Of a stretch of 64,000 nucleotides of DNA, positions 1 through 64,000 are shown one piece after another; the first letter of the stretch is position 1; the number at the start of each line of letters is the position of its first letter. The translations under genes and the position numbers were made by a program. The notes under the pieces are model-generated. The model was not told where the DNA came from. It saw only the letters and a program-made list of their open reading frames with translations, and ran no database searches. The stretch comes from an uncultured Trichococcus sp. (GTDB lineage Bacteria; Bacillota; Bacilli; Lactobacillales; Aerococcaceae). Location: positions 248,001 through 312,000 of the forward strand of contig NZ_OY764015.1 of NCBI RefSeq assembly GCF_963667775.1, read 5' to 3'.

Positions 1-32
1 TGTGTGCGGATCATTCATTCTTTCAAACAGAT

Positions 33-665
33 TTAACCGTTCGCCAGCAAAAATTCGCAAAGGTTAGGGTCATAGATGAAAATTTCGCCGGTCTCGATGA
101 TGTAGTGCCAACCGCTGATCTGCAGCTTGTCGGCTTCCATTCTTTCGGCGATATAGGGATGGCTAACCAAATGTTTCAGCTGCTCCAAGACATTGCCTTG
201 TTCCATCATCCAGGCACGCGCCTCGGGTTCGGATTCCGGGATTTCCTTCAGCACGCGATCGCGGACGGGGTGAATCAGTTCCAGCCACTTGCGCGTATGC
301 GGCAAATCATCGAGCTTGCCCTCGGGATAAAGGCAAGCAGCGCAGCCGCCGCAGTTCGAATGGCCGCAGATGATGATGTTCTCTACTCCGAGCGCGAGCA
401 CGGCATACTCGATAGCGGATGTCGTCGCCAAATATTCCGAAGAGACCCGGTAAGGCGGCGCGATGTTGGCGATGTTGCGGATGATGAACAATTCACCCGG
501 TAACGTTCCGGTGATCATATTCGGATCGATGCGCGAATCGGAACAGGAAATGAAGAGGGTATGAGGTTTCTGGGAACTTTTCAAACCTTTGAACAGCTCT
601 CGATGAGATTCAAAATCCCTCCTCCTGAAATTGACGATACCTTTTAATAACTTATCCAAGCTCAT
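33..665 (-). CDS. beta-class carbonic anhydrase
   Basis: Predicted cytoplasmic zinc enzyme of 210 residues that interconverts CO2 and bicarbonate, supplying bicarbonate for carboxylation reactions and helping pH balance. The beta-class signature is complete: CSDSR at residues 41-45 (zinc Cys41, Asp43/Arg45 dyad) and GHSNCGGC with His102 and Cys105 as further zinc ligands. Length is normal for the family. The ATG at 663-665 is preceded by AAGAAAGG on the minus strand. It lies downstream of the AEC-type exporter gene on the same strand with an 18-base gap, so the two are probably co-transcribed. The family assignment is firm; the physiological role is inferred. Confidence 0.95.
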   Translation of the reverse strand: MSLDKLLKGIVNFRRRDFESHRELFKGLKSSQKPHTLFISCSDSRIDPNMITGTLPGELFIIRNIANIAPPYRVSSEYLATTSAIEYAVLALGVENIIICGHSNCGGCAACLYPEGKLDDLPHTRKWLELIHPVRDRVLKEIPESEPEARAWMMEQGNVLEQLKHLVSHPYIAERMEADKLQISGWHYIIETGEIFIYDPNLCEFLLANG

Positions 666-683
666 ACCTTCTTTCTGAAATGA

Positions 684-1595
684 TTAACCGAACAACAGTT
701 GTGCCAATTGCACGATGATCGGGATAGTAAATAAAGACAAAAGAGTGGTCAGAACCACAAGCCGCGCGCCGTATTCATAGTCTCCGCCGAACAGACGGCC
801 AAGGATGGCGGTATTCGTTGCAGCCGGCGCACAGGAAGCGATGGTCAGGACGATTTCCACCATATAGTCATCTATCGGCAACAAGTAGATGACGCCGATA
901 GAGATGAGGGCGGTGACGATCAAGCGCAGGAAAGTGGTCCAATACGCTTTCGGGAAAGCCAGTAATTCCGAAAAATTACTGTTGGCGATGTAGCTGCCCA
1001 GAATGATCATGGCCAGAGGTGTGTTCAAAGCAGCCAAGCTGTCGACGGATTTCCAGAGAAAATCAGGGACCGGTAAGCGACTGATGTAGATGGACAAGCC
1101 GATGACAGCCCCGATCATACCGGGATTGAGGATAGTTTGCCGCAGCGTCATCGCTTTTTTGTCCCCGGATATCAAATATTGGCCATAAGTCCACTGGGTG
1201 ACGTTGTTTGCCAGGATGTAGCCGGACATGAAAAAGACGCCCTCATAGCCCACCGTCGCGAGCACCAAGGGGATGCCGACAAAGCCGGCATTCGGGAAAA
1301 TCGTGGCATATTTATCGATACGATCCTCTTTTTTTAACAGGAAATGGACGATGGCTGCGCGGATGGAAATCGTCAGAAAAGCCGCCAACGTAGCCCACAA
1401 CAACAATTTCAAACGGTGCGCATCAAATGCTGCATTGAAGGATGTGATCATGGTCGCGGGCATCACGAACAAGGAGAGGATGGTCGATATCTGACGCGAA
1501 CCCTCACTGTTGATGACATTCGACCGGATCAGCAGAAAACCAAAGAACATGATGCTGAACATAGTCAGCAACTGTTGGAAAACGATACTTATCAA
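684..1595 (-). CDS. AEC (auxin efflux carrier) family permease
   Basis: Integral membrane transporter of the AEC/BASS-like superfamily, about 303 residues with roughly ten hydrophobic segments. Typical features are the N-terminal pattern VFQQLLTMF..GFLL, the early NAGFVGIPL motif, and the C-terminal CAPAATNTAILGRLFGG segment. Bacterial members export malate, malonate or other organic acids; the substrate cannot be read here. The frame is open upstream to 1736, but I place the start at the TTG at 1593-1595, which has AAAGGGGTG about ten bases upstream and fits the family N-terminus. An ATG 14 codons further upstream is an alternative. Carbonic anhydrase follows in the same direction. Confidence 0.8.
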   Translation of the reverse strand: MISIVFQQLLTMFSIMFFGFLLIRSNVINSEGSRQISTILSLFVMPATMITSFNAAFDAHRLKLLLWATLAAFLTISIRAAIVHFLLKKEDRIDKYATIFPNAGFVGIPLVLATVGYEGVFFMSGYILANNVTQWTYGQYLISGDKKAMTLRQTILNPGMIGAVIGLSIYISRLPVPDFLWKSVDSLAALNTPLAMIILGSYIANSNFSELLAFPKAYWTTFLRLIVTALISIGVIYLLPIDDYMVEIVLTIASCAPAATNTAILGRLFGGDYEYGARLVVLTTLLSLFTIPIIVQLAQLLFG

Positions 1596-1664
1596 AGTGG
1601 TGCGGCACCCCTTTCGTGTGCGGAAGCTTGATTTCATTTTTTTTCTGTTCCTACATGATAACAC

Positions 1665-1674
1665 ACCACGTGGT
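1665..1674. promoter_or_regulatory. 10-bp perfect palindrome upstream of the AEC gene
   Basis: ACCACGTGGT is a perfect palindrome. It lies just downstream of a minus-strand promoter-like pair (TAGACA, 16 bases, TAAAAT) that would serve the AEC gene, so it could be an operator. No regulator is identifiable from the site alone. On the plus strand, TATAAT at 1707-1712 is a plausible -10 for luxS, with no convincing -35. Confidence 0.3.
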
Positions 1675-1773
1675 ATAATTTTAAGGAAAATCTCATAAAT
1701 GTCTAGTATAATGTATTGGTATGCATCATAAAACAAACAACGGCGTCTTGAGCTGAAGAATGGAGAATTATAG

Positions 1774-2235
1774 ATGGCAAGAGTAGAAAGTTTTGAATTG
1801 GATCACGATTTGGTGAAGGCTCCGTATGTCCGCCAAGCCGGCTATGAAGTGCACGAAACGGGGGCTATCGTCACAAAATTCGATCTGCGTTTTGTGCAGC
1901 CCAACCAGGATGCGTTGCCGACAGGGGCCATGCACACGCTGGAACACCTTCTGGCGATCAATATCCGCGATTATGTGGATGGCGTCATCGACCTTTCGCC
2001 GATGGGGTGCCGCACCGGTTTTTACATGATCTGTTGGGGAGAACATACGCCGGAAGAGATCGCTTCCGCTTTGGAAAAAGTGCTGCAGATCGTAGTGGAT
2101 GCTACAGTAGTTCCGGCAACGACAGCGAAGGAATGCGGCAATTACCGCGATCATTCCCTGTTTGGCGCAAAAGAATACGCGAAGCAAGTGTTGGCGGCCG
2201 GCATCAGCCGCGATCCCTTCACGCGCACAGTCTAA
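1774..2235 (+). CDS. luxS: S-ribosylhomocysteine lyase (LuxS)
   Basis: Cleaves S-ribosylhomocysteine to homocysteine and the AI-2 precursor DPD, in the activated methyl cycle. The 153-residue protein carries the HTLEH metal motif (His54, Glu57, His58), the catalytic Cys79 in SPMGCRTGFY, and the third metal ligand Cys121 in AKECGNYRDHSLF. Length is that of the family. The start has GGAGA about eight bases upstream. The alcohol-dehydrogenase-type gene follows after 22 bases with its own strong ribosome site, suggesting one transcript. AI-2 synthesis is a direct consequence of the reaction; quorum sensing in this organism is not shown by the sequence. Confidence 0.98.
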   Translation: MARVESFELDHDLVKAPYVRQAGYEVHETGAIVTKFDLRFVQPNQDALPTGAMHTLEHLLAINIRDYVDGVIDLSPMGCRTGFYMICWGEHTPEEIASALEKVLQIVVDATVVPATTAKECGNYRDHSLFGAKEYAKQVLAAGISRDPFTRTV

Positions 2236-2257
2236 AAAATTAGGGAGGGTTGATGTT

Positions 2258-3370
2258 ATGACGAAAGAATTGATCGTAAGGACAGGGCCGCAAGAATATG
2301 AATGCAGAGAAGGCGTCCTGTCGACTTTGCCGAAACGATTGGAAGAACGCTTCGTAAAAAATATTTTGATCGTGCATGGGACAGTGTCCTGGCAAAAAGC
2401 CCGCCCCTACCTTGAAGACCTCTACCGAGCTGGTTTTTCGATCTCCGAAGTGGCTTTTTCGGGCGAATGCAGCTATGAAGAAGTCGGCCGCATCGTCGGG
2501 CTGGCCGAACAGCACAAAAGCGATGCGATCATCGGCATCGGCGGCGGAAAAATCATGGACGCGGTGAAATATGCTGCCGCAAAAGCGGGCTGCATCCTGA
2601 ATGTGATGATCCCGACCTTGGCGAGCAATTGCGCCCCTTGGACGCCGCTCAGCGTCATGTATACCGAGGATGGTGTGTTTATCCGCTACGATTTTTTGCA
2701 GCAACAAGCTTCGCTTTTGTTGTTGGAACCGCGCTTGATCATCGATTCGCCGAAGGATTTCTTTGTGGCCGGATTGGCGGATACGCTGGCTAAATGGTAC
2801 GAATCTGATGAGATCCTTTCGTTGCCTGAGAATGCGCAGCAACCGATGCTGATGATGGCGCGCCAAGCAGCTTATATCTGCAGACAAAGCATTTTGGATC
2901 ACGCCGAATTGGCGATCGCCAGTCTGGAAGCGGGCGAAGTGACGGAAGCTTTTGTGAAACTGACGGAGGTCATCACCTCCATCAGCGGCATGGTCGGCGG
3001 GATGGGCGACGCTTTTGCGCGGACGACCATCGCCCATGAAATCCACGATGCCATCACCAATTTCCCTGAATCGCACCACTTCCTGCACGGACATAAAGTT
3101 GCCTACGGAATCATGGTGCAATTGGCTTATGAGAAGAAATGGGCGGAAATCGACAATTTGATCCCGTTCTATGCACATCTCGACATTCCGAAGAGCCTGC
3201 ACGATCTGCATTTGGGCAGATTGGACGCGGAGGGCATCATGGAGATCGCCAGTCTGTCTACCAAACCTGATGCGCCGGTGCATGGATTGCCTTACGAAGT
3301 CACTGCCGAATTGATGGCCGAAGCGATCCGAGCGCTCGAGGATTACATGGCGAATTTGCCGGAACTCTGA
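2258..3370 (+). CDS. iron-containing alcohol dehydrogenase, glycerol dehydrogenase-like
   Basis: A 370-residue group III metal-dependent dehydrogenase related to glycerol dehydrogenase GldA and to the E. coli YbdH hydroxycarboxylate dehydrogenase branch. The NAD-binding GIGGGKIMDAVK motif and the TLASNCAPWTPLSVMY segment are present. Predicted metal ligands are Asp175 (GLADTLAKWYE), His260 (AHEIHDAI) and His277 (HHFLHGHKVAYG). The ATG at 2258 is preceded by AGGGAGGG; the frame is open further upstream into luxS but that part is not protein-like. Linkage to luxS may hint at detoxification or recycling of a carbonyl product, which is inference. The substrate is unknown. Confidence 0.85.
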   Translation: MTKELIVRTGPQEYECREGVLSTLPKRLEERFVKNILIVHGTVSWQKARPYLEDLYRAGFSISEVAFSGECSYEEVGRIVGLAEQHKSDAIIGIGGGKIMDAVKYAAAKAGCILNVMIPTLASNCAPWTPLSVMYTEDGVFIRYDFLQQQASLLLLEPRLIIDSPKDFFVAGLADTLAKWYESDEILSLPENAQQPMLMMARQAAYICRQSILDHAELAIASLEAGEVTEAFVKLTEVITSISGMVGGMGDAFARTTIAHEIHDAITNFPESHHFLHGHKVAYGIMVQLAYEKKWAEIDNLIPFYAHLDIPKSLHDLHLGRLDAEGIMEIASLSTKPDAPVHGLPYEVTAELMAEAIRALEDYMANLPEL

Positions 3371-3425
3371 CCCGCAGGCTGGAAATTGTGGGCGCTATTT
3401 TGAGCTGGCGGATGACCGCTCCGGT

Positions 3426-3454
3426 TTGGCAAATTCTGGAATAATCGGTATACT
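3426..3454 (+). promoter_or_regulatory. promoter of cytidine deaminase gene
   Basis: TTGGCA at 3426-3431 and TATACT at 3449-3454 are separated by 17 bases, a near-consensus sigma-A promoter. It lies about 60 bases upstream of the cdd start and in the right orientation. Confidence 0.75.
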
Positions 3455-3515
3455 GTAAACACGAACATTTACCGGTCAGAATAAATACCCATTTATGATA
3501 AGCGAGGGATCGTCG

Positions 3516-3914
3516 ATGAATAGCGAAGAATTAGTGTCCAGAGCAAGAGCCGCCATGCAGCATGCATACAGCCCGTATTCCCATTTTCCGGTAGGGGCGG
3601 CCGTCCTCTATAACGACGGCGCAGTGATCGAAGGCGTAAACGTGGAAAATGTTTCCTTCGGGGCCACCAACTGCGCAGAGCGGACCGCCTTGTTCACCGG
3701 TGTGACGAGAGGCTACCGCAAAGAGGATGTCGCAGCAATCGCCATCGCCGGCGACACGGAAACATTCCTCCCGCCCTGCAGCATCTGCCGGCAGGTGATG
3801 GTGGAATTGTGCGCGTACGAAACACCAGTCTACCTTTCCGACAAGCACGGGAAAATAAAGGAAGTGACGATCAAAGAGTTGGTTCCGTATGCCTTTACCG
3901 ATTTGGATATGTAA
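3516..3914 (+). CDS. cdd: cytidine deaminase
   Basis: Homotetrameric-type cytidine/deoxycytidine deaminase of 132 residues, in pyrimidine salvage, producing uridine/deoxyuridine and ammonia. The signature is complete: the N-terminal SPYSHFPVGAAV loop, the zinc/proton-shuttle motif NCAERTALF, and PCSICRQVM with the other two zinc cysteines. The ATG at 3516 has GCGAGGG about eight bases before it; an in-frame ATG at 3495 lacks a ribosome site. It has its own promoter and is followed immediately by a strong hairpin terminator, so it is a single-gene unit. Confidence 0.97.
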   Translation: MNSEELVSRARAAMQHAYSPYSHFPVGAAVLYNDGAVIEGVNVENVSFGATNCAERTALFTGVTRGYRKEDVAAIAIAGDTETFLPPCSICRQVMVELCAYETPVYLSDKHGKIKEVTIKELVPYAFTDLDM

Positions 3915-3916
3915 AA

Positions 3917-3960
3917 AACAACTGCGGCCCACCACGCAAAGGTGGGCCGCAGTTGTTTTT
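3917..3960. terminator. bidirectional rho-independent terminator
   Basis: A 17-bp stem (3917-3933 with 3941-3957) around a 7-base loop, flanked by A-run and T-run. It serves cdd on the plus strand and the convergent zinc-ribbon membrane gene on the minus strand. Confidence 0.93.
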
Positions 3961-3963
3961 ATG

Positions 3964-4812
3964 CTACATTTTTAAAAATAACAGGTAAGCCAAAGTCATC
4001 ATCAGCAGCAAATGCGCACTGATGCCGCCGAGGCAAAGGTAAAGCGTATCCCATTTCGTTTCGTTGATCGTCTGGTAAAGGCTGGCGATGAACGTCACCA
4101 GATAGCTTGATAGATGGATCAGGAACAACAACAGCACCGGGACCGCCATCAAAATCGGGGCAATCAGGCTGATCACGAAGGCGGCGCCCAACAGCAACAG
4201 ACCAAAAGCGTTCATTCCCGCATATTGCGTCATCCAGTTATGGAAGGCGTGGCGTCTGTGCAAAAAGAATGTTTTGATGAAGTACGCCAAGAACGGGTAG
4301 AGATAATAGAACAACAGGAACAGCAGGAAATTCTTCATGAACCAAACAACCGGTTCGGCCTGGAAAGTGACGGTCGGCAACAAGGAAATTTGTGAGAGCA
4401 AATCGTATTGATCAACCAATGCGACCGCAATCCTCGTCACCAGTCCGGCCGAAAGCAATGCCGAAAGGACAAAGGTGAAGTAGCCGTAAAGATTATGGCT
4501 TTCTCTGCGCGATTTTCTGGTCTCCGCGGGGTCTTTCATTTTTGTCCACAAAAAACGGATGTAGCGGATGGACTTATTCTTGGCCTCATTGAAAGAGAAA
4601 GCTTGCTTTTCAGCGCGCGAAGCCGCATCCGAGTAGTCTTCATCATCATCCGCCGTTAGGTCGACAAAATTTTTTTTAGACTCCTCGAACAAAGTGGACT
4701 GATAAAACGCATCTTGAGGGATCGCTTCCGACCCGGAAACATCCGACCCGCACATAGGGCAGATCAAAGCTTCTTTCGGGATGCGATTATGGCAATAGAC
4801 ACATATCTTCAT
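3964..4812 (-). CDS. zinc-ribbon membrane protein of unknown function
   Basis: A 282-residue protein. Residues 1-25 form a compact treble-clef/zinc-ribbon with Cys4, Cys7, Cys18 and Cys21 (CxxC-x10-CxxC). A charged acidic linker (about 40-100) follows, then about five hydrophobic segments from residue 110 to the C terminus. This layout of a cytoplasmic metal knuckle plus a polytopic membrane domain is common in uncharacterised Firmicute proteins. No catalytic motif is visible. It starts at ATG 4812 after GAGAAGGAGAA and has its own promoter at 4847-4875. I do not assign a function. Confidence 0.75.
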   Translation of the reverse strand: MKICVYCHNRIPKEALICPMCGSDVSGSEAIPQDAFYQSTLFEESKKNFVDLTADDDEDYSDAASRAEKQAFSFNEAKNKSIRYIRFLWTKMKDPAETRKSRRESHNLYGYFTFVLSALLSAGLVTRIAVALVDQYDLLSQISLLPTVTFQAEPVVWFMKNFLLFLLFYYLYPFLAYFIKTFFLHRRHAFHNWMTQYAGMNAFGLLLLGAAFVISLIAPILMAVPVLLLFLIHLSSYLVTFIASLYQTINETKWDTLYLCLGGISAHLLLMMTLAYLLFLKM

Positions 4813-4846
4813 TGGATTTTCTCCTTCTCGCTAGTAACTAACTTCT

Positions 4847-4875
4847 AGAATAATTCAGTTTGTGGGATATAGCAA
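4847..4875 (-). promoter_or_regulatory. promoter of zinc-ribbon membrane gene
   Basis: On the minus strand TTGCTA (4875-4870), 17 bases, TATTCT (4852-4847), followed by the ribosome site and start at 4812. Confidence 0.65.
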
Positions 4876-4897
4876 GGTTATTTTTACGACAAATTTT

Positions 4898-4926
4898 TTG
4901 TAAAGGAACCGATAATTCGGTATGAT
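4898..4926 (+). promoter_or_regulatory. promoter of glyoxalase/SGNH operon
   Basis: TTGTAA at 4898-4903 and TATGAT at 4921-4926 with a 17-base spacer, 34 bases upstream of the glyoxalase start codon. It is divergent from the zinc-ribbon gene promoter. Confidence 0.65.
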
Positions 4927-4959
4927 AAGGGCAGCAAAAATGAGAGGAATGATGACTTA

Positions 4960-5334
4960 ATGAAAATGTTACACACTTGCATACGCGTGCAGCACTTGGA
5001 TAAATCAATCGCATTCTATAAAGAAGCTTTTGATTTCCATGAGAAAAAGAAGCTGGACTACCCTGAGCATAAATTTTCGATCGTCTATTTAGGTTTGGAA
5101 GGCGATGACTATGAGTTGGAGTTGACCTACAATTACGATCATGAGCCTTACAACATCGGTGACGGCTACGGCCACATCGCCATCGGGGTGGACGAATTTG
5201 AAGCCCTTCACGACAAGCAGGCAGCTGCCGGATTCAACGTGACCGACTATAAAGGCTTGCCTGATTCTTCTGTCAGATATTACTTCATCACCGATCCGGA
5301 TGGCTACAAGGTTGAAGTCATCCAGAACAGATAG
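4960..5334 (+). CDS. gloA: lactoylglutathione lyase-type glyoxalase I (VOC family)
   Basis: A 124-residue vicinal-oxygen-chelate protein with two beta-alpha-beta-beta-beta modules. The four metal ligand positions of E. coli GloA are matched: His5 (LHTCIRV), Glu54 (ELELTYN), His72 (YGHIAIGV) and Glu119 (GYKVEVIQ). This predicts isomerisation of the methylglyoxal-thiol hemithioacetal, that is, methylglyoxal detoxification. Whether the thiol is glutathione or another low-molecular-weight thiol cannot be told. The next gene begins ten bases after the stop, so they form an operon. Confidence 0.9.
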   Translation: MKMLHTCIRVQHLDKSIAFYKEAFDFHEKKKLDYPEHKFSIVYLGLEGDDYELELTYNYDHEPYNIGDGYGHIAIGVDEFEALHDKQAAAGFNVTDYKGLPDSSVRYYFITDPDGYKVEVIQNR

Positions 5335-5343
5335 GACAGACCT

Positions 5344-5991
5344 ATGGAGAAAACGACTAAGCACAAATTGCTGTTCATCGGCGACAGCATCACGGACGCC
5401 GGACGCAACCGCAACAATCCTGATTCATTGGGAAAAGGCTACGTAGCTCTGATCGCTAAAGCTCTTGCGGACAGAGGCGATGCCGAACGCTACGAGGTGA
5501 TCAACCGCGGCATCAGCGGCAACCGAATCCTTGATATAGCGGAAAGATGGCACGCCGATTGCATTTCGCTCGAACCCGATGTCGTCACTTTGCTGATAGG
5601 CATTAATGATACGTGGCACAATGTCGGCGATGAGAGTGTGTTCGCTACCGAACAGGGCGCTGAACAGTTCGAAATGCATTACCGCCATCTGCTGGCTTCG
5701 TTGCGGAAAAAATCGAATGCACGGCTCATTCTGATGGAGCCGTTCGTCTTCCCGTATCCGGAAGACCGCAAGACATGGCGGCTTGATTTGGATCCGAAAC
5801 AGGAAATCGTCAAACGCCTGGCCGAAGAATTCGCTGCCGAATGGATCGGGCTGGATGCCTATCTGAATGGAATCGGTGCTGTCGATGGCTATGAAACGTT
5901 ATCCAATGACGGCGTCCACCCGACCAAAAAAGGCCACCAGCTCATCGCTGATGCTTGGCTGAAGCAATTTGATGAAGGCGGGGAAAAGTAG
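5344..5991 (+). CDS. SGNH/GDSL-family hydrolase
   Basis: A 215-residue esterase/lipase of the SGNH fold. All four blocks are visible: GDSIT (nucleophile Ser15), Gly59 in NRGISGN, Asn88 in GINDTW, and the Asp189-x-x-His192 pair in NDGVHPTKKGH. No signal peptide is seen, so it is probably cytoplasmic and acts on small esters or acetylated sugars, like the YxeM/TesA-related cytosolic members. It is translationally close to the glyoxalase gene (10-base gap). The substrate is not predictable. Confidence 0.88.
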   Translation: MEKTTKHKLLFIGDSITDAGRNRNNPDSLGKGYVALIAKALADRGDAERYEVINRGISGNRILDIAERWHADCISLEPDVVTLLIGINDTWHNVGDESVFATEQGAEQFEMHYRHLLASLRKKSNARLILMEPFVFPYPEDRKTWRLDLDPKQEIVKRLAEEFAAEWIGLDAYLNGIGAVDGYETLSNDGVHPTKKGHQLIADAWLKQFDEGGEK

Positions 5992-6030
5992 AGGTCATTG
6001 CGTGAAAAATCCGCATCGTGCCGAAAAGTC

Positions 6031-6059
6031 TTGCTTTCTTGGTTTTGGCATGATAAGAT
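6031..6059 (+). promoter_or_regulatory. promoter of the 6.07-6.29 kb non-coding RNA
   Basis: TTGCTT at 6031-6036 and TAAGAT at 6054-6059 with exactly 17 bases between. It is placed so that transcription would start near 6066, just before the first conserved-looking stem. Confidence 0.6.
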
Positions 6060-6065
6060 GTTTTA

Positions 6066-6289
6066 CATGCGATGAGGCGACGAGCAATCAGGTGGGTTCG
6101 CCCATTCCGCGCAAGCGGCGAAGTGATTGCAAATCAAACGGGACATACGTGCTTGCACAACCACAGGATGTGGATGTTTGATGGTGACTGCTGTGAACAG
6201 TCCCATCCATGGGTTTACCCATGCCGTATCAGAAGAGAGGGTCGGAAAGATGAACACTTAGGTGTTTGCCTTTCCGGCCCTTTCTTTTT
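6066..6289 (+). ncRNA. multi-hairpin structured RNA, class unassigned (raiA-type RNA possible)
   Basis: A stand-alone transcription unit: promoter at 6031-6059, terminator at 6239-6289, no protein-like reading frame. Stems seen directly: GCAATCA (6084-6090) with TGATTGC (6124-6130), enclosing TGGG-UUCG-CCCA (6093-6104) and CCGC-GCAA-GCGG (6107-6118); ATCAAAC (6133-6139) with GTTTGAT (6176-6182), enclosing CCACA-GGA-TGTGG; ATGG+GACTG (6181-6190) with CAGTC+CCAT (6198-6206), sharing two bases with the previous stem; CATGGG-TTTA-CCCATG (6208-6223). UUCG and GNRA tetraloops are typical of functional RNAs. It is not a 6S-like rod and has no SRP, tmRNA or RNase P motif. Size and multi-stem shape recall raiA RNA, but I could not verify this. 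Confidence 0.7.
6239..6289 (+). terminator. terminator of the structured RNA
   Basis: An 11-bp stem (6239-6249 with 6270-6280, one G-U pair) carries an inner AACAC-TTAG-GTGTT hairpin and is followed by TTTCTTTTT. Confidence 0.9.
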
Positions 6290-6656
6290 GTGTTGCTGGG
6301 GAAGGTGGCGGCTGTACCTCCGGCGAAGTGCCGTCTTGTTTTAAGAGCCGGCCGGGAAGGAGTTAAGGGCACCTCACCTCCGATGAGGGCCGCTTCGCCG
6401 GAGGTGGGTTATCCGGATCTATCGGCTTCTCCGGCGAGGAGAAGCTCGTCGGAGAAGAACCCCGAAAATGTGTCCGTTTCTCCGGCCACAGCCGCTTCGC
6501 CGGAGAAACGCCCGGTTTCTTCGGTTTCTTCGGTTTCTCCGGTTTTTCCGGTTTCTCCGGTTGTTCTCCGCCGCGGCTGGCTCATAAATCCGTAAGGGCT
6601 TTATTAGGCGCAACGGCCGCCTTGCGGTATAATCTAAGTAGGAAATTCAGGAAAGA
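6290..6656. repeat. GC-rich CCGGAG/CTCCGG repeat tract with 9-bp tandem repeat
   Basis: A gene-free tract of low complexity. Many copies of CTCCGG, CGCCGGAG and GCTTCGCCGGAG occur in both orientations (for example 6392-6404 and 6494-6505), so it can form several hairpins. At 6514-6558 there are five tandem 9-bp units of the form GGTTTCTTC/GGTTTCTCC. A related tract lies at 30290-30450. A TATAAT at 6628-6633 is the likely -10 for the following lipoprotein gene. Confidence 0.7.
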
Positions 6657-6671
6657 TTGGAGGCGCTTCAA

Positions 6672-7802
6672 TTGAAAAAACTGAAAATTTGGGGACTTTC
6701 GCTGCTGTCATTCTGTCTGGTGGGTTGTTCATTCCTGACGACGGAAAAAACAAGTGTTTCGCAACAGGACGCTGCTGGAGTGGATTACCTAACAACGGAA
6801 ATATCAAAAATGGATGGGGAAGTCGGTTCGGGACTGTTGATCGGCGAAAAGGTAGTGACCACCGTCCGCCTTTCCTATGAAACGCTGAAATATGATGACT
6901 CTATCGCTTATCTGAAGGAAATCGTCGGGAAATACGGGGCTTATGTGGAATATTCCTACGAATCAAGCGGTGGGGACATGATTTACACGCCTTCCTCATT
7001 GACTCAAAACTATCGTCAAGGCAGCTATACGATCCGGATTCCGAAAGATTCCGTGACTGCCTTCTTGGATGATCTGGAGGGTGGACTGGGCACGAAAATC
7101 AGCGAGCAGCAAGGCAATGAGGATGTTATGCAATATTATGAAGACACAGCTACGCGCATCAGCGTACTGCAAAGGAAGGAAGAACGCTTGTTGGCGCTGC
7201 TCGAGCAAGCAGAAACGGTCGAAGAGATACTTGCTATCGAGGACAGTCTCAGTGCGGCCATTTCCGAAAGGGAAGTGCTTCAGGCTGAGTTGGACAATAT
7301 TGATGATTTGATCGATTATACAGCTTTGTATCTGACCGTTTCCGAGCGTTCGCGGATTTCCAACAACCGTGGCGGATCGACACCGTTCTGGGAGCGTGTC
7401 AAAGATGCGTTCATCGATTCGGTTTATGCCTTCTACTACTGGCTGCAGGATGCGGCCATCTGGTTCATCTACGCACTACCGTTCTTCGTGGCTGTACTGT
7501 TATTGTTGTTGCTGGTGTGGGCAATCAAAAAGCTGTTCAGCAAAACGGTCTGGGGCAAGCAAAGGGCTGAAAAACAGCTTAAGGAGAGAAAGCAGATCGA
7601 AGAGCGCCGGAAAGAACGGTTTGAACGGTCCCATCCAAGAAAATCGGGAGGCGCAAATGTAGCTTCCAAAGCTACCGTGACGCCGCCTGCGAAAACATCG
7701 AGCACGCCGCAACCGCCAATTCCGCCAATTCCGCCAACAGAAAAGACCGAACAACCGGAATCAAAACCGAAAGAAAATGAAGGGGATCCACTCGAGCCAT
7801 AA
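6672..7802 (+). CDS. DUF4349-type membrane lipoprotein
   Basis: A 376-residue exported protein from a TTG start at 6672, eight bases after GGAGG. Residues 1-19 are a lipoprotein signal ending in LVGC, so Cys19 should be lipidated. The DUF4349-like domain (about 45-245) contains an internal coiled-coil-like stretch rich in Glu/Arg (YYEDTATRISVLQRKEERLL region). A strong hydrophobic segment (about 260-285) follows, then a basic cytoplasmic tail and a Pro-rich end (PPIPPIPPTEK). The function of the family is unknown; a sensing or envelope role is only a guess. The 3' end carries a terminator. Confidence 0.8.
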   Translation: MKKLKIWGLSLLSFCLVGCSFLTTEKTSVSQQDAAGVDYLTTEISKMDGEVGSGLLIGEKVVTTVRLSYETLKYDDSIAYLKEIVGKYGAYVEYSYESSGGDMIYTPSSLTQNYRQGSYTIRIPKDSVTAFLDDLEGGLGTKISEQQGNEDVMQYYEDTATRISVLQRKEERLLALLEQAETVEEILAIEDSLSAAISEREVLQAELDNIDDLIDYTALYLTVSERSRISNNRGGSTPFWERVKDAFIDSVYAFYYWLQDAAIWFIYALPFFVAVLLLLLLVWAIKKLFSKTVWGKQRAEKQLKERKQIEERRKERFERSHPRKSGGANVASKATVTPPAKTSSTPQPPIPPIPPTEKTEQPESKPKENEGDPLEP

Positions 7803-7833
7803 GTGAGGTGCGGATTGATCCCAACAGAATAAA

Positions 7834-7874
7834 GGCTGCAACCGGAGCGCTTAAGTATCCGGATGCAGTCTTTT
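7834..7874 (+). terminator. rho-independent terminator after DUF4349 gene
   Basis: GGCTGCA-A-CCGGA pairs with TCCGG-A-TGCAGTC around an 11-base loop, followed by TTTT. Confidence 0.75.
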
Positions 7875-7941
7875 GTGCGTGCCCCACGAAAGATAGCTTA
7901 AATATGTCCGTCTAAGTCAACTGGAAGGCTGGATTATATGT

Positions 7942-7947
7942 TAGAAT
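7942..7947 (+). promoter_or_regulatory. extended -10 of phosphodiesterase-like gene
   Basis: TGTTAGAAT provides a TGn-extended -10 (TAGAAT at 7942-7947) 22 bases upstream of the start codon. No good -35 is visible. Confidence 0.45.
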
Positions 7948-7969
7948 AACAAGATAGGAGGGTAATATT

Positions 7970-9253
7970 ATGGTAAAAAGAAAACTGTATATCATTTCAT
8001 TAGATGCATTTGGTGCCAGTGACTTAGAATTTGCCAAGACGCTGCCCCATTTTCAGGAAATTTTGAGCAGAAGCGCACTCGTCAAAGAAGTGGAATCGGT
8101 TTATCCGTCTTTGACATACGTAGCTCATACTTCGATCGCGACAGGGATGAATCCGAATCGCCATGGCATCATCCATAATACACATCGGCAACCGGAAAGA
8201 CAGTCACCGGACTGGTATTGGTACGCCAAAGAAATAAAGAAGGCGACGCTGTTTGATGTCGCAAAGAAGGCCGGTTATACAACCTGCGCTTTGCTTTGGC
8301 CGGTAACCGGGAAAAGTCCTTCCATCGACTACAATCTCGCAGAAATTTTTCCGAATAGACCTTGGCAAAATCAGATGATGGTGTCCGCATTTGCTTCCAG
8401 CACAAAATATGCATTGGAGATGAACAAAAAATACGGTTCATTGCGGAATGGTGTTGCCCAACCGGAGTTGGATGAATTTGTGACGGCGATAGCGGTCGAC
8501 ACGATCAAGACGAAACAGCCGGATCTGCTGGCTGTGCATTTGGTCGATCTGGACAGCATGCGTCATACATATGGGGTTTTGAGTGATCAAGCGAAAGAAG
8601 CCGTCATCAGGATGGATCGCCACCTTGGCCAAATCATCGATGCGATGAAAGAAACCGGCATCTATGAGGATACCGTGTTGGCGGTGTTGGGCGATCATTA
8701 TCAGATTGATACGCATACGGTCATCCGCCCGAACCACCTGTTCCTGGACAAAGGGTGGCAGACGATTGATCGCAAAAGGAACGTCAAGGACTGGAAAGTG
8801 CTGGCAAAAGCCGCTGACGGAGCTTGTTATATTTACCGTAAAGATGTCAGTGTAACGAATAAAATGATTTTGGATGCGCTGAAAGGGATCGAAGACAGGG
8901 TTGAAACCATCCATTCGGCCGCAGAGGCCAGAAAAATGGGGGCGGATGAGAATAGCCTCTTCATTCTGGAAGCGAAGCCGGGATATTATTTTGAAAGCGA
9001 TGTGCTGCACCCATTCATGGAAAGCACAGCCAAAAATCTTTCCGATCGAAAACTGCATAAAGCGACGCACGGCTTCAGTCCGAAAAAGAAAAAATATGCC
9101 ACAATGCTGATGGTTTCCGGACCTGGAATCGATAAAGATGCCATCGTTGAAAAATGCAGATTAATCGACGAAGGGCCGACTTTCCTGCACGCTATCGGAC
9201 TGAAATTTCCGGAAGCCACGGATGGAAGGGTCATCAATAAAATATTTGTCTAG
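7970..9253 (+). CDS. alkaline phosphatase superfamily phosphodiesterase/nucleotide pyrophosphatase
   Basis: A 427-residue member of the type I phosphodiesterase/nucleotide pyrophosphatase branch of the alkaline phosphatase superfamily. Asp12 in ISLDAFG is a metal ligand; Thr49 in YPSLTYVAHTSIATG is the expected nucleophile; HLVDLDSMRHTYG and VLGDHYQIDTHT supply the remaining metal Asp/His residues. There is no signal peptide, which is unusual for phosphatases of this superfamily but common for cytoplasmic Firmicute members. It is a monocistronic unit with a weak terminator at 9356-9403. The substrate could be a nucleotide, phosphodiester or phosphonate ester. Confidence 0.85.
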   Translation: MVKRKLYIISLDAFGASDLEFAKTLPHFQEILSRSALVKEVESVYPSLTYVAHTSIATGMNPNRHGIIHNTHRQPERQSPDWYWYAKEIKKATLFDVAKKAGYTTCALLWPVTGKSPSIDYNLAEIFPNRPWQNQMMVSAFASSTKYALEMNKKYGSLRNGVAQPELDEFVTAIAVDTIKTKQPDLLAVHLVDLDSMRHTYGVLSDQAKEAVIRMDRHLGQIIDAMKETGIYEDTVLAVLGDHYQIDTHTVIRPNHLFLDKGWQTIDRKRNVKDWKVLAKAADGACYIYRKDVSVTNKMILDALKGIEDRVETIHSAAEARKMGADENSLFILEAKPGYYFESDVLHPFMESTAKNLSDRKLHKATHGFSPKKKKYATMLMVSGPGIDKDAIVEKCRLIDEGPTFLHAIGLKFPEATDGRVINKIFV

Positions 9254-9355
9254 TCAATAGGTTTAATCGCAGCATAATCAACGTAGTGGGAACCAGCAGA
9301 TGTGCCTACGGTTGAGCTGCTGATCCAACGCATGTAAATATCAAGTAAAAATAAT

Positions 9356-9403
9356 CCTGAATTGTAAAAATTATGCCACAATCTTTGCAAATCAGGGTTT
9401 TTT
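9356..9403 (+). terminator. probable terminator after phosphodiesterase-like gene
   Basis: CCTGAATTG (9356-9364) pairs with CAAATCAGG (9388-9396) with one mismatch, and is followed by GTTTTTT. The loop is long at 23 bases, so it may be weak. Confidence 0.5.
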
Positions 9404-9629
9404 CGCTATCTTTATGTAAGCGTGAACATTTATAGATTCGATAAATGTTCTGTTTGTGAAACAAATAACTAGTGCTATCTGTGTATTTTCAAGTTTCTAT
9501 TTGTAAGCGGAACATCTCGAAGTGCTGTTCCAATAGGTTTTTCCGCAGTTAATCTCATTTTATTCTAATGTTTTGTTCATTTTTTTGAATCGGGCGGATT
9601 CTATATAGTGATATTCGTTGCTTATTTTA

Positions 9630-9643
9630 GTATAGCGTTTACA
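9630..9643 (-). promoter_or_regulatory. candidate cre (CcpA) site upstream of glg operon
   Basis: Read on the minus strand, TGTAAACGCTATAC matches the cre consensus TGWAANCGNTNWCA at 12 of 14 positions. Its position, about 210 bases before glgB, would allow catabolite control of glycogen synthesis. Confidence 0.4.
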
Positions 9644-9853
9644 ATGTTGTTTTTATGTAAAAAAATGATTAAGGATGATAGATTATTACTATTAACAAAC
9701 AAACCTTATTTCAATATATTTATCATGGATTATGGCAAAATCATTTTTAAAATGGTATTATTAATATAAATTAATGAAAGGACCTGTCAGGATTAAATAA
9801 ATCATTATTATATCGTTTTGTTACAGTAATATAATTGTAAGGGAAGTGTCTGG

Positions 9854-11764
9854 ATGAGTGCAAAAATGAACATACTTAAAGAGTTGGAAAAAGAGATGTA
9901 TTTGTTCAACATCGGGGAGCATCTTGAAAGCTATCGCTTTTTAGGAAGTAAACAACGGACAGAAAATGGGATTGAAGGATGGCGTTTCACCGTATGGGCG
10001 CCCCATGCAAAAACCGTTTCCTTGGTTGGGGATTTTACTGAATGGAAACCCGTAGAAATGCAAAAAATCGGCAAAACCGGAGGCTGGTCGCTTTTTACAG
10101 AGGGTGCGGCACAAGGGGACTGTTACAAATATTATATCGAGGACAAAAACGGCAAGAAAAAATATAAAATCGATCCTTATTCTTTCGCGTATGAAGTTCC
10201 GCCAAAAGACGCCTCTGTCGTTTTGGACATGCCTGAGAAAAAATGGAAAGACGGCAGATGGGCCGCAAACAAAAAAAGAAAGTCCATCTATCAGAAACCG
10301 CTTAACATTTATGAAGTGCATTTCAGTTCCTGGAAAAAGCATGATGATGGCAGCTGGTATTCCTTCAAGGATCTTGCTGAAACGTTGATTCCATATGTGA
10401 AGGAAATGGGCTACACGCACATCGAATTCATGCCTTTGATGGAACATCCGCTGGAAGCTTCTTGGGGCTATCAAATCACTGGGTACTTCGCGGTGGCTGC
10501 CCGTTACGGCAATTTGCTGGAGTTAAGAGATTTCGTGGAAGAAGCGCATAAGGAAGGGGTCGGGGTCATCATGGACTGGGTTCCCGGACACTTCTGCAAA
10601 AATGATTATGCGTTGTCCTACTTTGATGGTACACCTACTTTTGAGTACGCTGATCCGAATCGCGCCATCAACAACCGTTGGGGGACGTTGAATTTTGACT
10701 TGGGTAAAGCACAAGTGCACAGCTTCCTGATTTCGAATGCCATCTTCTGGCTGCAGGAGTTCCATTTTGATGGAATCCGTGTCGATGCTGTTTCGAACAT
10801 GCTTTATCTTGATTATGATGAAGGTCCGTGGACGCCGAATGAAGACGGCAGCAATCATAATCGTCAAGGCATCGAATTCCTGAAAAAAATGAACACCAAA
10901 ATCTTCGAGCGCCAACCGGATACCTACATGATCGCGGAAGAAAGCACTGCGTGGGCGAATGTCACAAAACCGATCGAGATGGGCGGACTGGGCTTCAACT
11001 ACAAGTGGAATATGGGCTGGATGAATGATACTTTGCGTTTCTTCGAAATGGATCCTTTGTTCCGAAAAGATAATTTCAACCTGATCACCTTCTCATTCAT
11101 GTACGCATTCAATGAAAACTTTATTCTGCCGATTTCTCATGATGAAGTTGTCCATGGGAAACAATCTCTGTTGGGCAAAATGCCTGGCGACCGTTATAAG
11201 CAATTTGCGGGTTTACGCACGTTGCAGGCCTATATGATGGCTCACCCAGGCAAAAAATTAAACTTCATGGGGAATGAAATCGGACAATTCCTGGAATGGC
11301 GCTTCTACGATCAAATCGAATGGGGCGTTTTGGACAACGAGTTCAATCCGGAGTTCCAGCATTATATCAAAACATTGAATCATCTTTACAAAGATACGAA
11401 AGCTTTGCACGAAGTCGATGATGCAAATGCTGGTCTGGAGATTCTCGATGCAGACAATAATCTGGAGTCGGTCCTCTCCTTCATAAGGACAGGTGAAAAA
11501 CCGCGCGATTTCCTGATTGTCGTGTGCAACTTCACGCCTGTCGAGCGACGTAAATTCCGGGTAGGCGTGCCGTACGAAGGCCACTACGAAGTATTGCTGA
11601 ATACTGAAATGCAGGAATTCGGCGGTACTTGGACAAAAAATCTTCCGGAAATGATCACCAGCCTGGACGGCATGAATCGCCAACCTTTCTCGATTGAGTT
11701 TACGTTACCCGCATTAGGAGTTTTGTTCATCAAACCGAAACGCGTTTTTGGTGTTAATAAATAG
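9854..11764 (+). CDS. glgB: 1,4-alpha-glucan branching enzyme
   Basis: Transfers alpha-1,4 segments to make alpha-1,6 branches in glycogen. The 636-residue protein has an N-terminal CBM48-like domain (WAPHAKTVSLVGDFTEWKP), a GH13 barrel and a C-terminal all-beta domain. Catalytic residues are readable: nucleophile Asp311 in GIRVDAVSNML, acid/base Glu362 in AEESTAW, and His429-Asp430 in SHDEVVHGK. It is the first gene of the glg operon, with glgC starting 59 bases after its stop. The length and all GH13 blocks indicate a functional enzyme. Confidence 0.98.
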   Translation: MSAKMNILKELEKEMYLFNIGEHLESYRFLGSKQRTENGIEGWRFTVWAPHAKTVSLVGDFTEWKPVEMQKIGKTGGWSLFTEGAAQGDCYKYYIEDKNGKKKYKIDPYSFAYEVPPKDASVVLDMPEKKWKDGRWAANKKRKSIYQKPLNIYEVHFSSWKKHDDGSWYSFKDLAETLIPYVKEMGYTHIEFMPLMEHPLEASWGYQITGYFAVAARYGNLLELRDFVEEAHKEGVGVIMDWVPGHFCKNDYALSYFDGTPTFEYADPNRAINNRWGTLNFDLGKAQVHSFLISNAIFWLQEFHFDGIRVDAVSNMLYLDYDEGPWTPNEDGSNHNRQGIEFLKKMNTKIFERQPDTYMIAEESTAWANVTKPIEMGGLGFNYKWNMGWMNDTLRFFEMDPLFRKDNFNLITFSFMYAFNENFILPISHDEVVHGKQSLLGKMPGDRYKQFAGLRTLQAYMMAHPGKKLNFMGNEIGQFLEWRFYDQIEWGVLDNEFNPEFQHYIKTLNHLYKDTKALHEVDDANAGLEILDADNNLESVLSFIRTGEKPRDFLIVVCNFTPVERRKFRVGVPYEGHYEVLLNTEMQEFGGTWTKNLPEMITSLDGMNRQPFSIEFTLPALGVLFIKPKRVFGVNK

Positions 11765-11822
11765 ATAAACAGATAGATACGATGAGAAGGAGGGGAAAGG
11801 AAGAGGCATTCTTCCTGATACT

Positions 11823-12971
11823 ATGAAAAATCAAATGGTAGCAATGATATTAGCCGGAGGGCAAGGCACTCGTCTAGGGAAATTGACGCGCGAAACAGCC
11901 AAGCCGGCTGTGCCGTTCGGCGGAAAATATCGCATAATCGATTTTGCGTTAAGTAACTGTGCTAATTCAGGCATCAATAAGGTCGGGGTAGTCACACAGT
12001 ATCAACCTTTGGAATTGAATGAACATATCGGAAATGGTGAGTCGTGGGGGCTGACCGGCAGAGACGGTGGAGTCACTATCTTGCAGCCATATTCAAGTGC
12101 GGATGGCGAAAAATGGTTCAAGGGGACGGCTCATGCCATCTACCAGAATATCGCCTATATCGACAGATACAATCCGGAATACGTGCTGGTGCTGTCCGGT
12201 GACCATATCTACAAGATGGACTACTCCCACATGTTGGAATTCCATATTGCGCACCATGCCAGCTTGACTGTCGGCGTAATCCCTGTTCCGATGGAAGAAG
12301 CCCCTCGTTTCGGGATCATGAATACAGATCAGACAAGCCGCATCATCGAATTCGAAGAGAAGCCAAAAGAGCCGAAAAGCAATCTGGCATCGATGGGGAT
12401 CTATATATTCAATTGGCAAGTGCTCCGTAAATATTTGGTGGAAGATCAAGCAAAACAACGCGAAATGGAAGATTTCGGGAAAAACGTTATCCCGACCTAT
12501 CTTGAGAACGGCGAAAATTGCTTTGCTTATGCTTTTGATGGTTATTGGAAAGATGTCGGTACTATCGAAAGTCTATGGGAGGCAAATATGGAATTCCTCG
12601 ATCCAAATCACACCCTGAATATCCGTGATGAAGAATGGCGCATCTATTCGAAAAATCCGGTATCCCCTCCGCAATTCTTGACGGAGTCATCCGATGTAAC
12701 GGACTCCATGGTCGTCGATGGCTGCTACGTCGCAGGTGAAATCACCCATTCGATCCTGTCCCAGAACGTTCGCGTCGGCAATGGATCAGTCGTACGGGAT
12801 AGCTTGATTATGGCGAATGTTACGATCGGGGAAAATGTCACAATCGAGCATGCCATCATTGGGGAAAATGCAAAAATCGCCGACAACGCAACTGTCATCG
12901 GCAAGAATGGTGAAATCGAAGTTGTTGGATATGCTGAAGTTATAGGAGGACTGAAAGATGAAGATGAATAG
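11823..12971 (+). CDS. glgC: glucose-1-phosphate adenylyltransferase, catalytic subunit
   Basis: Makes ADP-glucose from glucose-1-phosphate and ATP, the committed step of glycogen synthesis. The 382-residue protein has the nucleotidyltransferase motif [12 protein letters not shown] near the N terminus, the FSLSN-type region as [11 protein letters not shown], the [10 protein letters not shown] metal motif, and a left-handed beta-helix C-terminal domain. As in Bacillus-type systems it pairs with GlgD. The ribosome site is AAGGAAGAGG upstream of ATG 11823. Its last 14 bases overlap the start of glgD, indicating translational coupling of the two subunits. Confidence 0.98.
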
Positions 12972-14103
12972 TATTTGTGCCATTTTAAATTTGACTGAGG
13001 ACGAGACAGCGTTGCACCCATTAACGTGTGTCCGTCCGATTGCCTCTTTGCCGTTCGCTAGCCGTTACCGCCTGATCGACTTCAATCTTTCAAGCATCAG
13101 CCATGCTGAAATCAAATCAGTGGGCATGTTCATCGCAGGAAGCGGACGCTCGATCTACGACCATATCCGCAGCGGATCCATCTGGGACCTGGAGTCCGGA
13201 TTGGCCGGCGGAATTTTCACCTACTCTCAACAATTGCTGAAGGCAGTCCAAGAAAAAAACGGCGATGCTCCGGATTTTTATATGAACCACAAGGAATTCA
13301 TCGAGCGCTCCAAAGGTGAATACGTTGTTGTCATGGGCAGCAAAATCCTGGCGAATGTCGACATCAAAGCGGTTATGCAGCACCATTTGGCAAAGGAAGG
13401 CGACATTACCGTCCTCTACAAGACTGTACCCAAAGGTTTCTTTGAGAAGAGACCGCAGGAGAAAGTTCTTCAGATCGATCGCGATGAATACTTGCTTCAT
13501 CTGATCAACGCAGAAGATGCTCCTGCCGAACTTGAACGTCTCGCTCTGGACATGAATATGTATTTCATGAGAGTCGATAAGATGCTGGAACTGATTCAAC
13601 GTGCCGAACTTGAAGGGGTGCAACTCGACGCGGACAAATTGATTGAATATTATTTAGAGGAATATCAAGTCAATACCTATGAATATACAGGGTATTTGGC
13701 CGATATCGACTCCATCCCGGCTTACTTCAATGCGAGCATGGAAATGCTGGAAAAGAACAAATTCTCAGCATTGTTCCACGGCAGCCAAAACGTCATCACA
13801 AAAGTGAAGAATGGAGCGCCGACCTATTATTCGAAAGAGGCACATGTGAAAAATGCCCAGTTCGCTACAGGCTGCGTCATCGAAGGTACCGTTGAGGACT
13901 GTTTGATTCACCGTAAAGTAAATATCGCCAAGAATGCCGAAGTCCGCAACAGCATCATCATGCAAGGCGCGAAAATCGGCGAAGGCGCAGTCCTGGAATA
14001 CTGTATCCTGGACAAAAATGTAACCATCGGATCCGGCGTCACTTTGAAAGGCACGAAAGATAATCTTGTCGTAATCGAAAAAAATAAAACAATCACAGTT
14101 TAG
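12958..14103 (+). CDS. glgD: ADP-glucose pyrophosphorylase regulatory subunit GlgD
   Basis: A GlgC paralogue of 381 residues that forms hetero-oligomers with GlgC in Firmicutes. The N terminus ([23 protein letters not shown]) lacks the GGxGxR nucleotide-binding loop of GlgC, which marks it as the non-catalytic or weakly catalytic subunit. The [10 protein letters not shown] substrate-loop segment and the C-terminal beta-helix hexapeptides are retained. It overlaps glgC by 14 bases and ends 17 bases before glgA. Its role is inferred from the family: stimulation or allosteric tuning of GlgC. Confidence 0.96.
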
Positions 14104-14120
14104 AAAGAAGGATGCGCACG

Positions 14121-15560
14121 ATGAAAATATTATTTGCCGCAAGTGAGGCTGCTCCTTTTTTTAAAACAGGCGGGCTCGGAGATGTCGCGTACGCATTGCC
14201 GAAGGAGTTAGTGAAACAAGGCGTGGATATCAGGGTAGTGCTTCCTTATTATTCAACTATGCCTGCAAAGTACAAAGAAGACATCAAGGAACTGCTGCAC
14301 TTCCGCGTGCAAGTCGGCTGGAAAAGTATGTACTGCGATGTGAAAACATTGGAATTGGAAGGCATTACTTATTACTTCATCGACAATCAAGCCTATTTCA
14401 ATCGTCCTTCCTTGTACGGTCAAATGGATGATGCCGAAAGATTCGGTTTCTTCTCCTTGGCGATCTGCGAGATGATGGAAAAAATTGATTTCATCCCGGA
14501 TGTTGTGCATGTGAATGATTGGCATACGGCCATGGTTCCGGTCTTGCTTGTGGATAAATACCACTGGATCGAAGCTTATCAAGGCATCCGCAAAGTCATC
14601 ACAATCCACAATATCCGTTTCCAGGGAATCTATGATCCTTCCGTCCTGAACAGCATCTTCGGGACAGGCATGAACATCTACCACGAAGCTGGCGTCAAGT
14701 ATTATGAGAACGTCAACTTCATGAAAGGCGGCATCAATTTTTCTGATGTCGTCACAACGGTCAGCCCGTCCTATGCGAATGAAATCCAGACGCAGGAATT
14801 CGGCGAAGGATTGGAAGGGACGCTGCGGTACAACAGCTGGAAAATCAAAGGCATCATCAACGGAATCGATTACGATATCAATGATCCGGAAACCGACCCG
14901 AAGCTGGAATACCATTTCTCTGCCGACGATCTGACCGGAAAAGCGAAAAATAAAGCGGCCCTGCAGGAGCGATTGGGATTGGAAGTGAATCCCGATATCC
15001 CGTTGATCACGAGCGTTGGACGCTTGACGGATCAGAAAGGCTATCAGCTTGTGCAGGAAAAAACCGAAGAATTATTGAATGCGCGTGATGTCCAGGTTGC
15101 CATCCTTGGGACCGGGGAAGCGGAATATGAGAATTCCTTCCGTTACTTTGCTGCCAAATATCCTGATCGTTTTGCGGCTGTCATCGATTTTGACATTACC
15201 TTGGCGCAGCAGATGTACGCAGGCGCGGATCTATTCCTGATGCCTTCTGCTTTCGAACCGTGCGGCCTATCGCAGATGATTTCCTTGCGTTACGGTACGT
15301 TGCCGATTGTGCACGAAACGGGCGGTCTGAAAGATACGGTAGTTCCTTACAATTCATACACAGGAGAAGGCACCGGATTCACTTTCATGGACTTCAGTGG
15401 CTACACGATGCTCGGGACTATCTACCGTGCCCTGGATGTATATGAGAACCAACCGAAAGCCTGGTTGGAAATGGTGCGGACAGCTATGAGCAGCGATTTC
15501 AGCTGGAAAGAACCGGCCAAGGATTATCTGGACGTCTATCAGTCATTAGTCAACGAATAA
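14121..15560 (+). CDS. glgA: glycogen synthase (ADP-glucose type, GT5)
   Basis: Extends alpha-1,4-glucan chains from ADP-glucose. About 479 residues from the ATG at 14121, which has AAGAAGG nine bases upstream; the ATG at 14112 is directly abutted by that site and is unlikely. Lys15 in FFKTGGLGDV is the conserved ADP-glucose binding residue. HVNDWHT, TIHNIRFQG and the C-terminal PSAFEPCGLSQMISLRYGTLPI with E-x7-E geometry are typical of GT-B starch/glycogen synthases. It is in the middle of the glg operon. Confidence 0.98.
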   Translation: MKILFAASEAAPFFKTGGLGDVAYALPKELVKQGVDIRVVLPYYSTMPAKYKEDIKELLHFRVQVGWKSMYCDVKTLELEGITYYFIDNQAYFNRPSLYGQMDDAERFGFFSLAICEMMEKIDFIPDVVHVNDWHTAMVPVLLVDKYHWIEAYQGIRKVITIHNIRFQGIYDPSVLNSIFGTGMNIYHEAGVKYYENVNFMKGGINFSDVVTTVSPSYANEIQTQEFGEGLEGTLRYNSWKIKGIINGIDYDINDPETDPKLEYHFSADDLTGKAKNKAALQERLGLEVNPDIPLITSVGRLTDQKGYQLVQEKTEELLNARDVQVAILGTGEAEYENSFRYFAAKYPDRFAAVIDFDITLAQQMYAGADLFLMPSAFEPCGLSQMISLRYGTLPIVHETGGLKDTVVPYNSYTGEGTGFTFMDFSGYTMLGTIYRALDVYENQPKAWLEMVRTAMSSDFSWKEPAKDYLDVYQSLVNE

Positions 15561-15578
15561 GAGGAGTTGGAAGCATAT

Positions 15579-17975
15579 ATGGCATTTGACGTTCAAGAGT
15601 TCAAAAAAGAATACAAAAAAACATTCGAAGAATTATTCGCCTATAGTTATGAGGATGGTTCAAAAACGGAACAGTTCATTGCTTTGGGGGACTTGGTCCG
15701 TGGGCGCTATTCCGAAGATTGGATACAAACGATAAAGAATTATAACAAGAATAAGGAAAAGCAAGTTTATTACTTTTCGATGGAGTTTTTGCCTGGGAGG
15801 ATGCTGAAAAGCAATCTCCTGAACATGGGTATACTGGACTGCGTCAAACAGGGTATGGATGAGCTGGGACTGGATTTGGATGAGGTGGCGCGTGCTGAAG
15901 TTGATCCGGCATTGGGGAACGGCGGACTCGGCAGATTGGCGTCCTGCTTCATGGATTCGATCGCGTCGACCGGACTTGCCGGAAACGGCAACGGAATCCG
16001 CTACCGTTATGGTCTTTTTAAGCAAAAATTCATCAACGGCTATCAGATTGAATTGCCTGAGAATTGGCTCCGTAACCGGAATGTGTGGGAAGTCAGGAAA
16101 GAGAATAAAGCCGTCATCGTCCGTTTCGGCGGAAATGTCAGTTTTACGCAGGATGGAGACGGCAAGCTGCGTGTGCACCACGAAAACACCCGCGATATCC
16201 TTGCAGTCCCTTACGATACGGCGCAAGTCGGCTACAATAATGGTGCCGTCAACAACCTGCGTCTTTGGTCAGCGGAAATTCCTTACGGGGATGAAGCGCG
16301 CTTTTCGACGGAAGAACAGCGTGAAGAAGTCAAGCGCATCACGGAAGTGTTGTATCCGGATGATTCCAACTACGAAGGTCGCCTTTTGCGCGTTCAGCAG
16401 GAATACTTCTTCTCTTCTGCGGGCGTCCAAAGCATCATCCGCTATTTCAAGAAATTGAAACTTGACTGGAGCCTTTTCCCGGATAAAATCGCAATCCATA
16501 TCAATGATACCCATCCGACTTTGGCGATTCCTGAACTGATGCGGATTCTGTTGGATGAGGAAGGGTTGACGTGGGATCAAGCGTGGGAAATCACGAAGAA
16601 AACAGTCAGCTACACCAACCACACGATTCTTCAGGAAGCGATGGAGCGTTGGCCGGAAACGATGATTGCGGACTTGTTGCCGCGCATCCATCAGATCATC
16701 CAGGAAATCAACCGCCGCCATATCGACAAAAAAACGCCTTTATACGGTGAAGATCTTACCCAGCGCACTGCCATCATCGCCAATGGCCAGATCAAGATGG
16801 CCAACCTTGCCATCATCGGCAGCCATAGCGTCAATGGGGTCGCAAAATTGCATACGGATATTCTGATGGCTGATACGCTGCATGACTTCTATGTGATGTA
16901 TCCGCAAAAATTCAACAACAAAACGAACGGAATCACGCAGCGTCGTTGGGTTCAGATCGCAAATGAAAATCTGACCACGATGCTTGATGAGACCATCGGT
17001 ACAGAGTGGAAGAGCAATCCTGAAGAAATAAAAATCCTGAAGGCGCACCGCGACAACAAAAATGTCCTGGATAAGCTGGAGCAAGTCAAGCTGGCAAACA
17101 AAAAACGTTTTGCGGCCTATGCGCTGCAAGAGATGGGCATCGAAATTGATCCGACTGCGTTGTTCGACGTCCAGATCAAACGACTGCATGCCTACAAACG
17201 CCAATTGTTGAATGTGTTGCACATCTTGGATAGATATCTGCAACTGAAGGATAATCCAAAGCTTAATTTGCAGAAGCGCGTCTTTATTTTCGGTGCCAAA
17301 GCCGCACCTAGCTATTATTATGCGAAACAGATCATCAAACTGATCAATTCGATTGCTGATATGATCAACAATGACCCTGACATCAATGACAAAATCAAGA
17401 TTGTTTTTGTTGAGAACTATGGTGTTTCCTTGGCGGAATTGATCATCCCGGCGGCCGACATCAGCGAACAGATTTCTCTTGCCGGTAAGGAGGCCTCCGG
17501 AACCAGCAACATGAAGTTGATGGCGAATGGGGCTATCACGATGGCTACCCTCGATGGTGCCAATGTTGAAATCCGCGATAATGTAGGTGAAGAAAACATC
17601 TTCATCTTTGGGCTGAAGAGCGATGAAGTACAGGAATATTACCGGAACGGCGTGTATAATTCGAGAGAGTTCTACGAAAAGAATCCACGTCTGAAACGGA
17701 TCTTGAATCTGCTGATTGATGGCACGATTCCGGGCGTGGAGACGGAAGGTCGGGATATCTTCGATTCATTGGTCATGTACAATGATGAATATTTCCTGCT
17801 GAAGGATTTTGACAGCTATCTTCAAGCGCAATATGAGGCGGATGTGGCCTTTTCTGACAGGGCTAGGTGGAATCGCATGGCGCTGATGAATATCGCGAGC
17901 TCAGGGCCGTTTTCATCCGATTACACGATTTTGCGTTACGCAGATGAAATCTGGAAGATCAAACCACAGTTTTAA
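15579..17975 (+). CDS. glgP: glycogen phosphorylase
   Basis: Releases glucose-1-phosphate from glycogen using PLP and phosphate. About 798 residues from ATG 15579, which follows GAGGAGTTG with proper spacing; the in-frame TTG at 15567 lies within that site. The PLP lysine is Lys646 in the signature KEASGTSNMKLMANGA. Other blocks, such as NGGLGRLASCFMDS near the N terminus, are intact. It is the last gene of the operon and is followed by two hairpins. Having synthesis and breakdown in one transcript implies glycogen turnover rather than one-way storage. No debranching enzyme (glgX/pulA) is in the window. Confidence 0.98.
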   Translation: MAFDVQEFKKEYKKTFEELFAYSYEDGSKTEQFIALGDLVRGRYSEDWIQTIKNYNKNKEKQVYYFSMEFLPGRMLKSNLLNMGILDCVKQGMDELGLDLDEVARAEVDPALGNGGLGRLASCFMDSIASTGLAGNGNGIRYRYGLFKQKFINGYQIELPENWLRNRNVWEVRKENKAVIVRFGGNVSFTQDGDGKLRVHHENTRDILAVPYDTAQVGYNNGAVNNLRLWSAEIPYGDEARFSTEEQREEVKRITEVLYPDDSNYEGRLLRVQQEYFFSSAGVQSIIRYFKKLKLDWSLFPDKIAIHINDTHPTLAIPELMRILLDEEGLTWDQAWEITKKTVSYTNHTILQEAMERWPETMIADLLPRIHQIIQEINRRHIDKKTPLYGEDLTQRTAIIANGQIKMANLAIIGSHSVNGVAKLHTDILMADTLHDFYVMYPQKFNNKTNGITQRRWVQIANENLTTMLDETIGTEWKSNPEEIKILKAHRDNKNVLDKLEQVKLANKKRFAAYALQEMGIEIDPTALFDVQIKRLHAYKRQLLNVLHILDRYLQLKDNPKLNLQKRVFIFGAKAAPSYYYAKQIIKLINSIADMINNDPDINDKIKIVFVENYGVSLAELIIPAADISEQISLAGKEASGTSNMKLMANGAITMATLDGANVEIRDNVGEENIFIFGLKSDEVQEYYRNGVYNSREFYEKNPRLKRILNLLIDGTIPGVETEGRDIFDSLVMYNDEYFLLKDFDSYLQAQYEADVAFSDRARWNRMALMNIASSGPFSSDYTILRYADEIWKIKPQF

Positions 17976-17991
17976 CCGATTGTTAACTACA

Positions 17992-18028
17992 AAACAAGGG
18001 CAGCCCATTTCCGGGGCAGCCCTTGTTT
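17992..18028 (+). terminator. probable terminator of the glg operon
   Basis: AAACAAGGGC (17992-18001) pairs perfectly with GCCCTTGTTT (18019-18028). The following T-tract is short, so termination may be helped by the downstream inverted repeat. Confidence 0.6.
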
Positions 18029-18059
18029 GCAGTTTAGCAGTGTAGTTCCCCGCAAAAGT

Positions 18060-18112
18060 GGCTTTTTTTATAGGAATCTCAGAGCATAAATTCAATTCCT
18101 ATAAAAAAAGCC
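18060..18112. repeat. perfect 18-bp inverted repeat with 17-base loop
   Basis: GGCTTTTTTTATAGGAAT at 18060-18077 is exactly mirrored at 18095-18112. The right arm overlaps the T-tract and stem of the minus-strand terminator for the DUF4828 gene. It may be a convergent-gene termination structure. Confidence 0.75.
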
Positions 18113-18124
18113 CTGATGAGGGGC
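18103..18124 (-). terminator. terminator of DUF4828 gene
   Basis: On the minus strand GCCC-CTCATCA-GGGC followed by seven Ts. The stem is short but the T-tract is good. Confidence 0.55.
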
Positions 18125-18147
18125 GGTTTTGTTGCATTAACGATTGG

Positions 18148-18510
18148 TCATTGATCGTTTTCGCGTTTGAAGTAGAATTCCTGCTCTTCCGCCTCATCAT
18201 AGATGGTCAATGTGGGGGAGGTATCTTTTTTCAGAATCAGATAATAGCCGAAATGGTCGCGGAAGACCAGTTCGTTGGGTTTGGCTTCCTCAAGGGTAGC
18301 CTTTAATTTTTTGTTGTTGAGGAGAATCTCCAGGTTATCAGTAATTTCGACCTTCAAGGACTGTGCGTCGTTTTTCCATGTGCCGATGTAAGGGGTGTAC
18401 GATGTTGACAGACTCTTACCGGCATTGCGATTTGACTTGAACAAAGCAGAGCTGATGCTTGCGACTACGGATAATCCGACGACGATCCTCCAAGGATTAT
18501 TTTTTTTCAC
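18148..18510 (-). CDS. DUF4828-like small membrane-anchored protein
   Basis: About 120 residues from a GTG at 18510 placed eight bases after GGGAGG. It has a short basic N terminus (VKKNNPWR), one hydrophobic segment (about 7-22), and a soluble domain with YIGTWKNDAQSLKVEITDNLEILLNNKKL, a small beta-rich module resembling DUF4828 of enterococci and relatives. The domain is predicted to lie outside the membrane. It is monocistronic and divergent from the aspartate kinase gene. Function unknown. Confidence 0.7.
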   Translation of the reverse strand: MKKNNPWRIVVGLSVVASISSALFKSNRNAGKSLSTSYTPYIGTWKNDAQSLKVEITDNLEILLNNKKLKATLEEAKPNELVFRDHFGYYLILKKDTSPTLTIYDEAEEQEFYFKRENDQ

Positions 18511-18623
18511 TGATTTGAAACCTCCCACACTAAGTTAACTCATAGTATATTCCTTTTTTTGCAAATGGCCATAGCATTAACAATACAAATATGTTACAAA
18601 TGATGTAAAGTTTGAAAAGGTAA

Positions 18624-18652
18624 TTGCCATAGACGTGATATGATGATATTCT
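18624..18652 (+). promoter_or_regulatory. promoter of aspartate kinase gene
   Basis: TTGCCA at 18624-18629 and TATTCT at 18647-18652 with a 17-base spacer. The resulting leader is about 65 bases, too short for a lysine riboswitch. Confidence 0.6.
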
Positions 18653-18724
18653 AAAGCATAAATGAAAATACAATTACAAAATTAAAATTTCGTTAAAGAA
18701 ATAAAAGGCGAGGAAGTGTTCGGT

Positions 18725-20086
18725 TTGAAGGTTATTAAATTTGGCGGGAGTTCCCTTGCGAATGGGACTCAATTGAAAAAAGTCTTACAGATTGTGAAAG
18801 ATGACGCAGACAGAAGAATCGTGGTCGTTTCAGCACCAGGCAAGCGCAATGACTCGGATGAAAAAGTTACGGATCTGCTGATCAAACTGGCTGACGAGGT
18901 AAAGAACAAAGAGGATCACCAAGAAACCTTAAAGACAATCCTGAAAAGATATCAAGATATCGTTGATGAATTGGAAATCGATCCGGGCGTGATGGACATC
19001 ATTTCCAACAACTATAAGAAATTGATCCAGACGAAATTCTACAACGAATTGTATGCGTTGGATGCGTACAAAGCCAGCGGTGAAGACAACAGCGCAATTC
19101 TTGTGGCCGCATTTTTCAAGAAAGAGGGCATCCCGGCCAAATACGTCAACCCGAAGGATGCCGGACTTTTGGTAACCGACAATCCAGGGAATGCGCGGGT
19201 ATTGCCGGAATCATTCAATAATCTTTACGCATTGCGTGACTCGAAAGAAGTCATCGTTTTCCCGGGCTTTTTTGGCTACACAAAGGACGGACAATTGCTC
19301 ACTTTTTCAAGAGGGGGATCGGACATTTCCGGCGCAATCGTTGCGAACGGGGTCAAAGCCAGCCTTTATGAAAACTTCACGGACGTGGATGCCATTTATG
19401 TGGCAAACCCTAAACTGGTCAAACATCCGAAAAAAATTAAGCAATTGACCTATCGTGAAATGCGTGAACTATCCTACAGCGGATTTTCGGTCTTCCATGA
19501 TGAAGCTTTGCAGCCTGCATTCAGCGCCGGCATCCCGGTAGTCGTCAAAAACACCAACAATCCCTCTGCTCCAGGCACCAGCATCACGAGAACGAAGCCA
19601 GAAAATAAACAGATCGTTTCCGGTATCGCAAGCTCGACCGGCTTCATGAGCATTTATATCGGCAAATATTTGATGAACCGAGAAGTCGGCTTTGGCCGCA
19701 AAGTTCTGCGGATTTTTGAAGATTTCGATCTGAATTTCGAACACATGCCATCAGGTATCGATGATTTGTCGATCATCCTGCGCGCCAACCAAATGACGAT
19801 GCAGCAGGAACAAGAACTGTTGTACCGTTTGAAGAACGAATTGGAAGCAGACGATGTTCAGGTCAAGGGCGGCATCTGCTTGTTGATGATCGTCGGTGAA
19901 GGCATGGTCAATTCCGTCGGTACAGTAGCGAAAGCCTGTACCGCGTTAGCCGAAGCGGACATTAATCTTGAAATGATCAACCAAGGTTCATCGGAAGTCA
20001 GCATTATGTTCGGTATCGATGAAAAGGATGAAGCCAGAGCAGTCAAAGTCCTGTACGATGCCTTTTTCCCGGCAAAAAAAGACTAG
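18725..20086 (+). CDS. aspartate kinase
   Basis: Phosphorylates L-aspartate, the first step to lysine/DAP, threonine and methionine. About 453 residues from a TTG at 18725, ten bases after GCGAGGA; an upstream in-frame GTG at 18716 overlaps the site. The KFGGSSLA motif is at residues 5-12, FSRGGSDISGAIVANG is the kinase core, and two ACT domains occupy roughly residues 300-453 (NREVGFGRKVLRIFEDFDLNFEHMPSGIDD and the SVGTVAKACTALAEADINLEMINQGSSE segment). Allosteric feedback by an amino acid is expected from the ACT domains, but which one cannot be read. Monocistronic. Confidence 0.95.
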   Translation: MKVIKFGGSSLANGTQLKKVLQIVKDDADRRIVVVSAPGKRNDSDEKVTDLLIKLADEVKNKEDHQETLKTILKRYQDIVDELEIDPGVMDIISNNYKKLIQTKFYNELYALDAYKASGEDNSAILVAAFFKKEGIPAKYVNPKDAGLLVTDNPGNARVLPESFNNLYALRDSKEVIVFPGFFGYTKDGQLLTFSRGGSDISGAIVANGVKASLYENFTDVDAIYVANPKLVKHPKKIKQLTYREMRELSYSGFSVFHDEALQPAFSAGIPVVVKNTNNPSAPGTSITRTKPENKQIVSGIASSTGFMSIYIGKYLMNREVGFGRKVLRIFEDFDLNFEHMPSGIDDLSIILRANQMTMQQEQELLYRLKNELEADDVQVKGGICLLMIVGEGMVNSVGTVAKACTALAEADINLEMINQGSSEVSIMFGIDEKDEARAVKVLYDAFFPAKKD

Positions 20087-20095
20087 TGTAAAAAG

Positions 20096-20137
20096 AAACA
20101 GGCATTGATGAGAATGACTTCATCGATGCCTGTTTTT
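20096..20137 (+). terminator. terminator of aspartate kinase gene
   Basis: A 16-base stem AAACAGGCATTGATGA (20096-20111) pairs with TCATCGATGCCTGTTT (20120-20135) with one mismatch, then further Ts. Confidence 0.9.
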
Positions 20138-20160
20138 AGTTATCTCTAGCGTGAGTCCGG

Positions 20161-22104
20161 TTATTTTCCGTGCGCAATGCCGGTACTGGACGTTTTCCCG
20201 GCAGCTTTGGCAGTGCCTTGAAAGTGGTGGGTAGGTATTTCTGCCAGGAGACGCAGACTGTTCAGGATGACCAGTATCGTGCTGCCTTCATGTCCAATTA
20301 CCCCGAGCGGAAGATTGATGACTTGGAACAGATTAGAGATGATCAGAATAAGGATGACGGTGATCGAGAAGATGATGTTCTGCATGGTGATTTTTTTCAG
20401 CTTCTTGGACAATCCATAACAATACTCCAACTTGTCCAGCTCGCTCTTCATCAGTACCACATCCGCTGTTTCCATGGCGATATCCGTTCCTTCGCCCATA
20501 GCGATGCCGATATCGGCGTTAGCCAGTGCAGGTGCATCATTAACGCCGTCCCCGACCATGCCGACCAGTTTGTATTTCGCCTGAAGATCTTTAAGAATCG
20601 CAGTCTTATCCTCGGGAAGGCAATTCGCGCGGATTTCATCCACCCCCAATTGCTTACCGATTGTCTGTCCGGTTGCTTCATTGTCGCCGGTGATCATGAT
20701 TGTATGGACACCATTGGTTTTGAAAAAGGCGATCATATCTTTTGCCTCTGGCTTGGGCATATCCAATAAAGCGTAATAGGCTACGACTTTGTCATCCTGT
20801 GAGACATAGATGACGGTCTTTCCTTCGTTCTGGAGCGCGAAAGCTTCCTGCACAAGGGGGGACTTATTCTCCGGCTCGTTTACAACGAAGGTTTTTTTGC
20901 CGATTTTCCATTGGCTTCCGAACGCTTCGCCAGCCAGTCCGAATCCGGTGAGGTCCTGGATTGTATCCATTTGCGACTTCGTATATTTCTCCGTGTCAAG
21001 ATGTTGGACTAACGCGGTAGCAATCGGATGGGTGGAGGAGTGCTCCAGAGCGTAGACAACGGACATGATGTGTTTTTCATCTGTGTCTGCCAGATAGCTG
21101 GCTTCCGTCACTTTCGGCTTTCCTTCCGTCAGCGTACCCGTTTTGTCGAATGCGATGCAATCCATCTCGGAGAAGTTCTCGATCGGGATGCCGCCTTTGA
21201 ATAGGATCCCGCGCTTGGCTGCATTGGAAATGGCCGAAAGGACAGCCGGAGTGGCCGATGCCACCAATGCGCAAGGGGAAGCGACTGTCAACAGTACCAT
21301 GCCGCGATAGAAGGACTCATTCCAGCCCCAATCCAGAAGAAAATAAAAAACGGCGATCATGACCGGCACAAAGACAAGGACGACTTTAACGTAAGTATTT
21401 TCGATGCGGTTAATGAAGCTTGCGGTCTTCGAAGGGGTCTTTTGCGCTTCTTCCACCATGCGGATGATTTTGGCGAAAAGGGTATCCTTGGATTCTTTCG
21501 TGACAGTCATCGTCAGCGCTTCGCTCAGATTGATTGTGCTTCCGAAGATGTCATCGCCTACAGTCTTTTCGACAGGGATGGACTCGCCGGAAATGGCTGC
21601 CTCATCAATCAAGCCTTGACCCGATACGATTGCACCGTCGATGGGGATGCTGGCGCCTTTGGGGACCAATAAAGTATCACCGACTTTCAGCTCTTTTACG
21701 GCAACATCTTCGATGGAGCCATCCGAGTTGATGCGTTTTGCGGTTTCCGGGACGATGTTCATCAATGCTGTGATCGCTTCGGTACTCTTGTCGGTCGCGT
21801 ATTCCTCCAGTGAACCGGATAGCGAGAAGATGAAGATGAGCAATGCCCCTTCCATCCAGTAGCCGATCAGCGAGGCACCTACTGCGGCAAGCACCATCAA
21901 TATGTCGACATTCAGGTGTTTGTTTTCGACCGTATCGATGAAGCCTTCTTTTGCTTGTTTATAGCCGCCTATGATGAATGATAGTACAAAAATGATGGCT
22001 GCAGCCGTATCTAAGTTTTGCCATTGCAACACAATGCCAAGAATGATGAGAACGCCGCTTATCATGGTTGCGATCATTGCTTTATTCTTGAATAAGTCTT
22101 TCAT
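20161..22104 (-). CDS. P1B-4-type metal-transporting ATPase (PfeT/PmtA-like)
   Basis: A heavy-metal P-type ATPase of about 647 residues from ATG 22104, which has AAGGAGTG eight bases upstream. The phosphorylation site is Asp320 in DKTGT; the metal motif is Ser276-Pro277-Cys278 in TVASPCALVAS rather than CPC; the HP-type motif is SSTHPIA; GDGVNDAPALA closes the P-domain. There is no N-terminal HMA domain. SPC plus no HMA is the P1B-4 pattern of B. subtilis PfeT (ZosA) and streptococcal PmtA, which export Fe(II)/Co(II) and are PerR-controlled. PerR/Fur-like boxes upstream support that reading. Zn/Cd export is the alternative. Confidence 0.88.
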   Translation of the reverse strand: MKDLFKNKAMIATMISGVLIILGIVLQWQNLDTAAAIIFVLSFIIGGYKQAKEGFIDTVENKHLNVDILMVLAAVGASLIGYWMEGALLIFIFSLSGSLEEYATDKSTEAITALMNIVPETAKRINSDGSIEDVAVKELKVGDTLLVPKGASIPIDGAIVSGQGLIDEAAISGESIPVEKTVGDDIFGSTINLSEALTMTVTKESKDTLFAKIIRMVEEAQKTPSKTASFINRIENTYVKVVLVFVPVMIAVFYFLLDWGWNESFYRGMVLLTVASPCALVASATPAVLSAISNAAKRGILFKGGIPIENFSEMDCIAFDKTGTLTEGKPKVTEASYLADTDEKHIMSVVYALEHSSTHPIATALVQHLDTEKYTKSQMDTIQDLTGFGLAGEAFGSQWKIGKKTFVVNEPENKSPLVQEAFALQNEGKTVIYVSQDDKVVAYYALLDMPKPEAKDMIAFFKTNGVHTIMITGDNEATGQTIGKQLGVDEIRANCLPEDKTAILKDLQAKYKLVGMVGDGVNDAPALANADIGIAMGEGTDIAMETADVVLMKSELDKLEYCYGLSKKLKKITMQNIIFSITVILILIISNLFQVINLPLGVIGHEGSTILVILNSLRLLAEIPTHHFQGTAKAAGKTSSTGIAHGK

Positions 22105-22156
22105 TAGTGACACTCCTTCCTTATATGCCTTCATGATAGCACTAAAGAAAGCTAGA

Positions 22157-22171
22157 TTATAATCACTATAA
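22157..22171. promoter_or_regulatory. PerR-type box at the metal ATPase promoter
   Basis: TTATAATCACTATAA matches the PerR consensus TTATAATNATTATAA at 14 of 15 positions (N excluded from mismatch). It overlaps a minus-strand TATAAT (22161-22156) that is the likely -10 of the ATPase gene, a good position for repression. Confidence 0.75.
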
Positions 22172-22278
22172 TCAAACAGAAATGAATCTCATTCTCAATG
22201 TCCATATTACAGACACAATTTAAAGGGGGAAAAATTGCGTACAGCAATAAAACGAAAAGAAACCACTGTGATATCAGA

Positions 22279-22293
22279 TTATAATCATTATCA
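22279..22293. promoter_or_regulatory. second PerR/Fur-like box upstream of the metal ATPase
   Basis: TTATAATCATTATCA matches both the PerR consensus and the Fur 7-1-7 core TGATAATNATTATCA with one mismatch each. A weaker Fur-like palindrome AATGA-ATC-TCATT lies near 22181-22193. The pair suggests metal and peroxide control. Confidence 0.6.
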
Positions 22294-22322
22294 TTAAAAC
22301 GTTCGTGCCTGTTGGAACAAAT

Positions 22323-22349
22323 AAAAAAAGCCATCCATAAGAGGATGGC
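22323..22349 (-). terminator. terminator of uppP
   Basis: Minus-strand GCCATCC-(6-base loop)-GGATGGC followed by seven Ts, just after the uppP stop. Confidence 0.9.
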
Positions 22350-22360
22350 CAAACTCATTT

Positions 22361-23182
22361 TCAGACTAACATAAAATAAATCAAGACGATTGCCCCAAGT
22401 ACGATACGATACCAACCGAACGCCTTGAAGTCGTTGCGTTTCAAATAGCCGATCAGGAACTTGATAGCGACGATCGAAACAAGGAAAGCGGTGATCATGC
22501 CAGACAAAAGGACAGCGAATTCAAGGCCGGTAAAGTCGAAACCGAATTTGATGATCTTCAAAAAGCTGATCCCGAACATAATCGGAATGCTCATGAAGAA
22601 AGAGAACTCCGTCGCGATGAAGCGGGAAGTTCCCAACACGATGCTTCCTAGGATTGAAGAACCGGAGCGCGATGTTCCCGGGATGATCGAAAGTGCCTGG
22701 AACAATCCGATCTGGAAAGCTTTCATGTAGGTCAACTCGCTGAATTCGGTGATGCTTGGCTCGCGGTCTTTATGCCGGTTTTCGATAACGATGAATAAAA
22801 TACCGTAGATGATCAGCGCCAAAGCAACAACTGTTGCGTTCAACAGGTTTTCGTCGGCCCAATCGTTCAAGGGCAAACCGATTACGCCTGCCGGGATGCA
22901 ACCGATGACGACTTTTTTCCAGATGTCCCAAGTCTGGTTTTTTTCTTCTTTCGTTTTGCTTGGGGAAAAGGGATTCAGTTTGTGAAAATAAATGACTACT
23001 ACAGCCAGGATGGCCCCCAATTGGATTACGTAGAAGAACATCTCTTTGAATGCTTGCGATAGGTTCAACTGGATGAATTCTTCGACGAGGATCATGTGAC
23101 CCGTGCTGCTGATGGGTAGCCATTCGGTGATGCCTTCGACGATGCCGAGGATGATTGCTTTCAATATTTCTATAAATTCCAT
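22361..23182 (-). CDS. uppP: undecaprenyl-diphosphatase (BacA/UppP)
   Basis: Dephosphorylates undecaprenyl pyrophosphate so that the carrier lipid can be reused in peptidoglycan synthesis; it confers bacitracin tolerance. About 273 residues, polytopic. The two catalytic blocks are present: [20 protein letters not shown] near the N terminus and [17 protein letters not shown] in the middle. ATG 23182 has AAAGGA upstream; the reading frame is open further up without a ribosome site. It has its own promoter and terminator, so it is a single-gene unit. Confidence 0.96.
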
Positions 23183-23226
23183 ATAATATCCTTTCTGTTG
23201 CACGTTATTTTGACACTCCATCATCT

Positions 23227-23255
23227 AGTATAGCGAAATGAAAAAGATTAGCCAA
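23227..23255 (-). promoter_or_regulatory. promoter of uppP
   Basis: Minus-strand TTGGCT (23255-23250), 17 bases, TATACT (23232-23227), about 45 bases upstream of the start codon. Confidence 0.7.
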
Positions 23256-23401
23256 CCATTTTCAAGTATTCATCTGAAAGAGTCTGGAACTTTTTGGATG
23301 TAAGCGGTGCTCAAAAAAATTCACAATTCCAAACGGTTTATGGTAAAATGAAGTGTACTAAATTTCACATAAGATTATTTAAATAAGGAAGAGGCGATAG
23401 C

Positions 23402-23911
23402 ATGTTTGGGTTTTTTAAGAAGAGTGATAAGAAGGAGAAACTACCGGTTGAGAAAGAAATCTTATATTCACCAGCAAACGGTGTAGTGGTTCCGGTTTCG
23501 GATGTTGCAGATCCAGTGTTTTCCCAAAAAATGATGGGTGACGGATTTGCAGTCATTCCTGCTGATGGAAACATTTATTCTCCAGCAAAAGGAAAAGTAT
23601 TGAGTGTATTCCCGACAAAGCATGCAGTAGGCATCTTGTTGGACAGCGGCTTGGAACTTTTGTTGCATATGGGATTGGACACGGTTGAGTTGAACGGGAA
23701 ACCGTTCGAAATCTTTGTGAAGGAAGGTCAATCTTTGACTGCGGATACACTGATCGCCAAAGTCGATCTGGCGCAACTGCAGGAAGCCGGTAAAAATTCT
23801 GCGATGGTCGTCGTCATCACAAACATGGATAAGGTCAAAAATTTCAGCTTGGATGTGACCGGGGAAGCTGCCGTAAAAGCAGAAATCGGAAGCGTTCTGC
23901 CGAAAGAATAA
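23402..23911 (+). CDS. PTS glucose-type EIIA protein
   Basis: A stand-alone soluble EIIA of the glucose family, 169 residues, like E. coli Crr or B. subtilis YpqE. It accepts phosphate from HPr. His89 in ELLLHMGLDTVEL is the phospho-acceptor and His74 in PTKHAVGI the supporting histidine. The core has the usual SPANGVVVPVSDVADPVFSQKMMGDGFAV start. No EIIB/EIIC partner is adjacent, so it must serve a permease encoded elsewhere or have a regulatory role. Start ATG 23402 with GAGG upstream; a -10 TAAAAT lies at 23344-23349 preceded by TGG. Confidence 0.93.
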   Translation: MFGFFKKSDKKEKLPVEKEILYSPANGVVVPVSDVADPVFSQKMMGDGFAVIPADGNIYSPAKGKVLSVFPTKHAVGILLDSGLELLLHMGLDTVELNGKPFEIFVKEGQSLTADTLIAKVDLAQLQEAGKNSAMVVVITNMDKVKNFSLDVTGEAAVKAEIGSVLPKE

Positions 23912-23925
23912 CAGAATAGGTGTTT

Positions 23926-23962
23926 AAAAAGCTTCATCCGGCGAATCGGATGAAGCTTTTTT
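23926..23962. terminator. bidirectional terminator
   Basis: A 15-bp stem (23926-23940 with 23947-23961) around a 6-base loop, with A and T runs on both arms. It ends the EIIA gene and, in the other direction, the dioxygenase/flavin-reductase operon. Confidence 0.92.
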
Positions 23963-23967
23963 GTCGT

Positions 23968-24060
23968 GATGCGCGTAAACAGCCGACGCCAAGCCGCTGT
24001 CTCGGCTGTTCGGCGCCTGTTGTTATCTGAACAACCGAGACAACGACTTTTGCCGACATG
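23968..24060. repeat. GCCGAC/GTCGGC-type GC-rich repeat
   Basis: A stretch with CAGCCGACG, AGCCG..CGGCT, TCGGCTGTTCGGC and GCCGACATG, able to form several small stems. The same motif family is amplified at 43450-43640. Confidence 0.5.
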
Positions 24061-24067
24061 CAATCCG

Positions 24068-24685
24068 TTAAGGTCGTTCCAGCGAAAAAATTTCCCCGAG
24101 CTTTGTATAGTCGTTGCCGGCCAGCCTTGCGACAGGCTTCAATTCGTCGGCCAAAACGTACTGTTTCTCCTGATCGAAGACCGATTCATCAAAAAGGAAC
24201 TCTTCGACACGTAAGATGAACAGATCCGTCAGCACGGCGCCTTCCGCATCCTTAAGCGGCACATATTGGTGGACACTGATTTCCATCCGAACTTTCGCGT
24301 CTTTGATGGCAGGGACTGATACTGTTCGGCTGGCGATCAACGTCAATTCCGTCAAATCGATTTCGCTCTCCGTGTCGGGCAATTGGGCGGCCGTCCTGTT
24401 CATCTCTTCCACCAAATCCTCGCTGACGATGTGGACGACGCCTTGTCCGGAAGCAAGCAAGTTTCTGGCGGAATCCTTAATTTTTCCGCCGTTTCTCAGA
24501 ATGGCGACACTGATCAGCGGGAGCACATTAGAGGCGACGCTGAAAAAACTGAAGGGCGCGGCATTGACTACTTGCGTTTCCGGATTCTGGGTGGTGATCC
24601 AGGCAATCGGGCGTGGGATGATGCTCCCGGTCAAAAATTTGTACATTTGTTTTGTGTTGAGTTCTTCGCTATTGAAATGCTGCAT
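24068..24685 (-). CDS. flavin reductase family protein (FMN-binding split barrel)
   Basis: A 205-residue protein of the flavin-reductase-like/flavoredoxin family: a split-barrel FMN-binding domain with GSIIPRPIAWITTQN, VNAAPFSFFSVASNVLPLISVAI and NLLASGQGVVHIV. The family reduces free flavin or binds FMN tightly. The gene begins four bases after the stop of the dioxygenase gene, so the two are translated together, as expected for a quinone/aromatic detoxification pair in which one member supplies reduced flavin. This pairing role is inference. Confidence 0.88.
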   Translation of the reverse strand: MQHFNSEELNTKQMYKFLTGSIIPRPIAWITTQNPETQVVNAAPFSFFSVASNVLPLISVAILRNGGKIKDSARNLLASGQGVVHIVSEDLVEEMNRTAAQLPDTESEIDLTELTLIASRTVSVPAIKDAKVRMEISVHQYVPLKDAEGAVLTDLFILRVEEFLFDESVFDQEKQYVLADELKPVARLAGNDYTKLGEIFSLERP

Positions 24686-24689
24686 AGGA

Positions 24690-25592
24690 TCACTTCTTTC
24701 TGTTCAGGATAGCGGCTTCGATTGCCTTTCGTTTTGGTTCCAGGAAATCAGGGAGAGCAAACGTTTCTCCGAGTTTTTCCAACGGTTCGTCAAGTGTGAA
24801 GCCCGGTTGCTCAGTCGCTATTTCGATGCGTAGTCCGCTCGGCTCGCGCAGGTAAAGGCTATGGAAATAACCGCGGTCGATGATTTTTTCTACAGTGATC
24901 TTATATTCTTTTGCCTTATCGAGGATCAGATCCAAGTCTCCGCGGTCCGGAACACTGTAAGCGATGTGGTCGATGGCGCCTTTGCCTAGACGGGTAGGTT
25001 TCAGGCTCGTGGACTGGATCAGCTTACTTTCCTCACCCGGAGCAGGGATCGGATGGGAAGTATGATCTACCAGTATCATGCCCAGCACGTCGCGGAAAAA
25101 GGTCTCCGTTTTCTCCAGGTCGGACACGGTATAGTGGATTCCTTGGATACCGATGATCTGGTATTCTGCAGATACGTCGCTGTGGCGAGTAGCCTGATCG
25201 GGTGCGACCACTTCGGGTACTTCGATCAAGCTGATTTCCATGTCGTCCGGATCTCGGAAAGTGCAACTTGCTGCATCGTTCGCGATGGAGCGAACGGCCC
25301 GCGCGCTGAGTCTTTTTTTCCAGAACGTCAGGCTGCCTTGAGGGATCTTCAGCAGCACATCATGGATGAAACTGTCTTCTTCGTGACGTTGACCGACTCT
25401 CGACAACTCGAAAAAGGTCAATATCGTACCCGGAGATCCCTGGTAGTCGCCATAAAAAAGGTGGGGATCTGTCAAATTGTCCTGATTGATCGTCTGTTTG
25501 ACAAGTCGCAATCCCAAAATTTCGGTGTAAAAAGTTTTGTTCTTTTCCGCGTCTTTTGTGATGGCGGTGAGATGGTGAAAACCTGTGATCAT
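24690..25592 (-). CDS. VOC-family ring-cleaving dioxygenase (MhqO-like)
   Basis: A 300-residue protein of two fused vicinal-oxygen-chelate halves, similar to B. subtilis MhqA/MhqO hydroquinone-type dioxygenases. The first half opens with GFHHLTAITKDAEKNKTFYTEILGLRLVKQT and the second with GIQGIHYTVSDLEKTETFFRDVLGM; metal-site candidates are His7/His8, His155 and the Glu in GLRIEIATE. It is the first gene of a two-gene operon with the flavin reductase. A palindrome overlaps its promoter, suggesting repression by an MhqR/YodB-type regulator. The exact substrate is unknown. Confidence 0.85.
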   Translation of the reverse strand: MITGFHHLTAITKDAEKNKTFYTEILGLRLVKQTINQDNLTDPHLFYGDYQGSPGTILTFFELSRVGQRHEEDSFIHDVLLKIPQGSLTFWKKRLSARAVRSIANDAASCTFRDPDDMEISLIEVPEVVAPDQATRHSDVSAEYQIIGIQGIHYTVSDLEKTETFFRDVLGMILVDHTSHPIPAPGEESKLIQSTSLKPTRLGKGAIDHIAYSVPDRGDLDLILDKAKEYKITVEKIIDRGYFHSLYLREPSGLRIEIATEQPGFTLDEPLEKLGETFALPDFLEPKRKAIEAAILNRKK

Positions 25593-25645
25593 GTCAGTTC
25601 AAGCCTCCGTTCAAATAATGTATGATTCGAGTATACAGGAGAGTG

Positions 25646-25656
25646 CCTCAGTGAGG
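25646..25656. promoter_or_regulatory. operator-like palindrome upstream of dioxygenase gene
   Basis: CCTCA-G-TGAGG is a perfect 5-1-5 inverted repeat. On the minus strand it lies between TTACCT and an extended -10 TGTATACT, so a bound repressor would block the promoter. Confidence 0.45.
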
Positions 25657-25725
25657 TAACTATTCTGCTCAGCGTTGGCCGGTGAGCTGATCCACCTAAG
25701 GTCATGACCGACACCGAGGGAATGA

Positions 25726-25763
25726 AAAACAAAAACCCCCACGCTCTATCAGAACGTGAAGGG
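25726..25763 (-). terminator. terminator of lactonase gene
   Basis: On the minus strand CCCTTCACG pairs with CGTGGGGG through two G-U pairs, followed by TTTTTGTTTTT. Confidence 0.8.
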
Positions 25764-25783
25764 AATGCTTTTTCTTGATGATT

Positions 25784-26815
25784 CTAGTGGAATACGCAAA
25801 CGCACTCTGCCGCGTAAACGTCTTTTTGCAGTAACGTTAATTTGCCTGTTTCTGCATCGCGCTCGAATAAAGTCAGATTGTCGGAATCTTGATGAGCTAC
25901 AACAACGAATTGGCCGCTTGGATCCAAGTTGAAGTCACGCGGGATGTTTCCTTCAGTCGGAACATATTCCACCAATGACAATGTTTTACCATCTTCGGAT
26001 ACCGCATAGACAACCAATGAATCATGGCCGCGATTGGAAGCATAAACGAATTTTCCGTCAGCGGAAATGCGGATTGCTGCGCCGCCGTTGAAACCGGTAT
26101 GCTCTTCAGGGATGGTCGTGATGACTTGCAACAATGAGAAAGTGCCTGCTGCTGCGTCATAGGCAAGAACTTCAACATCGCTGCTCAATTCACCGAACAA
26201 GTAAGCCACTTTGCCGTTTGGATGGAAAACCAAGTGACGCGGTCCAGTGCCAGGAGTCGCTTTATAACGGGAAACTTCCGCAAGTTTGCCTTCATCGGAA
26301 ACTGTATAGGTGTACACTTCATCGGTTCCCAGATCGCAAGCCAACAAGAATTTCTTGTCCGGGGAAAGCGCGCTGTAGTGCACATGCGGAATGGTCTGGT
26401 TTTCGTGGATGCTTGAACCTTCATGTTGCGCACGGTCAGTCATCGTGAATGAGCCGTCTGCATTTTCTTTATAGACAGTCAAGTATCCGCCATGGTAATT
26501 GGCTGTGAAAAGCAATTTTCTGTCTTCATCGAAATAGATATAGCATGGCGCAGATCCTTCAGGGGAAATTTCGGCTACCTTGTCATAGGTTCCGTTCTCA
26601 TTTTTCTTGAAAGAAGTGATGCCGCCGCCTTCGTCCGTTTTGGAAATGGTGTACATCATTTCTTTGTCTGCGGATAAGTCCAGATAAGTCGGACTGTCGA
26701 CTTCCGCAATCAAGCGATAATCACGTAATTTTTTTTTATCGGTGTCCAAAATGATCTGATGAACCCCTTTACTTTCTCTTTTCGTGTAAGAGCCAAGATA
26801 TAAATCTTGTTCCAT
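25784..26815 (-). CDS. 6-phosphogluconolactonase-type seven-bladed propeller (lactonase family)
   Basis: A 343-residue beta-propeller protein of the lactonase family (Pgl/YkgB type). Blade repeats are visible: LGSYTKRESKGVHQIILD, ISPEGSAPCYIYFDEDRKLLFTANYHGGYLTVY, HYSALSPDKKFLLACDLGTDEVYTY, GPRHLVFHPNGKVAYLFGEL, RISADGKFVYASNRGHDSLVVY and NLDPSGQFVVVAHQDSDNL. Family members hydrolyse 6-phosphogluconolactone in the pentose phosphate pathway. The ATG at 26815 has AGGAGG upstream and an extended -10 TGTTATAAT (26852-26847). Monocistronic. Confidence 0.88.
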   Translation of the reverse strand: MEQDLYLGSYTKRESKGVHQIILDTDKKKLRDYRLIAEVDSPTYLDLSADKEMMYTISKTDEGGGITSFKKNENGTYDKVAEISPEGSAPCYIYFDEDRKLLFTANYHGGYLTVYKENADGSFTMTDRAQHEGSSIHENQTIPHVHYSALSPDKKFLLACDLGTDEVYTYTVSDEGKLAEVSRYKATPGTGPRHLVFHPNGKVAYLFGELSSDVEVLAYDAAAGTFSLLQVITTIPEEHTGFNGGAAIRISADGKFVYASNRGHDSLVVYAVSEDGKTLSLVEYVPTEGNIPRDFNLDPSGQFVVVAHQDSDNLTLFERDAETGKLTLLQKDVYAAECVCVFH

Positions 26816-26989
26816 CCAAAGACCTCCTAAATATTATGATAATCCCATTATAACAAATGCCCTCAACAATGACAGGAAAAAAAGCTTACGAAGCAAATAA
26901 ACTTGGATTCAACGGCATAATCAATGGTTTGCCAAAAAAACTGTGATAGAATAGAAATTGTAAAAAGTGTCTGAAAAGGGGATATGTAT

Positions 26990-27349
26990 ATGCAAAGCAA
27001 AGTAATTCAAATTGGGGAAAAAGCAATAGATATAAAAGAACCGATGATCATCCTGTTCGATGACAGCGCAACGGAACCCTTGCAGGAAGTATCCGTCATC
27101 CATCGTTTTGTCGAGCCGCAGGAATGGTTCGAATTGTCGGACGGGGACCGGATTTTGTTTGACGATCAGGAATACCGCATATCCTATGTCGGTACGCATG
27201 TTCTTAAAAATCTGCAGTCGATTGGCCATACGACCATGATCTTCAAAAGTTGGGATGAAGAGCGCTTGGAAACAAGCATTTATTTGACGCCTCACACATT
27301 GCCGACAATAACGGATGGCACCACCATTACCTATAAGAAGAAAGATTGA
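26990..27349 (+). CDS. PTS glucitol/sorbitol-type EIIA protein
   Basis: About 119 residues, related to SrlB/GutA EIIA. The family layout is present: KVIQIGEKAIDIKEPMIILFDDSATEPLQEVSVIHRF, a middle GDRILFDDQEYRISYVG beta-barrel strand pair, and KNLQSIGHTTMIFKSW. I prefer the ATG at 26990, ten bases after AAAAGGGG; the ATG at 26984 is only four bases away. No sorbitol EIIB/EIIC or dehydrogenase genes are near. It is followed by an AI-2E family permease gene after 11 bases, so it is an orphan EIIA, perhaps with a regulatory role. Confidence 0.82.
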   Translation: MQSKVIQIGEKAIDIKEPMIILFDDSATEPLQEVSVIHRFVEPQEWFELSDGDRILFDDQEYRISYVGTHVLKNLQSIGHTTMIFKSWDEERLETSIYLTPHTLPTITDGTTITYKKKD

Positions 27350-27360
27350 AGGTGAGTCCA

Positions 27361-28557
27361 ATGGAAAGAGTCCCGCGTAAAGGAACGTCAAGGAATCGTT
27401 TGTCGTGGTTCGAAAAATGGTTTCTGAATAACAAGTTCGTGACTGTTCTTCTGATCACTTTGCTGATTCTTCTGATCGTTTTTGTATTTTCAAAAATTTC
27501 CTATCTTTTGGGACCGATCGGCAGTTTCTTCAGCGTCATCGGTTTCCCGTTGATTATGGCCGGCATTTTCTACTATATGTTGAATCCGTTGGTTACGCTG
27601 ATGGAAAGGAAAGGCATCAAACGTTTTGTCGGAATCTGGATCGCCTTCGTGCTGGTGTTGCTGTTGGTGGTTTGGGGTATTGCGATTTTGATTCCGATCA
27701 TCCGCAATCAGACGATCGGCATCATCGCTGAATTTCCCTCTTATTGGCAGGCCATCGAAAAGATGACGATCGAATTGGTCAATTATGATTGGTTCACTTC
27801 ATTGCAGCAACAGATAAACGAAATCAATTCGGATATCTTCAACACCATTTCTGAAAAATTGAATGAAGTCTTGTCGAGCACGTTCAGCGGTTTGGGCAGC
27901 GTAGTCGGACTTTTGACGAATACGTTTGTGGGAATCATCACGATGCCGATTATCCTTTATTACCTGCTGAAAGAAGGAGATAAATTGCCGCTTAGTTTTC
28001 TGCAGTTTTTCCCCACAAATCTGCGGGAGTCGATCGGGGAACTGTTGAAGAAAATCAACACGCAGATCAGCCAATATGTGCGGGGACAGATCACGGTGGC
28101 CTTCTTTGTCGGGCTGATGTTCGTCATCGGTTATGCCATCATCGGAATGAAATTCGGCATCGTACTTGGGATTTTCGCCGGATTCCTGAACATCATCCCG
28201 TATATGGGTTCCTTCATTGCGATGGTGCCCGCGGTGATCGTTGCGATAGTGGATTCTCCGTTGATGTTGGTAAAAGTGTTGCTTGTTTTCTCGATCGAGC
28301 AATTCATTGAAGGACGCGTCATTGCGCCGCAGGTACTCGGCAGCAATCTGAAAGTCCATCCTGTCACGATCATCTTCGTTTTGCTCACGGCAGGAAAATT
28401 GTTCGGCCTGACCGGTTTTATCTTGGGCATTCCCGGATATGCTGTCCTTAAGGTTCTTTTCATGCATATTTTTGAGTGGTACAAGGAAATTTCCGGTTTG
28501 TATTTGGATGAACCTGAAGTCGAGGAAGAACCGTACGATGATTATGTTCAAGACTAA
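27361..28557 (+). CDS. AI-2E family transporter (YdbI/TqsA-like permease)
   Basis: A 399-residue membrane protein of the AI-2E (PF01594-type) family with about eight transmembrane segments and a large periplasmic/extracellular loop (about residues 120-200). Signature regions are FPLIMAGIFYYMLNPLV, FRKYVRGQ-like QYVRGQITVAFFVGLM, FLNIIPYMGSFIAMVPA and FIEGRVIAPQVLGSNLKVHPVTIIFVLL. Members export AI-2 or act as Na+/H+ antiporters; the function here is open. Its presence with luxS in the same window is suggestive only. It starts at ATG 27361 after AAGGTGAG; an upstream in-frame TTG is less likely. The acidic C-terminal tail is soluble. Confidence 0.88.
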   Translation: MERVPRKGTSRNRLSWFEKWFLNNKFVTVLLITLLILLIVFVFSKISYLLGPIGSFFSVIGFPLIMAGIFYYMLNPLVTLMERKGIKRFVGIWIAFVLVLLLVVWGIAILIPIIRNQTIGIIAEFPSYWQAIEKMTIELVNYDWFTSLQQQINEINSDIFNTISEKLNEVLSSTFSGLGSVVGLLTNTFVGIITMPIILYYLLKEGDKLPLSFLQFFPTNLRESIGELLKKINTQISQYVRGQITVAFFVGLMFVIGYAIIGMKFGIVLGIFAGFLNIIPYMGSFIAMVPAVIVAIVDSPLMLVKVLLVFSIEQFIEGRVIAPQVLGSNLKVHPVTIIFVLLTAGKLFGLTGFILGIPGYAVLKVLFMHIFEWYKEISGLYLDEPEVEEEPYDDYVQD

Positions 28558-28582
28558 TCGAAACGAAAAGAGGTAATGTTAG

Positions 28583-29623
28583 ATGAGCAAAAAGAGATGG
28601 ATTGCGGTCGCTATTGCGCTTGTGCTTTTTGTGGCATCGCTCGGATCGCAATTGCTGTCGTCCCGGTTGGCTGACCAAACGGAAGCTTCCCTCAGCCAAT
28701 TTACCGGAAACTTGATTCCCGGAACAAGCCTGCAGGAAAATGTTCTGGAAAGTGGTGATACCGGCAACAGGATTGCTGTTCTGCACATCGAAGGCACTAT
28801 CCAATCAGGGGCGGGCAGTATGCTGACGGACGGTTCCAGCTATGATCACGATCTTTTTTTGGAGCAATTGCAGGCCATCGAAGAGGATGAAACGATAAAA
28901 GGAATCTTCCTGATAGTCGACAGCCCCGGTGGTGGAGTGTATGAGAGCGCGGAAGCGCACGATAAATTGTACCGGATCGCTGCTCAGAAAGAACTTCCGG
29001 TCTATGCTTCGATGCAAGGAACGGCCGCAAGCGGAGGTTACTACATTTCCGCAGGTGCGGACAAGATTTATGCCACAGCCGAAACGACCACCGGTTCGAT
29101 CGGAGTCATCATGCAAGCAATCGAATATTCCGGCCTTCTTGAAAAATTGGGAATCGAATACAACACAATCAAGTCAGGCAGCCTCAAGGATATCGGGTCA
29201 CCGGATCGTGATATGACGGAAGAAGAACGCGCGTTGCTCCAGGCTTATGTCGATGAAGCTTATCAGCGTTTCCTCACTGTCGTTTCAGCGGGAAGGGATA
29301 TGCCCGAAGAAGAGGTCCGCGCTGTTGCGAACGGCATGATTTATTCCGGAACCCAAGCTCAAGCACTTGGATTGGTGGATGAGATAGCCTACACGGACGA
29401 TGCGTTGAAAGCGATGCAAGCGGCTTACGGCCTGGAGGATGCGGAAGTGTTCGACTACACATCGACAACTGGATTTTTTTCCGATTTTTCTTGGTTTTTT
29501 GCTCAAGCGGCCGCAAAGTTGACTAGGCAGGAGAACCAGACTCTTTCCGAGCTTCAGTTGCTTCGGGATACTTTTGGAACAACCGCAGCTCCGAGATTGC
29601 TTTATCTCTACGGAGGTGAGTGA
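28583..29623 (+). CDS. sppA: signal peptide peptidase SppA
   Basis: Membrane-anchored serine protease that clears cleaved signal peptides. The 346-residue length is that of the short Bacillus-type SppA. One N-terminal transmembrane anchor (about 6-22) is followed by an extracellular catalytic domain. The Ser-Lys dyad is Ser150 in GTAASGGYYISAG and Lys202 in KSGSLKDIGSPDRDMT, matching the B. subtilis positions closely; DSPGGGVYES is the oxyanion region. The RDD-family gene starts within its stop codon, reproducing the sppA-yteJ pair of Bacillus, where the partner inhibits SppA. Confidence 0.96.
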   Translation: MSKKRWIAVAIALVLFVASLGSQLLSSRLADQTEASLSQFTGNLIPGTSLQENVLESGDTGNRIAVLHIEGTIQSGAGSMLTDGSSYDHDLFLEQLQAIEEDETIKGIFLIVDSPGGGVYESAEAHDKLYRIAAQKELPVYASMQGTAASGGYYISAGADKIYATAETTTGSIGVIMQAIEYSGLLEKLGIEYNTIKSGSLKDIGSPDRDMTEEERALLQAYVDEAYQRFLTVVSAGRDMPEEEVRAVANGMIYSGTQAQALGLVDEIAYTDDALKAMQAAYGLEDAEVFDYTSTTGFFSDFSWFFAQAAAKLTRQENQTLSELQLLRDTFGTTAAPRLLYLYGGE

Positions 29624-30189
29624 TGATGCCAGAGCAAATAACTGCGCATGAAGAACGTTTGGAAGAAATCCGGAAAAAGAAAATAGCCTGGGAGGAAGCC
29701 GAGAGGTTTTCAGACCAGCGAGAACGTCCATTTCACCGCTATCCGGATTATGTATTCGCCGGTTTTTGGATCAGGTTCTGTGCTTACCTTGTCGATCTGT
29801 TGATTGTGAAGGCTTTGATGGGGATCCTGATCAACCCGATCTTCACTTTGGGTGGCATCGGTATGAGCGGGAGTTCTCCTTTGACTTGGTACGGATTTTT
29901 TCAGTTACTGACATTGGTAGGGTATTTCATACTGACAACGAAATATACGAATGGTCAAACGCTTGGGAAAATGATTTTCGGTATCCGTGTTGTTTGCTTC
30001 AAAGAAGCAAAACTGAGTTGGCAGACCATCCTGATCCGTGAAGGTGTAGGCCGCTATATCGGCAAAACCGTTGCTGCGATCTATCTGGTCGCTGCTTTCC
30101 AAAACAAGAAACAACATCCGATCGATATGCTTTGCGATACATCAGTCGTGACGGAAAACAGCATCAGAGCTTTGCAGGAAAGTTACTGA
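29623..30189 (+). CDS. RDD-family membrane protein, YteJ-like partner of SppA
   Basis: A 188-residue protein with a charged N terminus (EERLEEIRKKKIAWEEAERFSDQRE), then an RDD domain: AGFWIRFCAYLVDLLIVKAL, a middle transmembrane helix, and YTNGQTLGKMIFGIRVV with three or four helices. The start ATG shares its first base with the sppA stop (TGATG), six bases after GGAGG, so translation is coupled. In B. subtilis YteJ inhibits SppA and both contribute to lantibiotic resistance; the same relationship is inferred here from synteny. A strong terminator follows. Confidence 0.88.
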   Translation: MMPEQITAHEERLEEIRKKKIAWEEAERFSDQRERPFHRYPDYVFAGFWIRFCAYLVDLLIVKALMGILINPIFTLGGIGMSGSSPLTWYGFFQLLTLVGYFILTTKYTNGQTLGKMIFGIRVVCFKEAKLSWQTILIREGVGRYIGKTVAAIYLVAAFQNKKQHPIDMLCDTSVVTENSIRALQESY

Positions 30190-30204
30190 AAAATAACTAA
30201 TGTG

Positions 30205-30248
30205 AAAAAAGGTGTGCAATCGGTGGTTATCGATAGCACGCCTTTTTT
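30205..30248 (+). terminator. terminator of the sppA operon
   Basis: AAAAAAGGTGTGC pairs with GCACGCCTTTTTT around a loop holding an inner ATCG/CGAT stem; T-tract present. Confidence 0.9.
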
Positions 30249-30480
30249 TGTGCTGGGAAAATCTGGCTGGCCTGGGTGTGTGGGGCGGCGGAGAGAGTGA
30301 ATAATAGTATGGAACTCCGGGGAAACCTTCGTTCACCGGAGAAGCGCGGTAAAATGCAGCTTGTCCTACGGGGAGCCCCTGCTCATCGGAGGACACATCT
30401 GAATGCTTAGCTGTCCTCCGGCGAAGCTTGCGTTAACCGGAGGACAGCGTGGATATTAGTCGATCTGCAACCTGAGCGTT
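30249..30480. repeat. GC-rich CCGGAG-type intergenic repeat tract
   Basis: Gene-free sequence with repeated CACCGGAGAAG, CATCGGAGGAC, CCTCCGGCGAAGC (30415-30427) and AACCGGAGGACAG. The 13-mer CCTCCGGCGAAGC is the exact complement of GCTTCGCCGGAGG at 6392-6404, so the two tracts belong to one repeat family. Several stems can form; no gene is seen. Confidence 0.65.
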
Positions 30481-30494
30481 CCAATTCTTCCCGT

Positions 30495-30533
30495 TTGCAA
30501 ATTCCTTCGCGTGTGTTATACTTGTTATATAAC
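30495..30533 (+). promoter_or_regulatory. promoter and operator of the gntR/DUF1648 operon
   Basis: TTGCAA (30495-30500), 16 bases, TATACT (30517-30522), then the perfect palindrome GTTATATAAC (30524-30533) at the transcription start. This is a likely autoregulatory operator for the adjacent GntR protein. Confidence 0.7.
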
Positions 30534-30550
30534 GAACAGGAGGTGTAAAC

Positions 30551-30952
30551 ATGTTCATCGAAATTCTTCCGAGCAGCGATACGCCTATCTACACCCAATT
30601 GATGTACCAGATCAAAATCGGTATCCTCAAAGGGGAGTGGTCATTCGGCGACGGATTGCCGAGCGTCCGGAACTTAGCCAGCGAATTGGGCATCAACATG
30701 CATACTGTGAATAAAGCGTATAATCTGTTGGCGGACGAAGGTATTTTGGTGAAAAACCAGAAAGGCTATTTCGTCAGCGAACGCGCAATGATGGCATCCA
30801 ACGAGCATACGAAAGCAATGATGCAGGATAAGCTCAAGGAAATCCTGATCGACAAACAGATTTTTGAGGTAACAGATGAGACGTTCAACGGATGGTTGAA
30901 CGAAATCGAGAAAGAGTTGGAAGGGGAGGGAGAGGCACATGCTGATCTTTAG
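30551..30952 (+). CDS. GntR family regulator, YtrA subfamily
   Basis: A 133-residue transcription factor. Residues 1-75 form the winged helix-turn-helix (PIYTQLMYQIKIGILKGEWSFGDGLPSVRNLASELGINMHTVNKAYNLLADEGILVKNQKGYFV). The short alpha-helical C terminus (about 50 residues) is typical of the YtrA subfamily, which lacks a ligand-binding domain and usually represses a membrane-protein operon under envelope stress. The downstream gene overlaps by 14 bases. The palindrome GTTATATAAC at its promoter is the likely autoregulatory target. Confidence 0.92.
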   Translation: MFIEILPSSDTPIYTQLMYQIKIGILKGEWSFGDGLPSVRNLASELGINMHTVNKAYNLLADEGILVKNQKGYFVSERAMMASNEHTKAMMQDKLKEILIDKQIFEVTDETFNGWLNEIEKELEGEGEAHADL

Positions 30953-32075
30953 TTGGTTCATGGTAGCTTTGTTTTTGATTTTGGGGATCGTGAACGGCAT
31001 TACGCCATTCTACAGCCGTTTGGGCACACCGTTTGGGATTTCTGTCCCGACATCGCATCAGAAGGATCCCTATGTTGTGAAGCTGAAAAAAACCTTCCTG
31101 TATCAAAATGTGATCGGGAGCGTTCTGCTCGCTGCGCCAATCTTTTTCTTTCTGCTCTGGGATGATGAAGAGCAAGTAGAGATGGTCACCAGCATCTACG
31201 TGACGGTCGCGATGTTCGTCTTCATCTTCCTTTCCTTCCTGCTTTACCTGCATAAACGGAAGCAGCTCCGCAGCTGGAAGGAAGCGAACGGCATCAGAAT
31301 CGAAGCGAAAAAAGCTAAAATCGTCATCGATACTGCCTATCACCAAGATTTGAAGGTGATTTCCCATTCGGTCTTCGTCTCGGCGCAATTGTTCATCCTG
31401 CTGGTGACGGTGGCGGTCACACTTTATTTCTACGACCAGATTCCAGATCGCTTTCCTGTTCACTGGAACAGTTCGAACGAACCGGATCGGATTGTCGATA
31501 AATCATACATGACTGTATTCATGTTGCCGGTGATACAGATGTTGATGATACCGCTGATGTTTTTCAGCCACTATTCCTTCATCAAATCGAAACAGAAGAT
31601 TTCGCCTTATCTGTCCGATCTTTCCAGCAAGCAGAGTAAATTGTTCCGTCAGGCTTGGTCCTATTACTTCCTGGTCGTGACGGTGATGACGCAGCTTTTG
31701 TTGAGCGGCATCCATTTCTTTTCCCTGTTTTTCGCAGACAAGGGGGCCCAGTGGATCATCGGCATGACGATTCCGTTCGTGGTCATCATAGTTGGGTACA
31801 GCGTCTATCTGACCTGGAAATACGGCCAGGGCGGTGAAAAATTGTTCCTGAACGAAGCGGGCGAACTGCCGGATGAAGTGACGGAAGCGGACGAGGAGCG
31901 CTATTGGAAATGGGGCGTATGGTACTACAATCCGGAAGACCCATCGATATTTGTCGAAAAACGCTTTGGCATCGGAAGCACGCTGAATATGGCCAGATGG
32001 CAATCATGGGCGTTCGTTGCCGGCCTGTTGGCATTTATAGTGCTGACAATCGTGCTCTCGTTTATGATGGAATAG
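30939..32075 (+). CDS. DUF1648/DUF5808 multi-pass membrane protein
   Basis: A 378-residue protein with about eight transmembrane segments. The DUF1648 core motif is recognisable as YDQIPDRFPVHWNSSNEPDRIVDKS, and the C-terminal soluble block ERYWKWGVWYYNPEDPSIFVEKRFGIGSTLNMARWQSW is typical of DUF5808. Such proteins are often encoded beside YtrA-type GntR regulators, as here (14-base overlap), and may respond to cell-envelope stress; SdpI immunity proteins share the DUF1648 fold. Specific function unknown. A terminator follows at 32101-32127. Confidence 0.85.
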   Translation: MLIFSWFMVALFLILGIVNGITPFYSRLGTPFGISVPTSHQKDPYVVKLKKTFLYQNVIGSVLLAAPIFFFLLWDDEEQVEMVTSIYVTVAMFVFIFLSFLLYLHKRKQLRSWKEANGIRIEAKKAKIVIDTAYHQDLKVISHSVFVSAQLFILLVTVAVTLYFYDQIPDRFPVHWNSSNEPDRIVDKSYMTVFMLPVIQMLMIPLMFFSHYSFIKSKQKISPYLSDLSSKQSKLFRQAWSYYFLVVTVMTQLLLSGIHFFSLFFADKGAQWIIGMTIPFVVIIVGYSVYLTWKYGQGGEKLFLNEAGELPDEVTEADEERYWKWGVWYYNPEDPSIFVEKRFGIGSTLNMARWQSWAFVAGLLAFIVLTIVLSFMME

Positions 32076-32100
32076 GGAGCTGTAAAAGCAAAGAGCGGAG

Positions 32101-32127
32101 GGCTGCATCATTTTGGTGCAGCCTTTT
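32101..32127 (+). terminator. terminator of the gntR operon
   Basis: GGCTGCA (32101-32107), nine-base loop, TGCAGCC (32117-32123), then TTTTCTT. Confidence 0.85.
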
Positions 32128-32186
32128 CTTGACATGTAGGAATTAGTAAAATTTTCAAAATGTTTCATGTAACTAAAATGATGTCC

Positions 32187-32302
32187 AGCTTCACGGGTTA
32201 GCCCTTCGGAAATTAGATAAATCTGACCCATTGCGCTCTACGATGCTCATTCAGGGCCAGATTTCCTAAATTTCTTTCAGGGCTGAACGAACCCGTTCAG
32301 CT
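32187..32302. mobile_element. MITE-like 116-bp hairpin element, full copy
   Basis: The ends are AGCTTCACGGGTT (32187-32199) and, on the other strand, AGCTGAACGGGTT (32290-32302): near-perfect 13-bp terminal inverted repeats (11/13). The interior also folds back (AAATCTGGCCC against GGGTCAGATTT, one mismatch). There is no coding capacity. A copy with the same ends but lacking most of the interior lies at 39274-39321, in inverted orientation. This supports a non-autonomous mobile repeat; the parent transposase is not in the window. Confidence 0.6.
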
Positions 32303-32443
32303 TTTCTCATTATGTCACACTCAGCGGAATACAGTGAGATGTCCGATAACAGGAAAGAATCGGACAAGCGGCACGCGTCGGGCGTCAGCCCAGGGCGGTG
32401 ATTCATTTACCCGACAGGTTCGCGACAGGCGCTGCAACAACCC
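32303..32443. other. gene-free segment between MITE and intron-side terminator
   Basis: No open frame of protein-like content. It holds a TCCGAT/ATCGGA stem near 32340-32365 and GC-rich sequence. It may be a decayed gene or small RNA, but I see no clear promoter. Confidence 0.3.
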
Positions 32444-32487
32444 AAAAAAGAGGAGTTGTCCCATCGCGGGACAGCTCCTCTTTTTTT
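32444..32487. terminator. bidirectional terminator adjoining the intron insertion site
   Basis: A 19-base stem (32444-32462 with 32468-32486) with loop ATCGC, A-run before and T-run after. The intron begins three bases beyond it. Before intron insertion it would have been the terminator of murT-gatD on the minus strand. Confidence 0.93.
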
Positions 32488-32489
32488 AT

Positions 32490-34347
32490 GTGCGCCCGGC
32501 ATGGGTGATAACTTGGTGGTGAAAGTCCACTACAGGCTTTGCAGTAGGAACTGTTAGCGAATGACAAGGGTGTCCACCGTGAGGTGGAATCTGAAGGAAG
32601 TCGGACGCAAACACTCGCACTGACGAACAGAAATCTCATACGAGGCTGTATGGAGACGGACGAGCTTGCGTAACAAAGCAAAGTCCAATACTGCACGAAT
32701 CTCCTACAGTAAATGAGGCAGTGACATGAGTGGAAGGTTATCATTCTTACCCGGGGAGGTCTCGCTAGCAGGACTCCCTGTAGTAACAACGAATAGCGAG
32801 AAGTCAGCAGAGGTCATAGTAGCGAAAATGTAGCGAAGGACCGAACAGTATCAATACTTGGAAAGATAGGAGGTTAGGTTTTATGAAGAATGCAGAAAAC
32901 AACCGAAAGGTTGGCAAGCTACAGAAGGATAAGCTGGAAGCGAAAGAATATGTAGATGCGCGGAGTAATAACCTAGGTGAACATATGGAGAAGTATAGTG
33001 AGTCCCTCATGGGTCTCGTTGTAAGTAAAAAGAACCTACTCTCGGCTGCCAAAGCGGTTAGACAAAACAAAGGGGCAGCAGGAGTAGACGGAATGACAGT
33101 GCATGAAGTGGAAGCCCACATTATCGAGTTCTATCCCCAACTAAGGAGAAAACTATTAGACGGGACATACAAGCCACAACCTGTGCGAAGGGTGGAAATC
33201 CCGAAACCAAATGGCGGAATACGGAAATTGGGAATACCAGTAGTGCGGGACCGAGTGGTCCAACAAGCCATTAGGCAGATAATAGAACCCATCATTGACC
33301 CGCATTTCCATCCGAATAGCCACGGTTTCCGAATAGGGAAAAGCAACCATTCTGCACTAAAACAGTGCGTGAATTATTACAAAGAAGGCTATCCCGTAGT
33401 GGTTGATTGCGATTTAAAACAGTGCTTCGACACGTTGAATCATGATAAGTTGATGTACTACCTTGAACAGTATGTACACGACAAAGCCATCCTTAAGATT
33501 ATCCGCAAGTTCCTGATGAGTGGTGTAATAGACCTGTCCGGCGAATTCGTAGAAAGTGAAACAGGCGCACCGCAAGGTGGCGTAATCTCGCCACTTCTCA
33601 GCAATGTTTACTTGCATGAACTGGATAAGGAGTTGGAACAACGAGGGCACCGTTTCGTTCGCTTCGCCGATGACTTCGTAATCTTTGTAAAAACAAAGAG
33701 AGCAGGCGAGCGGGTACTCCAGAGCGTCACTCGCTTTATCGAGAAAGACCTAAGGCTAACCGTCAACAAGGACAAAAGCAAAGTGGGGTCACCTACCCGT
33801 TTAAAGTTCTTGGGTTGTCTGATAACTACTGTGAATGGGGTCTGTCGCTACCGACCGACCAATGCCGCCAAGAAGAAATTAGTCAACAAATTGAGACACT
33901 TGACGAAACGAAACCGTCCCGGAGATTTCCGTCAAATTTCTAACGAAATCAACAGTGTCACAAGAGGATGGATCAACTACTTCGGTTTAGGGTTCATTAA
34001 AACCTTTATCCGAAGGATTGAACAATGGCTGCATCGCAGAATCAGACAACTTATTCTTAAACGATGGAAAAGCTCACGTACGAAGATTGACAGACTATCC
34101 AAGCTTGGTCTCGATAAAGATAGCGCAAAGCGCGTCGGATTCTCCAGAAAGAAACACTGGAGGCTCTCCAAAACGCCTGAAGTTCATCGGGCACTTACGA
34201 CGAAAAGACTCCACCATTGGGGCTTAATTTCATTAAGCCACCTGGCAGAGTCTGCTTACTCAAGATACTGAACCGCCGTGTACGGAACCGTACGCACGGT
34301 GGTGTGAGAGGTCGGTAGATGAACTAATCATCTACCTCCTACTCGAT
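32490..34347 (+). mobile_element. class C (IIC) group II intron
   Basis: The 5' end GTGCGCCCGGCATGGGTG is the usual IIC start. Domain V is readable near 34272-34307 (CCGCCGTGTACGG..CCGTACGCACGGTGG), and domain VI follows as a GTAGATG/CATCTAC stem (34315-34335) ending near CTACTCGAT. The reverse transcriptase is encoded in domain IV. Insertion directly after a rho-independent terminator stem is the hallmark targeting mode of class C introns. The exact 3' boundary is my estimate, accurate to a few bases. The element looks intact. Confidence 0.9.
32883..34271 (+). CDS. ltrA: group II intron reverse transcriptase/maturase
   Basis: A 462-residue intron-encoded protein that splices the intron and copies it by target-primed reverse transcription. 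RT blocks are present: GAAGVDGMTVHE, IPKPNGGIRKLGIPVVRDRVVQQAI, HPNSHGFRIGKSNHSAL, DLKQCFDTLNHDKLM, GAPQGGVISPLLSNVYLHELD and the catalytic RFADDFVIF. The box is Phe261-Ala-Asp263-Asp264 in place of the common YADD. The C-terminal maturase (domain X) includes RGWINYFGLGF. No H-N-H endonuclease domain is present, as expected for class C. ATG 32883 follows AGGAGG. Confidence 0.95.
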   Translation: MKNAENNRKVGKLQKDKLEAKEYVDARSNNLGEHMEKYSESLMGLVVSKKNLLSAAKAVRQNKGAAGVDGMTVHEVEAHIIEFYPQLRRKLLDGTYKPQPVRRVEIPKPNGGIRKLGIPVVRDRVVQQAIRQIIEPIIDPHFHPNSHGFRIGKSNHSALKQCVNYYKEGYPVVVDCDLKQCFDTLNHDKLMYYLEQYVHDKAILKIIRKFLMSGVIDLSGEFVESETGAPQGGVISPLLSNVYLHELDKELEQRGHRFVRFADDFVIFVKTKRAGERVLQSVTRFIEKDLRLTVNKDKSKVGSPTRLKFLGCLITTVNGVCRYRPTNAAKKKLVNKLRHLTKRNRPGDFRQISNEINSVTRGWINYFGLGFIKTFIRRIEQWLHRRIRQLILKRWKSSRTKIDRLSKLGLDKDSAKRVGFSRKKHWRLSKTPEVHRALTTKRLHHWGLISLSHLAESAYSRY

Positions 34348-34348
34348 T

Positions 34349-35011
34349 TTATTTTTCGTTCTTTTTGTTGTGCTGCGCAATGGCCAAATCGACGATGCGG
34401 TTTGCCAAGTGGATGTTGCGGACCAACAGGGGCCCATGGAAATAGGAACAGAAGACATTTTTGTAGCGGGCGCCTTCGGTCTGATCTTCGCCGTTGTTGC
34501 CCATGCCTTTTTCGACTTTTCCGAGCGGACGCATGTTTTCGCCAAGGAAGGTCCGTCCGTTGTGGTTTTCGAATCCTTCATAGGTTTCGTCGAATTCCTC
34601 GCTGCGGATCGTGATGTCGCCGATGAACCGGTTGTTGTCCTGGCTCAGGGTATAGTGATCCAAGGCGCTGATGCCGGGTATCTTGTTGCCGGATGCATCC
34701 ATGTAATAGTGGCCCAACAATTGGTAGCCGCCACATATGGCCAATAAAACGCCATCTTTTTCGATATATTGCTTGATTCCTTCTGCTTTAGCCTGAATGT
34801 CTTTGGAAACGATGAACTGTTCGTAATCCTGGCCCCCTCCGAAAAAGACGAGATCATATTTTTCGGGATCGAACGGTTGGTCCAAACTGATGATTTCCGT
34901 TTCGAAATCGACGCCTTTTTCACGGGCACAGTATTGGAGCATCAAGAGATTTCCGTTGTCGCCGTAAGTGTTCAACAGGTTGCCGTACAAGTGGCAAATA
35001 CGTAGTCGCAT
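34349..35011 (-). CDS. gatD: lipid II isoglutaminyl synthase, glutaminase subunit GatD
   Basis: With MurT it amidates the alpha-carboxyl of D-glutamate in lipid II; GatD is the CobB/CobQ-like class I glutamine amidotransferase that supplies ammonia. The 220-residue protein has the nucleophile Cys93 in LLAICGGYQLLGHYY and the catalytic His near residue 192 in SYFHGPLL. Its ATG abuts the murT stop (TAAATG). Its stop codon lies two bases from the 3' end of the group II intron, which separates the gene from its former terminator. Confidence 0.96.
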   Translation of the reverse strand: MRLRICHLYGNLLNTYGDNGNLLMLQYCAREKGVDFETEIISLDQPFDPEKYDLVFFGGGQDYEQFIVSKDIQAKAEGIKQYIEKDGVLLAICGGYQLLGHYYMDASGNKIPGISALDHYTLSQDNNRFIGDITIRSEEFDETYEGFENHNGRTFLGENMRPLGKVEKGMGNNGEDQTEGARYKNVFCSYFHGPLLVRNIHLANRIVDLAIAQHNKKNEK

Positions 35012-36364
35012 TTATTTCATCCTTTCCGCTATATAGCCCTGGTTCGCCAGCTCTTTACGGAGTTGCAGAACAGCGGTATAAGTTGCCATAACATAGATTT
35101 TTTTCGTCGGAGCATTTTTGAAGGCTTTGATGACATCGGTTATTTCCGGCAAAACTTCCAGTTTTTCTTCCGGAATACCGGCCACCTTCATCCTCAGGGT
35201 CAGTTCTTTTTGGCGGATGCCGCTGACGGTTACTTTGGGGATATCAAAATCCAAAAAATTTTCATAGTTCCCGTCCCAGATCCAGCTGACATCGGTTCCG
35301 TCTGCCGGGCGGTCATTCAGGATGGAAACGATGCTGAATGGCTCCTCTTCGTAGTGCAGAAGATCGATGACCTGATTCAGGCCGACCGGGTTTTTGATCA
35401 GGTTCAGGATGATTTCCTTGTCGTCGACGGTGATCGTTTCCTGACGGCCGAATTTTTGCTGGGCAGCCGAGAAACCGGCCTGGATCTCTTCCGGAGTCAA
35501 ACCGAAATACTTGCCGACCGAATAGGCAGCCAAGGCGTTATAGACGTTGTAGAGACCGGCGACATTCGTATGGAACGGATGGCCATCGATTTCAAAAGAA
35601 GAACTCTTGTGAGTCAGCTTGTCCACTTTGGTGACAGCATAAGTCAATTCCGGGCGTTTGAAGTCGCAATGCGGGCAGTAGTATTTCCCAAGGTTGCTGT
35701 AGGTATTGAATTTATAGCGCAAAATGTGTTGGCATTTCGGACAAAGCACGCCGTCCGTGTTGTAATGTGCCAAGGTGTCCCCATCCGGTTCATGATTGAA
35801 GCCGAAGTAGATTTGTTTGTTGACCAGCTCTTTGGAGTTGAAGATCGGGCTGTCTCCGTTCGCCAAAATGACGGCATCCGGTGCCAATGCAGCGCCATCG
35901 ACCATCTTCTGGTAAATCGTATAGATTTCTCCGAATCGATCCATCTGATCGCGGAAAACATTCGTATTGACGATGACTTTCGGCTTGATGAACTTCGTAA
36001 CCTTGACGAGGCTGGCTTCATCGACCTCAAGAACAGCAAAGGCTCTTTCCTTTTTAACTTTACGCGAATAGCCTTCCAGGAACGTGGAGATGATGCCTTG
36101 CTCCATGTTGGCGCCGGTCGGATTCGTCAAGATATGCGGGAATTTTTGCTGCAGGACATGATAAGTCAAAGATGTCGTCAGCGTCTTGCCGTTGGTGCCG
36201 GTTATGATGACGACATCAAAATTTTCAGAAAGGTGTTGCAACACGTCGGGATCCAATTTGGAGGCAAGTTTGCCCGGCAGGCTGGTTCCGCCTTTGGTGA
36301 ATGTCTGAAGACCCCACTGGGCGATTTTCCCGATGGTGATTGCTAGTGAACCGCGGATAGTCAA
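35012..36364 (-). CDS. murT: lipid II isoglutaminyl synthase, Mur ligase-like subunit MurT
   Basis: ATP-dependent Mur-ligase homologue of about 450 residues that amidates D-Glu of lipid II together with GatD. The P-loop is ITGTNGKTLTTSLTYHVL. A four-cysteine zinc ribbon is inserted in the central domain (CPKCQHILRYKF...YYCPHCDFKRPE), as in the staphylococcal and pneumococcal enzymes. The C-terminal domain corresponds to DUF1727. I place the start at a TTG (36364) nine bases after AAGGAG, giving the family N-terminus TIRGSLAITIGKIAQW; an in-frame ATG seven codons upstream has a poorer site. Divergent from tdk. Confidence 0.95.
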   Translation of the reverse strand: MTIRGSLAITIGKIAQWGLQTFTKGGTSLPGKLASKLDPDVLQHLSENFDVVIITGTNGKTLTTSLTYHVLQQKFPHILTNPTGANMEQGIISTFLEGYSRKVKKERAFAVLEVDEASLVKVTKFIKPKVIVNTNVFRDQMDRFGEIYTIYQKMVDGAALAPDAVILANGDSPIFNSKELVNKQIYFGFNHEPDGDTLAHYNTDGVLCPKCQHILRYKFNTYSNLGKYYCPHCDFKRPELTYAVTKVDKLTHKSSSFEIDGHPFHTNVAGLYNVYNALAAYSVGKYFGLTPEEIQAGFSAAQQKFGRQETITVDDKEIILNLIKNPVGLNQVIDLLHYEEEPFSIVSILNDRPADGTDVSWIWDGNYENFLDFDIPKVTVSGIRQKELTLRMKVAGIPEEKLEVLPEITDVIKAFKNAPTKKIYVMATYTAVLQLRKELANQGYIAERMK

Positions 36365-36534
36365 ATAAATTCGCTCCTTACTCATATATCTCTTGCCATC
36401 ATAGCATATAACAAGGCTTTTTTCGATAGCGTTAGTATAGCAGAATTTGTTATGATTGAATATTTTTAGATTCCTTAGCGTGTCAGGAATGGGGCTTCCG
36501 ATTGCCGAAGGACGGCTGGTGATCGTGAATTTTA

Positions 36535-36563
36535 TTGACTTTGGAGCCATTTCCTACTATCAT
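36535..36563 (+). promoter_or_regulatory. promoter of tdk leader / small RNA
   Basis: TTGACT at 36535-36540 and TATCAT at 36558-36563 separated by 17 bases. Transcription would begin near 36570. Confidence 0.6.
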
Positions 36564-36569
36564 TATACG

Positions 36570-36676
36570 GGATGTTATTCAGTATTTTATCATTCGATAG
36601 CCTTACGGGAGCGGAGTGATAAAGGGAGATAATAGCGGGTCGGAAGCAGGATGACATAAGGGCATCCTTTCTTTTT
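36570..36676 (+). ncRNA. small structured transcript or tdk leader with intrinsic terminator
   Basis: Between the promoter at 36535-36563 and tdk lies a roughly 107-base segment with TTTATCA (36586-36592) pairing with TGATAAA (36617-36623), closed by a terminator hairpin AGGATG/CATCCT (36648-36668) and TTTCTTTTT. It could be a small RNA or a transcription-attenuation leader for tdk. I cannot match it to a known class. Confidence 0.4.
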
Positions 36677-36736
36677 GCAGGAAATTCCGGCCGATGTTTG
36701 ATAAGTGGGCAAGACACTGTTGGAAAGGTGGACATG

Positions 36737-37309
36737 ATGGCACAGTTATTTTTTAAGTACGGGGCGATGAACAGCGGGAAATCGATCGAAATCCTGAAGG
36801 TTGCCTACAATTATGAAGAGCAGAACAAATCGGTGATGATCTTTACGAGCGCAATCGATGACCGTGATGGCGTAGGCTATGTCTCGAGCCGGATCGGACT
36901 GAAGCGTGAAGCCATGCCGATTGCGGATGATACGGATGTATTCTTGGAAGTCAGCAAAAATCCGAAAAAGCCAGCTTGCATTTTGATAGATGAATCCCAA
37001 TTCCTATCCCAAGCGCACGTCATCCAATTGGCGCGCATCGTCGACGAACTGGCAATCCCAGTGATGGCGTTCGGATTGAAGAATGATTTCCAGAACGAAT
37101 TGTTCGAAGGCTCAAAATATCTGTTGCTCTACGCGGATAAAATAGAAGAAATAAAAACAATTTGCTGGTACTGTCATAAAAAAGCGATCATGAATATGCG
37201 TGTCGTGGACGGAAAACCTGTGTACGCCGGCGAACAAATCCAGATCGGCGGAAATGAATCCTATCTTCCTGTCTGCCGTAACCATTACCACCATCCGCCA
37301 TTGGCCTAG
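36737..37309 (+). CDS. tdk: thymidine kinase
   Basis: Type II (TK1-like) thymidine kinase of 190 residues that phosphorylates thymidine in the salvage pathway. The P-loop is [13 protein letters not shown]; the catalytic DESQFL motif follows; the lasso region has a structural zinc site with CWYC and the C-terminal VCRNHYHH. The start [11 protein letters not shown] matches the lactobacillales form, so ATG 36737 is preferred over the ATG three bases earlier. It is the first gene of tdk-prfA-prmC, a conserved Firmicute cluster, with prfA 42 bases downstream. Confidence 0.96.
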
Positions 37310-37351
37310 AACAGATACTCAGAAACAAAAAAAGAGGAGTTTGAAAAAGTT

Positions 37352-38431
37352 ATGTATGATCAATTAGATGCATTCATTATCCGTTATGAAGAGCTTTCCG
37401 AGTTGTTGAGTGATCCGGAAGTCCTTTCCGATACAAAACGATTCCTGGAATTGACCAAAGAAGAAGCGGGGCTACGCGAAAAAGTTTCGACCTTCAAACG
37501 TTACAAAGAGGTCGAAGGCGAAATCGCCGACACCGAAGAGCTGTTGTCGGAAAATTTGGACGATGACATGGCGGCTATGGCTAAAGAAGAATTAGGCGAC
37601 TTGAAGAAAGAAAAGGCCGAACTTGAAGAGCGCATCAAAGTCCTGCTGCTACCCAGCGACCCGAACGATGACAAAAACATCATCATGGAGATTCGCGGGG
37701 CTGCCGGAGGGGATGAGGCTGCTTTATTCGCGGGTACGTTGTTCACGATGTACAGCAAATTTGCGGAAAGCCAAGGCTGGCGCGTCGAGGTCATGGATGC
37801 GAACATCACCGGCATCGGTGGGTACAAAGAGATCATCCTGATGATCAGCGGCCAAGGTGCCTACTCCAAACTGAAATATGAAAGCGGCGCGCACCGTGTC
37901 CAACGTGTTCCGGAAACAGAGTCGCAAGGGCGCGTGCACACGTCCACTGCTACTGTCGTCGTCATGCCGGAAGCGGAAGATGTCGAATTGAACATCGAAG
38001 ACAAAGACATCCGCACAGACATCTACCATGCCAGCGGAGCCGGCGGACAGCACGTCAACAAGACGGCATCAGCGGTCCGTTTGACTCACTTGCCGACAGG
38101 AATCGCTGTTGCCATGCAGGATGAACGTTCCCAAATCAAAAACCGCGAGAAAGCGATGAAAATTTTGCGCACGCGTGTATACGATAAAATCTCTTCAGAA
38201 GCGCAGTCCGAATATGATGCGACGCGTAAATCCGCAGTCGGGACAGGCGATCGTTCTGAACGGATCCGTACCTACAACTTCCCGCAAAACCGTGTTACGG
38301 ATCACCGTATCGGCTTGACGTTGCAAAAGTTGGATACGATTTTGAGCGGAAAATTGGATGAAGTCATCGATGCGCTGATCATGGCAGATCAAACGCAAAA
38401 ATTGGAGTCCTTGAACAATGGGTCAATCTAA
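37352..38431 (+). CDS. prfA: peptide chain release factor 1
   Basis: Recognises UAA/UAG stop codons and triggers peptide release. The 359-residue protein has the catalytic GGQ motif in [20 protein letters not shown], and the tripeptide anticodon region lies upstream (around residues 180-190 in the [18 protein letters not shown] neighbourhood, whose PxT element reads PET). Length is standard. A GAGGAG site precedes ATG 37352 with slightly long spacing. Its 3' end overlaps prmC, the enzyme that methylates the GGQ glutamine, by 14 bases. Confidence 0.98.
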
Positions 38432-39266
38432 GGAACTCAGTTATCAGCAAGCTTTGCAGAATGGTGTGCTTTTTTTGGAACAAAACGAGAAAAGCCCACT
38501 GGCTGCTGAAAGGCTGCTTCTGGATCGACTGGGTTGGACGAAAACGGATCTGCTGATGCATTTTGCCGATCCGATCACCGACCAGGAATACAATCAGTAT
38601 CTCAGCGACATCAAAGAGTACGTCGCGGGTAAACCGATCCAATATATCGTAGGCGTCGAATGGTTTTACGGGTATCCGCTGAAGGTCACGGAAGCAACTT
38701 TGATTCCGCGTCCGGAAACGGAAGAACTTGTGCAACGGGCTTTGCAATGTCTCGAAGGGAAGGGGCCGCAGAAAGTCCTGGATATCGGGACCGGCTCCGG
38801 CGCTATTGCCATCGCGATGAAAAAGGAACGCCCGCAGGATGAAGTGTCGGCTACGGACTTGTCGGAAGAGGCTTTAGCAGTCGCAAAAGAGAATGCCAAG
38901 CAGTTGGATGCGGACATCCGTTTCCTGCAAGGGGATCTGCTGGAGCCCGTGCAGCTGGAGACGTTCGACTGCATCCTCAGCAATCCGCCCTATATCAGCG
39001 AAGATGAAATCAGTTTGATGGACCGCTCCGTTCTGGAGTACGAACCCCATTCGGCCTTGTTCGCTGACCACGATGGATTGGACCTTTACCAAAAGATGGC
39101 GTTCACGCTTCCGTTCCATTTGAAAACAGACGGCTGTCTGTTCATGGAAATCGGCTTCAACCAAGGCGAAAAATTATTGGAACTCTACAAAAAAGCTTTC
39201 CCGGACAAAACGGTCACGATCGAAAAGGATCTGTCAGGCCTCGATCGCATGCTGATCGTAAAATAA
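38418..39266 (+). CDS. prmC: release factor glutamine methyltransferase PrmC
   Basis: SAM-dependent N5-glutamine methyltransferase that modifies the GGQ motif of release factors. The 282-residue protein has an N-terminal helical substrate-binding domain (about 1-85), the SAM motif [15 protein letters not shown], and the diagnostic NPPY motif in [13 protein letters not shown]. The start ATG 38418 lies within the prfA reading frame (14-base overlap), so translation is coupled with its substrate. A terminator 115 bases downstream closes the cluster, after a deleted MITE copy. Confidence 0.97.
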
Positions 39267-39273
39267 TAAGAAA

Positions 39274-39321
39274 AGCTGAACGGGTTCGTTTGTTCTTTCC
39301 GAAGGGCTCAACCGTGAAGCT
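39274..39321. mobile_element. MITE-like element, internally deleted 48-bp copy
   Basis: It begins AGCTGAACGGGTT with CGTT following and ends CCGAAGGGCTCAACCGTGAAGCT-like, the same two ends as the 116-bp element at 32187-32302 but in the opposite orientation and lacking about 68 interior bases. It sits seven bases after the prmC stop. Confidence 0.6.
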
Positions 39322-39381
39322 AGCCATCAGGTTTATTGTGTATAAGATGAAAAGAGTCGCCTGTTATCCATGGGCAAAAAA

Positions 39382-39413
39382 TGGCTGCGGGCAATTGCCC
39401 CGGCTATTTTTTT
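39382..39413 (+). terminator. terminator of tdk-prfA-prmC cluster
   Basis: TGGCTG, bulged C, GGGC, loop AATT, GCCC, CGGCTA, then seven Ts (39407-39413). Confidence 0.75.
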
Positions 39414-39466
39414 ACCTGATCAGCGTCTTTGCCAGCCAAAACATTGAGAAAGGAGCATACACTATT

Positions 39467-40486
39467 ATGGAAACAAAATTATACGACGCCTCAACAATCG
39501 ATGAGGCAGCCGAGCTGTTGAAAATCGGAGAATTGATTGCTTTCCCGACCGAGACTGTATACGGCCTAGGCGCTATTGCATCAAATGATGAAGCCGTAAA
39601 AAATGTATACAAAGTGAAAGGTAGACCCAGTGATAACCCCTTGATCGTTCATGTATCCGATCGCGAGATTGCGAAATATGTGGCCTTTGTTCCGCAACAG
39701 GCAGAAATTTTGATGGAGGCTTTTTGGCCAGGTCCTCTGACTTTGATTTTTCCGATGAAGGAAGGAATTTTTGCGCCGACCGTCACGGCAGGGCACAACA
39801 CTGTCGCGCTGCGGATGCCCGCCCAAGAACAGACGCTGGAGCTGATCAGAAAAACCGGCTTTCCTTTGGTCGGACCGAGCGCGAATACGTCAGGAAAACC
39901 GAGTCCGACGACGGCCCAGCATGTGTTGCACGACCTGTCCGGAAAAATTGCCGGAATCCTCGATGGCGGAGAAACGCAGATCGGTCTGGAATCAACCGTC
40001 CTCGATTTGACCAATGCAGCCGGTCCCGTCATTTTGCGTCCGGGTGCCATCACGGAAGCGCAGTTGGAGCCGGTCATCGGCAAGCTGGCAGCAAATGGCG
40101 GGACAGCAAACGAGACAGAAGCTCCGAAAGCGCCAGGGATGAAGTACCAACACTATTCTCCTACCCAACCGGTCATCCTGATTGATGGAACGACTGCCGA
40201 TTGGAAAGCCGCCATCGAGGCGTGTCACGATCAAGGCGAAAAAATCGGTATTTTGGCTTCCGAAGAAAAGTTGACTGCGCATAAGGCGGCAGCGCGCGCT
40301 ACTTTCTCATTAGGACCGAAGGCTGATGTGACGGTGGCATCGCAACGTCTATATGCGGGGCTGAGGTATCTTGATGAACAGCCTGTTGATGTGATCTTGG
40401 CGGAAGCTTATGATGCGAATGGTCTCGGCAAGGCATTCATGAATCGTATGGAAAAAGCAGCTTCTGCGAAATATCCGAAAAAATAG
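39467..40486 (+). CDS. L-threonylcarbamoyladenylate synthase (Sua5 type)
   Basis: Makes threonylcarbamoyl-AMP for the t6A37 modification of tRNAs that read ANN codons. The 339-residue protein has the YrdC/TsaC domain at residues about 12-200 (LIAFPTETVYGLGAIASNDEAVKNVYKVKGRPSDNPLIVHV, FWPGPLTLIF, GPSANTSGKPSPT) and the extra C-terminal Sua5 domain after about residue 215 (APGMKYQHYSPTQPVILIDG). Start ATG 39467 follows AAAGGAG; the frame is open far upstream, across the MITE, but that part is not conserved-looking. It precedes glyA, as in many Firmicutes. Confidence 0.95.
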   Translation: METKLYDASTIDEAAELLKIGELIAFPTETVYGLGAIASNDEAVKNVYKVKGRPSDNPLIVHVSDREIAKYVAFVPQQAEILMEAFWPGPLTLIFPMKEGIFAPTVTAGHNTVALRMPAQEQTLELIRKTGFPLVGPSANTSGKPSPTTAQHVLHDLSGKIAGILDGGETQIGLESTVLDLTNAAGPVILRPGAITEAQLEPVIGKLAANGGTANETEAPKAPGMKYQHYSPTQPVILIDGTTADWKAAIEACHDQGEKIGILASEEKLTAHKAAARATFSLGPKADVTVASQRLYAGLRYLDEQPVDVILAEAYDANGLGKAFMNRMEKAASAKYPKK

Positions 40487-40579
40487 CCGGAATTATCGCT
40501 TATTATCCGTCTTTAGCTTACTTTTTGTAAAAAAATATTCAATTCCAGGAGCTTATATGCTTTATTTCCTGAAAATTTA

Positions 40580-40588
40580 TGCTATACT
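40580..40588 (+). promoter_or_regulatory. extended -10 promoter of glyA
   Basis: TGCTATACT gives a TGn-extended -10 (TATACT at 40583-40588), about 60 bases before the glyA start. The -35 is poor. Confidence 0.5.
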
Positions 40589-40646
40589 CAACTTACATTT
40601 TTTAATTGATTTAAATTTTGGAATAATGTGATGGAAGGGTGCAAAC

Positions 40647-41870
40647 ATGGATAAAGAATTATTTGCAGCAATTGATAAAGAACGCGAAAGACAAGAGAAC
40701 GGGATCGAGCTGATTGCTTCCGAAAACTTTGTATCTGAAGATGTTATGAGAGCGCAAGGCAGCATCTTGACAAATAAATATGCTGAAGGCTATCCTGGTC
40801 GTCGTTATTATGGCGGTTGCGAATTTATCGATGTCATCGAAAACTTGGCCATCGATCGCATCAAAGAAATCTTCGGTGCGGAATATGCCAATGTACAACC
40901 ACATTCTGGTTCACAAGCTAACATGGCTGCTTATCGTGTTTTGGTCCAGCCCGGCGATAAGATTTTGGGGATGGACTTGAGTCATGGGGGACATTTGACC
41001 CATGGTGCGTCTGTGAATTTCAGTGGTCAGACTTATGAGTTCGTGGCTTACGGTGTAGAAAAAGAATCCGAAACAATCAACTATGACACAGTCAGAGAGA
41101 TCGCTTTGAAAGAACAACCAAAATTGATTGTTGCCGGTGCCAGCGCTTATCCGCGCGCAATCGATTTCAAACGTTTTAGAGAAATCGCCGATGAAGTCGG
41201 TGCTTATCTGATGGTGGATATGGCTCACATCGCCGGACTTTGCGCAACAGGACATCACCAAAATCCGGTTGAATATGCCCACATCGTAACTACTACGACA
41301 CATAAAACACTTCGCGGTCCTCGTGGAGGCGTCATCTTGGCCAAAGAAGAATTCGGCAAAAAGTTGAACAGCGCTGTATTCCCTGGAATCCAAGGAGGAC
41401 CTCTTGAGCACGTTGTCGCAGCTAAAGCGGTATCCTTCTATGAAGCTGCAACACCGGAGTACACTGAATACATCGGGCAAGTCATCAAAAATGCCCAAGC
41501 AATGGCTGAGGTTTTTAATGCATCCGAATTGCGCGTCATCAGCGGCGGAACCGATAACCACTTGTTGCTGTTGGATGTTACAAGCAGCGGGTTGAACGGA
41601 AAACAAGTAGAAAAACTGTTGGATACTGTTGAAATCACTGTCAATAAAAACACGATTCCTTTTGAAACGCTGGGCGCAAACAAAGCCAGCGGAATCCGTA
41701 TCGGCACACCTGCCATCACAACAAGAGGAATGAAGGAAGCAGAGGCACGCAAGATTGCTGAACTGATCGTGGAAACGATCCAAAACCACACGGATGAAGC
41801 AAAATTGGATGAAGTCCGTGCGGCGGTCCATGCCATCACAAAAGCGTTCCCATTGCACAAAAAACTTTAA
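40647..41870 (+). CDS. glyA: serine hydroxymethyltransferase
   Basis: PLP enzyme that interconverts serine and glycine with transfer of a one-carbon unit to tetrahydrofolate. The 407-residue protein has the Schiff-base lysine in [30 protein letters not shown], and [19 protein letters not shown]. Length and motifs are standard. ATG 40647 follows GGAAGGGTG. No terminator is obvious before the IS110 element that begins within about 20-50 bases, so the element may have displaced it to 43383-43418. Confidence 0.98.
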
Positions 41871-41890
41871 GTTCGCTTCGCGAACAAATC

Positions 41891-41919
41891 CATGACAGAA
41901 AATAAATTGCCACTTATAA
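41891..41919 (+). promoter_or_regulatory. promoter of candidate IS110 leader RNA
   Basis: ATGACA at 41891-41896, 17 bases, TATAAT at 41914-41919. This near-consensus pair points into the 5' non-coding end of the IS110 element. In some IS110 elements a promoter is created when the two ends join, so the -35 could also be target-derived. Confidence 0.55.
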
Positions 41920-41925
41920 TTTAAT

Positions 41926-42099
41926 TGAAGATAACACAAATTCAAGCTGTTTAACGGTGTTTTGCCGAACCCGTACAAAAAACTGAATGATTTCATCTTG
42001 TTGAGAAAAACCGAATATACCTATGAGTATGGAAACAAAATTACAGATCTATTTCGATGAAATCCGTTATCTTCTCATTTGTTTATAGGAGGGATTTCC
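41926..42099 (+). ncRNA. candidate bridge RNA of the IS110 element
   Basis: About 174 bases of non-coding sequence lie between the promoter at 41891-41919 and the recombinase start. They contain a 9-bp perfect stem GATTTCATC (41989-41997) / GATGAAATC (42056-42064) around a 58-base internal region, and a CGG/GCCG stem near 41955-41970. IS110-group elements encode in this place a bridge RNA whose loops pair with donor and target DNA. Position and size fit; loop-to-DNA pairing was not demonstrated here. Confidence 0.45.
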
Positions 42100-43275
42100 A
42101 TGGAAGTTATGGTTGAAACCTGTTGTGGAATCGATGTTCATCAAAAGTCCATTGTCTGTTGTATTCTTGATGGCCCTTTAGACACGAACAAACCAAAAAA
42201 ACAGCATCGTACCTTTGGTACAACAACAAAGAAACTCCGAGAAGCATTGAAATGGATTCAATCTCAGAACGTTACGCACGTTTTTTTCGAAAGCACTGGG
42301 CAATATTGGATTCCAATATTTAATATTTTTTATGACAGCAATCTGACGTTGATTCTGGCGAATCCGCAACATATTAAAAATCTTCCTGGCAGGAAGACGG
42401 ATATGAATGATGCCGAATGGATCGCTCAACTTGGTAGATGTGGGCTGATCCAACCATCCTACATCCCTTGCGAGGAAGTTCAACAATTGCGGCTTCTGAC
42501 AAGACGACGTAAATCCTATACCGAACGGATCACCCAATGTAAAAATGAAATTCATAATATTTTACAACGGGCTAATATTAAGCTAACCAGTTATCTTTCG
42601 AATATCTATGGTGTTACCGGGATGGCTTTATTGGAGATGTTTAGTAATGGGGAAGTTATCACAGAAGAAACGCTTCTTCCCAAAATTCATGGGAAAATCA
42701 AAGCTACTGTAGCTGAGTTGGTAGAAGCAATGGACGGTAAATTATCCGGTGAAGATCGATTTTTGTTGGATCAATCCTTGGATTATTATCGTCAATTGGT
42801 AAAGCAATTAGAAGAGATCACGGTTGTGATTAAGCAGTATGTTTTAGAAAGATTTGAGCGAGAGTATAATCTCCTTATTGAACTTCCTGGAGTCAGCGCT
42901 ATTGTTGCTTGCGTGATTTTGAGTGAAATTGGCCCAAATGTAGAGGCCTTCCAATCACAAGGTAACTTAGCATCGTGGGCTGGCGTATGCCCAGGATCTT
43001 ACGAGAGTGCCGGAATAAAAAAATCTTCCCATACAACACAAGGAAATAAATATTTAAAATCTAGCCTCTTCCAGGCCGGAGGCACTGCGGGAAGATCAAA
43101 AGATGAAGCCTTCCAGAGTCTATACGCTCGTATATCTGGTAGAAGTTCAAAGATGAAGGCAATTATAGCTTGTGCACATAAAATGATTAGAATAATCTAT
43201 AAAATCTTGAGCACAGGCGAGCATTACGACACGAAAAAAGCTCTAGGACTGCGGCAACAGGCTAGAGCTAACTAA
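42100..43275 (+). CDS. IS110 family DEDD recombinase
   Basis: A 391-residue RNA-guided-type recombinase. The N-terminal RuvC-like domain has the complete DEDD set: Asp12 (GIDVHQ), Glu64 (FFESTG), Asp101 and Asp104 (KTDMNDAEW). A coiled-coil linker follows, then the C-terminal Tnp domain with helix-hairpin-helix-like LPGVSAIVACVILSEIG and the catalytic Ser302 in CPGSYESAGIKKSSHTTQGN. ATG 42100 follows AGGAGGG. All catalytic residues are present, so it is probably active. Base composition is more AT-rich than in the neighbouring glyA, consistent with recent arrival. Confidence 0.95.
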   Translation: MEVMVETCCGIDVHQKSIVCCILDGPLDTNKPKKQHRTFGTTTKKLREALKWIQSQNVTHVFFESTGQYWIPIFNIFYDSNLTLILANPQHIKNLPGRKTDMNDAEWIAQLGRCGLIQPSYIPCEEVQQLRLLTRRRKSYTERITQCKNEIHNILQRANIKLTSYLSNIYGVTGMALLEMFSNGEVITEETLLPKIHGKIKATVAELVEAMDGKLSGEDRFLLDQSLDYYRQLVKQLEEITVVIKQYVLERFEREYNLLIELPGVSAIVACVILSEIGPNVEAFQSQGNLASWAGVCPGSYESAGIKKSSHTTQGNKYLKSSLFQAGGTAGRSKDEAFQSLYARISGRSSKMKAIIACAHKMIRIIYKILSTGEHYDTKKALGLRQQARAN

Positions 43276-43382
43276 AAAAATTTTTCCACCTAAATTATAG
43301 CATGGGAGTGACTTTTTGCGCATTTTTCTGCTATTTATTTTCAAACAAAACTAGCTGCTGCTGAAGTTTAAACAGATTACCG

Positions 43383-43418
43383 AAGAGCCGTCCCTCACTA
43401 GGAGGGGGCTCTTTTTTT
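43383..43418 (+). terminator. terminator, probably the original glyA terminator
   Basis: AAGAGCC-g-TCCCTC-acta-GGAGGG-GGCTCTT with a T-tract. It lies downstream of the IS110 element, between glyA and upp. Confidence 0.8.
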
Positions 43419-43457
43419 CCCGGAGCAGTCGGCAATGTCAGGTGATCATAGAGTTCA

Positions 43458-43640
43458 GAACAGCGAACGGCCGACGAACGCCTACTATGTCGGCTGAACA
43501 GGGTACGAAAGTTACCGAACGGCCGACGAAAGACCGGCATGTCGGCTGAATGCAGAGTGAGGAACAGCGAACAGCCGACGAACGCCTACTATGTCGGCTG
43601 AACAGGGGACGAAAGTTACCGATCAGCCGACGAAACCATC
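43458..43640. repeat. 104-bp tandem duplication of a GCCGAC/GTCGGC hairpin module
   Basis: The sequence from GAACAGCGAAC at 43458 recurs from 43562 with few changes (period 104 bases). Each unit contains GGCCGACGAACGCC or CAGCCGACGAACGCC, TATGTCGGCTGAACAGGG, and a second GCCGACGAA. GCCGAC and GTCGGC alternate, so each unit can fold into hairpins. The motif family is also seen at 23968-24060. Confidence 0.8.
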
Positions 43641-43808
43641 CTTCATCCAGAAAAAAGTGGCGCGCCATTCCCGCAAATAGGGTGAAATCGGCGTTGGTTC
43701 ATCTTAAAACATAGCTCTTGATGTTTTCTCATTGTTTTATTTCTGGTATTTGCAGCGATTTTCAATTACAATAGGTTGAGCAAAAATAGGAAAGTGGGGC
43801 AAAAGTAT

Positions 43809-44444
43809 ATGGGAGAATTCCATGTAATGAATCACCCGTTGATTCAACACAAATTAACAATCATCCGCGAGAAAGAATGCGGAACAAAAGTATTCCGTGA
43901 AGTAGTAAGCGAAATCGCCATGTTGATGGCTTATGAAGTAACAAGGGACATGCCTTTGGAAGACATAGAAATCGAAACGCCATTGGTGAAAACGATCCAA
44001 AAAACATTATCCGGTAAAAAAGTTGCCATCATTCCGATCTTGCGTGCAGGTTTAGGGATGGTTGATGGGTTCTTGGCGATGTTGCCTGCTGCAAAAGTGG
44101 GTCATATCGGCATGTACCGTGACCACGAAACATTGGAGCCAGTTGAGTATTTCGTGAAACTGCCGACGGACATCCAAGAACGTCAATTGTTCATCGTTGA
44201 TCCAATGTTGGCGACAGGCGGATCAGCTATCGCCGCTATCGAAGCTTTGGAAAAGAGAGGCGCATCGCCATCATCCATGAAATTCATCTGTCTGGTTGCA
44301 GCTCCTGAAGGTGTGGAAGCATTGCACGCGGCTTATCCGGATGTGGATATCTATGCAGCTTCATTGGATGAAAGATTGGACGAAAACAGCTACATCCTTC
44401 CTGGATTGGGAGATGCTGGTGACCGACTGTTCGGTACAAAATAA
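43809..44444 (+). CDS. upp: uracil phosphoribosyltransferase
   Basis: Converts uracil and PRPP to UMP in pyrimidine salvage. About 211 residues from ATG 43809, which gives the family N-terminus [21 protein letters not shown]. The PRPP loop is [19 protein letters not shown] and the uracil-binding C-terminal region [28 protein letters not shown] is also typical. Placement just before the ATP synthase operon is conserved in lactobacillales. A strong terminator at 44556-44594 separates it from atp. Confidence 0.98.
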
Positions 44445-44555
44445 TCGTTCAAAAAGGCATTTAAGCAATTGTGTGAATAATTGTCAAAAAATCAATATAA
44501 TCATGAGAACGTCTTTCCGATTTACTTGGTATTGAAAAGTGATCATAAAGAGCTG

Positions 44556-44594
44556 AGCCGGAATTCCGACAAGGAATTCCGGTTCATTTTTTTT
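44556..44594 (+). terminator. terminator of upp
   Basis: AGCCGGAATTCC (44556-44567), loop GACAA, GGAATTCCGGTT (44573-44584), then CA and eight Ts. Confidence 0.93.
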
Positions 44595-44836
44595 TCTTCA
44601 AGTTAAGTTTGTTATACTTCGACTGCGTAAGGTTACAGTACCGACGGGTTTAAAGGATAGTAAGCAAGCCAATAAATTCGCTTTTTTTTCCCAAGTAGAA
44701 TCACTTTTGGCATGCGTTCGGATTTTCATAATCCTATAAAGATATTAGTGTATTGAGTATCCGCGATTATGGGAGCGGTATCTTTTCATCATTTTCATGA
44801 AAAGGCCGGAAATATCCTTATAAACCACAGATTTTC

Positions 44837-44866
44837 TTTGAATTTGGACAAAGTTGGTGTTATGAT
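44837..44866 (+). promoter_or_regulatory. probable promoter of the atp operon
   Basis: TTTGAA (44837-44842), 18 bases, extended -10 TGTTATGAT (TATGAT at 44861-44866). Confidence 0.5.
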
Positions 44867-45028
44867 TAGCGGTGTTGAACAGAAATGCAAAGAAACTTAT
44901 GAAATAGCCACTTATTGTGACTAGAGTATGGGAGGTCCAGCTAAATTAGTTGTCTACTTTTACGAATGTCTTTTAAAATAATGTAGCGTGGACTAGGTTT
45001 GGCATAGCTGTTTTTTTATTTGTATTGA

Positions 45029-46034
<1,006 letters not shown>

Positions 46035-46073
46035 TAGGGACCAGCAAGACCCATAACTACAGGAGGGATGAGA

Positions 46074-46577
46074 ATGACAGCCAATCTCGTATTGGGAGAG
46101 ATTACCGCATTAGGTGATACGATTGTTACGCTGCTGTCATTTCTGATGTTGATGGCTCTTATCAAAAAATTCGCATGGCAGCCTTTGATGAAGATCTTAA
46201 CGGATCGTGAAGAAATGATACATGCAAATATTGATAAAGCGGCAGCAGCGCGTGAGAATGCCGAGAAGAAACACGCGGAAGTCGATGCGCAACTGATAGA
46301 AGTCAGAACTACAGCGAGCGATATTTTGAACAGGGCTCAAGCGGAAGGCAATGAAATACAAAAGAACATCATTAAAGAAGCAAAAGAAGATGCACTGCGG
46401 ATCAAACAAGTGACCCAAAAAGAGCTCGAACTCGAAAGAAAACAGGCTCTTGAAGGATTACGCGCCGAAATCGGAGTCATTTCGTTGGAAATCGCTGAAA
46501 AGATCCTTGGTAAGGAAATCAATCACGCAGATCAACAAACTTTGATCGAAGCTTTCATTGAAGGGCTGGATGATTGA
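46074..46577 (+). CDS. atpF: F1F0 ATP synthase subunit b
   Basis: Peripheral stalk subunit of about 167 residues: one N-terminal transmembrane helix (ITALGDTIVTLLSFLMLMALIKKFAW) and a long charged coiled coil (LTDREEMIHANIDKAAAARENAEKKHAEVDAQL onward). The ATG at 46074 lies seven bases after AGGAGGG; the ATG at 46068 is directly on the site and unlikely. It overlaps the start of atpH by eight bases. Confidence 0.95.
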   Translation: MTANLVLGEITALGDTIVTLLSFLMLMALIKKFAWQPLMKILTDREEMIHANIDKAAAARENAEKKHAEVDAQLIEVRTTASDILNRAQAEGNEIQKNIIKEAKEDALRIKQVTQKELELERKQALEGLRAEIGVISLEIAEKILGKEINHADQQTLIEAFIEGLDD

Positions 46578-47097
46578 TATGGTTAAGGACGGTAAAGCAA
46601 TCACTACTGTAGAAGCATATGTGCAAGCCTACTACAACCGCCTGACAGACTCGAAGATTGCGGACAGAATCCATCTCGATCTTTCGCAATTAAAGGATGC
46701 CTTCAATCATTCAGACGCTGACAAGAGTGAGAAGCCAAATCTTGGTTTGGCGGTGAAGTATCTCGCTCCTGAGACGCTTCTGTTTCTCGAGGGACTCCAA
46801 GATAACCTTGATAACGAAGGTATCTTGGCTTCCGTAAAGGCGTTCAATGCACTTTATGAGAATAAAAAAGAGTTCGTGAATATGAAGTTAATTTCTGCGG
46901 TTCCTTTAACTGCGGAACAAAAAAAGCGCATCCTGGATAAAATGGAAAAAAGAATCGGCGAAGCGACCTTCTTTGTGACTGAAGTGGTCGATCCCACGGT
47001 TATGGGCGGCGTCCGGTTGGAGTCGGAAAACCATTATTTCGACAATACCATCGTTACGAAGTTGAAAGAAATGAAGAGACATATCCTGAAAGATTAA
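46570..47097 (+). CDS. atpH: F1F0 ATP synthase subunit delta
   Basis: Peripheral stalk cap that joins F1 to subunit b, about 175 residues. The N-terminal helical bundle (AYVQAYYNRLTDSKIADRIHLDLSQL...) and C-terminal sequence (EVVDPTVMGGVRLESENHYFDNTIVTKLKEMKRHI) are typical of the OSCP/delta family, including the DPxxxGG turn. The ATG at 46570 overlaps the atpF stop region; an in-frame ATG at 46579 is possible. Confidence 0.93.
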   Translation: MIDMVKDGKAITTVEAYVQAYYNRLTDSKIADRIHLDLSQLKDAFNHSDADKSEKPNLGLAVKYLAPETLLFLEGLQDNLDNEGILASVKAFNALYENKKEFVNMKLISAVPLTAEQKKRILDKMEKRIGEATFFVTEVVDPTVMGGVRLESENHYFDNTIVTKLKEMKRHILKD

Positions 47098-47118
47098 TAG
47101 GGTTAAGAGGTGAATAAT

Positions 47119-48630
47119 GTGGCTACTGAAAACGAAGATTTGAGTTCATTGATCAAAAATAGGATCAACACTTTTCAATCTGTATCAGAGTTTGAAGAAA
47201 TTGGAAAACTTACCTACATAGGTGACGGAATCGCACGCGCGAAAGGTTTGGAGAACGTTATGTCCGGTGAATTGTTGGAGTTCTCCAACGGCTCCATCGG
47301 CATGGCCCAAAACCTTGAGATGAACGATGTCGGTATCATCATTTTTGGAGCTTATGAGAATATCCATGAGGGCGATATCGTCAAACGTACAGGCAAAATC
47401 ATGGAAGTTCCGGTCGGAGATGCTTTGATTGGGCGCGTTGTGGATGCTTTAGGCAGGCCGGTGGACGGCTTAGGCAGCATCGAAACGACTGGCACAAGAC
47501 CGGTTGAAAACGAAGCGCCGGGCGTTATGGATCGTCAGTCCGTCAGAGAACCTCTTCAGACCGGCCTAAAAGCATTGGATGCTTTGGTGCCGATTGGTCG
47601 AGGCCAACGTGAACTGATCATCGGTGACCGCAAAACCGGAAAAACAAGCATCGCAATCGATGCAATCATTAACCAACGCGGAAAAGATGTTATCTGCATC
47701 TACGTCGCAATCGGACAAAAGGAATCGACGGTCCGTAATATGACAGAAACGTTAAAAAAATATCATGCAATGGACTATACGATTGTCGTGACCGCCAGTG
47801 CCTCGCAATCCGCGCCGATGCTCTATATCGCGCCTTACGCTGCTACAGCGATGGCAGAAGAGTTCATGTACAAAGGCAAACACGTCCTTATCGTGTACGA
47901 TGATCTTTCCAAACAGGCGGCTGCTTACCGTGAAATGTCCTTGCTGTTGCGCCGTCCGCCAGGTCGCGAGGCGTATCCAGGGGATGTCTTCTACTTGCAT
48001 TCCCGTCTGTTGGAACGCTCAGCAAAATTAAACGATGAGTTGGGCGGCGGTTCCATAACCTCCCTGCCGATCGTAGAAACACAAGCTGGGGATATTTCCG
48101 CTTATATCCCGACGAACGTCATCTCCATCACTGATGGTCAGATCTTCCTGGAAAGCGACCTGTTCTTCTCAGGAATCCGTCCGGCTCTATCTGCTGGTCT
48201 ATCCGTTTCCCGTGTCGGTGGATCTGCTCAAATCAAAGCCATGAAAAAAGTATCGGGAACGTTGCGTATCGATTTGGCCAGCTACCGCGAGCTGGAAGCA
48301 TTCACTCAGTTCGGTTCGGACTTGGATGTTTCCACACAGAAACGCCTTAGCCGCGGCCGCAGAACCGTGGAAATACTGAAGCAGGACTTGCACAAGACCT
48401 TGGATGTCGAAAAACAAGTTCTCATTCTCTATGCATTAACGCACGGATTTATCGATTCCATTCCGGTGCAGGACATCGAACGTTATGAGTCTGAACTGTT
48501 CAAATTCGTCAAAATGTCCTATCCTGAACTGTTCTCCATCATTTCGGAGACAAAAGACTTACCGCCCGCGGAAGACCTGGATGAAGCTTTGCGTTCATTC
48601 TCAGGTGTCTTTATACCGCATGTTGAGTAG
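47119..48630 (+). CDS. atpA: F1F0 ATP synthase subunit alpha
   Basis: Non-catalytic nucleotide-binding subunit of F1, about 503 residues from a GTG at 47119, eight bases after AAGAGG. The Walker A motif is [14 protein letters not shown]; the visit-DICYVAIGQK-like segment is [15 protein letters not shown]; the conserved [28 protein letters not shown] and the arginine finger region [34 protein letters not shown] are intact. Confidence 0.98.
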
Positions 48631-48667
48631 ACTGGATAGCATGTACAGATAATATTGAGGTGATAAT

Positions 48668-49588
48668 ATGGCAGAGTCTTTAATAGACATCCGGAAACGC
48701 ATAGCTTCCACAAAGAAGACAAGTCAAATAACAAGCGCCATGCAAATGGTATCTGCCTCCAAACTGATCCGCGCCGAACAAAAGGTGCGGGGATATCAGC
48801 TTTATGCAGCAAAAATACGCGAAATCGTAACACACATAGCCAGCACGCAATTATCTTTGCTTGAAGAGCATGGGCATGTGTCAGCGAGCGATCAAGTTCT
48901 GGTCGATTTTCACGATATGTTGATTGAACGCCCAATCCGTAAAACAGGCTATCTGATCATTTCCTCCGATAAAGGCTTAGCCGGAGGATATAACAGTTCG
49001 ATCCTGAAAGCGACAAAAGATATGCTTGCGATCGACCACGCTTCAAACGATGAGTTTGTTGTGCTGTCGGTAGGTGGAGCTGTCGCTGATGATCTGAGAA
49101 AAAGCGGCATCGAAGTTGCATTCGAAATCAGGGATTTGAACGACCAACCCAGCTTTACGGAAGTCAGTGATATCGTAGTGAAGGCAATCCAGCTTTATCG
49201 TGATGGTGCTTTTGATGAGTTGTATGTTTGTTACAAACATCATGTCAACGCTTTGATCTCTGAGTATCGGGCTGAAAAAATGCTGCCGTTGACGGACCTG
49301 GATTCCCATGAAGCGGTCGGTTACGAAGTCGATTATCTTTTTGAACCAAACAAAGAAGAAATTTTGGAAATTTTACTTCCGCAATATGCGGAAAGTTTGA
49401 TTTATGGAGCCATTATCGACGCTAAATCATCCGAGCATGCTTCCCGCATGACGGCCATGAAGAGTGCCACCGATAATGCGAACAATATGATCAATGATAT
49501 GACGATTCAATACAACCGTGTGAGACAGACTGCAATCACGCAAGAAATCACCGAAATCGTCGGTGGAGCTTCTGCTCTGGAAAATTAG
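48668..49588 (+). CDS. atpG: F1F0 ATP synthase subunit gamma
   Basis: Central rotor shaft of F1, 306 residues. The N-terminal coiled coil (DIRKRIASTKKTSQITSAMQMVSASKLIRAEQ) and the C-terminal one (YGAIIDAKSSEHASRMTAMKSATDNANNMINDMTIQYNRVRQTAITQEITEIVGGASAL) are diagnostic. SSDKGLAGGYNSSI is the conserved Rossmann-like segment. GAGGTGATA precedes ATG 48668. Confidence 0.97.
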   Translation: MAESLIDIRKRIASTKKTSQITSAMQMVSASKLIRAEQKVRGYQLYAAKIREIVTHIASTQLSLLEEHGHVSASDQVLVDFHDMLIERPIRKTGYLIISSDKGLAGGYNSSILKATKDMLAIDHASNDEFVVLSVGGAVADDLRKSGIEVAFEIRDLNDQPSFTEVSDIVVKAIQLYRDGAFDELYVCYKHHVNALISEYRAEKMLPLTDLDSHEAVGYEVDYLFEPNKEEILEILLPQYAESLIYGAIIDAKSSEHASRMTAMKSATDNANNMINDMTIQYNRVRQTAITQEITEIVGGASALEN

Positions 49589-51040
<1,452 letters not shown>

Positions 51041-51041
51041 G

Positions 51042-51467
51042 ATGGCATATCTGCAAGTGAATGTGGTGACGCCGGATGGTATCGCCTTCCAGCATCGCGC
51101 TAAAGCCGTCACCGCCAAAACAACGGACGGCGGTATAACCATAATGCCAAACCATACCCCGATCATTGTGCCTTTGGCGATCGCCGATCTGATCGTAACA
51201 CGTGTGACCGATGAGTTAGCCCAAAACCATATAGCCGTCAACGGCGGGATCATGGAAGTACGGGACAACGTGGTCAACATCATTGCGAACAGTGCAGAAC
51301 GCGCACGCGATATCGATATCGACCGTGCAGAAATCGCGAAAGAACGCGCCGAGAGAAAAATGGCCGAGGCTCGCGACATCAAAAATGAAAAAGAATTCCA
51401 ACGTGCGAAAATCTCGCTATCGAAAGCCGTCAACCGAATCGGTGTTTCGAAGAACAGATCCAGCTGA
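51042..51467 (+). CDS. atpC: F1F0 ATP synthase subunit epsilon
   Basis: Rotor subunit of 141 residues with the N-terminal beta-sandwich (VNVVTPDGIAFQHRAKAVTAKTTDGGITIMPNHTPIIVPL) and a C-terminal helical hairpin (DRAEIAKERAERKMAEARDIKNEKEFQRAKISLSKAVNRI) that can inhibit ATP hydrolysis in family members. The ATG follows the atpD stop by one base, with GGAGGGG upstream. Last gene of the operon before a strong terminator. Confidence 0.96.
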   Translation: MAYLQVNVVTPDGIAFQHRAKAVTAKTTDGGITIMPNHTPIIVPLAIADLIVTRVTDELAQNHIAVNGGIMEVRDNVVNIIANSAERARDIDIDRAEIAKERAERKMAEARDIKNEKEFQRAKISLSKAVNRIGVSKNRSS

Positions 51468-51468
51468 G

Positions 51469-51498
51469 AAAAAAAGAGGCCAGAGATGGCCTCTTTTT
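51469..51498 (+). terminator. terminator of the atp operon
   Basis: AAAAAAGAGGCCA, loop GAGA, TGGCCTCTTTTTT. Confidence 0.95.
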
Positions 51499-51744
51499 TG
51501 TAGGCTCATGTATTTCCTGACAATTAATTAGTGGGCACGATGAAATGCATAGATTATCTGCAGAAATAGCCCGCAATTTCACTTCGTTGTATTGTAACAT
51601 ATTATTATACCTGATTAAGAAAACAAATGTAAACGATTTTCTTAGTGAAATCTTAAGGAGTACCCTGACAAAAACGAGTTTCTTTGTTTTTTTTTCAAAA
51701 TATTTATGTTAGTATAGTTTGAGAATATGGGAGGAGTGTGTCAC

Positions 51745-51981
51745 TTGGACTTAACGCTGGTTAACGGTATAATAGTATTGCTATCCCATATGATATTCAT
51801 TTTCATTTCTTTCTGGTCGATGAAAGCCATCAGACTGGAAAAATGGATCAGGAAGGGGCACATACGCGAAGCCCGCGTGCTCTATTTCTTTCTGTCGATT
51901 GCAATAGGCTATACAGTAAGTACGTTTCTGCTTGAGTTGGTGACGACTTCCCGAAACATCAGCTACTCACTGTTCTCATGA
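51745..51981 (+). CDS. DUF1146 family small membrane protein (YwzB-like)
   Basis: About 78 residues from a TTG at 51745 placed about ten bases after GGGAGGAG; upstream in-frame ATG and GTG codons overlap the site. Two transmembrane helices (LVNGIIVLLSHMIFIFISFWSMKAI and ARVLYFFLSIAIGYTVSTFLLELV) separated by a basic stretch (RLEKWIRKGHIREAR). DUF1146 proteins are habitually encoded between atpC and murA in Firmicutes. Function unknown. Confidence 0.85.
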   Translation: MDLTLVNGIIVLLSHMIFIFISFWSMKAIRLEKWIRKGHIREARVLYFFLSIAIGYTVSTFLLELVTTSRNISYSLFS

Positions 51982-52100
51982 TCCGCTCGCAGTTGAACAA
52001 ACGGTTGTTGCTGAACGGGCAGACCGGAGATCCATTTTCATCAAATAGTTGCATACAAACATACAAATGAAATCACAATTGATTCTCGGAGGGATTTTTA

Positions 52101-53414
52101 ATGGAAAAAATAATTGTTCGCGGCGGTAACCGTCTTGAAGGAACAGTTAAAGTTGAAGGCGCAAAAAACGCAGTTTTGCCGATTTTGGCCGCTACACTTT
52201 TAGCAAGCGAAGGGCAATCTGTATTGACGAACGTTCCGATACTGTCTGATGTTTTCACAATGAATAATGTTCTGAAACATCTGAATGTCGGCATTGATTT
52301 TCAAGAAAACAACAACACCATCTTAGCGGATGCATCAAGCGACATTCATTTTGAAGCGCCATTTGCTTATGTCAGCAAAATGCGTGCATCGATCGTCGTA
52401 ATGGGTCCGCTTTTAGCACGTCTGGGGCATGCTCGCATCGCTTTACCAGGTGGATGCGCCATCGGAACGCGGCCGATCGACCTTCACCTGAAAGGGTTTG
52501 AAGCAATGGGAGCCGAAATCAAAATCGAAAATGGTTTTGTGGAAGCGAAATGCGACAGATTAGTCGGCGCACGCATCTACTTGGACTTCCCAAGTGTCGG
52601 AGCTACCCAGAACATCATGATGGGAGCTACCTTGGCTGAAGGAATCACCATCATCGAAAACGTGGCACGCGAACCTGAAATCGTCGATTTGGCGAATTTC
52701 TTAAACCGGATGGGTGCAAAAGTGGTCGGTGCCGGAACAGAAACAATCCGTGTCGAAGGCGTTTCATCCATGAAAGCAACAGAACATTCGATCATCCCGG
52801 ACCGTATCGAAGCCGGAACGTTCATGATCGCTGCTGCAGTCACGAACGGGAATGTGTTCATCGAGGATGCGATAGCCGAACACAACAAACCGCTGATTTC
52901 AAAACTCAAGGAAATGCACGTTGCCTTCCAGGAAGAAAACAATGGCCTGCGTGTTATCGGTCCGCGTTCTTTGAAAGCGACCGACGTCAAAACGATGCCG
53001 CATCCAGGGTTTCCTACCGACATGCAGGCGCAAATGACGATCGCGCAATTGGTATCGCAAGGTACGAGCACGATGACCGAAACCGTATTCGAAAACCGCT
53101 TTATGCACCTGGAAGAGATGCGCCGGATGAATGCTGATTTCAAAGTCGAAGGCCAAACGGTCCTGATCCATGGCAACACGGATCTGCAAGGCGCAGAAGT
53201 AGCCGCATCAGATTTGCGTGCGGCAGCTGCTTTGATCATCGCGGGTCTTGTTTCAAAAGGCTACACGCGCGTCACGAACTTGTCGCATTTGGATCGCGGT
53301 TATTATGAATTCGACAAAAAACTGCAGGTATTGGGCGCTGATGTGGAACGTGTCACGGAAGACGAAAAGAATGTCTTCAGCGATGCAGATGTTGAAGCAC
53401 TTTTCGTAAAATAA
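52101..53414 (+). CDS. murA: UDP-N-acetylglucosamine 1-carboxyvinyltransferase
   Basis: First committed enzyme of peptidoglycan synthesis; transfers enolpyruvate from PEP to UDP-GlcNAc. The 437-residue protein contains the two inverse alpha/beta domains, the [15 protein letters not shown] start, and the reactive Cys in [24 protein letters not shown] (target of fosfomycin in the family). GGAGGGA precedes ATG 52101. It belongs to a DUF1146-murA-mbl-epuA group devoted to the cell envelope, so it is likely the MurAA-type copy. Confidence 0.98.
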
Positions 53415-53478
53415 GTCGGACAACTGTCGTCCGCAAGATAGCTGTTGCTAAATGATGAATGTTTGAGAGGGGAACAAC

Positions 53479-54531
53479 GTGGCCAGAGATATAGGAATCG
53501 ATTTAGGTACAGCGAACGTACTGATTCACGTTAAGGGGAAAGGCATCGTCTTGAACGAGCCTTCCGTTGTCGCAGTAGACACAAAAACCGGAAAAGTTTT
53601 AGCAGTTGGGGAAGAAGCCTATATGATGGTTGGGCGTACGCCGGCAAACATCAGAGTCATCCGTCCGTTGAAAGGCGGGGTAATCGCAGACTTTGACATC
53701 ACAGAAGCAATGTTGACCCACTTTATCGATCGCTTGAATGTGAAGGGCTTCTTGACCAAGCCGAACATCTTGATCTGTTGTCCGACGAACATCACAACGA
53801 TCGAACAAAAAGCGATCATTCAAGCTGCGGAAAAGAGCGGCGGTAAGAATGTGTATCTGGAGGAAGAACCGAAAGTTGCGGCTGTCGGAGCCGGTCTCGA
53901 CATTTTTCAGCCGAACGGAAATATGGTCATCGACATGGGTGGTGGAACGAGTGATATCGCAGTCTTGTCATTGGGAGGCATCGTAACGAGCAGCTCAATC
54001 AAAACGGCCGGCGATAAACTGGATGCCGACATCATGAACTTCGTAAAAAGAGAACACAAATTATTGATCGGCGAGCGTACAGCCGAAAAGATCAAAATCA
54101 CGATCGGAACCGCTTTGGCGCCTGAAAAGGAAGAAAAGATGGAAATTCGTGGACGTGACATGGTGACGGGCCTTCCGCGCACCATCTACATCACTTCCAA
54201 AGAAGTGTACGAAGCGATGCATGAAACCTTGGTACTTGTTGTGGAGCAAGCGAAGGAAGTCTTGGAAATGACGCCTCCTGAGCTGGCTGCGGACATCATC
54301 AATACTGGAATAGTGTTGACAGGCGGGGGTGCCTTGATCAGCGGAATCGAGAAACTCTTCTCGAGTGAGCTGAAAGTTCCTGTGTTCGCTGCGGAAAAAC
54401 CTTTGGATGCTGTTGCTTTGGGAACAGGTATCTTACTGAACAACATCGATCAAAAGAATCGTCCATCCAGCGGGCTTTTCGGAATGTTGGCGCGACTGAT
54501 CCAAAAAACAAAAATCAAAAAAGGAAGATAG
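53479..54531 (+). CDS. mbl: MreB-family actin-like protein Mbl
   Basis: Bacterial actin that guides sidewall peptidoglycan synthesis. The 350-residue protein starts at GTG 53479 after GAGAGGGGA with ARDIGIDLGTANVLIHVKGKGIVLNEPSVVAVD, the Mbl form of the phosphate-1 loop. DMGGGTSDIAVLSLGG is phosphate-2, and LTGGGALISGIEKLF the adenosine motif. The C-terminal basic end (LIQKTKIKKGR) probably helps membrane contact. The next gene follows immediately. Confidence 0.95.
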   Translation: MARDIGIDLGTANVLIHVKGKGIVLNEPSVVAVDTKTGKVLAVGEEAYMMVGRTPANIRVIRPLKGGVIADFDITEAMLTHFIDRLNVKGFLTKPNILICCPTNITTIEQKAIIQAAEKSGGKNVYLEEEPKVAAVGAGLDIFQPNGNMVIDMGGGTSDIAVLSLGGIVTSSSIKTAGDKLDADIMNFVKREHKLLIGERTAEKIKITIGTALAPEKEEKMEIRGRDMVTGLPRTIYITSKEVYEAMHETLVLVVEQAKEVLEMTPPELAADIINTGIVLTGGGALISGIEKLFSSELKVPVFAAEKPLDAVALGTGILLNNIDQKNRPSSGLFGMLARLIQKTKIKKGR

Positions 54532-54540
54532 GTGATTGCT

Positions 54541-54720
54541 TTGAAATTTGATTTCAAACCTGTACTGTCAACAGTGATGTGGGTTTTGATATTCATGTTG
54601 ATGGCTTTCATTCTCTTCGGAGCCGGTCTGATGGTCGGATATGGCGTCCTCGGTGACGGCAATCCGATGCTGGTCTTCAGCAGACAGACCTGGGAACATA
54701 TTTTCAATTACATCCGTTAA
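54541..54720 (+). CDS. EpuA-like small membrane protein (annotated in relatives as RNA polymerase subunit beta)
   Basis: About 59 residues from a TTG at 54541 (after AGGTGATTGCT); a GTG at 54532, adjacent to the mbl stop, is an alternative. One transmembrane helix with the typical VMWVLIFMLMAFILFGAGLMVGYGVLGDGNPMLVF segment of the EpuA/DUF5965-type family. Despite the common database label it is not a catalytic RNA polymerase subunit. It overlaps or nearly touches mbl, so it is co-expressed with it. A long terminator hairpin follows. Confidence 0.8.
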   Translation: MKFDFKPVLSTVMWVLIFMLMAFILFGAGLMVGYGVLGDGNPMLVFSRQTWEHIFNYIR

Positions 54721-55034
54721 GGAAACAAGAAAGGCAGACTGAATGAGCATGTTCAGTCTGCCTTTCTTGTTTTTTTGAATAATCGGGTCGCGCTTAAAAA
54801 AACAGCATAGTGTTAAGCGGAAAATAATTCAATTGCATCAAGGATGTTGGCATATTTTGTTTCCTAACTGTTTTGCAGATAGGATATCCTTTATTTTTTT
54901 GTTCAGATGTTATAATCATAGGGTAGACAATAAGCGTGTAGAGGCATACCGGCAGAGCTGAAGTGCCGAAAAAGTTTGCTGAATCGCTCGTATATGATGA
55001 AATAATCAAGCTGAATAGATTATAGGAGGCGCCT
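54721..55034. other. intergenic region before the PTS operon
   Basis: It contains the strong terminator (54723-54776), an AT-rich stretch, and an extended -10 TGTTATAAT (TATAAT at 54911-54916), the most likely promoter of the PRD regulator gene, with a leader of about 110 bases. I see no gene and no clear cre site here. Confidence 0.5.
54723..54776 (+). terminator. terminator of murA-mbl-epuA
   Basis: A stem of about 20 bp (54723-54742 with 54752-54772) around a short loop, ending in a run of Ts. Confidence 0.95.
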
Positions 55035-56942
55035 ATGAATGCAAGGCAACAAAAAATTATCAAACATTTGATCGATAACGGCTCATGGATCAAAGGAAAA
55101 GAACTGGCGGAAATAATCGGCGTAACCGACCGCACCATTCGGACTGACATGAAAAATCTCAATAAGCAACATAGTGGGCTTATCGAATCCAGCACCCGCG
55201 AAGGGTACAAGATCAATAAAAAAATGTATGATTCATTGCTGATTGAAGAAAGGGACTCCATCCCTCAGACGCCGGGTGAACGCTGCATCTACATCATCAA
55301 GTCCCTGCTCTTTAATCAAAAGAAGCTGCGCATAATGGATCTGCAAGAGCAATTGTTTGTGAGTGAGCACACGATTGAAGGCGATATCAAAAGGATTCGC
55401 ACGATGATAAAAGCTTACGTGGGGCTAACGCTTGTGCGCGAGGATAATAAATTATTTTTTCAAGGAAACGAACATATTAAACGGAAAATTTACCGGGACC
55501 TGCTGACTAATGAAATACAAGGGAATTTTCTGAATCTAAACAAAATCTCCTCCCTCTATACAAGGTTCGATTTATTGCAGGTCGTTACTCTTTTTGAAGA
55601 CGTTATCCGTATGTACCATTACGATATGCGTCAAACAGCACTTCCAATGACTATTGTGCACATCGGAATTTCAATCGAAAGAATGCTGAGCTGGAATTAT
55701 CTGGATAGAAAAGACCTGGACGGAGACGTCATCAGCACGCCGGAATATAAGATAGCGGCAACGTTTTTCGAGAGGGTCAGTGAGATCGTCCCCATCGAAT
55801 GCAGAGAAGAAGAGGCGATTGGCCTTGCAACCATCCTGATAGGCTACAAAAACGCGCACCTGCTAAAGGGTGAAGTGGAGTTCAAGGGTCAGACGAAAAA
55901 TGTTCAGACATTGTTGGATGAGCTGCTTGTCAGCATCAACGATACTTTTGATTTGGATTTTTCTTGCGATGGAGACTTTACGAATGGACTGCATCTCCAT
56001 ATCCAATCCTTAATGAGTCGAATTCGCAACCGTGTCGTCATACCCAATGCCCACTTGCAGGAAATTAAGAAATCCTATCCGCTCATATTCGAAATGGGAC
56101 TATTCATCGGTCAGCAAATCGCTGATTATTTCGGCTTTGAAATTTCGGAATCGGAAGCGGGATTCATCGCTCTTCACATTGGCGCAGCCTATGATCGGTT
56201 GGCCGTCAAACATAAGCACCAAGTTTTATTGATTGCCCCATATAATCAAAGTCTTTCCAAGCTGACCAAAGGAAAAATTACGAATATGTTCAAAGACCGC
56301 TTGGAAATAAAGGGTACTTCAGATTATTTTGTAGAGGAGGATTTTGCAGAAGGCGATGTGGACCTGATCATATCAACTTTGCCGATTCAACATGATCTCG
56401 ACATCCCGACCATCCAAATCACATTGTTCGTGAATCATGCCGATGAGAGCAAGATTTTCGCAGCCTTGAATGAACTGGATAAACGACGTTTCATCATGCA
56501 GTTCGGAAACCAGTTCGGAACGTTGATTGATGAGCGTTTCTATTTCGCCGAATTGGACTTCGAAACGCCACAAGAAGTTATTGAGGCCATGTCCAATGAA
56601 CTGATGGCGGAACACATTGTGCCCTCGGATTTTATGGATTCCGTTTTAGAACGGGAAGCGATGTCATCAACATCATTTGCTTACGCAATTGCAATTCCGC
56701 ATCCACTGAAGTTAGTCAGCCATCAATCGAAAATTGCGATAGGTATTTTAAAAAAGAGTATTCCCTGGGGTAACTACCCTGTTAAGATTGTCATCCTACT
56801 TGCGATTAAGGAAGAAGACAGTGCCATGATGTGGCTCTTTTTTGATTGGTTATCAGAAACGATAACCAATCAAACCCGGATGGCCCATCTGTTGGAAGCA
56901 AAAACAAGAAATCAATTTGTTCATTGGATGATGAACGATTAG
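55035..56942 (+). CDS. PRD-containing transcriptional regulator with EIIB- and EIIA-like domains (BglG/LicR/MtlR type)
   Basis: A 635-residue PTS-controlled activator. The N-terminal helix-turn-helix (MNARQQKIIKHLIDNGSWIKGKELAEIIGVTDRTIRTDMK) and a second HTH (about 85-130) precede two PRDs with phosphorylatable His209 (IVHIGISIERM) and His381 (FIALHIGAAYDRL). An EIIB-like domain (about 400-490) has no cysteine at the expected site (LLIAPYNQS), and an EIIA-2-like domain ends the protein with His556 (AIAIPHPLKL). It probably activates the following PTS operon when the sugar is present. The 13-base gap to the EIIA gene suggests one transcript. Confidence 0.92.
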   Translation: MNARQQKIIKHLIDNGSWIKGKELAEIIGVTDRTIRTDMKNLNKQHSGLIESSTREGYKINKKMYDSLLIEERDSIPQTPGERCIYIIKSLLFNQKKLRIMDLQEQLFVSEHTIEGDIKRIRTMIKAYVGLTLVREDNKLFFQGNEHIKRKIYRDLLTNEIQGNFLNLNKISSLYTRFDLLQVVTLFEDVIRMYHYDMRQTALPMTIVHIGISIERMLSWNYLDRKDLDGDVISTPEYKIAATFFERVSEIVPIECREEEAIGLATILIGYKNAHLLKGEVEFKGQTKNVQTLLDELLVSINDTFDLDFSCDGDFTNGLHLHIQSLMSRIRNRVVIPNAHLQEIKKSYPLIFEMGLFIGQQIADYFGFEISESEAGFIALHIGAAYDRLAVKHKHQVLLIAPYNQSLSKLTKGKITNMFKDRLEIKGTSDYFVEEDFAEGDVDLIISTLPIQHDLDIPTIQITLFVNHADESKIFAALNELDKRRFIMQFGNQFGTLIDERFYFAELDFETPQEVIEAMSNELMAEHIVPSDFMDSVLEREAMSSTSFAYAIAIPHPLKLVSHQSKIAIGILKKSIPWGNYPVKIVILLAIKEEDSAMMWLFFDWLSETITNQTRMAHLLEAKTRNQFVHWMMND

Positions 56943-56955
56943 GAGGAAATATAAG

Positions 56956-57285
56956 ATGGAAGATTTAGAGTTGGTAAGTTTTAAAGTGATCAGTGCAGCC
57001 GGTGCAGCCAAGTCCTCCTTTATGGAAGCCATGCAGTACGCGCGCAAAGGAGAGTTCGCAAAGGCGCAGTCGTGCATTGAAGAAGGGGAGCTGAAACGCC
57101 GGGAAGGACACGAAGTTCATTTCGAATTGATTCAAAAAGAAGCGGGCGGTGATCCAGTGACGATGAACCTCTTGCTGACGCATGCCGAAGATCAATTGAT
57201 GGGGGCGGAGACCATCGGAATCATGTCAAAAGAGATTCTGGAAAATCACAAAGCGATTGCCAGACTTGAGGAAAGAATCGGTTGA
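56956..57285 (+). CDS. PTS lactose/cellobiose-family EIIA
   Basis: Soluble trimeric EIIA of 109 residues. The phospho-acceptor is His76 in LLLTHAEDQLM, with Asp79 at the conserved metal-site position of the trimer. The N terminus (ELVSFKVISAAGAAKSSFMEAMQYARKGEFAKA) is the typical three-helix bundle start. AGGAGG precedes ATG 56956. Partner EIIB and EIIC follow, with a 133-base gap that carries a cre-like site. Confidence 0.95.
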   Translation: MEDLELVSFKVISAAGAAKSSFMEAMQYARKGEFAKAQSCIEEGELKRREGHEVHFELIQKEAGGDPVTMNLLLTHAEDQLMGAETIGIMSKEILENHKAIARLEERIG

Positions 57286-57360
57286 TCATGTTGCTTGAAC
57301 TCTGTTTTCCTCAATAAATGCAAGGTCATCCATTCCGTTCAATTAGGAAAAAGGAATAAA

Positions 57361-57374
57361 GGCAAGCGGTTACA
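57361..57374 (-). promoter_or_regulatory. candidate cre site before EIIB gene
   Basis: Read on the minus strand, TGTAACCGCTTGCC matches TGWAANCGNTNWCA at 12 of 14 positions. A TATAAT at 57383-57388 directly downstream suggests an internal, CcpA-controlled promoter for EIIB onward. Confidence 0.4.
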
Positions 57375-57418
57375 ACGTCTTGTATAATGGGAATGTGAAC
57401 AAAGAAAGGAGACTTATC

Positions 57419-57739
57419 ATGAAAAGAGTGTATTTATTCTGTAACGCCGGGATGTCCACCAGTTTGTTGGCAAGCAAAATGCAAAAGGTTGCCAATGAAC
57501 ACCAACTTCCCATAGAGGTGAAAGCTTTTTCTGATTCAAAAATGGACTCGGTAATCCAGGAATTTCATCCTGATGTCATTCTGCTCGGTCCGCAAGTGAA
57601 ATACATATTTGAAGCTACGGTCGAGAAATATGGGCATTTAGGCACCCCGATTGAAGTCATTGATTTGGAAGATTATGGGAATGTGAATGGAGAACGAGTG
57701 CTCAAAAAGGCCATCCTATTAATGAAGGGAAGGAAGTAA
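57419..57739 (+). CDS. PTS lactose/cellobiose-family EIIB
   Basis: A 106-residue EIIB with the phosphorylated Cys8 in VYLFCNAGMSTSLLASKM, the P-loop-like signature of cellobiose EIIB proteins. The ATG at 57419 lies eight bases after AAAGGAG. It transfers phosphate from EIIA to the sugar bound by EIIC. The EIIC gene begins four bases after its stop. Confidence 0.95.
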   Translation: MKRVYLFCNAGMSTSLLASKMQKVANEHQLPIEVKAFSDSKMDSVIQEFHPDVILLGPQVKYIFEATVEKYGHLGTPIEVIDLEDYGNVNGERVLKKAILLMKGRK

Positions 57740-57743
57740 CACT

Positions 57744-59096
57744 ATGTTTGACAGATTAGAGAAATTATTAACCCCTATTGCTGAGAAATTGAGCCGGAAT
57801 AAGGTTCTCTCAGCCATCCGAGATGGTTTTATCATAAGCACACCATTTATTATAGTTGCCTCCATCTTCCTGTTGGTTGCTAACTTTCCCATTCCGGGCT
57901 ATCCGGAGTTTATGGCTGGCATTTTTGGGGAAGGTTGGGACCGACAGTTATCCGTAGTCGTTGGTGCGACATTCGATATCATTTCGGTGCTTACTGTACT
58001 AGGTATTGGCTATGCATTTGCGAAAGCTTTGAAAGTTGATGCCATTTCAGGCGCTATCATTTCATTGGTATCGTTTTTCATCCTTACCCAACAAACTTAT
58101 CCGGATTATGTGAATGATACCGGAAAGGCGTTTGGAGGATTTTCATTCGGCAATTTAGGTTCCCAAGGTATTTTCTTAGCTATGATAACGGCATTGATTT
58201 CCGTAAAAATATTCGCATGGGTGCATCATAAAGGGTGGATCATAAAATTGCCGGAAGGAGTTCCCCCAGCTGTCATGGAATCCTTCGCTGCCTTAATTCC
58301 AAGTGCGTTCGTAATGGTTACCTTCTTTTCGATCCGCCTTGGTTTCCAGGCGACTTCATATGAATATGCCCATACGTTCATTTACAAAGTCTTGCAAGCG
58401 CCGCTTATGGGCTTCGGACAATTTAAGGCATTTGACGTCATTTATCAATTCTTGTCCAATCTGTTCTGGTTCTTCGGGATTAATGGCCCGGCTGTAACGA
58501 ATACGATTTTCCGTCCGATTCATGAAGCGATGACCATTGCAAACTTGAATGCATTTGAATCAGGGGAAACGCTGCAGTATATCTTTACAGGACCGTTCCG
58601 GGATTTCTTCTCCAATTTCGGCGGTGGCGGCAGTACCTTGTCGCTTGTCATCGTGATGCTTGCGTTTGCCAAGTCGCAACGGCTCAAGCAACTGGGACGT
58701 TTATCCATCATTCCTGGTATTTTCGGCATAAATGAGATGATCATCTTTGGATTGCCTGTGGTATTGAATCCGGTTATTCTTATTCCTTTCCTTTTTGTTC
58801 CTGTCATAAATTCCATTTTATCAACGATCATGATGTCAACAGGAATCATACCTTTGACGACAGGAATCGCATTGCCATGGACAACGCCATTTTTCTTCTC
58901 GGGTTGGCTGTCCACTGGCAGCGTTTTAGCGGGATTGTTCCAAATTGGGCTTGTTGCCCTCGATTGTGTGCTTTATTATCCGTTCTTTAAAGTGCTTGAT
59001 CGTCAATACTTGAAGGATGAATCAAACAAATCTTCAAACAATTCCGATGAGTTGGATGACATTTCATTGGATGATCTTTCATTTGACGATTTATAA
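57744..59096 (+). CDS. PTS cellobiose-family EIIC permease
   Basis: A 450-residue polytopic sugar channel of the lactose/cellobiose (CelB) family with about ten membrane segments. Visible family blocks are SAIRDGFIISTPFIIVASIFLL, LVSFFILTQQ, FFGINGPAVTNTIFRPIHEAM, FGGGGSTLSLVIVMLAFAKSQRLKQLGRLSIIPGIFGINEMIIFGLPVVLNPVILIPF and TPFFFSGWLSTGS. The C-terminal tail is acidic (DDISLDDLSFDDL). The sugar could be a beta-glucoside, chitobiose or a glycopeptide-derived sugar; the operon context favours an N-acetylglucosamine-containing substrate (inference). Confidence 0.94.
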   Translation: MFDRLEKLLTPIAEKLSRNKVLSAIRDGFIISTPFIIVASIFLLVANFPIPGYPEFMAGIFGEGWDRQLSVVVGATFDIISVLTVLGIGYAFAKALKVDAISGAIISLVSFFILTQQTYPDYVNDTGKAFGGFSFGNLGSQGIFLAMITALISVKIFAWVHHKGWIIKLPEGVPPAVMESFAALIPSAFVMVTFFSIRLGFQATSYEYAHTFIYKVLQAPLMGFGQFKAFDVIYQFLSNLFWFFGINGPAVTNTIFRPIHEAMTIANLNAFESGETLQYIFTGPFRDFFSNFGGGGSTLSLVIVMLAFAKSQRLKQLGRLSIIPGIFGINEMIIFGLPVVLNPVILIPFLFVPVINSILSTIMMSTGIIPLTTGIALPWTTPFFFSGWLSTGSVLAGLFQIGLVALDCVLYYPFFKVLDRQYLKDESNKSSNNSDELDDISLDDLSFDDL

Positions 59097-59190
59097 AAAA
59101 TTAAAAAACTAAAAAAATAAACTCGAAGTGACCCATTAAGCCGAAACAGGTTTCTTGGGCCTTCGGGTTTTCTTCACAAGGAGGAATAGT

Positions 59191-59709
59191 ATGCGCGTAT
59201 TATTATTTTTTGATCAGACTCAGGCCGGAGCCGGTGGGAAGGAACGTCCAAACGTAGAACTTGCAGTGGAGAAAGGCGGTATTGGTTCTTACCATATGTT
59301 TGAAGGGAATCTGAAAAGCATCGATGCGGTTGTTCTGGCGACGATGTACTGTGGCAATGGTTATTTCTTCGATAATGAAGAAACGGTCAAGCGTAAAGTT
59401 GTTGGACTGGTGAAGAAATTAAAGGCTGATATGGTTATTTGTGGACCGTGTTTCAATTACCATGATTATGCGCGCATGTCCGCGATACTGGCGCTGGAAA
59501 TCGAACAAGAAACGGATTCGAAAGCGATTGTCATGTGCTCGCAAGAAAATGAGGACGTCATCGCGGCATACAAGGATAAAGTAACAATTGTTAAAATGCC
59601 CAAAAAAGGCGGGACGGGTTTGCGTGATTCCTTCGCTGCTATGGCGAAAGTTATGGTCGCAAAAAACCAAAATGAGCCTCTGGATGGCTACCGTTCATTT
59701 GTATATTAG
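59191..59709 (+). CDS. GrdB-related protein (glycine/sarcosine reductase B-like)
   Basis: A 172-residue protein resembling the N-terminal alpha/beta part of the B subunit of glycine/sarcosine/betaine reductases: MRVLLFFDQTQAGAGGKERPNVELAVEKGGIGS, VVLATMYCGNGYFFDNEETVKRKVVGLVKKLKADMVICGPCFNYHDYARMSA. The family counterpart of the last motif reads GPAFNAGRYG. No selenocysteine codon or reductase C-terminal part is present, so it is not a complete Grd enzyme. Three cysteines (YCGNG, ICGPC) might be functional. ATG 59191 follows AAGGAGGAA. Role in the operon unknown. Confidence 0.7.
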   Translation: MRVLLFFDQTQAGAGGKERPNVELAVEKGGIGSYHMFEGNLKSIDAVVLATMYCGNGYFFDNEETVKRKVVGLVKKLKADMVICGPCFNYHDYARMSAILALEIEQETDSKAIVMCSQENEDVIAAYKDKVTIVKMPKKGGTGLRDSFAAMAKVMVAKNQNEPLDGYRSFVY

Positions 59710-59736
59710 ATTAGGAATTAGGAGGGATGGTCCAGT

Positions 59737-60693
59737 ATGTGGGGAATAATTGCAACATGGCGGATGGCTAAAGAAGGATTAGATGAAGCAACTGAAATTT
59801 TGAAGGGTCAGGGGACTGCGGGTGATGCGGTGGAGGCTGCCATCAAAGCGGTGGAGGATTTTCCGTACTATAAATCAGTAGGCTACGGTGGCTTGCCCAA
59901 CGAGCAAATGGAAGTGGAACTGGATGCAGCGTACATGGATGGCACAACTTTTGATTTCGGAGCCGTCGCTGCCCTCAAGGATTTTGCGAATCCTATTTCA
60001 ATCGCGCGTTCGTTGAGTCATTACAAAGTGAATAGTCTACTCGTGGGCGCAGGTGCAGAAGCGTACGCTCATAAAGAAGGGTTTGAGCGCAAAAACATGC
60101 TTACGGACCGTGCAAAAATACACTACAAAAATCGTGTCAAAGATCTCCGGGAAACGGAGCTTTCGCCCTATTCCGGTCATGATACCGTAGGGATGGTCTC
60201 TTTGGATGATTCAGGCAAAATGGTTGCGGGAACCTCAACTAGTGGCCTTTTTATGAAGAAAAAAGGGCGCGTGGGTGATTCGCCGATAATTGGATCGGGA
60301 TTGTATGTGGACAGCACCGTGGGCGGAGCTTCAGCGACCGGACTCGGTGAAGACTTGATGAAGGGGGTTGTGTCCTATGAAGTGGTCCGGCTCATGAAAG
60401 AGGGACTGACTCCGCAACAAGCGGTTGAGAAAGTTACCTTTGATCTTGATCAAGAACTCATCGCGCGTCGCGGTGTCGCCGGTGATATTTCCATTGTTGC
60501 GATGAATGCCGAAGGCGAGTGGGGTGTTGCAACCAACATCGATAATTTTTCCTTCGCGGTTGCGACCAAAAACCAACCGAATACAGTGTACCGGACTAAA
60601 CGGCAGGGCGATCGCATGATTCACGAGGTGGTTTCGGAAGAATGGTCGCAAGCATATCTGACTGAACGCATGAGACCTTTGGAGGAAAAGTAA
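59737..60693 (+). CDS. N4-(beta-N-acetylglucosaminyl)-L-asparaginase (Ntn hydrolase)
   Basis: Glycosylasparaginase-family protein of 318 residues. Autocatalytic cleavage is predicted between Asp149 and Thr150 (SGHDTVGMVSLD), freeing Thr150 as the N-terminal nucleophile. The substrate-binding GTSTSGLFMKKKGRVGDSPIIGSGLYVDSTVGGASATGLGEDLM block is intact. The enzyme cleaves the GlcNAc-Asn bond left after proteolysis of N-glycoproteins. There is no signal peptide, so the substrate must be imported first, fitting the PTS genes upstream and the dipeptidase that overlaps its stop codon by one base. Confidence 0.93.
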   Translation: MWGIIATWRMAKEGLDEATEILKGQGTAGDAVEAAIKAVEDFPYYKSVGYGGLPNEQMEVELDAAYMDGTTFDFGAVAALKDFANPISIARSLSHYKVNSLLVGAGAEAYAHKEGFERKNMLTDRAKIHYKNRVKDLRETELSPYSGHDTVGMVSLDDSGKMVAGTSTSGLFMKKKGRVGDSPIIGSGLYVDSTVGGASATGLGEDLMKGVVSYEVVRLMKEGLTPQQAVEKVTFDLDQELIARRGVAGDISIVAMNAEGEWGVATNIDNFSFAVATKNQPNTVYRTKRQGDRMIHEVVSEEWSQAYLTERMRPLEEK

Positions 60694-61823
60694 TGCAGAA
60701 GAATGAAATGGAAGAGCTGATAAGAAAAGAAATCGAGAATCAGCAACCTGCCTTTTTGGCTGCGCTCAAGCGCATGGTTGCGATCGAGAGTGTCGAGTCA
60801 GAGCCGCAAGAGGGAGCGCCGTTTGGAGTGGGGCCTCAAAAAGCGCTGGAGGAGGCCTTGAAGATTTCCGCAGAGTTGGGATTCAAGACCGTGAATCTCG
60901 ACCAAAAAGTCGGATACGCCCAATATGGGGAGGGGAACGAATCCTATTTAGGTGTTTTCGGCCATGTGGATGTCGTTCCGTTAGGGAAAGGATGGATCCA
61001 TGATCCGCTCGGTTGCGAAATTGAAGAGGGCCGTATATTCGGACGAGGTATTCTGGACAACAAAGGCCCTATCCTCGCCAATCTCTTTGCCCTCTATGCA
61101 CTGAAAACGCTGAACATAACCTTCCCGATCCCTGTCCGTATTGTATTTGGAACCAATGAGGAAACAGGGTTCAAATGCATGCAGCATTATCTATCCAAAG
61201 AAAAACCACCCGTCTTCGGTTGGACGCCGGATTGTAAGTGGCCGGTTGTTTATGGTGAACGGGGCAGAGGTTTGGTGCGCGTAACCAATACCGGAAAACG
61301 GGAAGATTTCTACCAATACATCAATGACTTCATCCTATCAAGCACGGATAACGGCGTGAAGCTGGGCATCAATTATAAAGACGATGACTTCGGTGAACTG
61401 ATTATGCGCGGCTATCGGCTGGGGGTAAATGAAACAGGGTGCGATACTTTTCAGTGGTCATTGAGTTATCCGGCAAGCGTCAGCATAGAGCAGCTTTCGA
61501 AGCAAATCGCAGCCACTTGCCCGGTTGGGATAGTGTTTGATGTTGTGCACAATTGGGATCCTGTCCTTTATGATAAAAACTCCAAATATGTGAAGGCGCT
61601 GCAGAAAGCCTACGAAGAAAATACTGGGTTGGATGGGACCCCTGTGACCACGACCGGCGGAACGTATGCGAAGCTAGTGCCGAATATCATTGCCTATGGC
61701 CCAAGCTTTCCTGGGCAAAAAGATATAGCCCATCTTCCCGATGAGTGGATGGATTTAAATGATCTTTTCAAGAATATCCAAATCTATGCTTTGGCTCTCT
61801 ATAAGTTAAGAGAAATGTTCTAA
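60693..61823 (+). CDS. M20 family dipeptidase (Sapep/PepV-like)
   Basis: Metallopeptidase of 376 residues. Metal ligands and catalysis: His91 and Asp93 (GHVDVVP), Asp122 (ILDNKGP), Glu156/Glu157 (TNEETGF), Asp180 (GWTPD) and a C-terminal His (DIAHLPDEW). It resembles Mn-dependent Sapep and PepV dipeptidases, which are usually nearer 450-470 residues, so the lid domain is probably shortened. It starts at the TAATG junction with the glycosylasparaginase gene, indicating coupled translation. It likely splits the peptide part of imported glycopeptides (inference). Confidence 0.88.
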   Translation: MQKNEMEELIRKEIENQQPAFLAALKRMVAIESVESEPQEGAPFGVGPQKALEEALKISAELGFKTVNLDQKVGYAQYGEGNESYLGVFGHVDVVPLGKGWIHDPLGCEIEEGRIFGRGILDNKGPILANLFALYALKTLNITFPIPVRIVFGTNEETGFKCMQHYLSKEKPPVFGWTPDCKWPVVYGERGRGLVRVTNTGKREDFYQYINDFILSSTDNGVKLGINYKDDDFGELIMRGYRLGVNETGCDTFQWSLSYPASVSIEQLSKQIAATCPVGIVFDVVHNWDPVLYDKNSKYVKALQKAYEENTGLDGTPVTTTGGTYAKLVPNIIAYGPSFPGQKDIAHLPDEWMDLNDLFKNIQIYALALYKLREMF

Positions 61824-61872
61824 GAGAGGCCATTCGCTTGAATCAATGATAATAAAATGGCAGGGGGCTGTT

Positions 61873-62622
61873 ATGGAAACGAAAATTAAAGTGGAAGTAT
61901 GCGCAGGCAGCGTTGAAGACTGTGTTTATGCCGAAAAAGCAGGGGCAGATCGGATTGAACTGAATAATGCTTTGCACCTGGGAGGCTTAACCCCCAGTTT
62001 AGCAACGCTGATCCAATCAAAAGAATATACACAGATTCCCATCATTGCGATGGTTCGCCCACGTGGCGGAGGGTTTCACTATAATGATTATGAGAAGGCC
62101 ACGATGCGTGAAGATGCGAAGATTCTAATAGAGAACGGTGCAGATGGGATTGTATTCGGCTTTCTCAATGCGGACAAGAGTATTGACGCAGATACAACGC
62201 AGGAATTTGTGGGTATTTGCCACAGCTACAAGGTTGAGGCCGTTTTCCATCGCGCTTTCGACCAAACAAGTGATCCTTTCCAAGCGGTCGAAGACCTTAT
62301 TTCCTGCGGCGTCGATCGGATCCTGACCAGCGGACTCAAGCCGAGTGCCGATCAGGGTGTTGCGCTTTTGGAGGAGTTGCAGAAGCGATACGGTAATCAG
62401 ATTGAATTTTGTGTGGGAGCGGGCGTCAATAAAGACAATGCACGGAAGATAGTAACAGAAACAAATATTTCCCAATTGCATTCTTCTTTTAAGGGTTGGT
62501 ATGCAGACCCCACGACTGAAGGCGGAGAAGTTTCCTATCGATACAGCGATGCGGGCGATTATGAAGGCGTCAGCCTTCATAAATTATCCGAATTTATGGA
62601 AATGATGAAGTGCTTAGACTGA
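61873..62622 (+). CDS. cutC: CutC family TIM-barrel protein
   Basis: A 249-residue protein with the CutC fold: KVEVCAGSVEDCVYAEKAGADRIELNNALHLGGLTPS, IPIIAMVRPRGGGFHYND, GADGIVFGFLN, VEAVFHRAFDQTSDPFQAVEDLISCGVDRILTSG and EFCVGAGVNKDNARKI. It has been called a copper homeostasis protein, but the biochemical basis is weak and the fold looks enzymatic. Its place as the last gene of a sugar/glycopeptide operon argues for a metabolic role. ATG 61873 follows AGGGGG. A bidirectional terminator separates it from clpP. Confidence 0.9.
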   Translation: METKIKVEVCAGSVEDCVYAEKAGADRIELNNALHLGGLTPSLATLIQSKEYTQIPIIAMVRPRGGGFHYNDYEKATMREDAKILIENGADGIVFGFLNADKSIDADTTQEFVGICHSYKVEAVFHRAFDQTSDPFQAVEDLISCGVDRILTSGLKPSADQGVALLEELQKRYGNQIEFCVGAGVNKDNARKIVTETNISQLHSSFKGWYADPTTEGGEVSYRYSDAGDYEGVSLHKLSEFMEMMKCLD

Positions 62623-62665
62623 CTTCCTGAATGTTACTTGTTTGTTTTTTTGAATATTGGCAAAA

Positions 62666-62693
62666 AAAAAAGAGGCCATCAGGCCTCTTTTTT
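62666..62693. terminator. bidirectional terminator between cutC and clpP
   Basis: AAAAAAGAGGCC, loop ATCA, GGCCTCTTTTTT; it overlaps the end of clpP by two bases. Confidence 0.93.
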
Positions 62694-63285
62694 ATTTCAA
62701 TGATTTTGAGTTTACCATGACTTCGTCGATCAAGCCGTAATCTTTCGCTTGTTGCGCTGTCATGTAGTTGTCGCGGTCGGTATCGCGTTCGATGATTTCC
62801 ATCGGTTGTCCTGTGCGTTCCGCCAAAATTTTATTCAGGCGTTCGCGTGTTTGCAGGATGTGACGGGCTGCGATTTCGATCTCGGTTGCCTGACCTTGAG
62901 CACCGCCAAGAGGTTGATGGATCATGATTTCAGCATTCGGTAATGCGAAACGTTTGCCTTTTTCACCGGCAGTCAACAAGAAGCTGCCCATGGAAGCCGC
63001 CATACCCATCGCAATCGTCTGAACGTCCGCCTTGATGAAGTTCATTGTGTCGTAGATGGCCAATCCGGCAGAGACGCTGCCGCCTGGAGAGTTGATGTAG
63101 ATGTAGATATCTTTTTCTGAATCCTGTGCATCCAAGAATAGCAATTGCGCGATGACGGAGTTCGCCGTGTTATCATCGATCGGGCCACTCAACATGATGA
63201 TGCGATCCTTCAGAAGACGGGAATAAATATCATATGCACGTTCACCACGGGATGATTGTTCGATTACTGTTGGGATTAAATTCAT
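62692..63285 (-). CDS. clpP: ATP-dependent Clp protease proteolytic subunit
   Basis: Serine protease of 197 residues that forms the tetradecameric chamber used with ClpX, ClpC or ClpE. The catalytic triad is Ser98 ([11 protein letters not shown]), His123 (IMIHQPLGG) and Asp172 ([11 protein letters not shown]), the canonical numbering. ATG 63285 follows AGGAGGAAAC. The promoter carries a CtsR operator, so it is a heat/stress-inducible monocistronic gene. Confidence 0.98.
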
Positions 63286-63337
63286 ATATGTTTCCTCCTT
63301 GTTCGTTTTGAATGAACAGATATTCTTTACATGGTTT

Positions 63338-63367
63338 ATTTTAACGCATTGGTCAGAAAAGGTCAAT
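63338..63367 (-). promoter_or_regulatory. clpP promoter with CtsR operator
   Basis: On the minus strand TTGACC (63366-63361), 17 bases, TAAAAT (63343-63338). The plus-strand heptad repeat GGTCAGA-AAA-GGTCAAT (63351-63367) matches the CtsR box (GGTCAAA-NAN-GGTCAAA) with only changes in the tail A positions, and covers the -35. Confidence 0.9.
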
Positions 63368-63505
63368 CGTAATGTTTGGCTAGAAGCCTAGCGTTTTCCG
63401 GCGAAATATACCTTAGACAATCATATCGTTTCAGCCGACAAATGTCCAAAAATAGATTTTAGAAATGCTGATCAGATTAAGGCTACAGCAAAAATGAAAT
63501 AAAAA

Positions 63506-63539
63506 AATCTCCTCTACCGCTTGGGAAAGGAGATTTTTT
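63506..63539 (-). terminator. terminator of tRNA-Arg
   Basis: AATCTCCT pairs with AGGAGATT around a 14-base loop, with A and T runs on either side; on the minus strand it lies about 40 bases after the tRNA. Confidence 0.8.
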
Positions 63540-63580
63540 ATTTAGGGAACTAAAAACGTATATGCATCGAAAAAACAGTA

Positions 63581-63652
63581 CGTCTCCTGAGGGAATCGAA
63601 CCCCCATCTCAAGAACCGGAATCTTACGTGATATCCATTACACCAAGGAGAC
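63581..63652 (-). tRNA. tRNA-Arg(CCG)
   Basis: Read on the minus strand: acceptor GTCTCCT with AGGAGAC; D-arm GTG..CAC; anticodon stem TAAGA/TCTTG around the loop TTCCGGT, anticodon CCG (reads CGG); T-arm GGGGG-TTCGATT-CCCTC. 72 bases, discriminator G, no encoded CCA. Confidence 0.93.
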
Positions 63653-63809
63653 AAGCAACATGAAAATTATAACCCATAGCGTGAAAGATCGCAAGAGGGA
63701 AATTCAATTTCAAATTATAAAGATTGGATGGGGCTCTTTTTCAGATTCTAAGAACTCCGGGGATCTTCTGATGAAATCATTTTGTCCCGGTTTAAATGAG
63801 TCGCAAGAC

Positions 63810-63823
63810 TGAAAACGATTTCA
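63810..63823. promoter_or_regulatory. perfect cre site at the rpoN promoter
   Basis: TGAAAACGATTTCA matches TGWAANCGNTNWCA at every position. It overlaps the -35 of the promoter, a position expected for CcpA repression. Confidence 0.85.
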
Positions 63824-63847
63824 ATCAATGCTCGTGTGTGATAAAAT
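63819..63847 (+). promoter_or_regulatory. promoter of the probable rpoN gene
   Basis: TTTCAA (63819-63824), 17 bases, TAAAAT (63842-63847), about 30 bases before the start codon. Confidence 0.65.
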
Positions 63848-63875
63848 AATTCTGAAAAGGTGAGGAGGGATTGGT

Positions 63876-64000
63876 GTGTCGGTTTTATCAAATGTGTATA
63901 TGGATAAGGAAAGCTTAGAGGAATCGCTGAAGTTGGTGGGGTACGACAATGAGGATTTGTTCGCTTATCTTCAACAAAAAGCGTTAGGCAATCCTTTGAT
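63876..64000 (+). CDS. rpoN: probable RNA polymerase sigma-54 factor (5' end only)
   Basis: Only the first 41 codons are in the window, from a GTG at 63876, six bases after GGAGGG. The translation ends in NEDLFAYLQQKALGNPL, which resembles region I of Lactobacillales RpoN (EELLAFLENKALENPL-type), though the preceding Gln-rich stretch is diverged. In Listeria, Enterococcus and relatives rpoN lies between clpP and cggR-gap, so context supports the call. The perfect cre site implies catabolite repression, fitting the role of sigma-54 in PTS gene expression. Confidence 0.6.
   Translation, partial: MSVLSNVYMDKESLEESLKLVGYDNEDLFAYLQQKALGNPL

Follow-up and report, generated by a model that had tools for sequence, protein, structure and literature searches.

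Ref68, a conserved structured RNA of the Lactobacillales, is complementary to and co-varies with 23S rRNA beside the peptidyl transferase centre

Within the window, by which we mean the whole stretch of 64,000 nucleotides from an uncultured Trichococcus sp. that was analysed, a small RNA is encoded on the forward strand downstream of an SGNH gene. The features of this locus, from the promoter to the terminator, are the following:

6031-6059, + strand: promoter, read from the sequence, with the -35 box TTGCTT (6031-6036), a 17-nt spacer and the -10 box TAAGAT (6054-6059)
6068-6080, + strand: 5' antisense element UGCGAUGAGGCGA, complementary to 23S rRNA UCGGCUCAUCGCA (E. coli about 2506-2518)
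6084-6130, + strand: P1 domain, from the RF02840 alignment, with P1 (6084-6090 paired to 6124-6130), a UUCG hairpin (6091-6106) and a GCAA hairpin (6107-6118)
6138-6227, + strand: core, from model R2 and covariation, with the closing helix P2 (6138-6141 paired to 6224-6227) around P3, P4 and P5
6142-6178, + strand: three-way unit of P3 (6142-6146 paired to 6174-6178) with the hairpins P3a (6149-6158) and P3b (6161-6173, GGA loop)
6180-6207, + strand: P4 hairpin with the loop UGUGAAC (6192-6198), complementary to the 23S helix-89 loop GUUCACA
6208-6223, + strand: P5 hairpin, from covariation and model R2, absent from the Rfam model
6234-6289, + strand: intrinsic terminator, from fold and sequence

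An initial annotation had described the locus as a free-standing, conserved and densely structured RNA that has a promoter and a terminator of its own, and it was right: both promoter boxes are present at the spacing of 17 nt that it gave, the terminator it called strong is in place, and all of the stems and the UUCG and GCAA tetraloops that it listed are found in the sequence. Its denial of a protein-like frame probably stands as well; ORFs of 64-90 codons overlap the locus, and the length variation of the homologues and their paired changes, both unlike coding sequence, suggest that the RNA is non-coding. The conserved 5' end starts at 6068, and on reading the homologues a -10-like box is kept a few nucleotides upstream of it; the RNA is expected to start a few nucleotides upstream of 6068. 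The fold of 6050-6300, a stretch that takes in the terminator as the source of much of the stability excess, reaches -97.4 kcal/mol against -75.8 +/- 4.4 for shuffles (z -4.95, equalled by 0 of 200). The comparative evidence for the RNA is stronger than this folding-energy evidence, and a conserved structured RNA at the locus is confirmed as real. Directly past the terminator, at 6300-6600, the window is GC-rich with many CTCCGG and TTCTCCGG repeats; at 32573-34347 it holds a group II intron, recognised by Rfam as D1-D4 (RF02001, RF01998) and the 3' catalytic domain (RF00029).

The RNA is a member of the Rfam family RF02840 (Ref68, "Lacto-3", Enterococcus sRNA 68): positions 6068-6201 match the model from end to end (1-124 of 124) at 65 bits, against a gathering cut-off of 44, with an E-value of 1.7e-11. 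The scan with all Rfam models that had been proposed as a check thus returns a known family, in keeping with the conserved RNA that was postulated; this family is Ref68, and raiA, which the annotation had guessed, is absent. Its other option, an undescribed class, falls away with an RNA that is already catalogued, whereas its statement that the RNA is not 6S, SRP, tmRNA or RNase P is borne out, none of these models matching 5980-6350 at E up to 5. The only other Rfam match in that interval and at that threshold is the microRNA model mir-3156, on the terminator. The 124-nt Rfam model shares with the window RNA the 5' element, P1, P3 and P4; it ends at 6201 and is without the closing helix P2, P5 or any target, while the window RNA extends beyond this end, via the closing helix and the fifth hairpin, to about 6229. 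The family was reportedly named by Fouquier d'Herouel in 2011. No function or target of Ref68 or Lacto-3 was found in print in a limited, open-licence literature, nor was a description of its 3' half and the binding partner thereof; the enterococcal sRNA papers use another sRNA numbering in the portions that were available (PMC3166299, PMC7724050, PMC10117718).

Overall, Ref68 consists of an unpaired 5' end, the P1 domain, which is reduced to a single hairpin in many homologues, and a junction closed by P2 that contains P3 (with P3a and P3b), P4 and P5. Homologues and covariation, which the initial annotation had proposed to look for, are both found. A first model of the 3' core, built from 11 sequences of family f3, yields 37 matches at E up to 1 in 80 sequence sources (338 kb), at Ref68 loci. 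In the alignment of these 37 sequences, which is fitted to the structure and leans to the model, 29 of 30 pairs are backed by changes on both sides, 93.3% of the cells pair, and the covariation score is 0.756 against 0.249 for shuffles (0 of 500); in a MAFFT alignment of the 11 sequences, onto which the structure was fitted by eye, the score is 0.397 against 0.172 for the controls (0 of 500). A second model (R2), made from the 37 matches and trained on no sequence from the genus of the window, recognises window positions 6136-6229 at 47.3 bits (E 4e-8); it matches 26 of 46 sources, mostly missing the Streptococcus-like and other diverged copies. The closing helix P2 and the hairpin P5 are additions to the Rfam picture of Ref68. 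Two variants were seen on the side: the Streptococcus-like members of family f4 (L104-L121) have a reduced form of Ref68 that keeps a single P1 hairpin, reach RF02840 scores of 24-33 bits and in many cases carry a Shine-Dalgarno-like AAGGAGGU as the 5' strand of P3; L017, L081, L082, L088, L099 and L112 (f9; g37, g60, g72) have an apparent extra conserved 3' stretch, GACTAAC ... TGCCAA, past P4.

Ref68 is present in 7 of 9 sampled families of the Lactobacillales, normally as one copy per genome. RF02840 matches 29 of 60 relatives; the control genome of Lactococcus lactis has a match that stays under the gathering cut-off. Of 395 genomes sampled from the order, 230 in 51 of 80 genera have a match at E up to 0.001 and 123 have one above the gathering cut-off, with a single match in every genome listed. 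With a pattern that joins the 5' motif to the P4 loop, matches are found in 173 of 295 genomes, from 48 of 72 genera; its reversed control has matches in three of the genomes listed. The pattern recovers L404, L405 and the homologues of genus g29, all of which are missed by RF02840 and by R2, and the RF02840 family model needs rebuilding. Families f7 and f8 appear to be without Ref68: neither contributes to the RF02840 matches among the 395 genomes, and the pattern search gives none in f8 and, in f7, one match (G200) that looks like chance. Candidate matches listed for a related pattern fall in named records of, among others, Streptococcus, Lactococcus, Companilactobacillus, Pediococcus, Ligilactobacillus, Apilactobacillus, Marinilactibacillus, Alloiococcus, Aerococcus and Granulicatella; apparent chance matches in unrelated phyla are listed as well. 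Over the class, RF02840 matches 23 of 398 genomes at E up to 0.01, 22 of them within the order; the one outside, G615, is marginal (E 0.0099). Model R2 matches 4 of the 398 and misses the window itself, so that its negatives carry no weight. The gene neighbours of Ref68 differ among families (41 loci, including the window), which points to an RNA that works in trans or on its own; an upstream SGNH gene is shared by the window and 3 of the 40 other loci. Synteny was considered as a functional clue and rejected, since other families have other neighbours.

Two elements of Ref68 are unpaired and near-invariant, the 5' end UGCGAYGRGNYGA and the P4 loop UGUGRA, and both are antisense to 23S rRNA next to the peptidyl transferase centre (for 2474, 2513 and the other 23S positions we give what we take to be the E. 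coli numbers, counted by hand). The 5' end UGCGAUGAGUCGA fits 23S at about 2506-2518. Among six motif strings compared with the genome's own 16S and 23S, the 5' consensus alone stood out: this 13-mer is complementary to UCGGCUCAUCGCA over 13 of 13 nt, with 12 Watson-Crick pairs and one G-U, and a match as good as that of the consensus is reached by 1 of 3000 shuffles and by 2 of 3000 13-mers of the window. The window's own copy forms 9 bp, then a G-G mismatch at nt 10 and 3 bp more; its unbroken match scores 23, near the mean of 20.6 for the shuffled consensus. Across 77 cognate pairs the duplexes at this first site average -21.6 kcal/mol, and versions with C6 would lose a computed 5.7 kcal/mol on an A-type target.

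At this site, A2513 occurs with U6 of Ref68 (49 of 49), and G2513 with C6 (16) or in a G-U pair (17); the genomes with C6 all have G2513 (16 of 16), and C6 never occurs with A2513. The switch is seen within a single genus, g12, where G362 has A/U and G023, G243 and G274 have G/C. On the 23S tree, position 2513 changes 4 times and nt 6 changes 6 times; nt 6 differs in 5 independent pairs, counted without G362 of g12, and in about 2 of these 2513 differs as well, in the fitting direction, the rest being the same there. The pairing rule of the site is satisfied by 51 of the 914 variable 23S columns. Taken alone, the covariation at the first site is weak as judged from these sequences, and the weight of the site lies in the 13-nt match and in the switch within g12.

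The 5' element has complements elsewhere too. A search for the 13-nt complement that tolerates G-U gives 47 matches in six genomes, and 30 of the loci were read: 15 are 23S, 2 are the other strand of Ref68 itself and 13 are scattered elsewhere. One perfect complement (L356) lies within an ORF of the window's genome, and two non-23S complements, L333 (G000:C1:55445) and L341 (G054:C6:72108), are apparently homologous; G037 shows no 23S site, its rRNA being perhaps missing or masked. With 11 nt, three genomes give 11 matches, including a homologous pair antisense to a LevR-like gene. As for the rRNA copies of G000, the Rfam 23S search finds, outside the window (G000:C1, for example 502477-504653), four whole copies and three fragmented ones; since the H89-H90 segment occurs eight times in the genome and the stretch at 504271 shares 99.8% identity with a whole 23S copy over 1896 bases, the fragmented copies are perhaps an artefact of the search.

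The P4 loop (UGUGRA) fits the loop of helix 89, at 23S positions of about 2473-2478, the 7-nt match of the window lying at about 2472-2478. By itself this 7-bp match (GUUCACA) is at chance level, and it is thus covariation that supports the site: U2474 occurs with A in the loop (33) and C2474 with G (49), in 82 of 82 genomes from 45 genera and 7 families, with a switch inside genus g68 (G253 versus G363 and G389). The loop base was picked by motif and structure, without use of 23S. A cruder hairpin rule, which finds at least 3 contiguous stem pairs in 64 of 77 RNAs, chooses another GTGR motif in 5 of the 77, and these then disagree with 23S; structure alignments made without 23S agree with it in 8 of 9, 22 of 25 and 17 of 17 cases, the misses being, on reading, shifts within the loop. 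A pairing of the P3b loop with 23S UCCUG was considered as well; it fits CAGGA loops, fails with CCGUA and CCGCA loops, and is not claimed. A CsrA-like nature of the GGA loops was a further idea considered.

On the 23S tree, 2474 and the P4 loop each change 7 times, and in 7 of 7 independent pairs they do so together, with none against (sign test, p 0.0156). The tree is of a quick kind, with 77 rows (75 of them with Ref68) and 2939 columns, which include both tested sites; four rows are under half filled. Among the 914 variable 23S columns, 2474 is the sole one with zero discordance (0 of 77), the next-best columns standing at 6/51, 6/50 and 12/71; of 5000 simulated neutral two-state traits none reaches the concordance of 2474, the best attaining 67 of 77.

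Both 23S sites were read in 39 of 47 and in 47 of 80 genomes and compared with the Ref68 of the same genome where present; 23S was not found in 6 of the 47 and 33 of the 80. In the set of 47, 41 genomes have 23S and 39 were read, two rows of f8 being unlisted, and these 39 include two f7 genomes without Ref68. One pattern match, G034/L300, was left out: it has TGCGACGGGTCGA with A in 23S and a loop G with T in 23S, and would oppose both sites. It is taken as a chance match because the sequence looks coding, shows neither promoter nor hairpins on reading, and lies in a genome without an RF02840 match; R2 does not match it either, which is non-informative, several true homologues being likewise unmatched. 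G220, whose motif begins TGTGAT, stands outside the 82 and fits on hand reading (loop UGUGAAC, 23S U), and the rows of G287 and G257 were corrected from the homologue sequences. G000 and G362 have two TGTG motifs each, for which the P4 hairpin was taken by structure; both are left out of the tree test and included in the 914-column scan and the 82-genome count. What the computation establishes is a conserved structured RNA, its complementarity to 23S and its co-evolution with it. The pairing of Ref68 with 23S is strongly supported by these sequences and very probably real.

Ref68 would pair with 23S twice, on either side of the 3' strand of helix 89 and of the catalytic-centre loop: the 5' end with the strand that starts helix 90 (about 2506-2518), and the P4 loop, in a kissing contact, with the loop of helix 89 (about 2473-2478). 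The two elements are antiparallel to and colinear with the rRNA sites, so that both could be clamped by a single Ref68 molecule. Helix 90 of the mature ribosome contains the 2507-2518 strand in paired form, which makes an immature or unfolded 50S subunit the likelier target. The reading that we favour, at a probability of roughly 0.6, is that Ref68 acts in trans, pairing with 23S and serving as an assembly chaperone or placeholder on the immature 50S subunit; it would keep H89-H90 open up to the point at which the catalytic centre can fold, and would then be displaced. From the pairing we infer direct binding in the cell, the immature 50S subunit as the partner, and the chaperoning purpose.

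As expected of a chaperone RNA, Ref68 has antisense elements to large-subunit rRNA that are kept by co-evolution. Box C/D snoRNAs are defined by box C (RUGAUGA) and box D (CUGA) in a terminal kink-turn; RUGAUGA is absent on reading 6060-6230, and snoRNA families are absent from the Rfam matches of the window and of 5980-6350 at E up to 5. The nearest likeness is to yeast snR190, which pairs with domain V of 25S rRNA, helps to structure the catalytic centre and, in the part of the account available, is a chaperone and not a methylation guide (PMC8536666). Both are small structured RNAs with two antisense elements to large-subunit rRNA, one of those of snR190 lying in domain V at the catalytic centre (PMC8536666). 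The sites of snR190 are H73 and domain I, whereas those of Ref68 are in H89 and H90. Ref68 further differs from snR190 in that it is bacterial, that no box C/D is found in it and that its role is a putative one. Among proteins, RbgA of Bacillus subtilis is proposed to act ahead of the entry of L16 and other late proteins; assembly GTPases of this type act at the late-50S stage that is proposed here for Ref68, but they are proteins, and the available part of the source describes no RNA partner (PMC4199504). Independently transcribed pneumococcal sRNAs tend toward light sedimentation fractions according to the sections available of a paper that does not cover Ref68 (PMC7196914), a tendency that counts against the chaperone reading, even though Ref68 is not its subject.

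The same evidence for pairing with 23S would also serve an inhibitor or storage factor, with Ref68 invading H89/H90 of inactive or stressed 50S subunits and keeping the catalytic centre shut. The paired strand borders U2504-U2506, which we take to be catalytic-centre positions adjoining the first site; invasion of a finished subunit would be hard, however, as H90 is double-stranded and buried in the mature 50S, and we regard this alternative as unlikely. Distinctly unlikely, too, is a sensor of rRNA, in which free, unassembled or damaged 23S would titrate a Ref68 that otherwise regulates mRNAs or a protein: the conserved core with its further GGA-type loop (P3b) suggests a second partner, and the 5' end has its scattered complements outside 23S, including the homologous pair in G000 and G054 (L333, L341), but no conserved mRNA target is established, the homologous pair of the 11-nt search being antisense to the LevR-like gene. 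The segment near 2479-2505 of 23S is heavily modified and is flanked by the two antisense elements, an arrangement that would suit a guide RNA for a modification enzyme acting there; to our knowledge, however, bacteria have no guide-RNP protein, their modification enzymes acting alone, and the snoRNA families of Rfam are unmatched, which leaves this idea very improbable.

Conserved unpaired 5' ends such as that of Ref68 are typical of sRNA seeds, the match of the P4 loop is at chance level when taken alone, and the 5' end has other complements; an ordinary mRNA-pairing sRNA with a coincidental match to 23S is nonetheless hard to credit, given a covariation at 2474 that is perfect, survives the tree test and is unique among 914 columns, and given a second compatible 23S site 39 nt away. 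As to a raiA-type RNA, the guess made originally for this locus, its probability is close to nil. RaiA RNA is a free-standing structured RNA of Gram-positive bacteria, and Ref68 resembles it in this, in its similar size and in its multi-stem look only; the interval 5980-6350 has no match to the raiA model at E up to 5, whereas it matches Ref68 at 65 bits.

Bacterial ribosome assembly is described in terms of rRNA and proteins. The odds look about even that, across much of a bacterial order, a trans-acting RNA is dedicated to clamping H89-H90 of 23S as a placeholder while the peptidyl transferase centre matures; Ref68 would then be an independently evolved bacterial counterpart of the snoRNA chaperones, hidden in Rfam as a functionless sRNA. 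If true, an RNA player would be added to bacterial ribosome assembly, and this at the catalytic centre; an orphan Rfam family would become a testable system, and the folding of H89-H90 would gain a new handle. Novelty for bacteria would lie in the kind of activity, the RNA itself being already catalogued, and the co-variation suggests that a helper RNA may act on ribosomes in bacteria as well.
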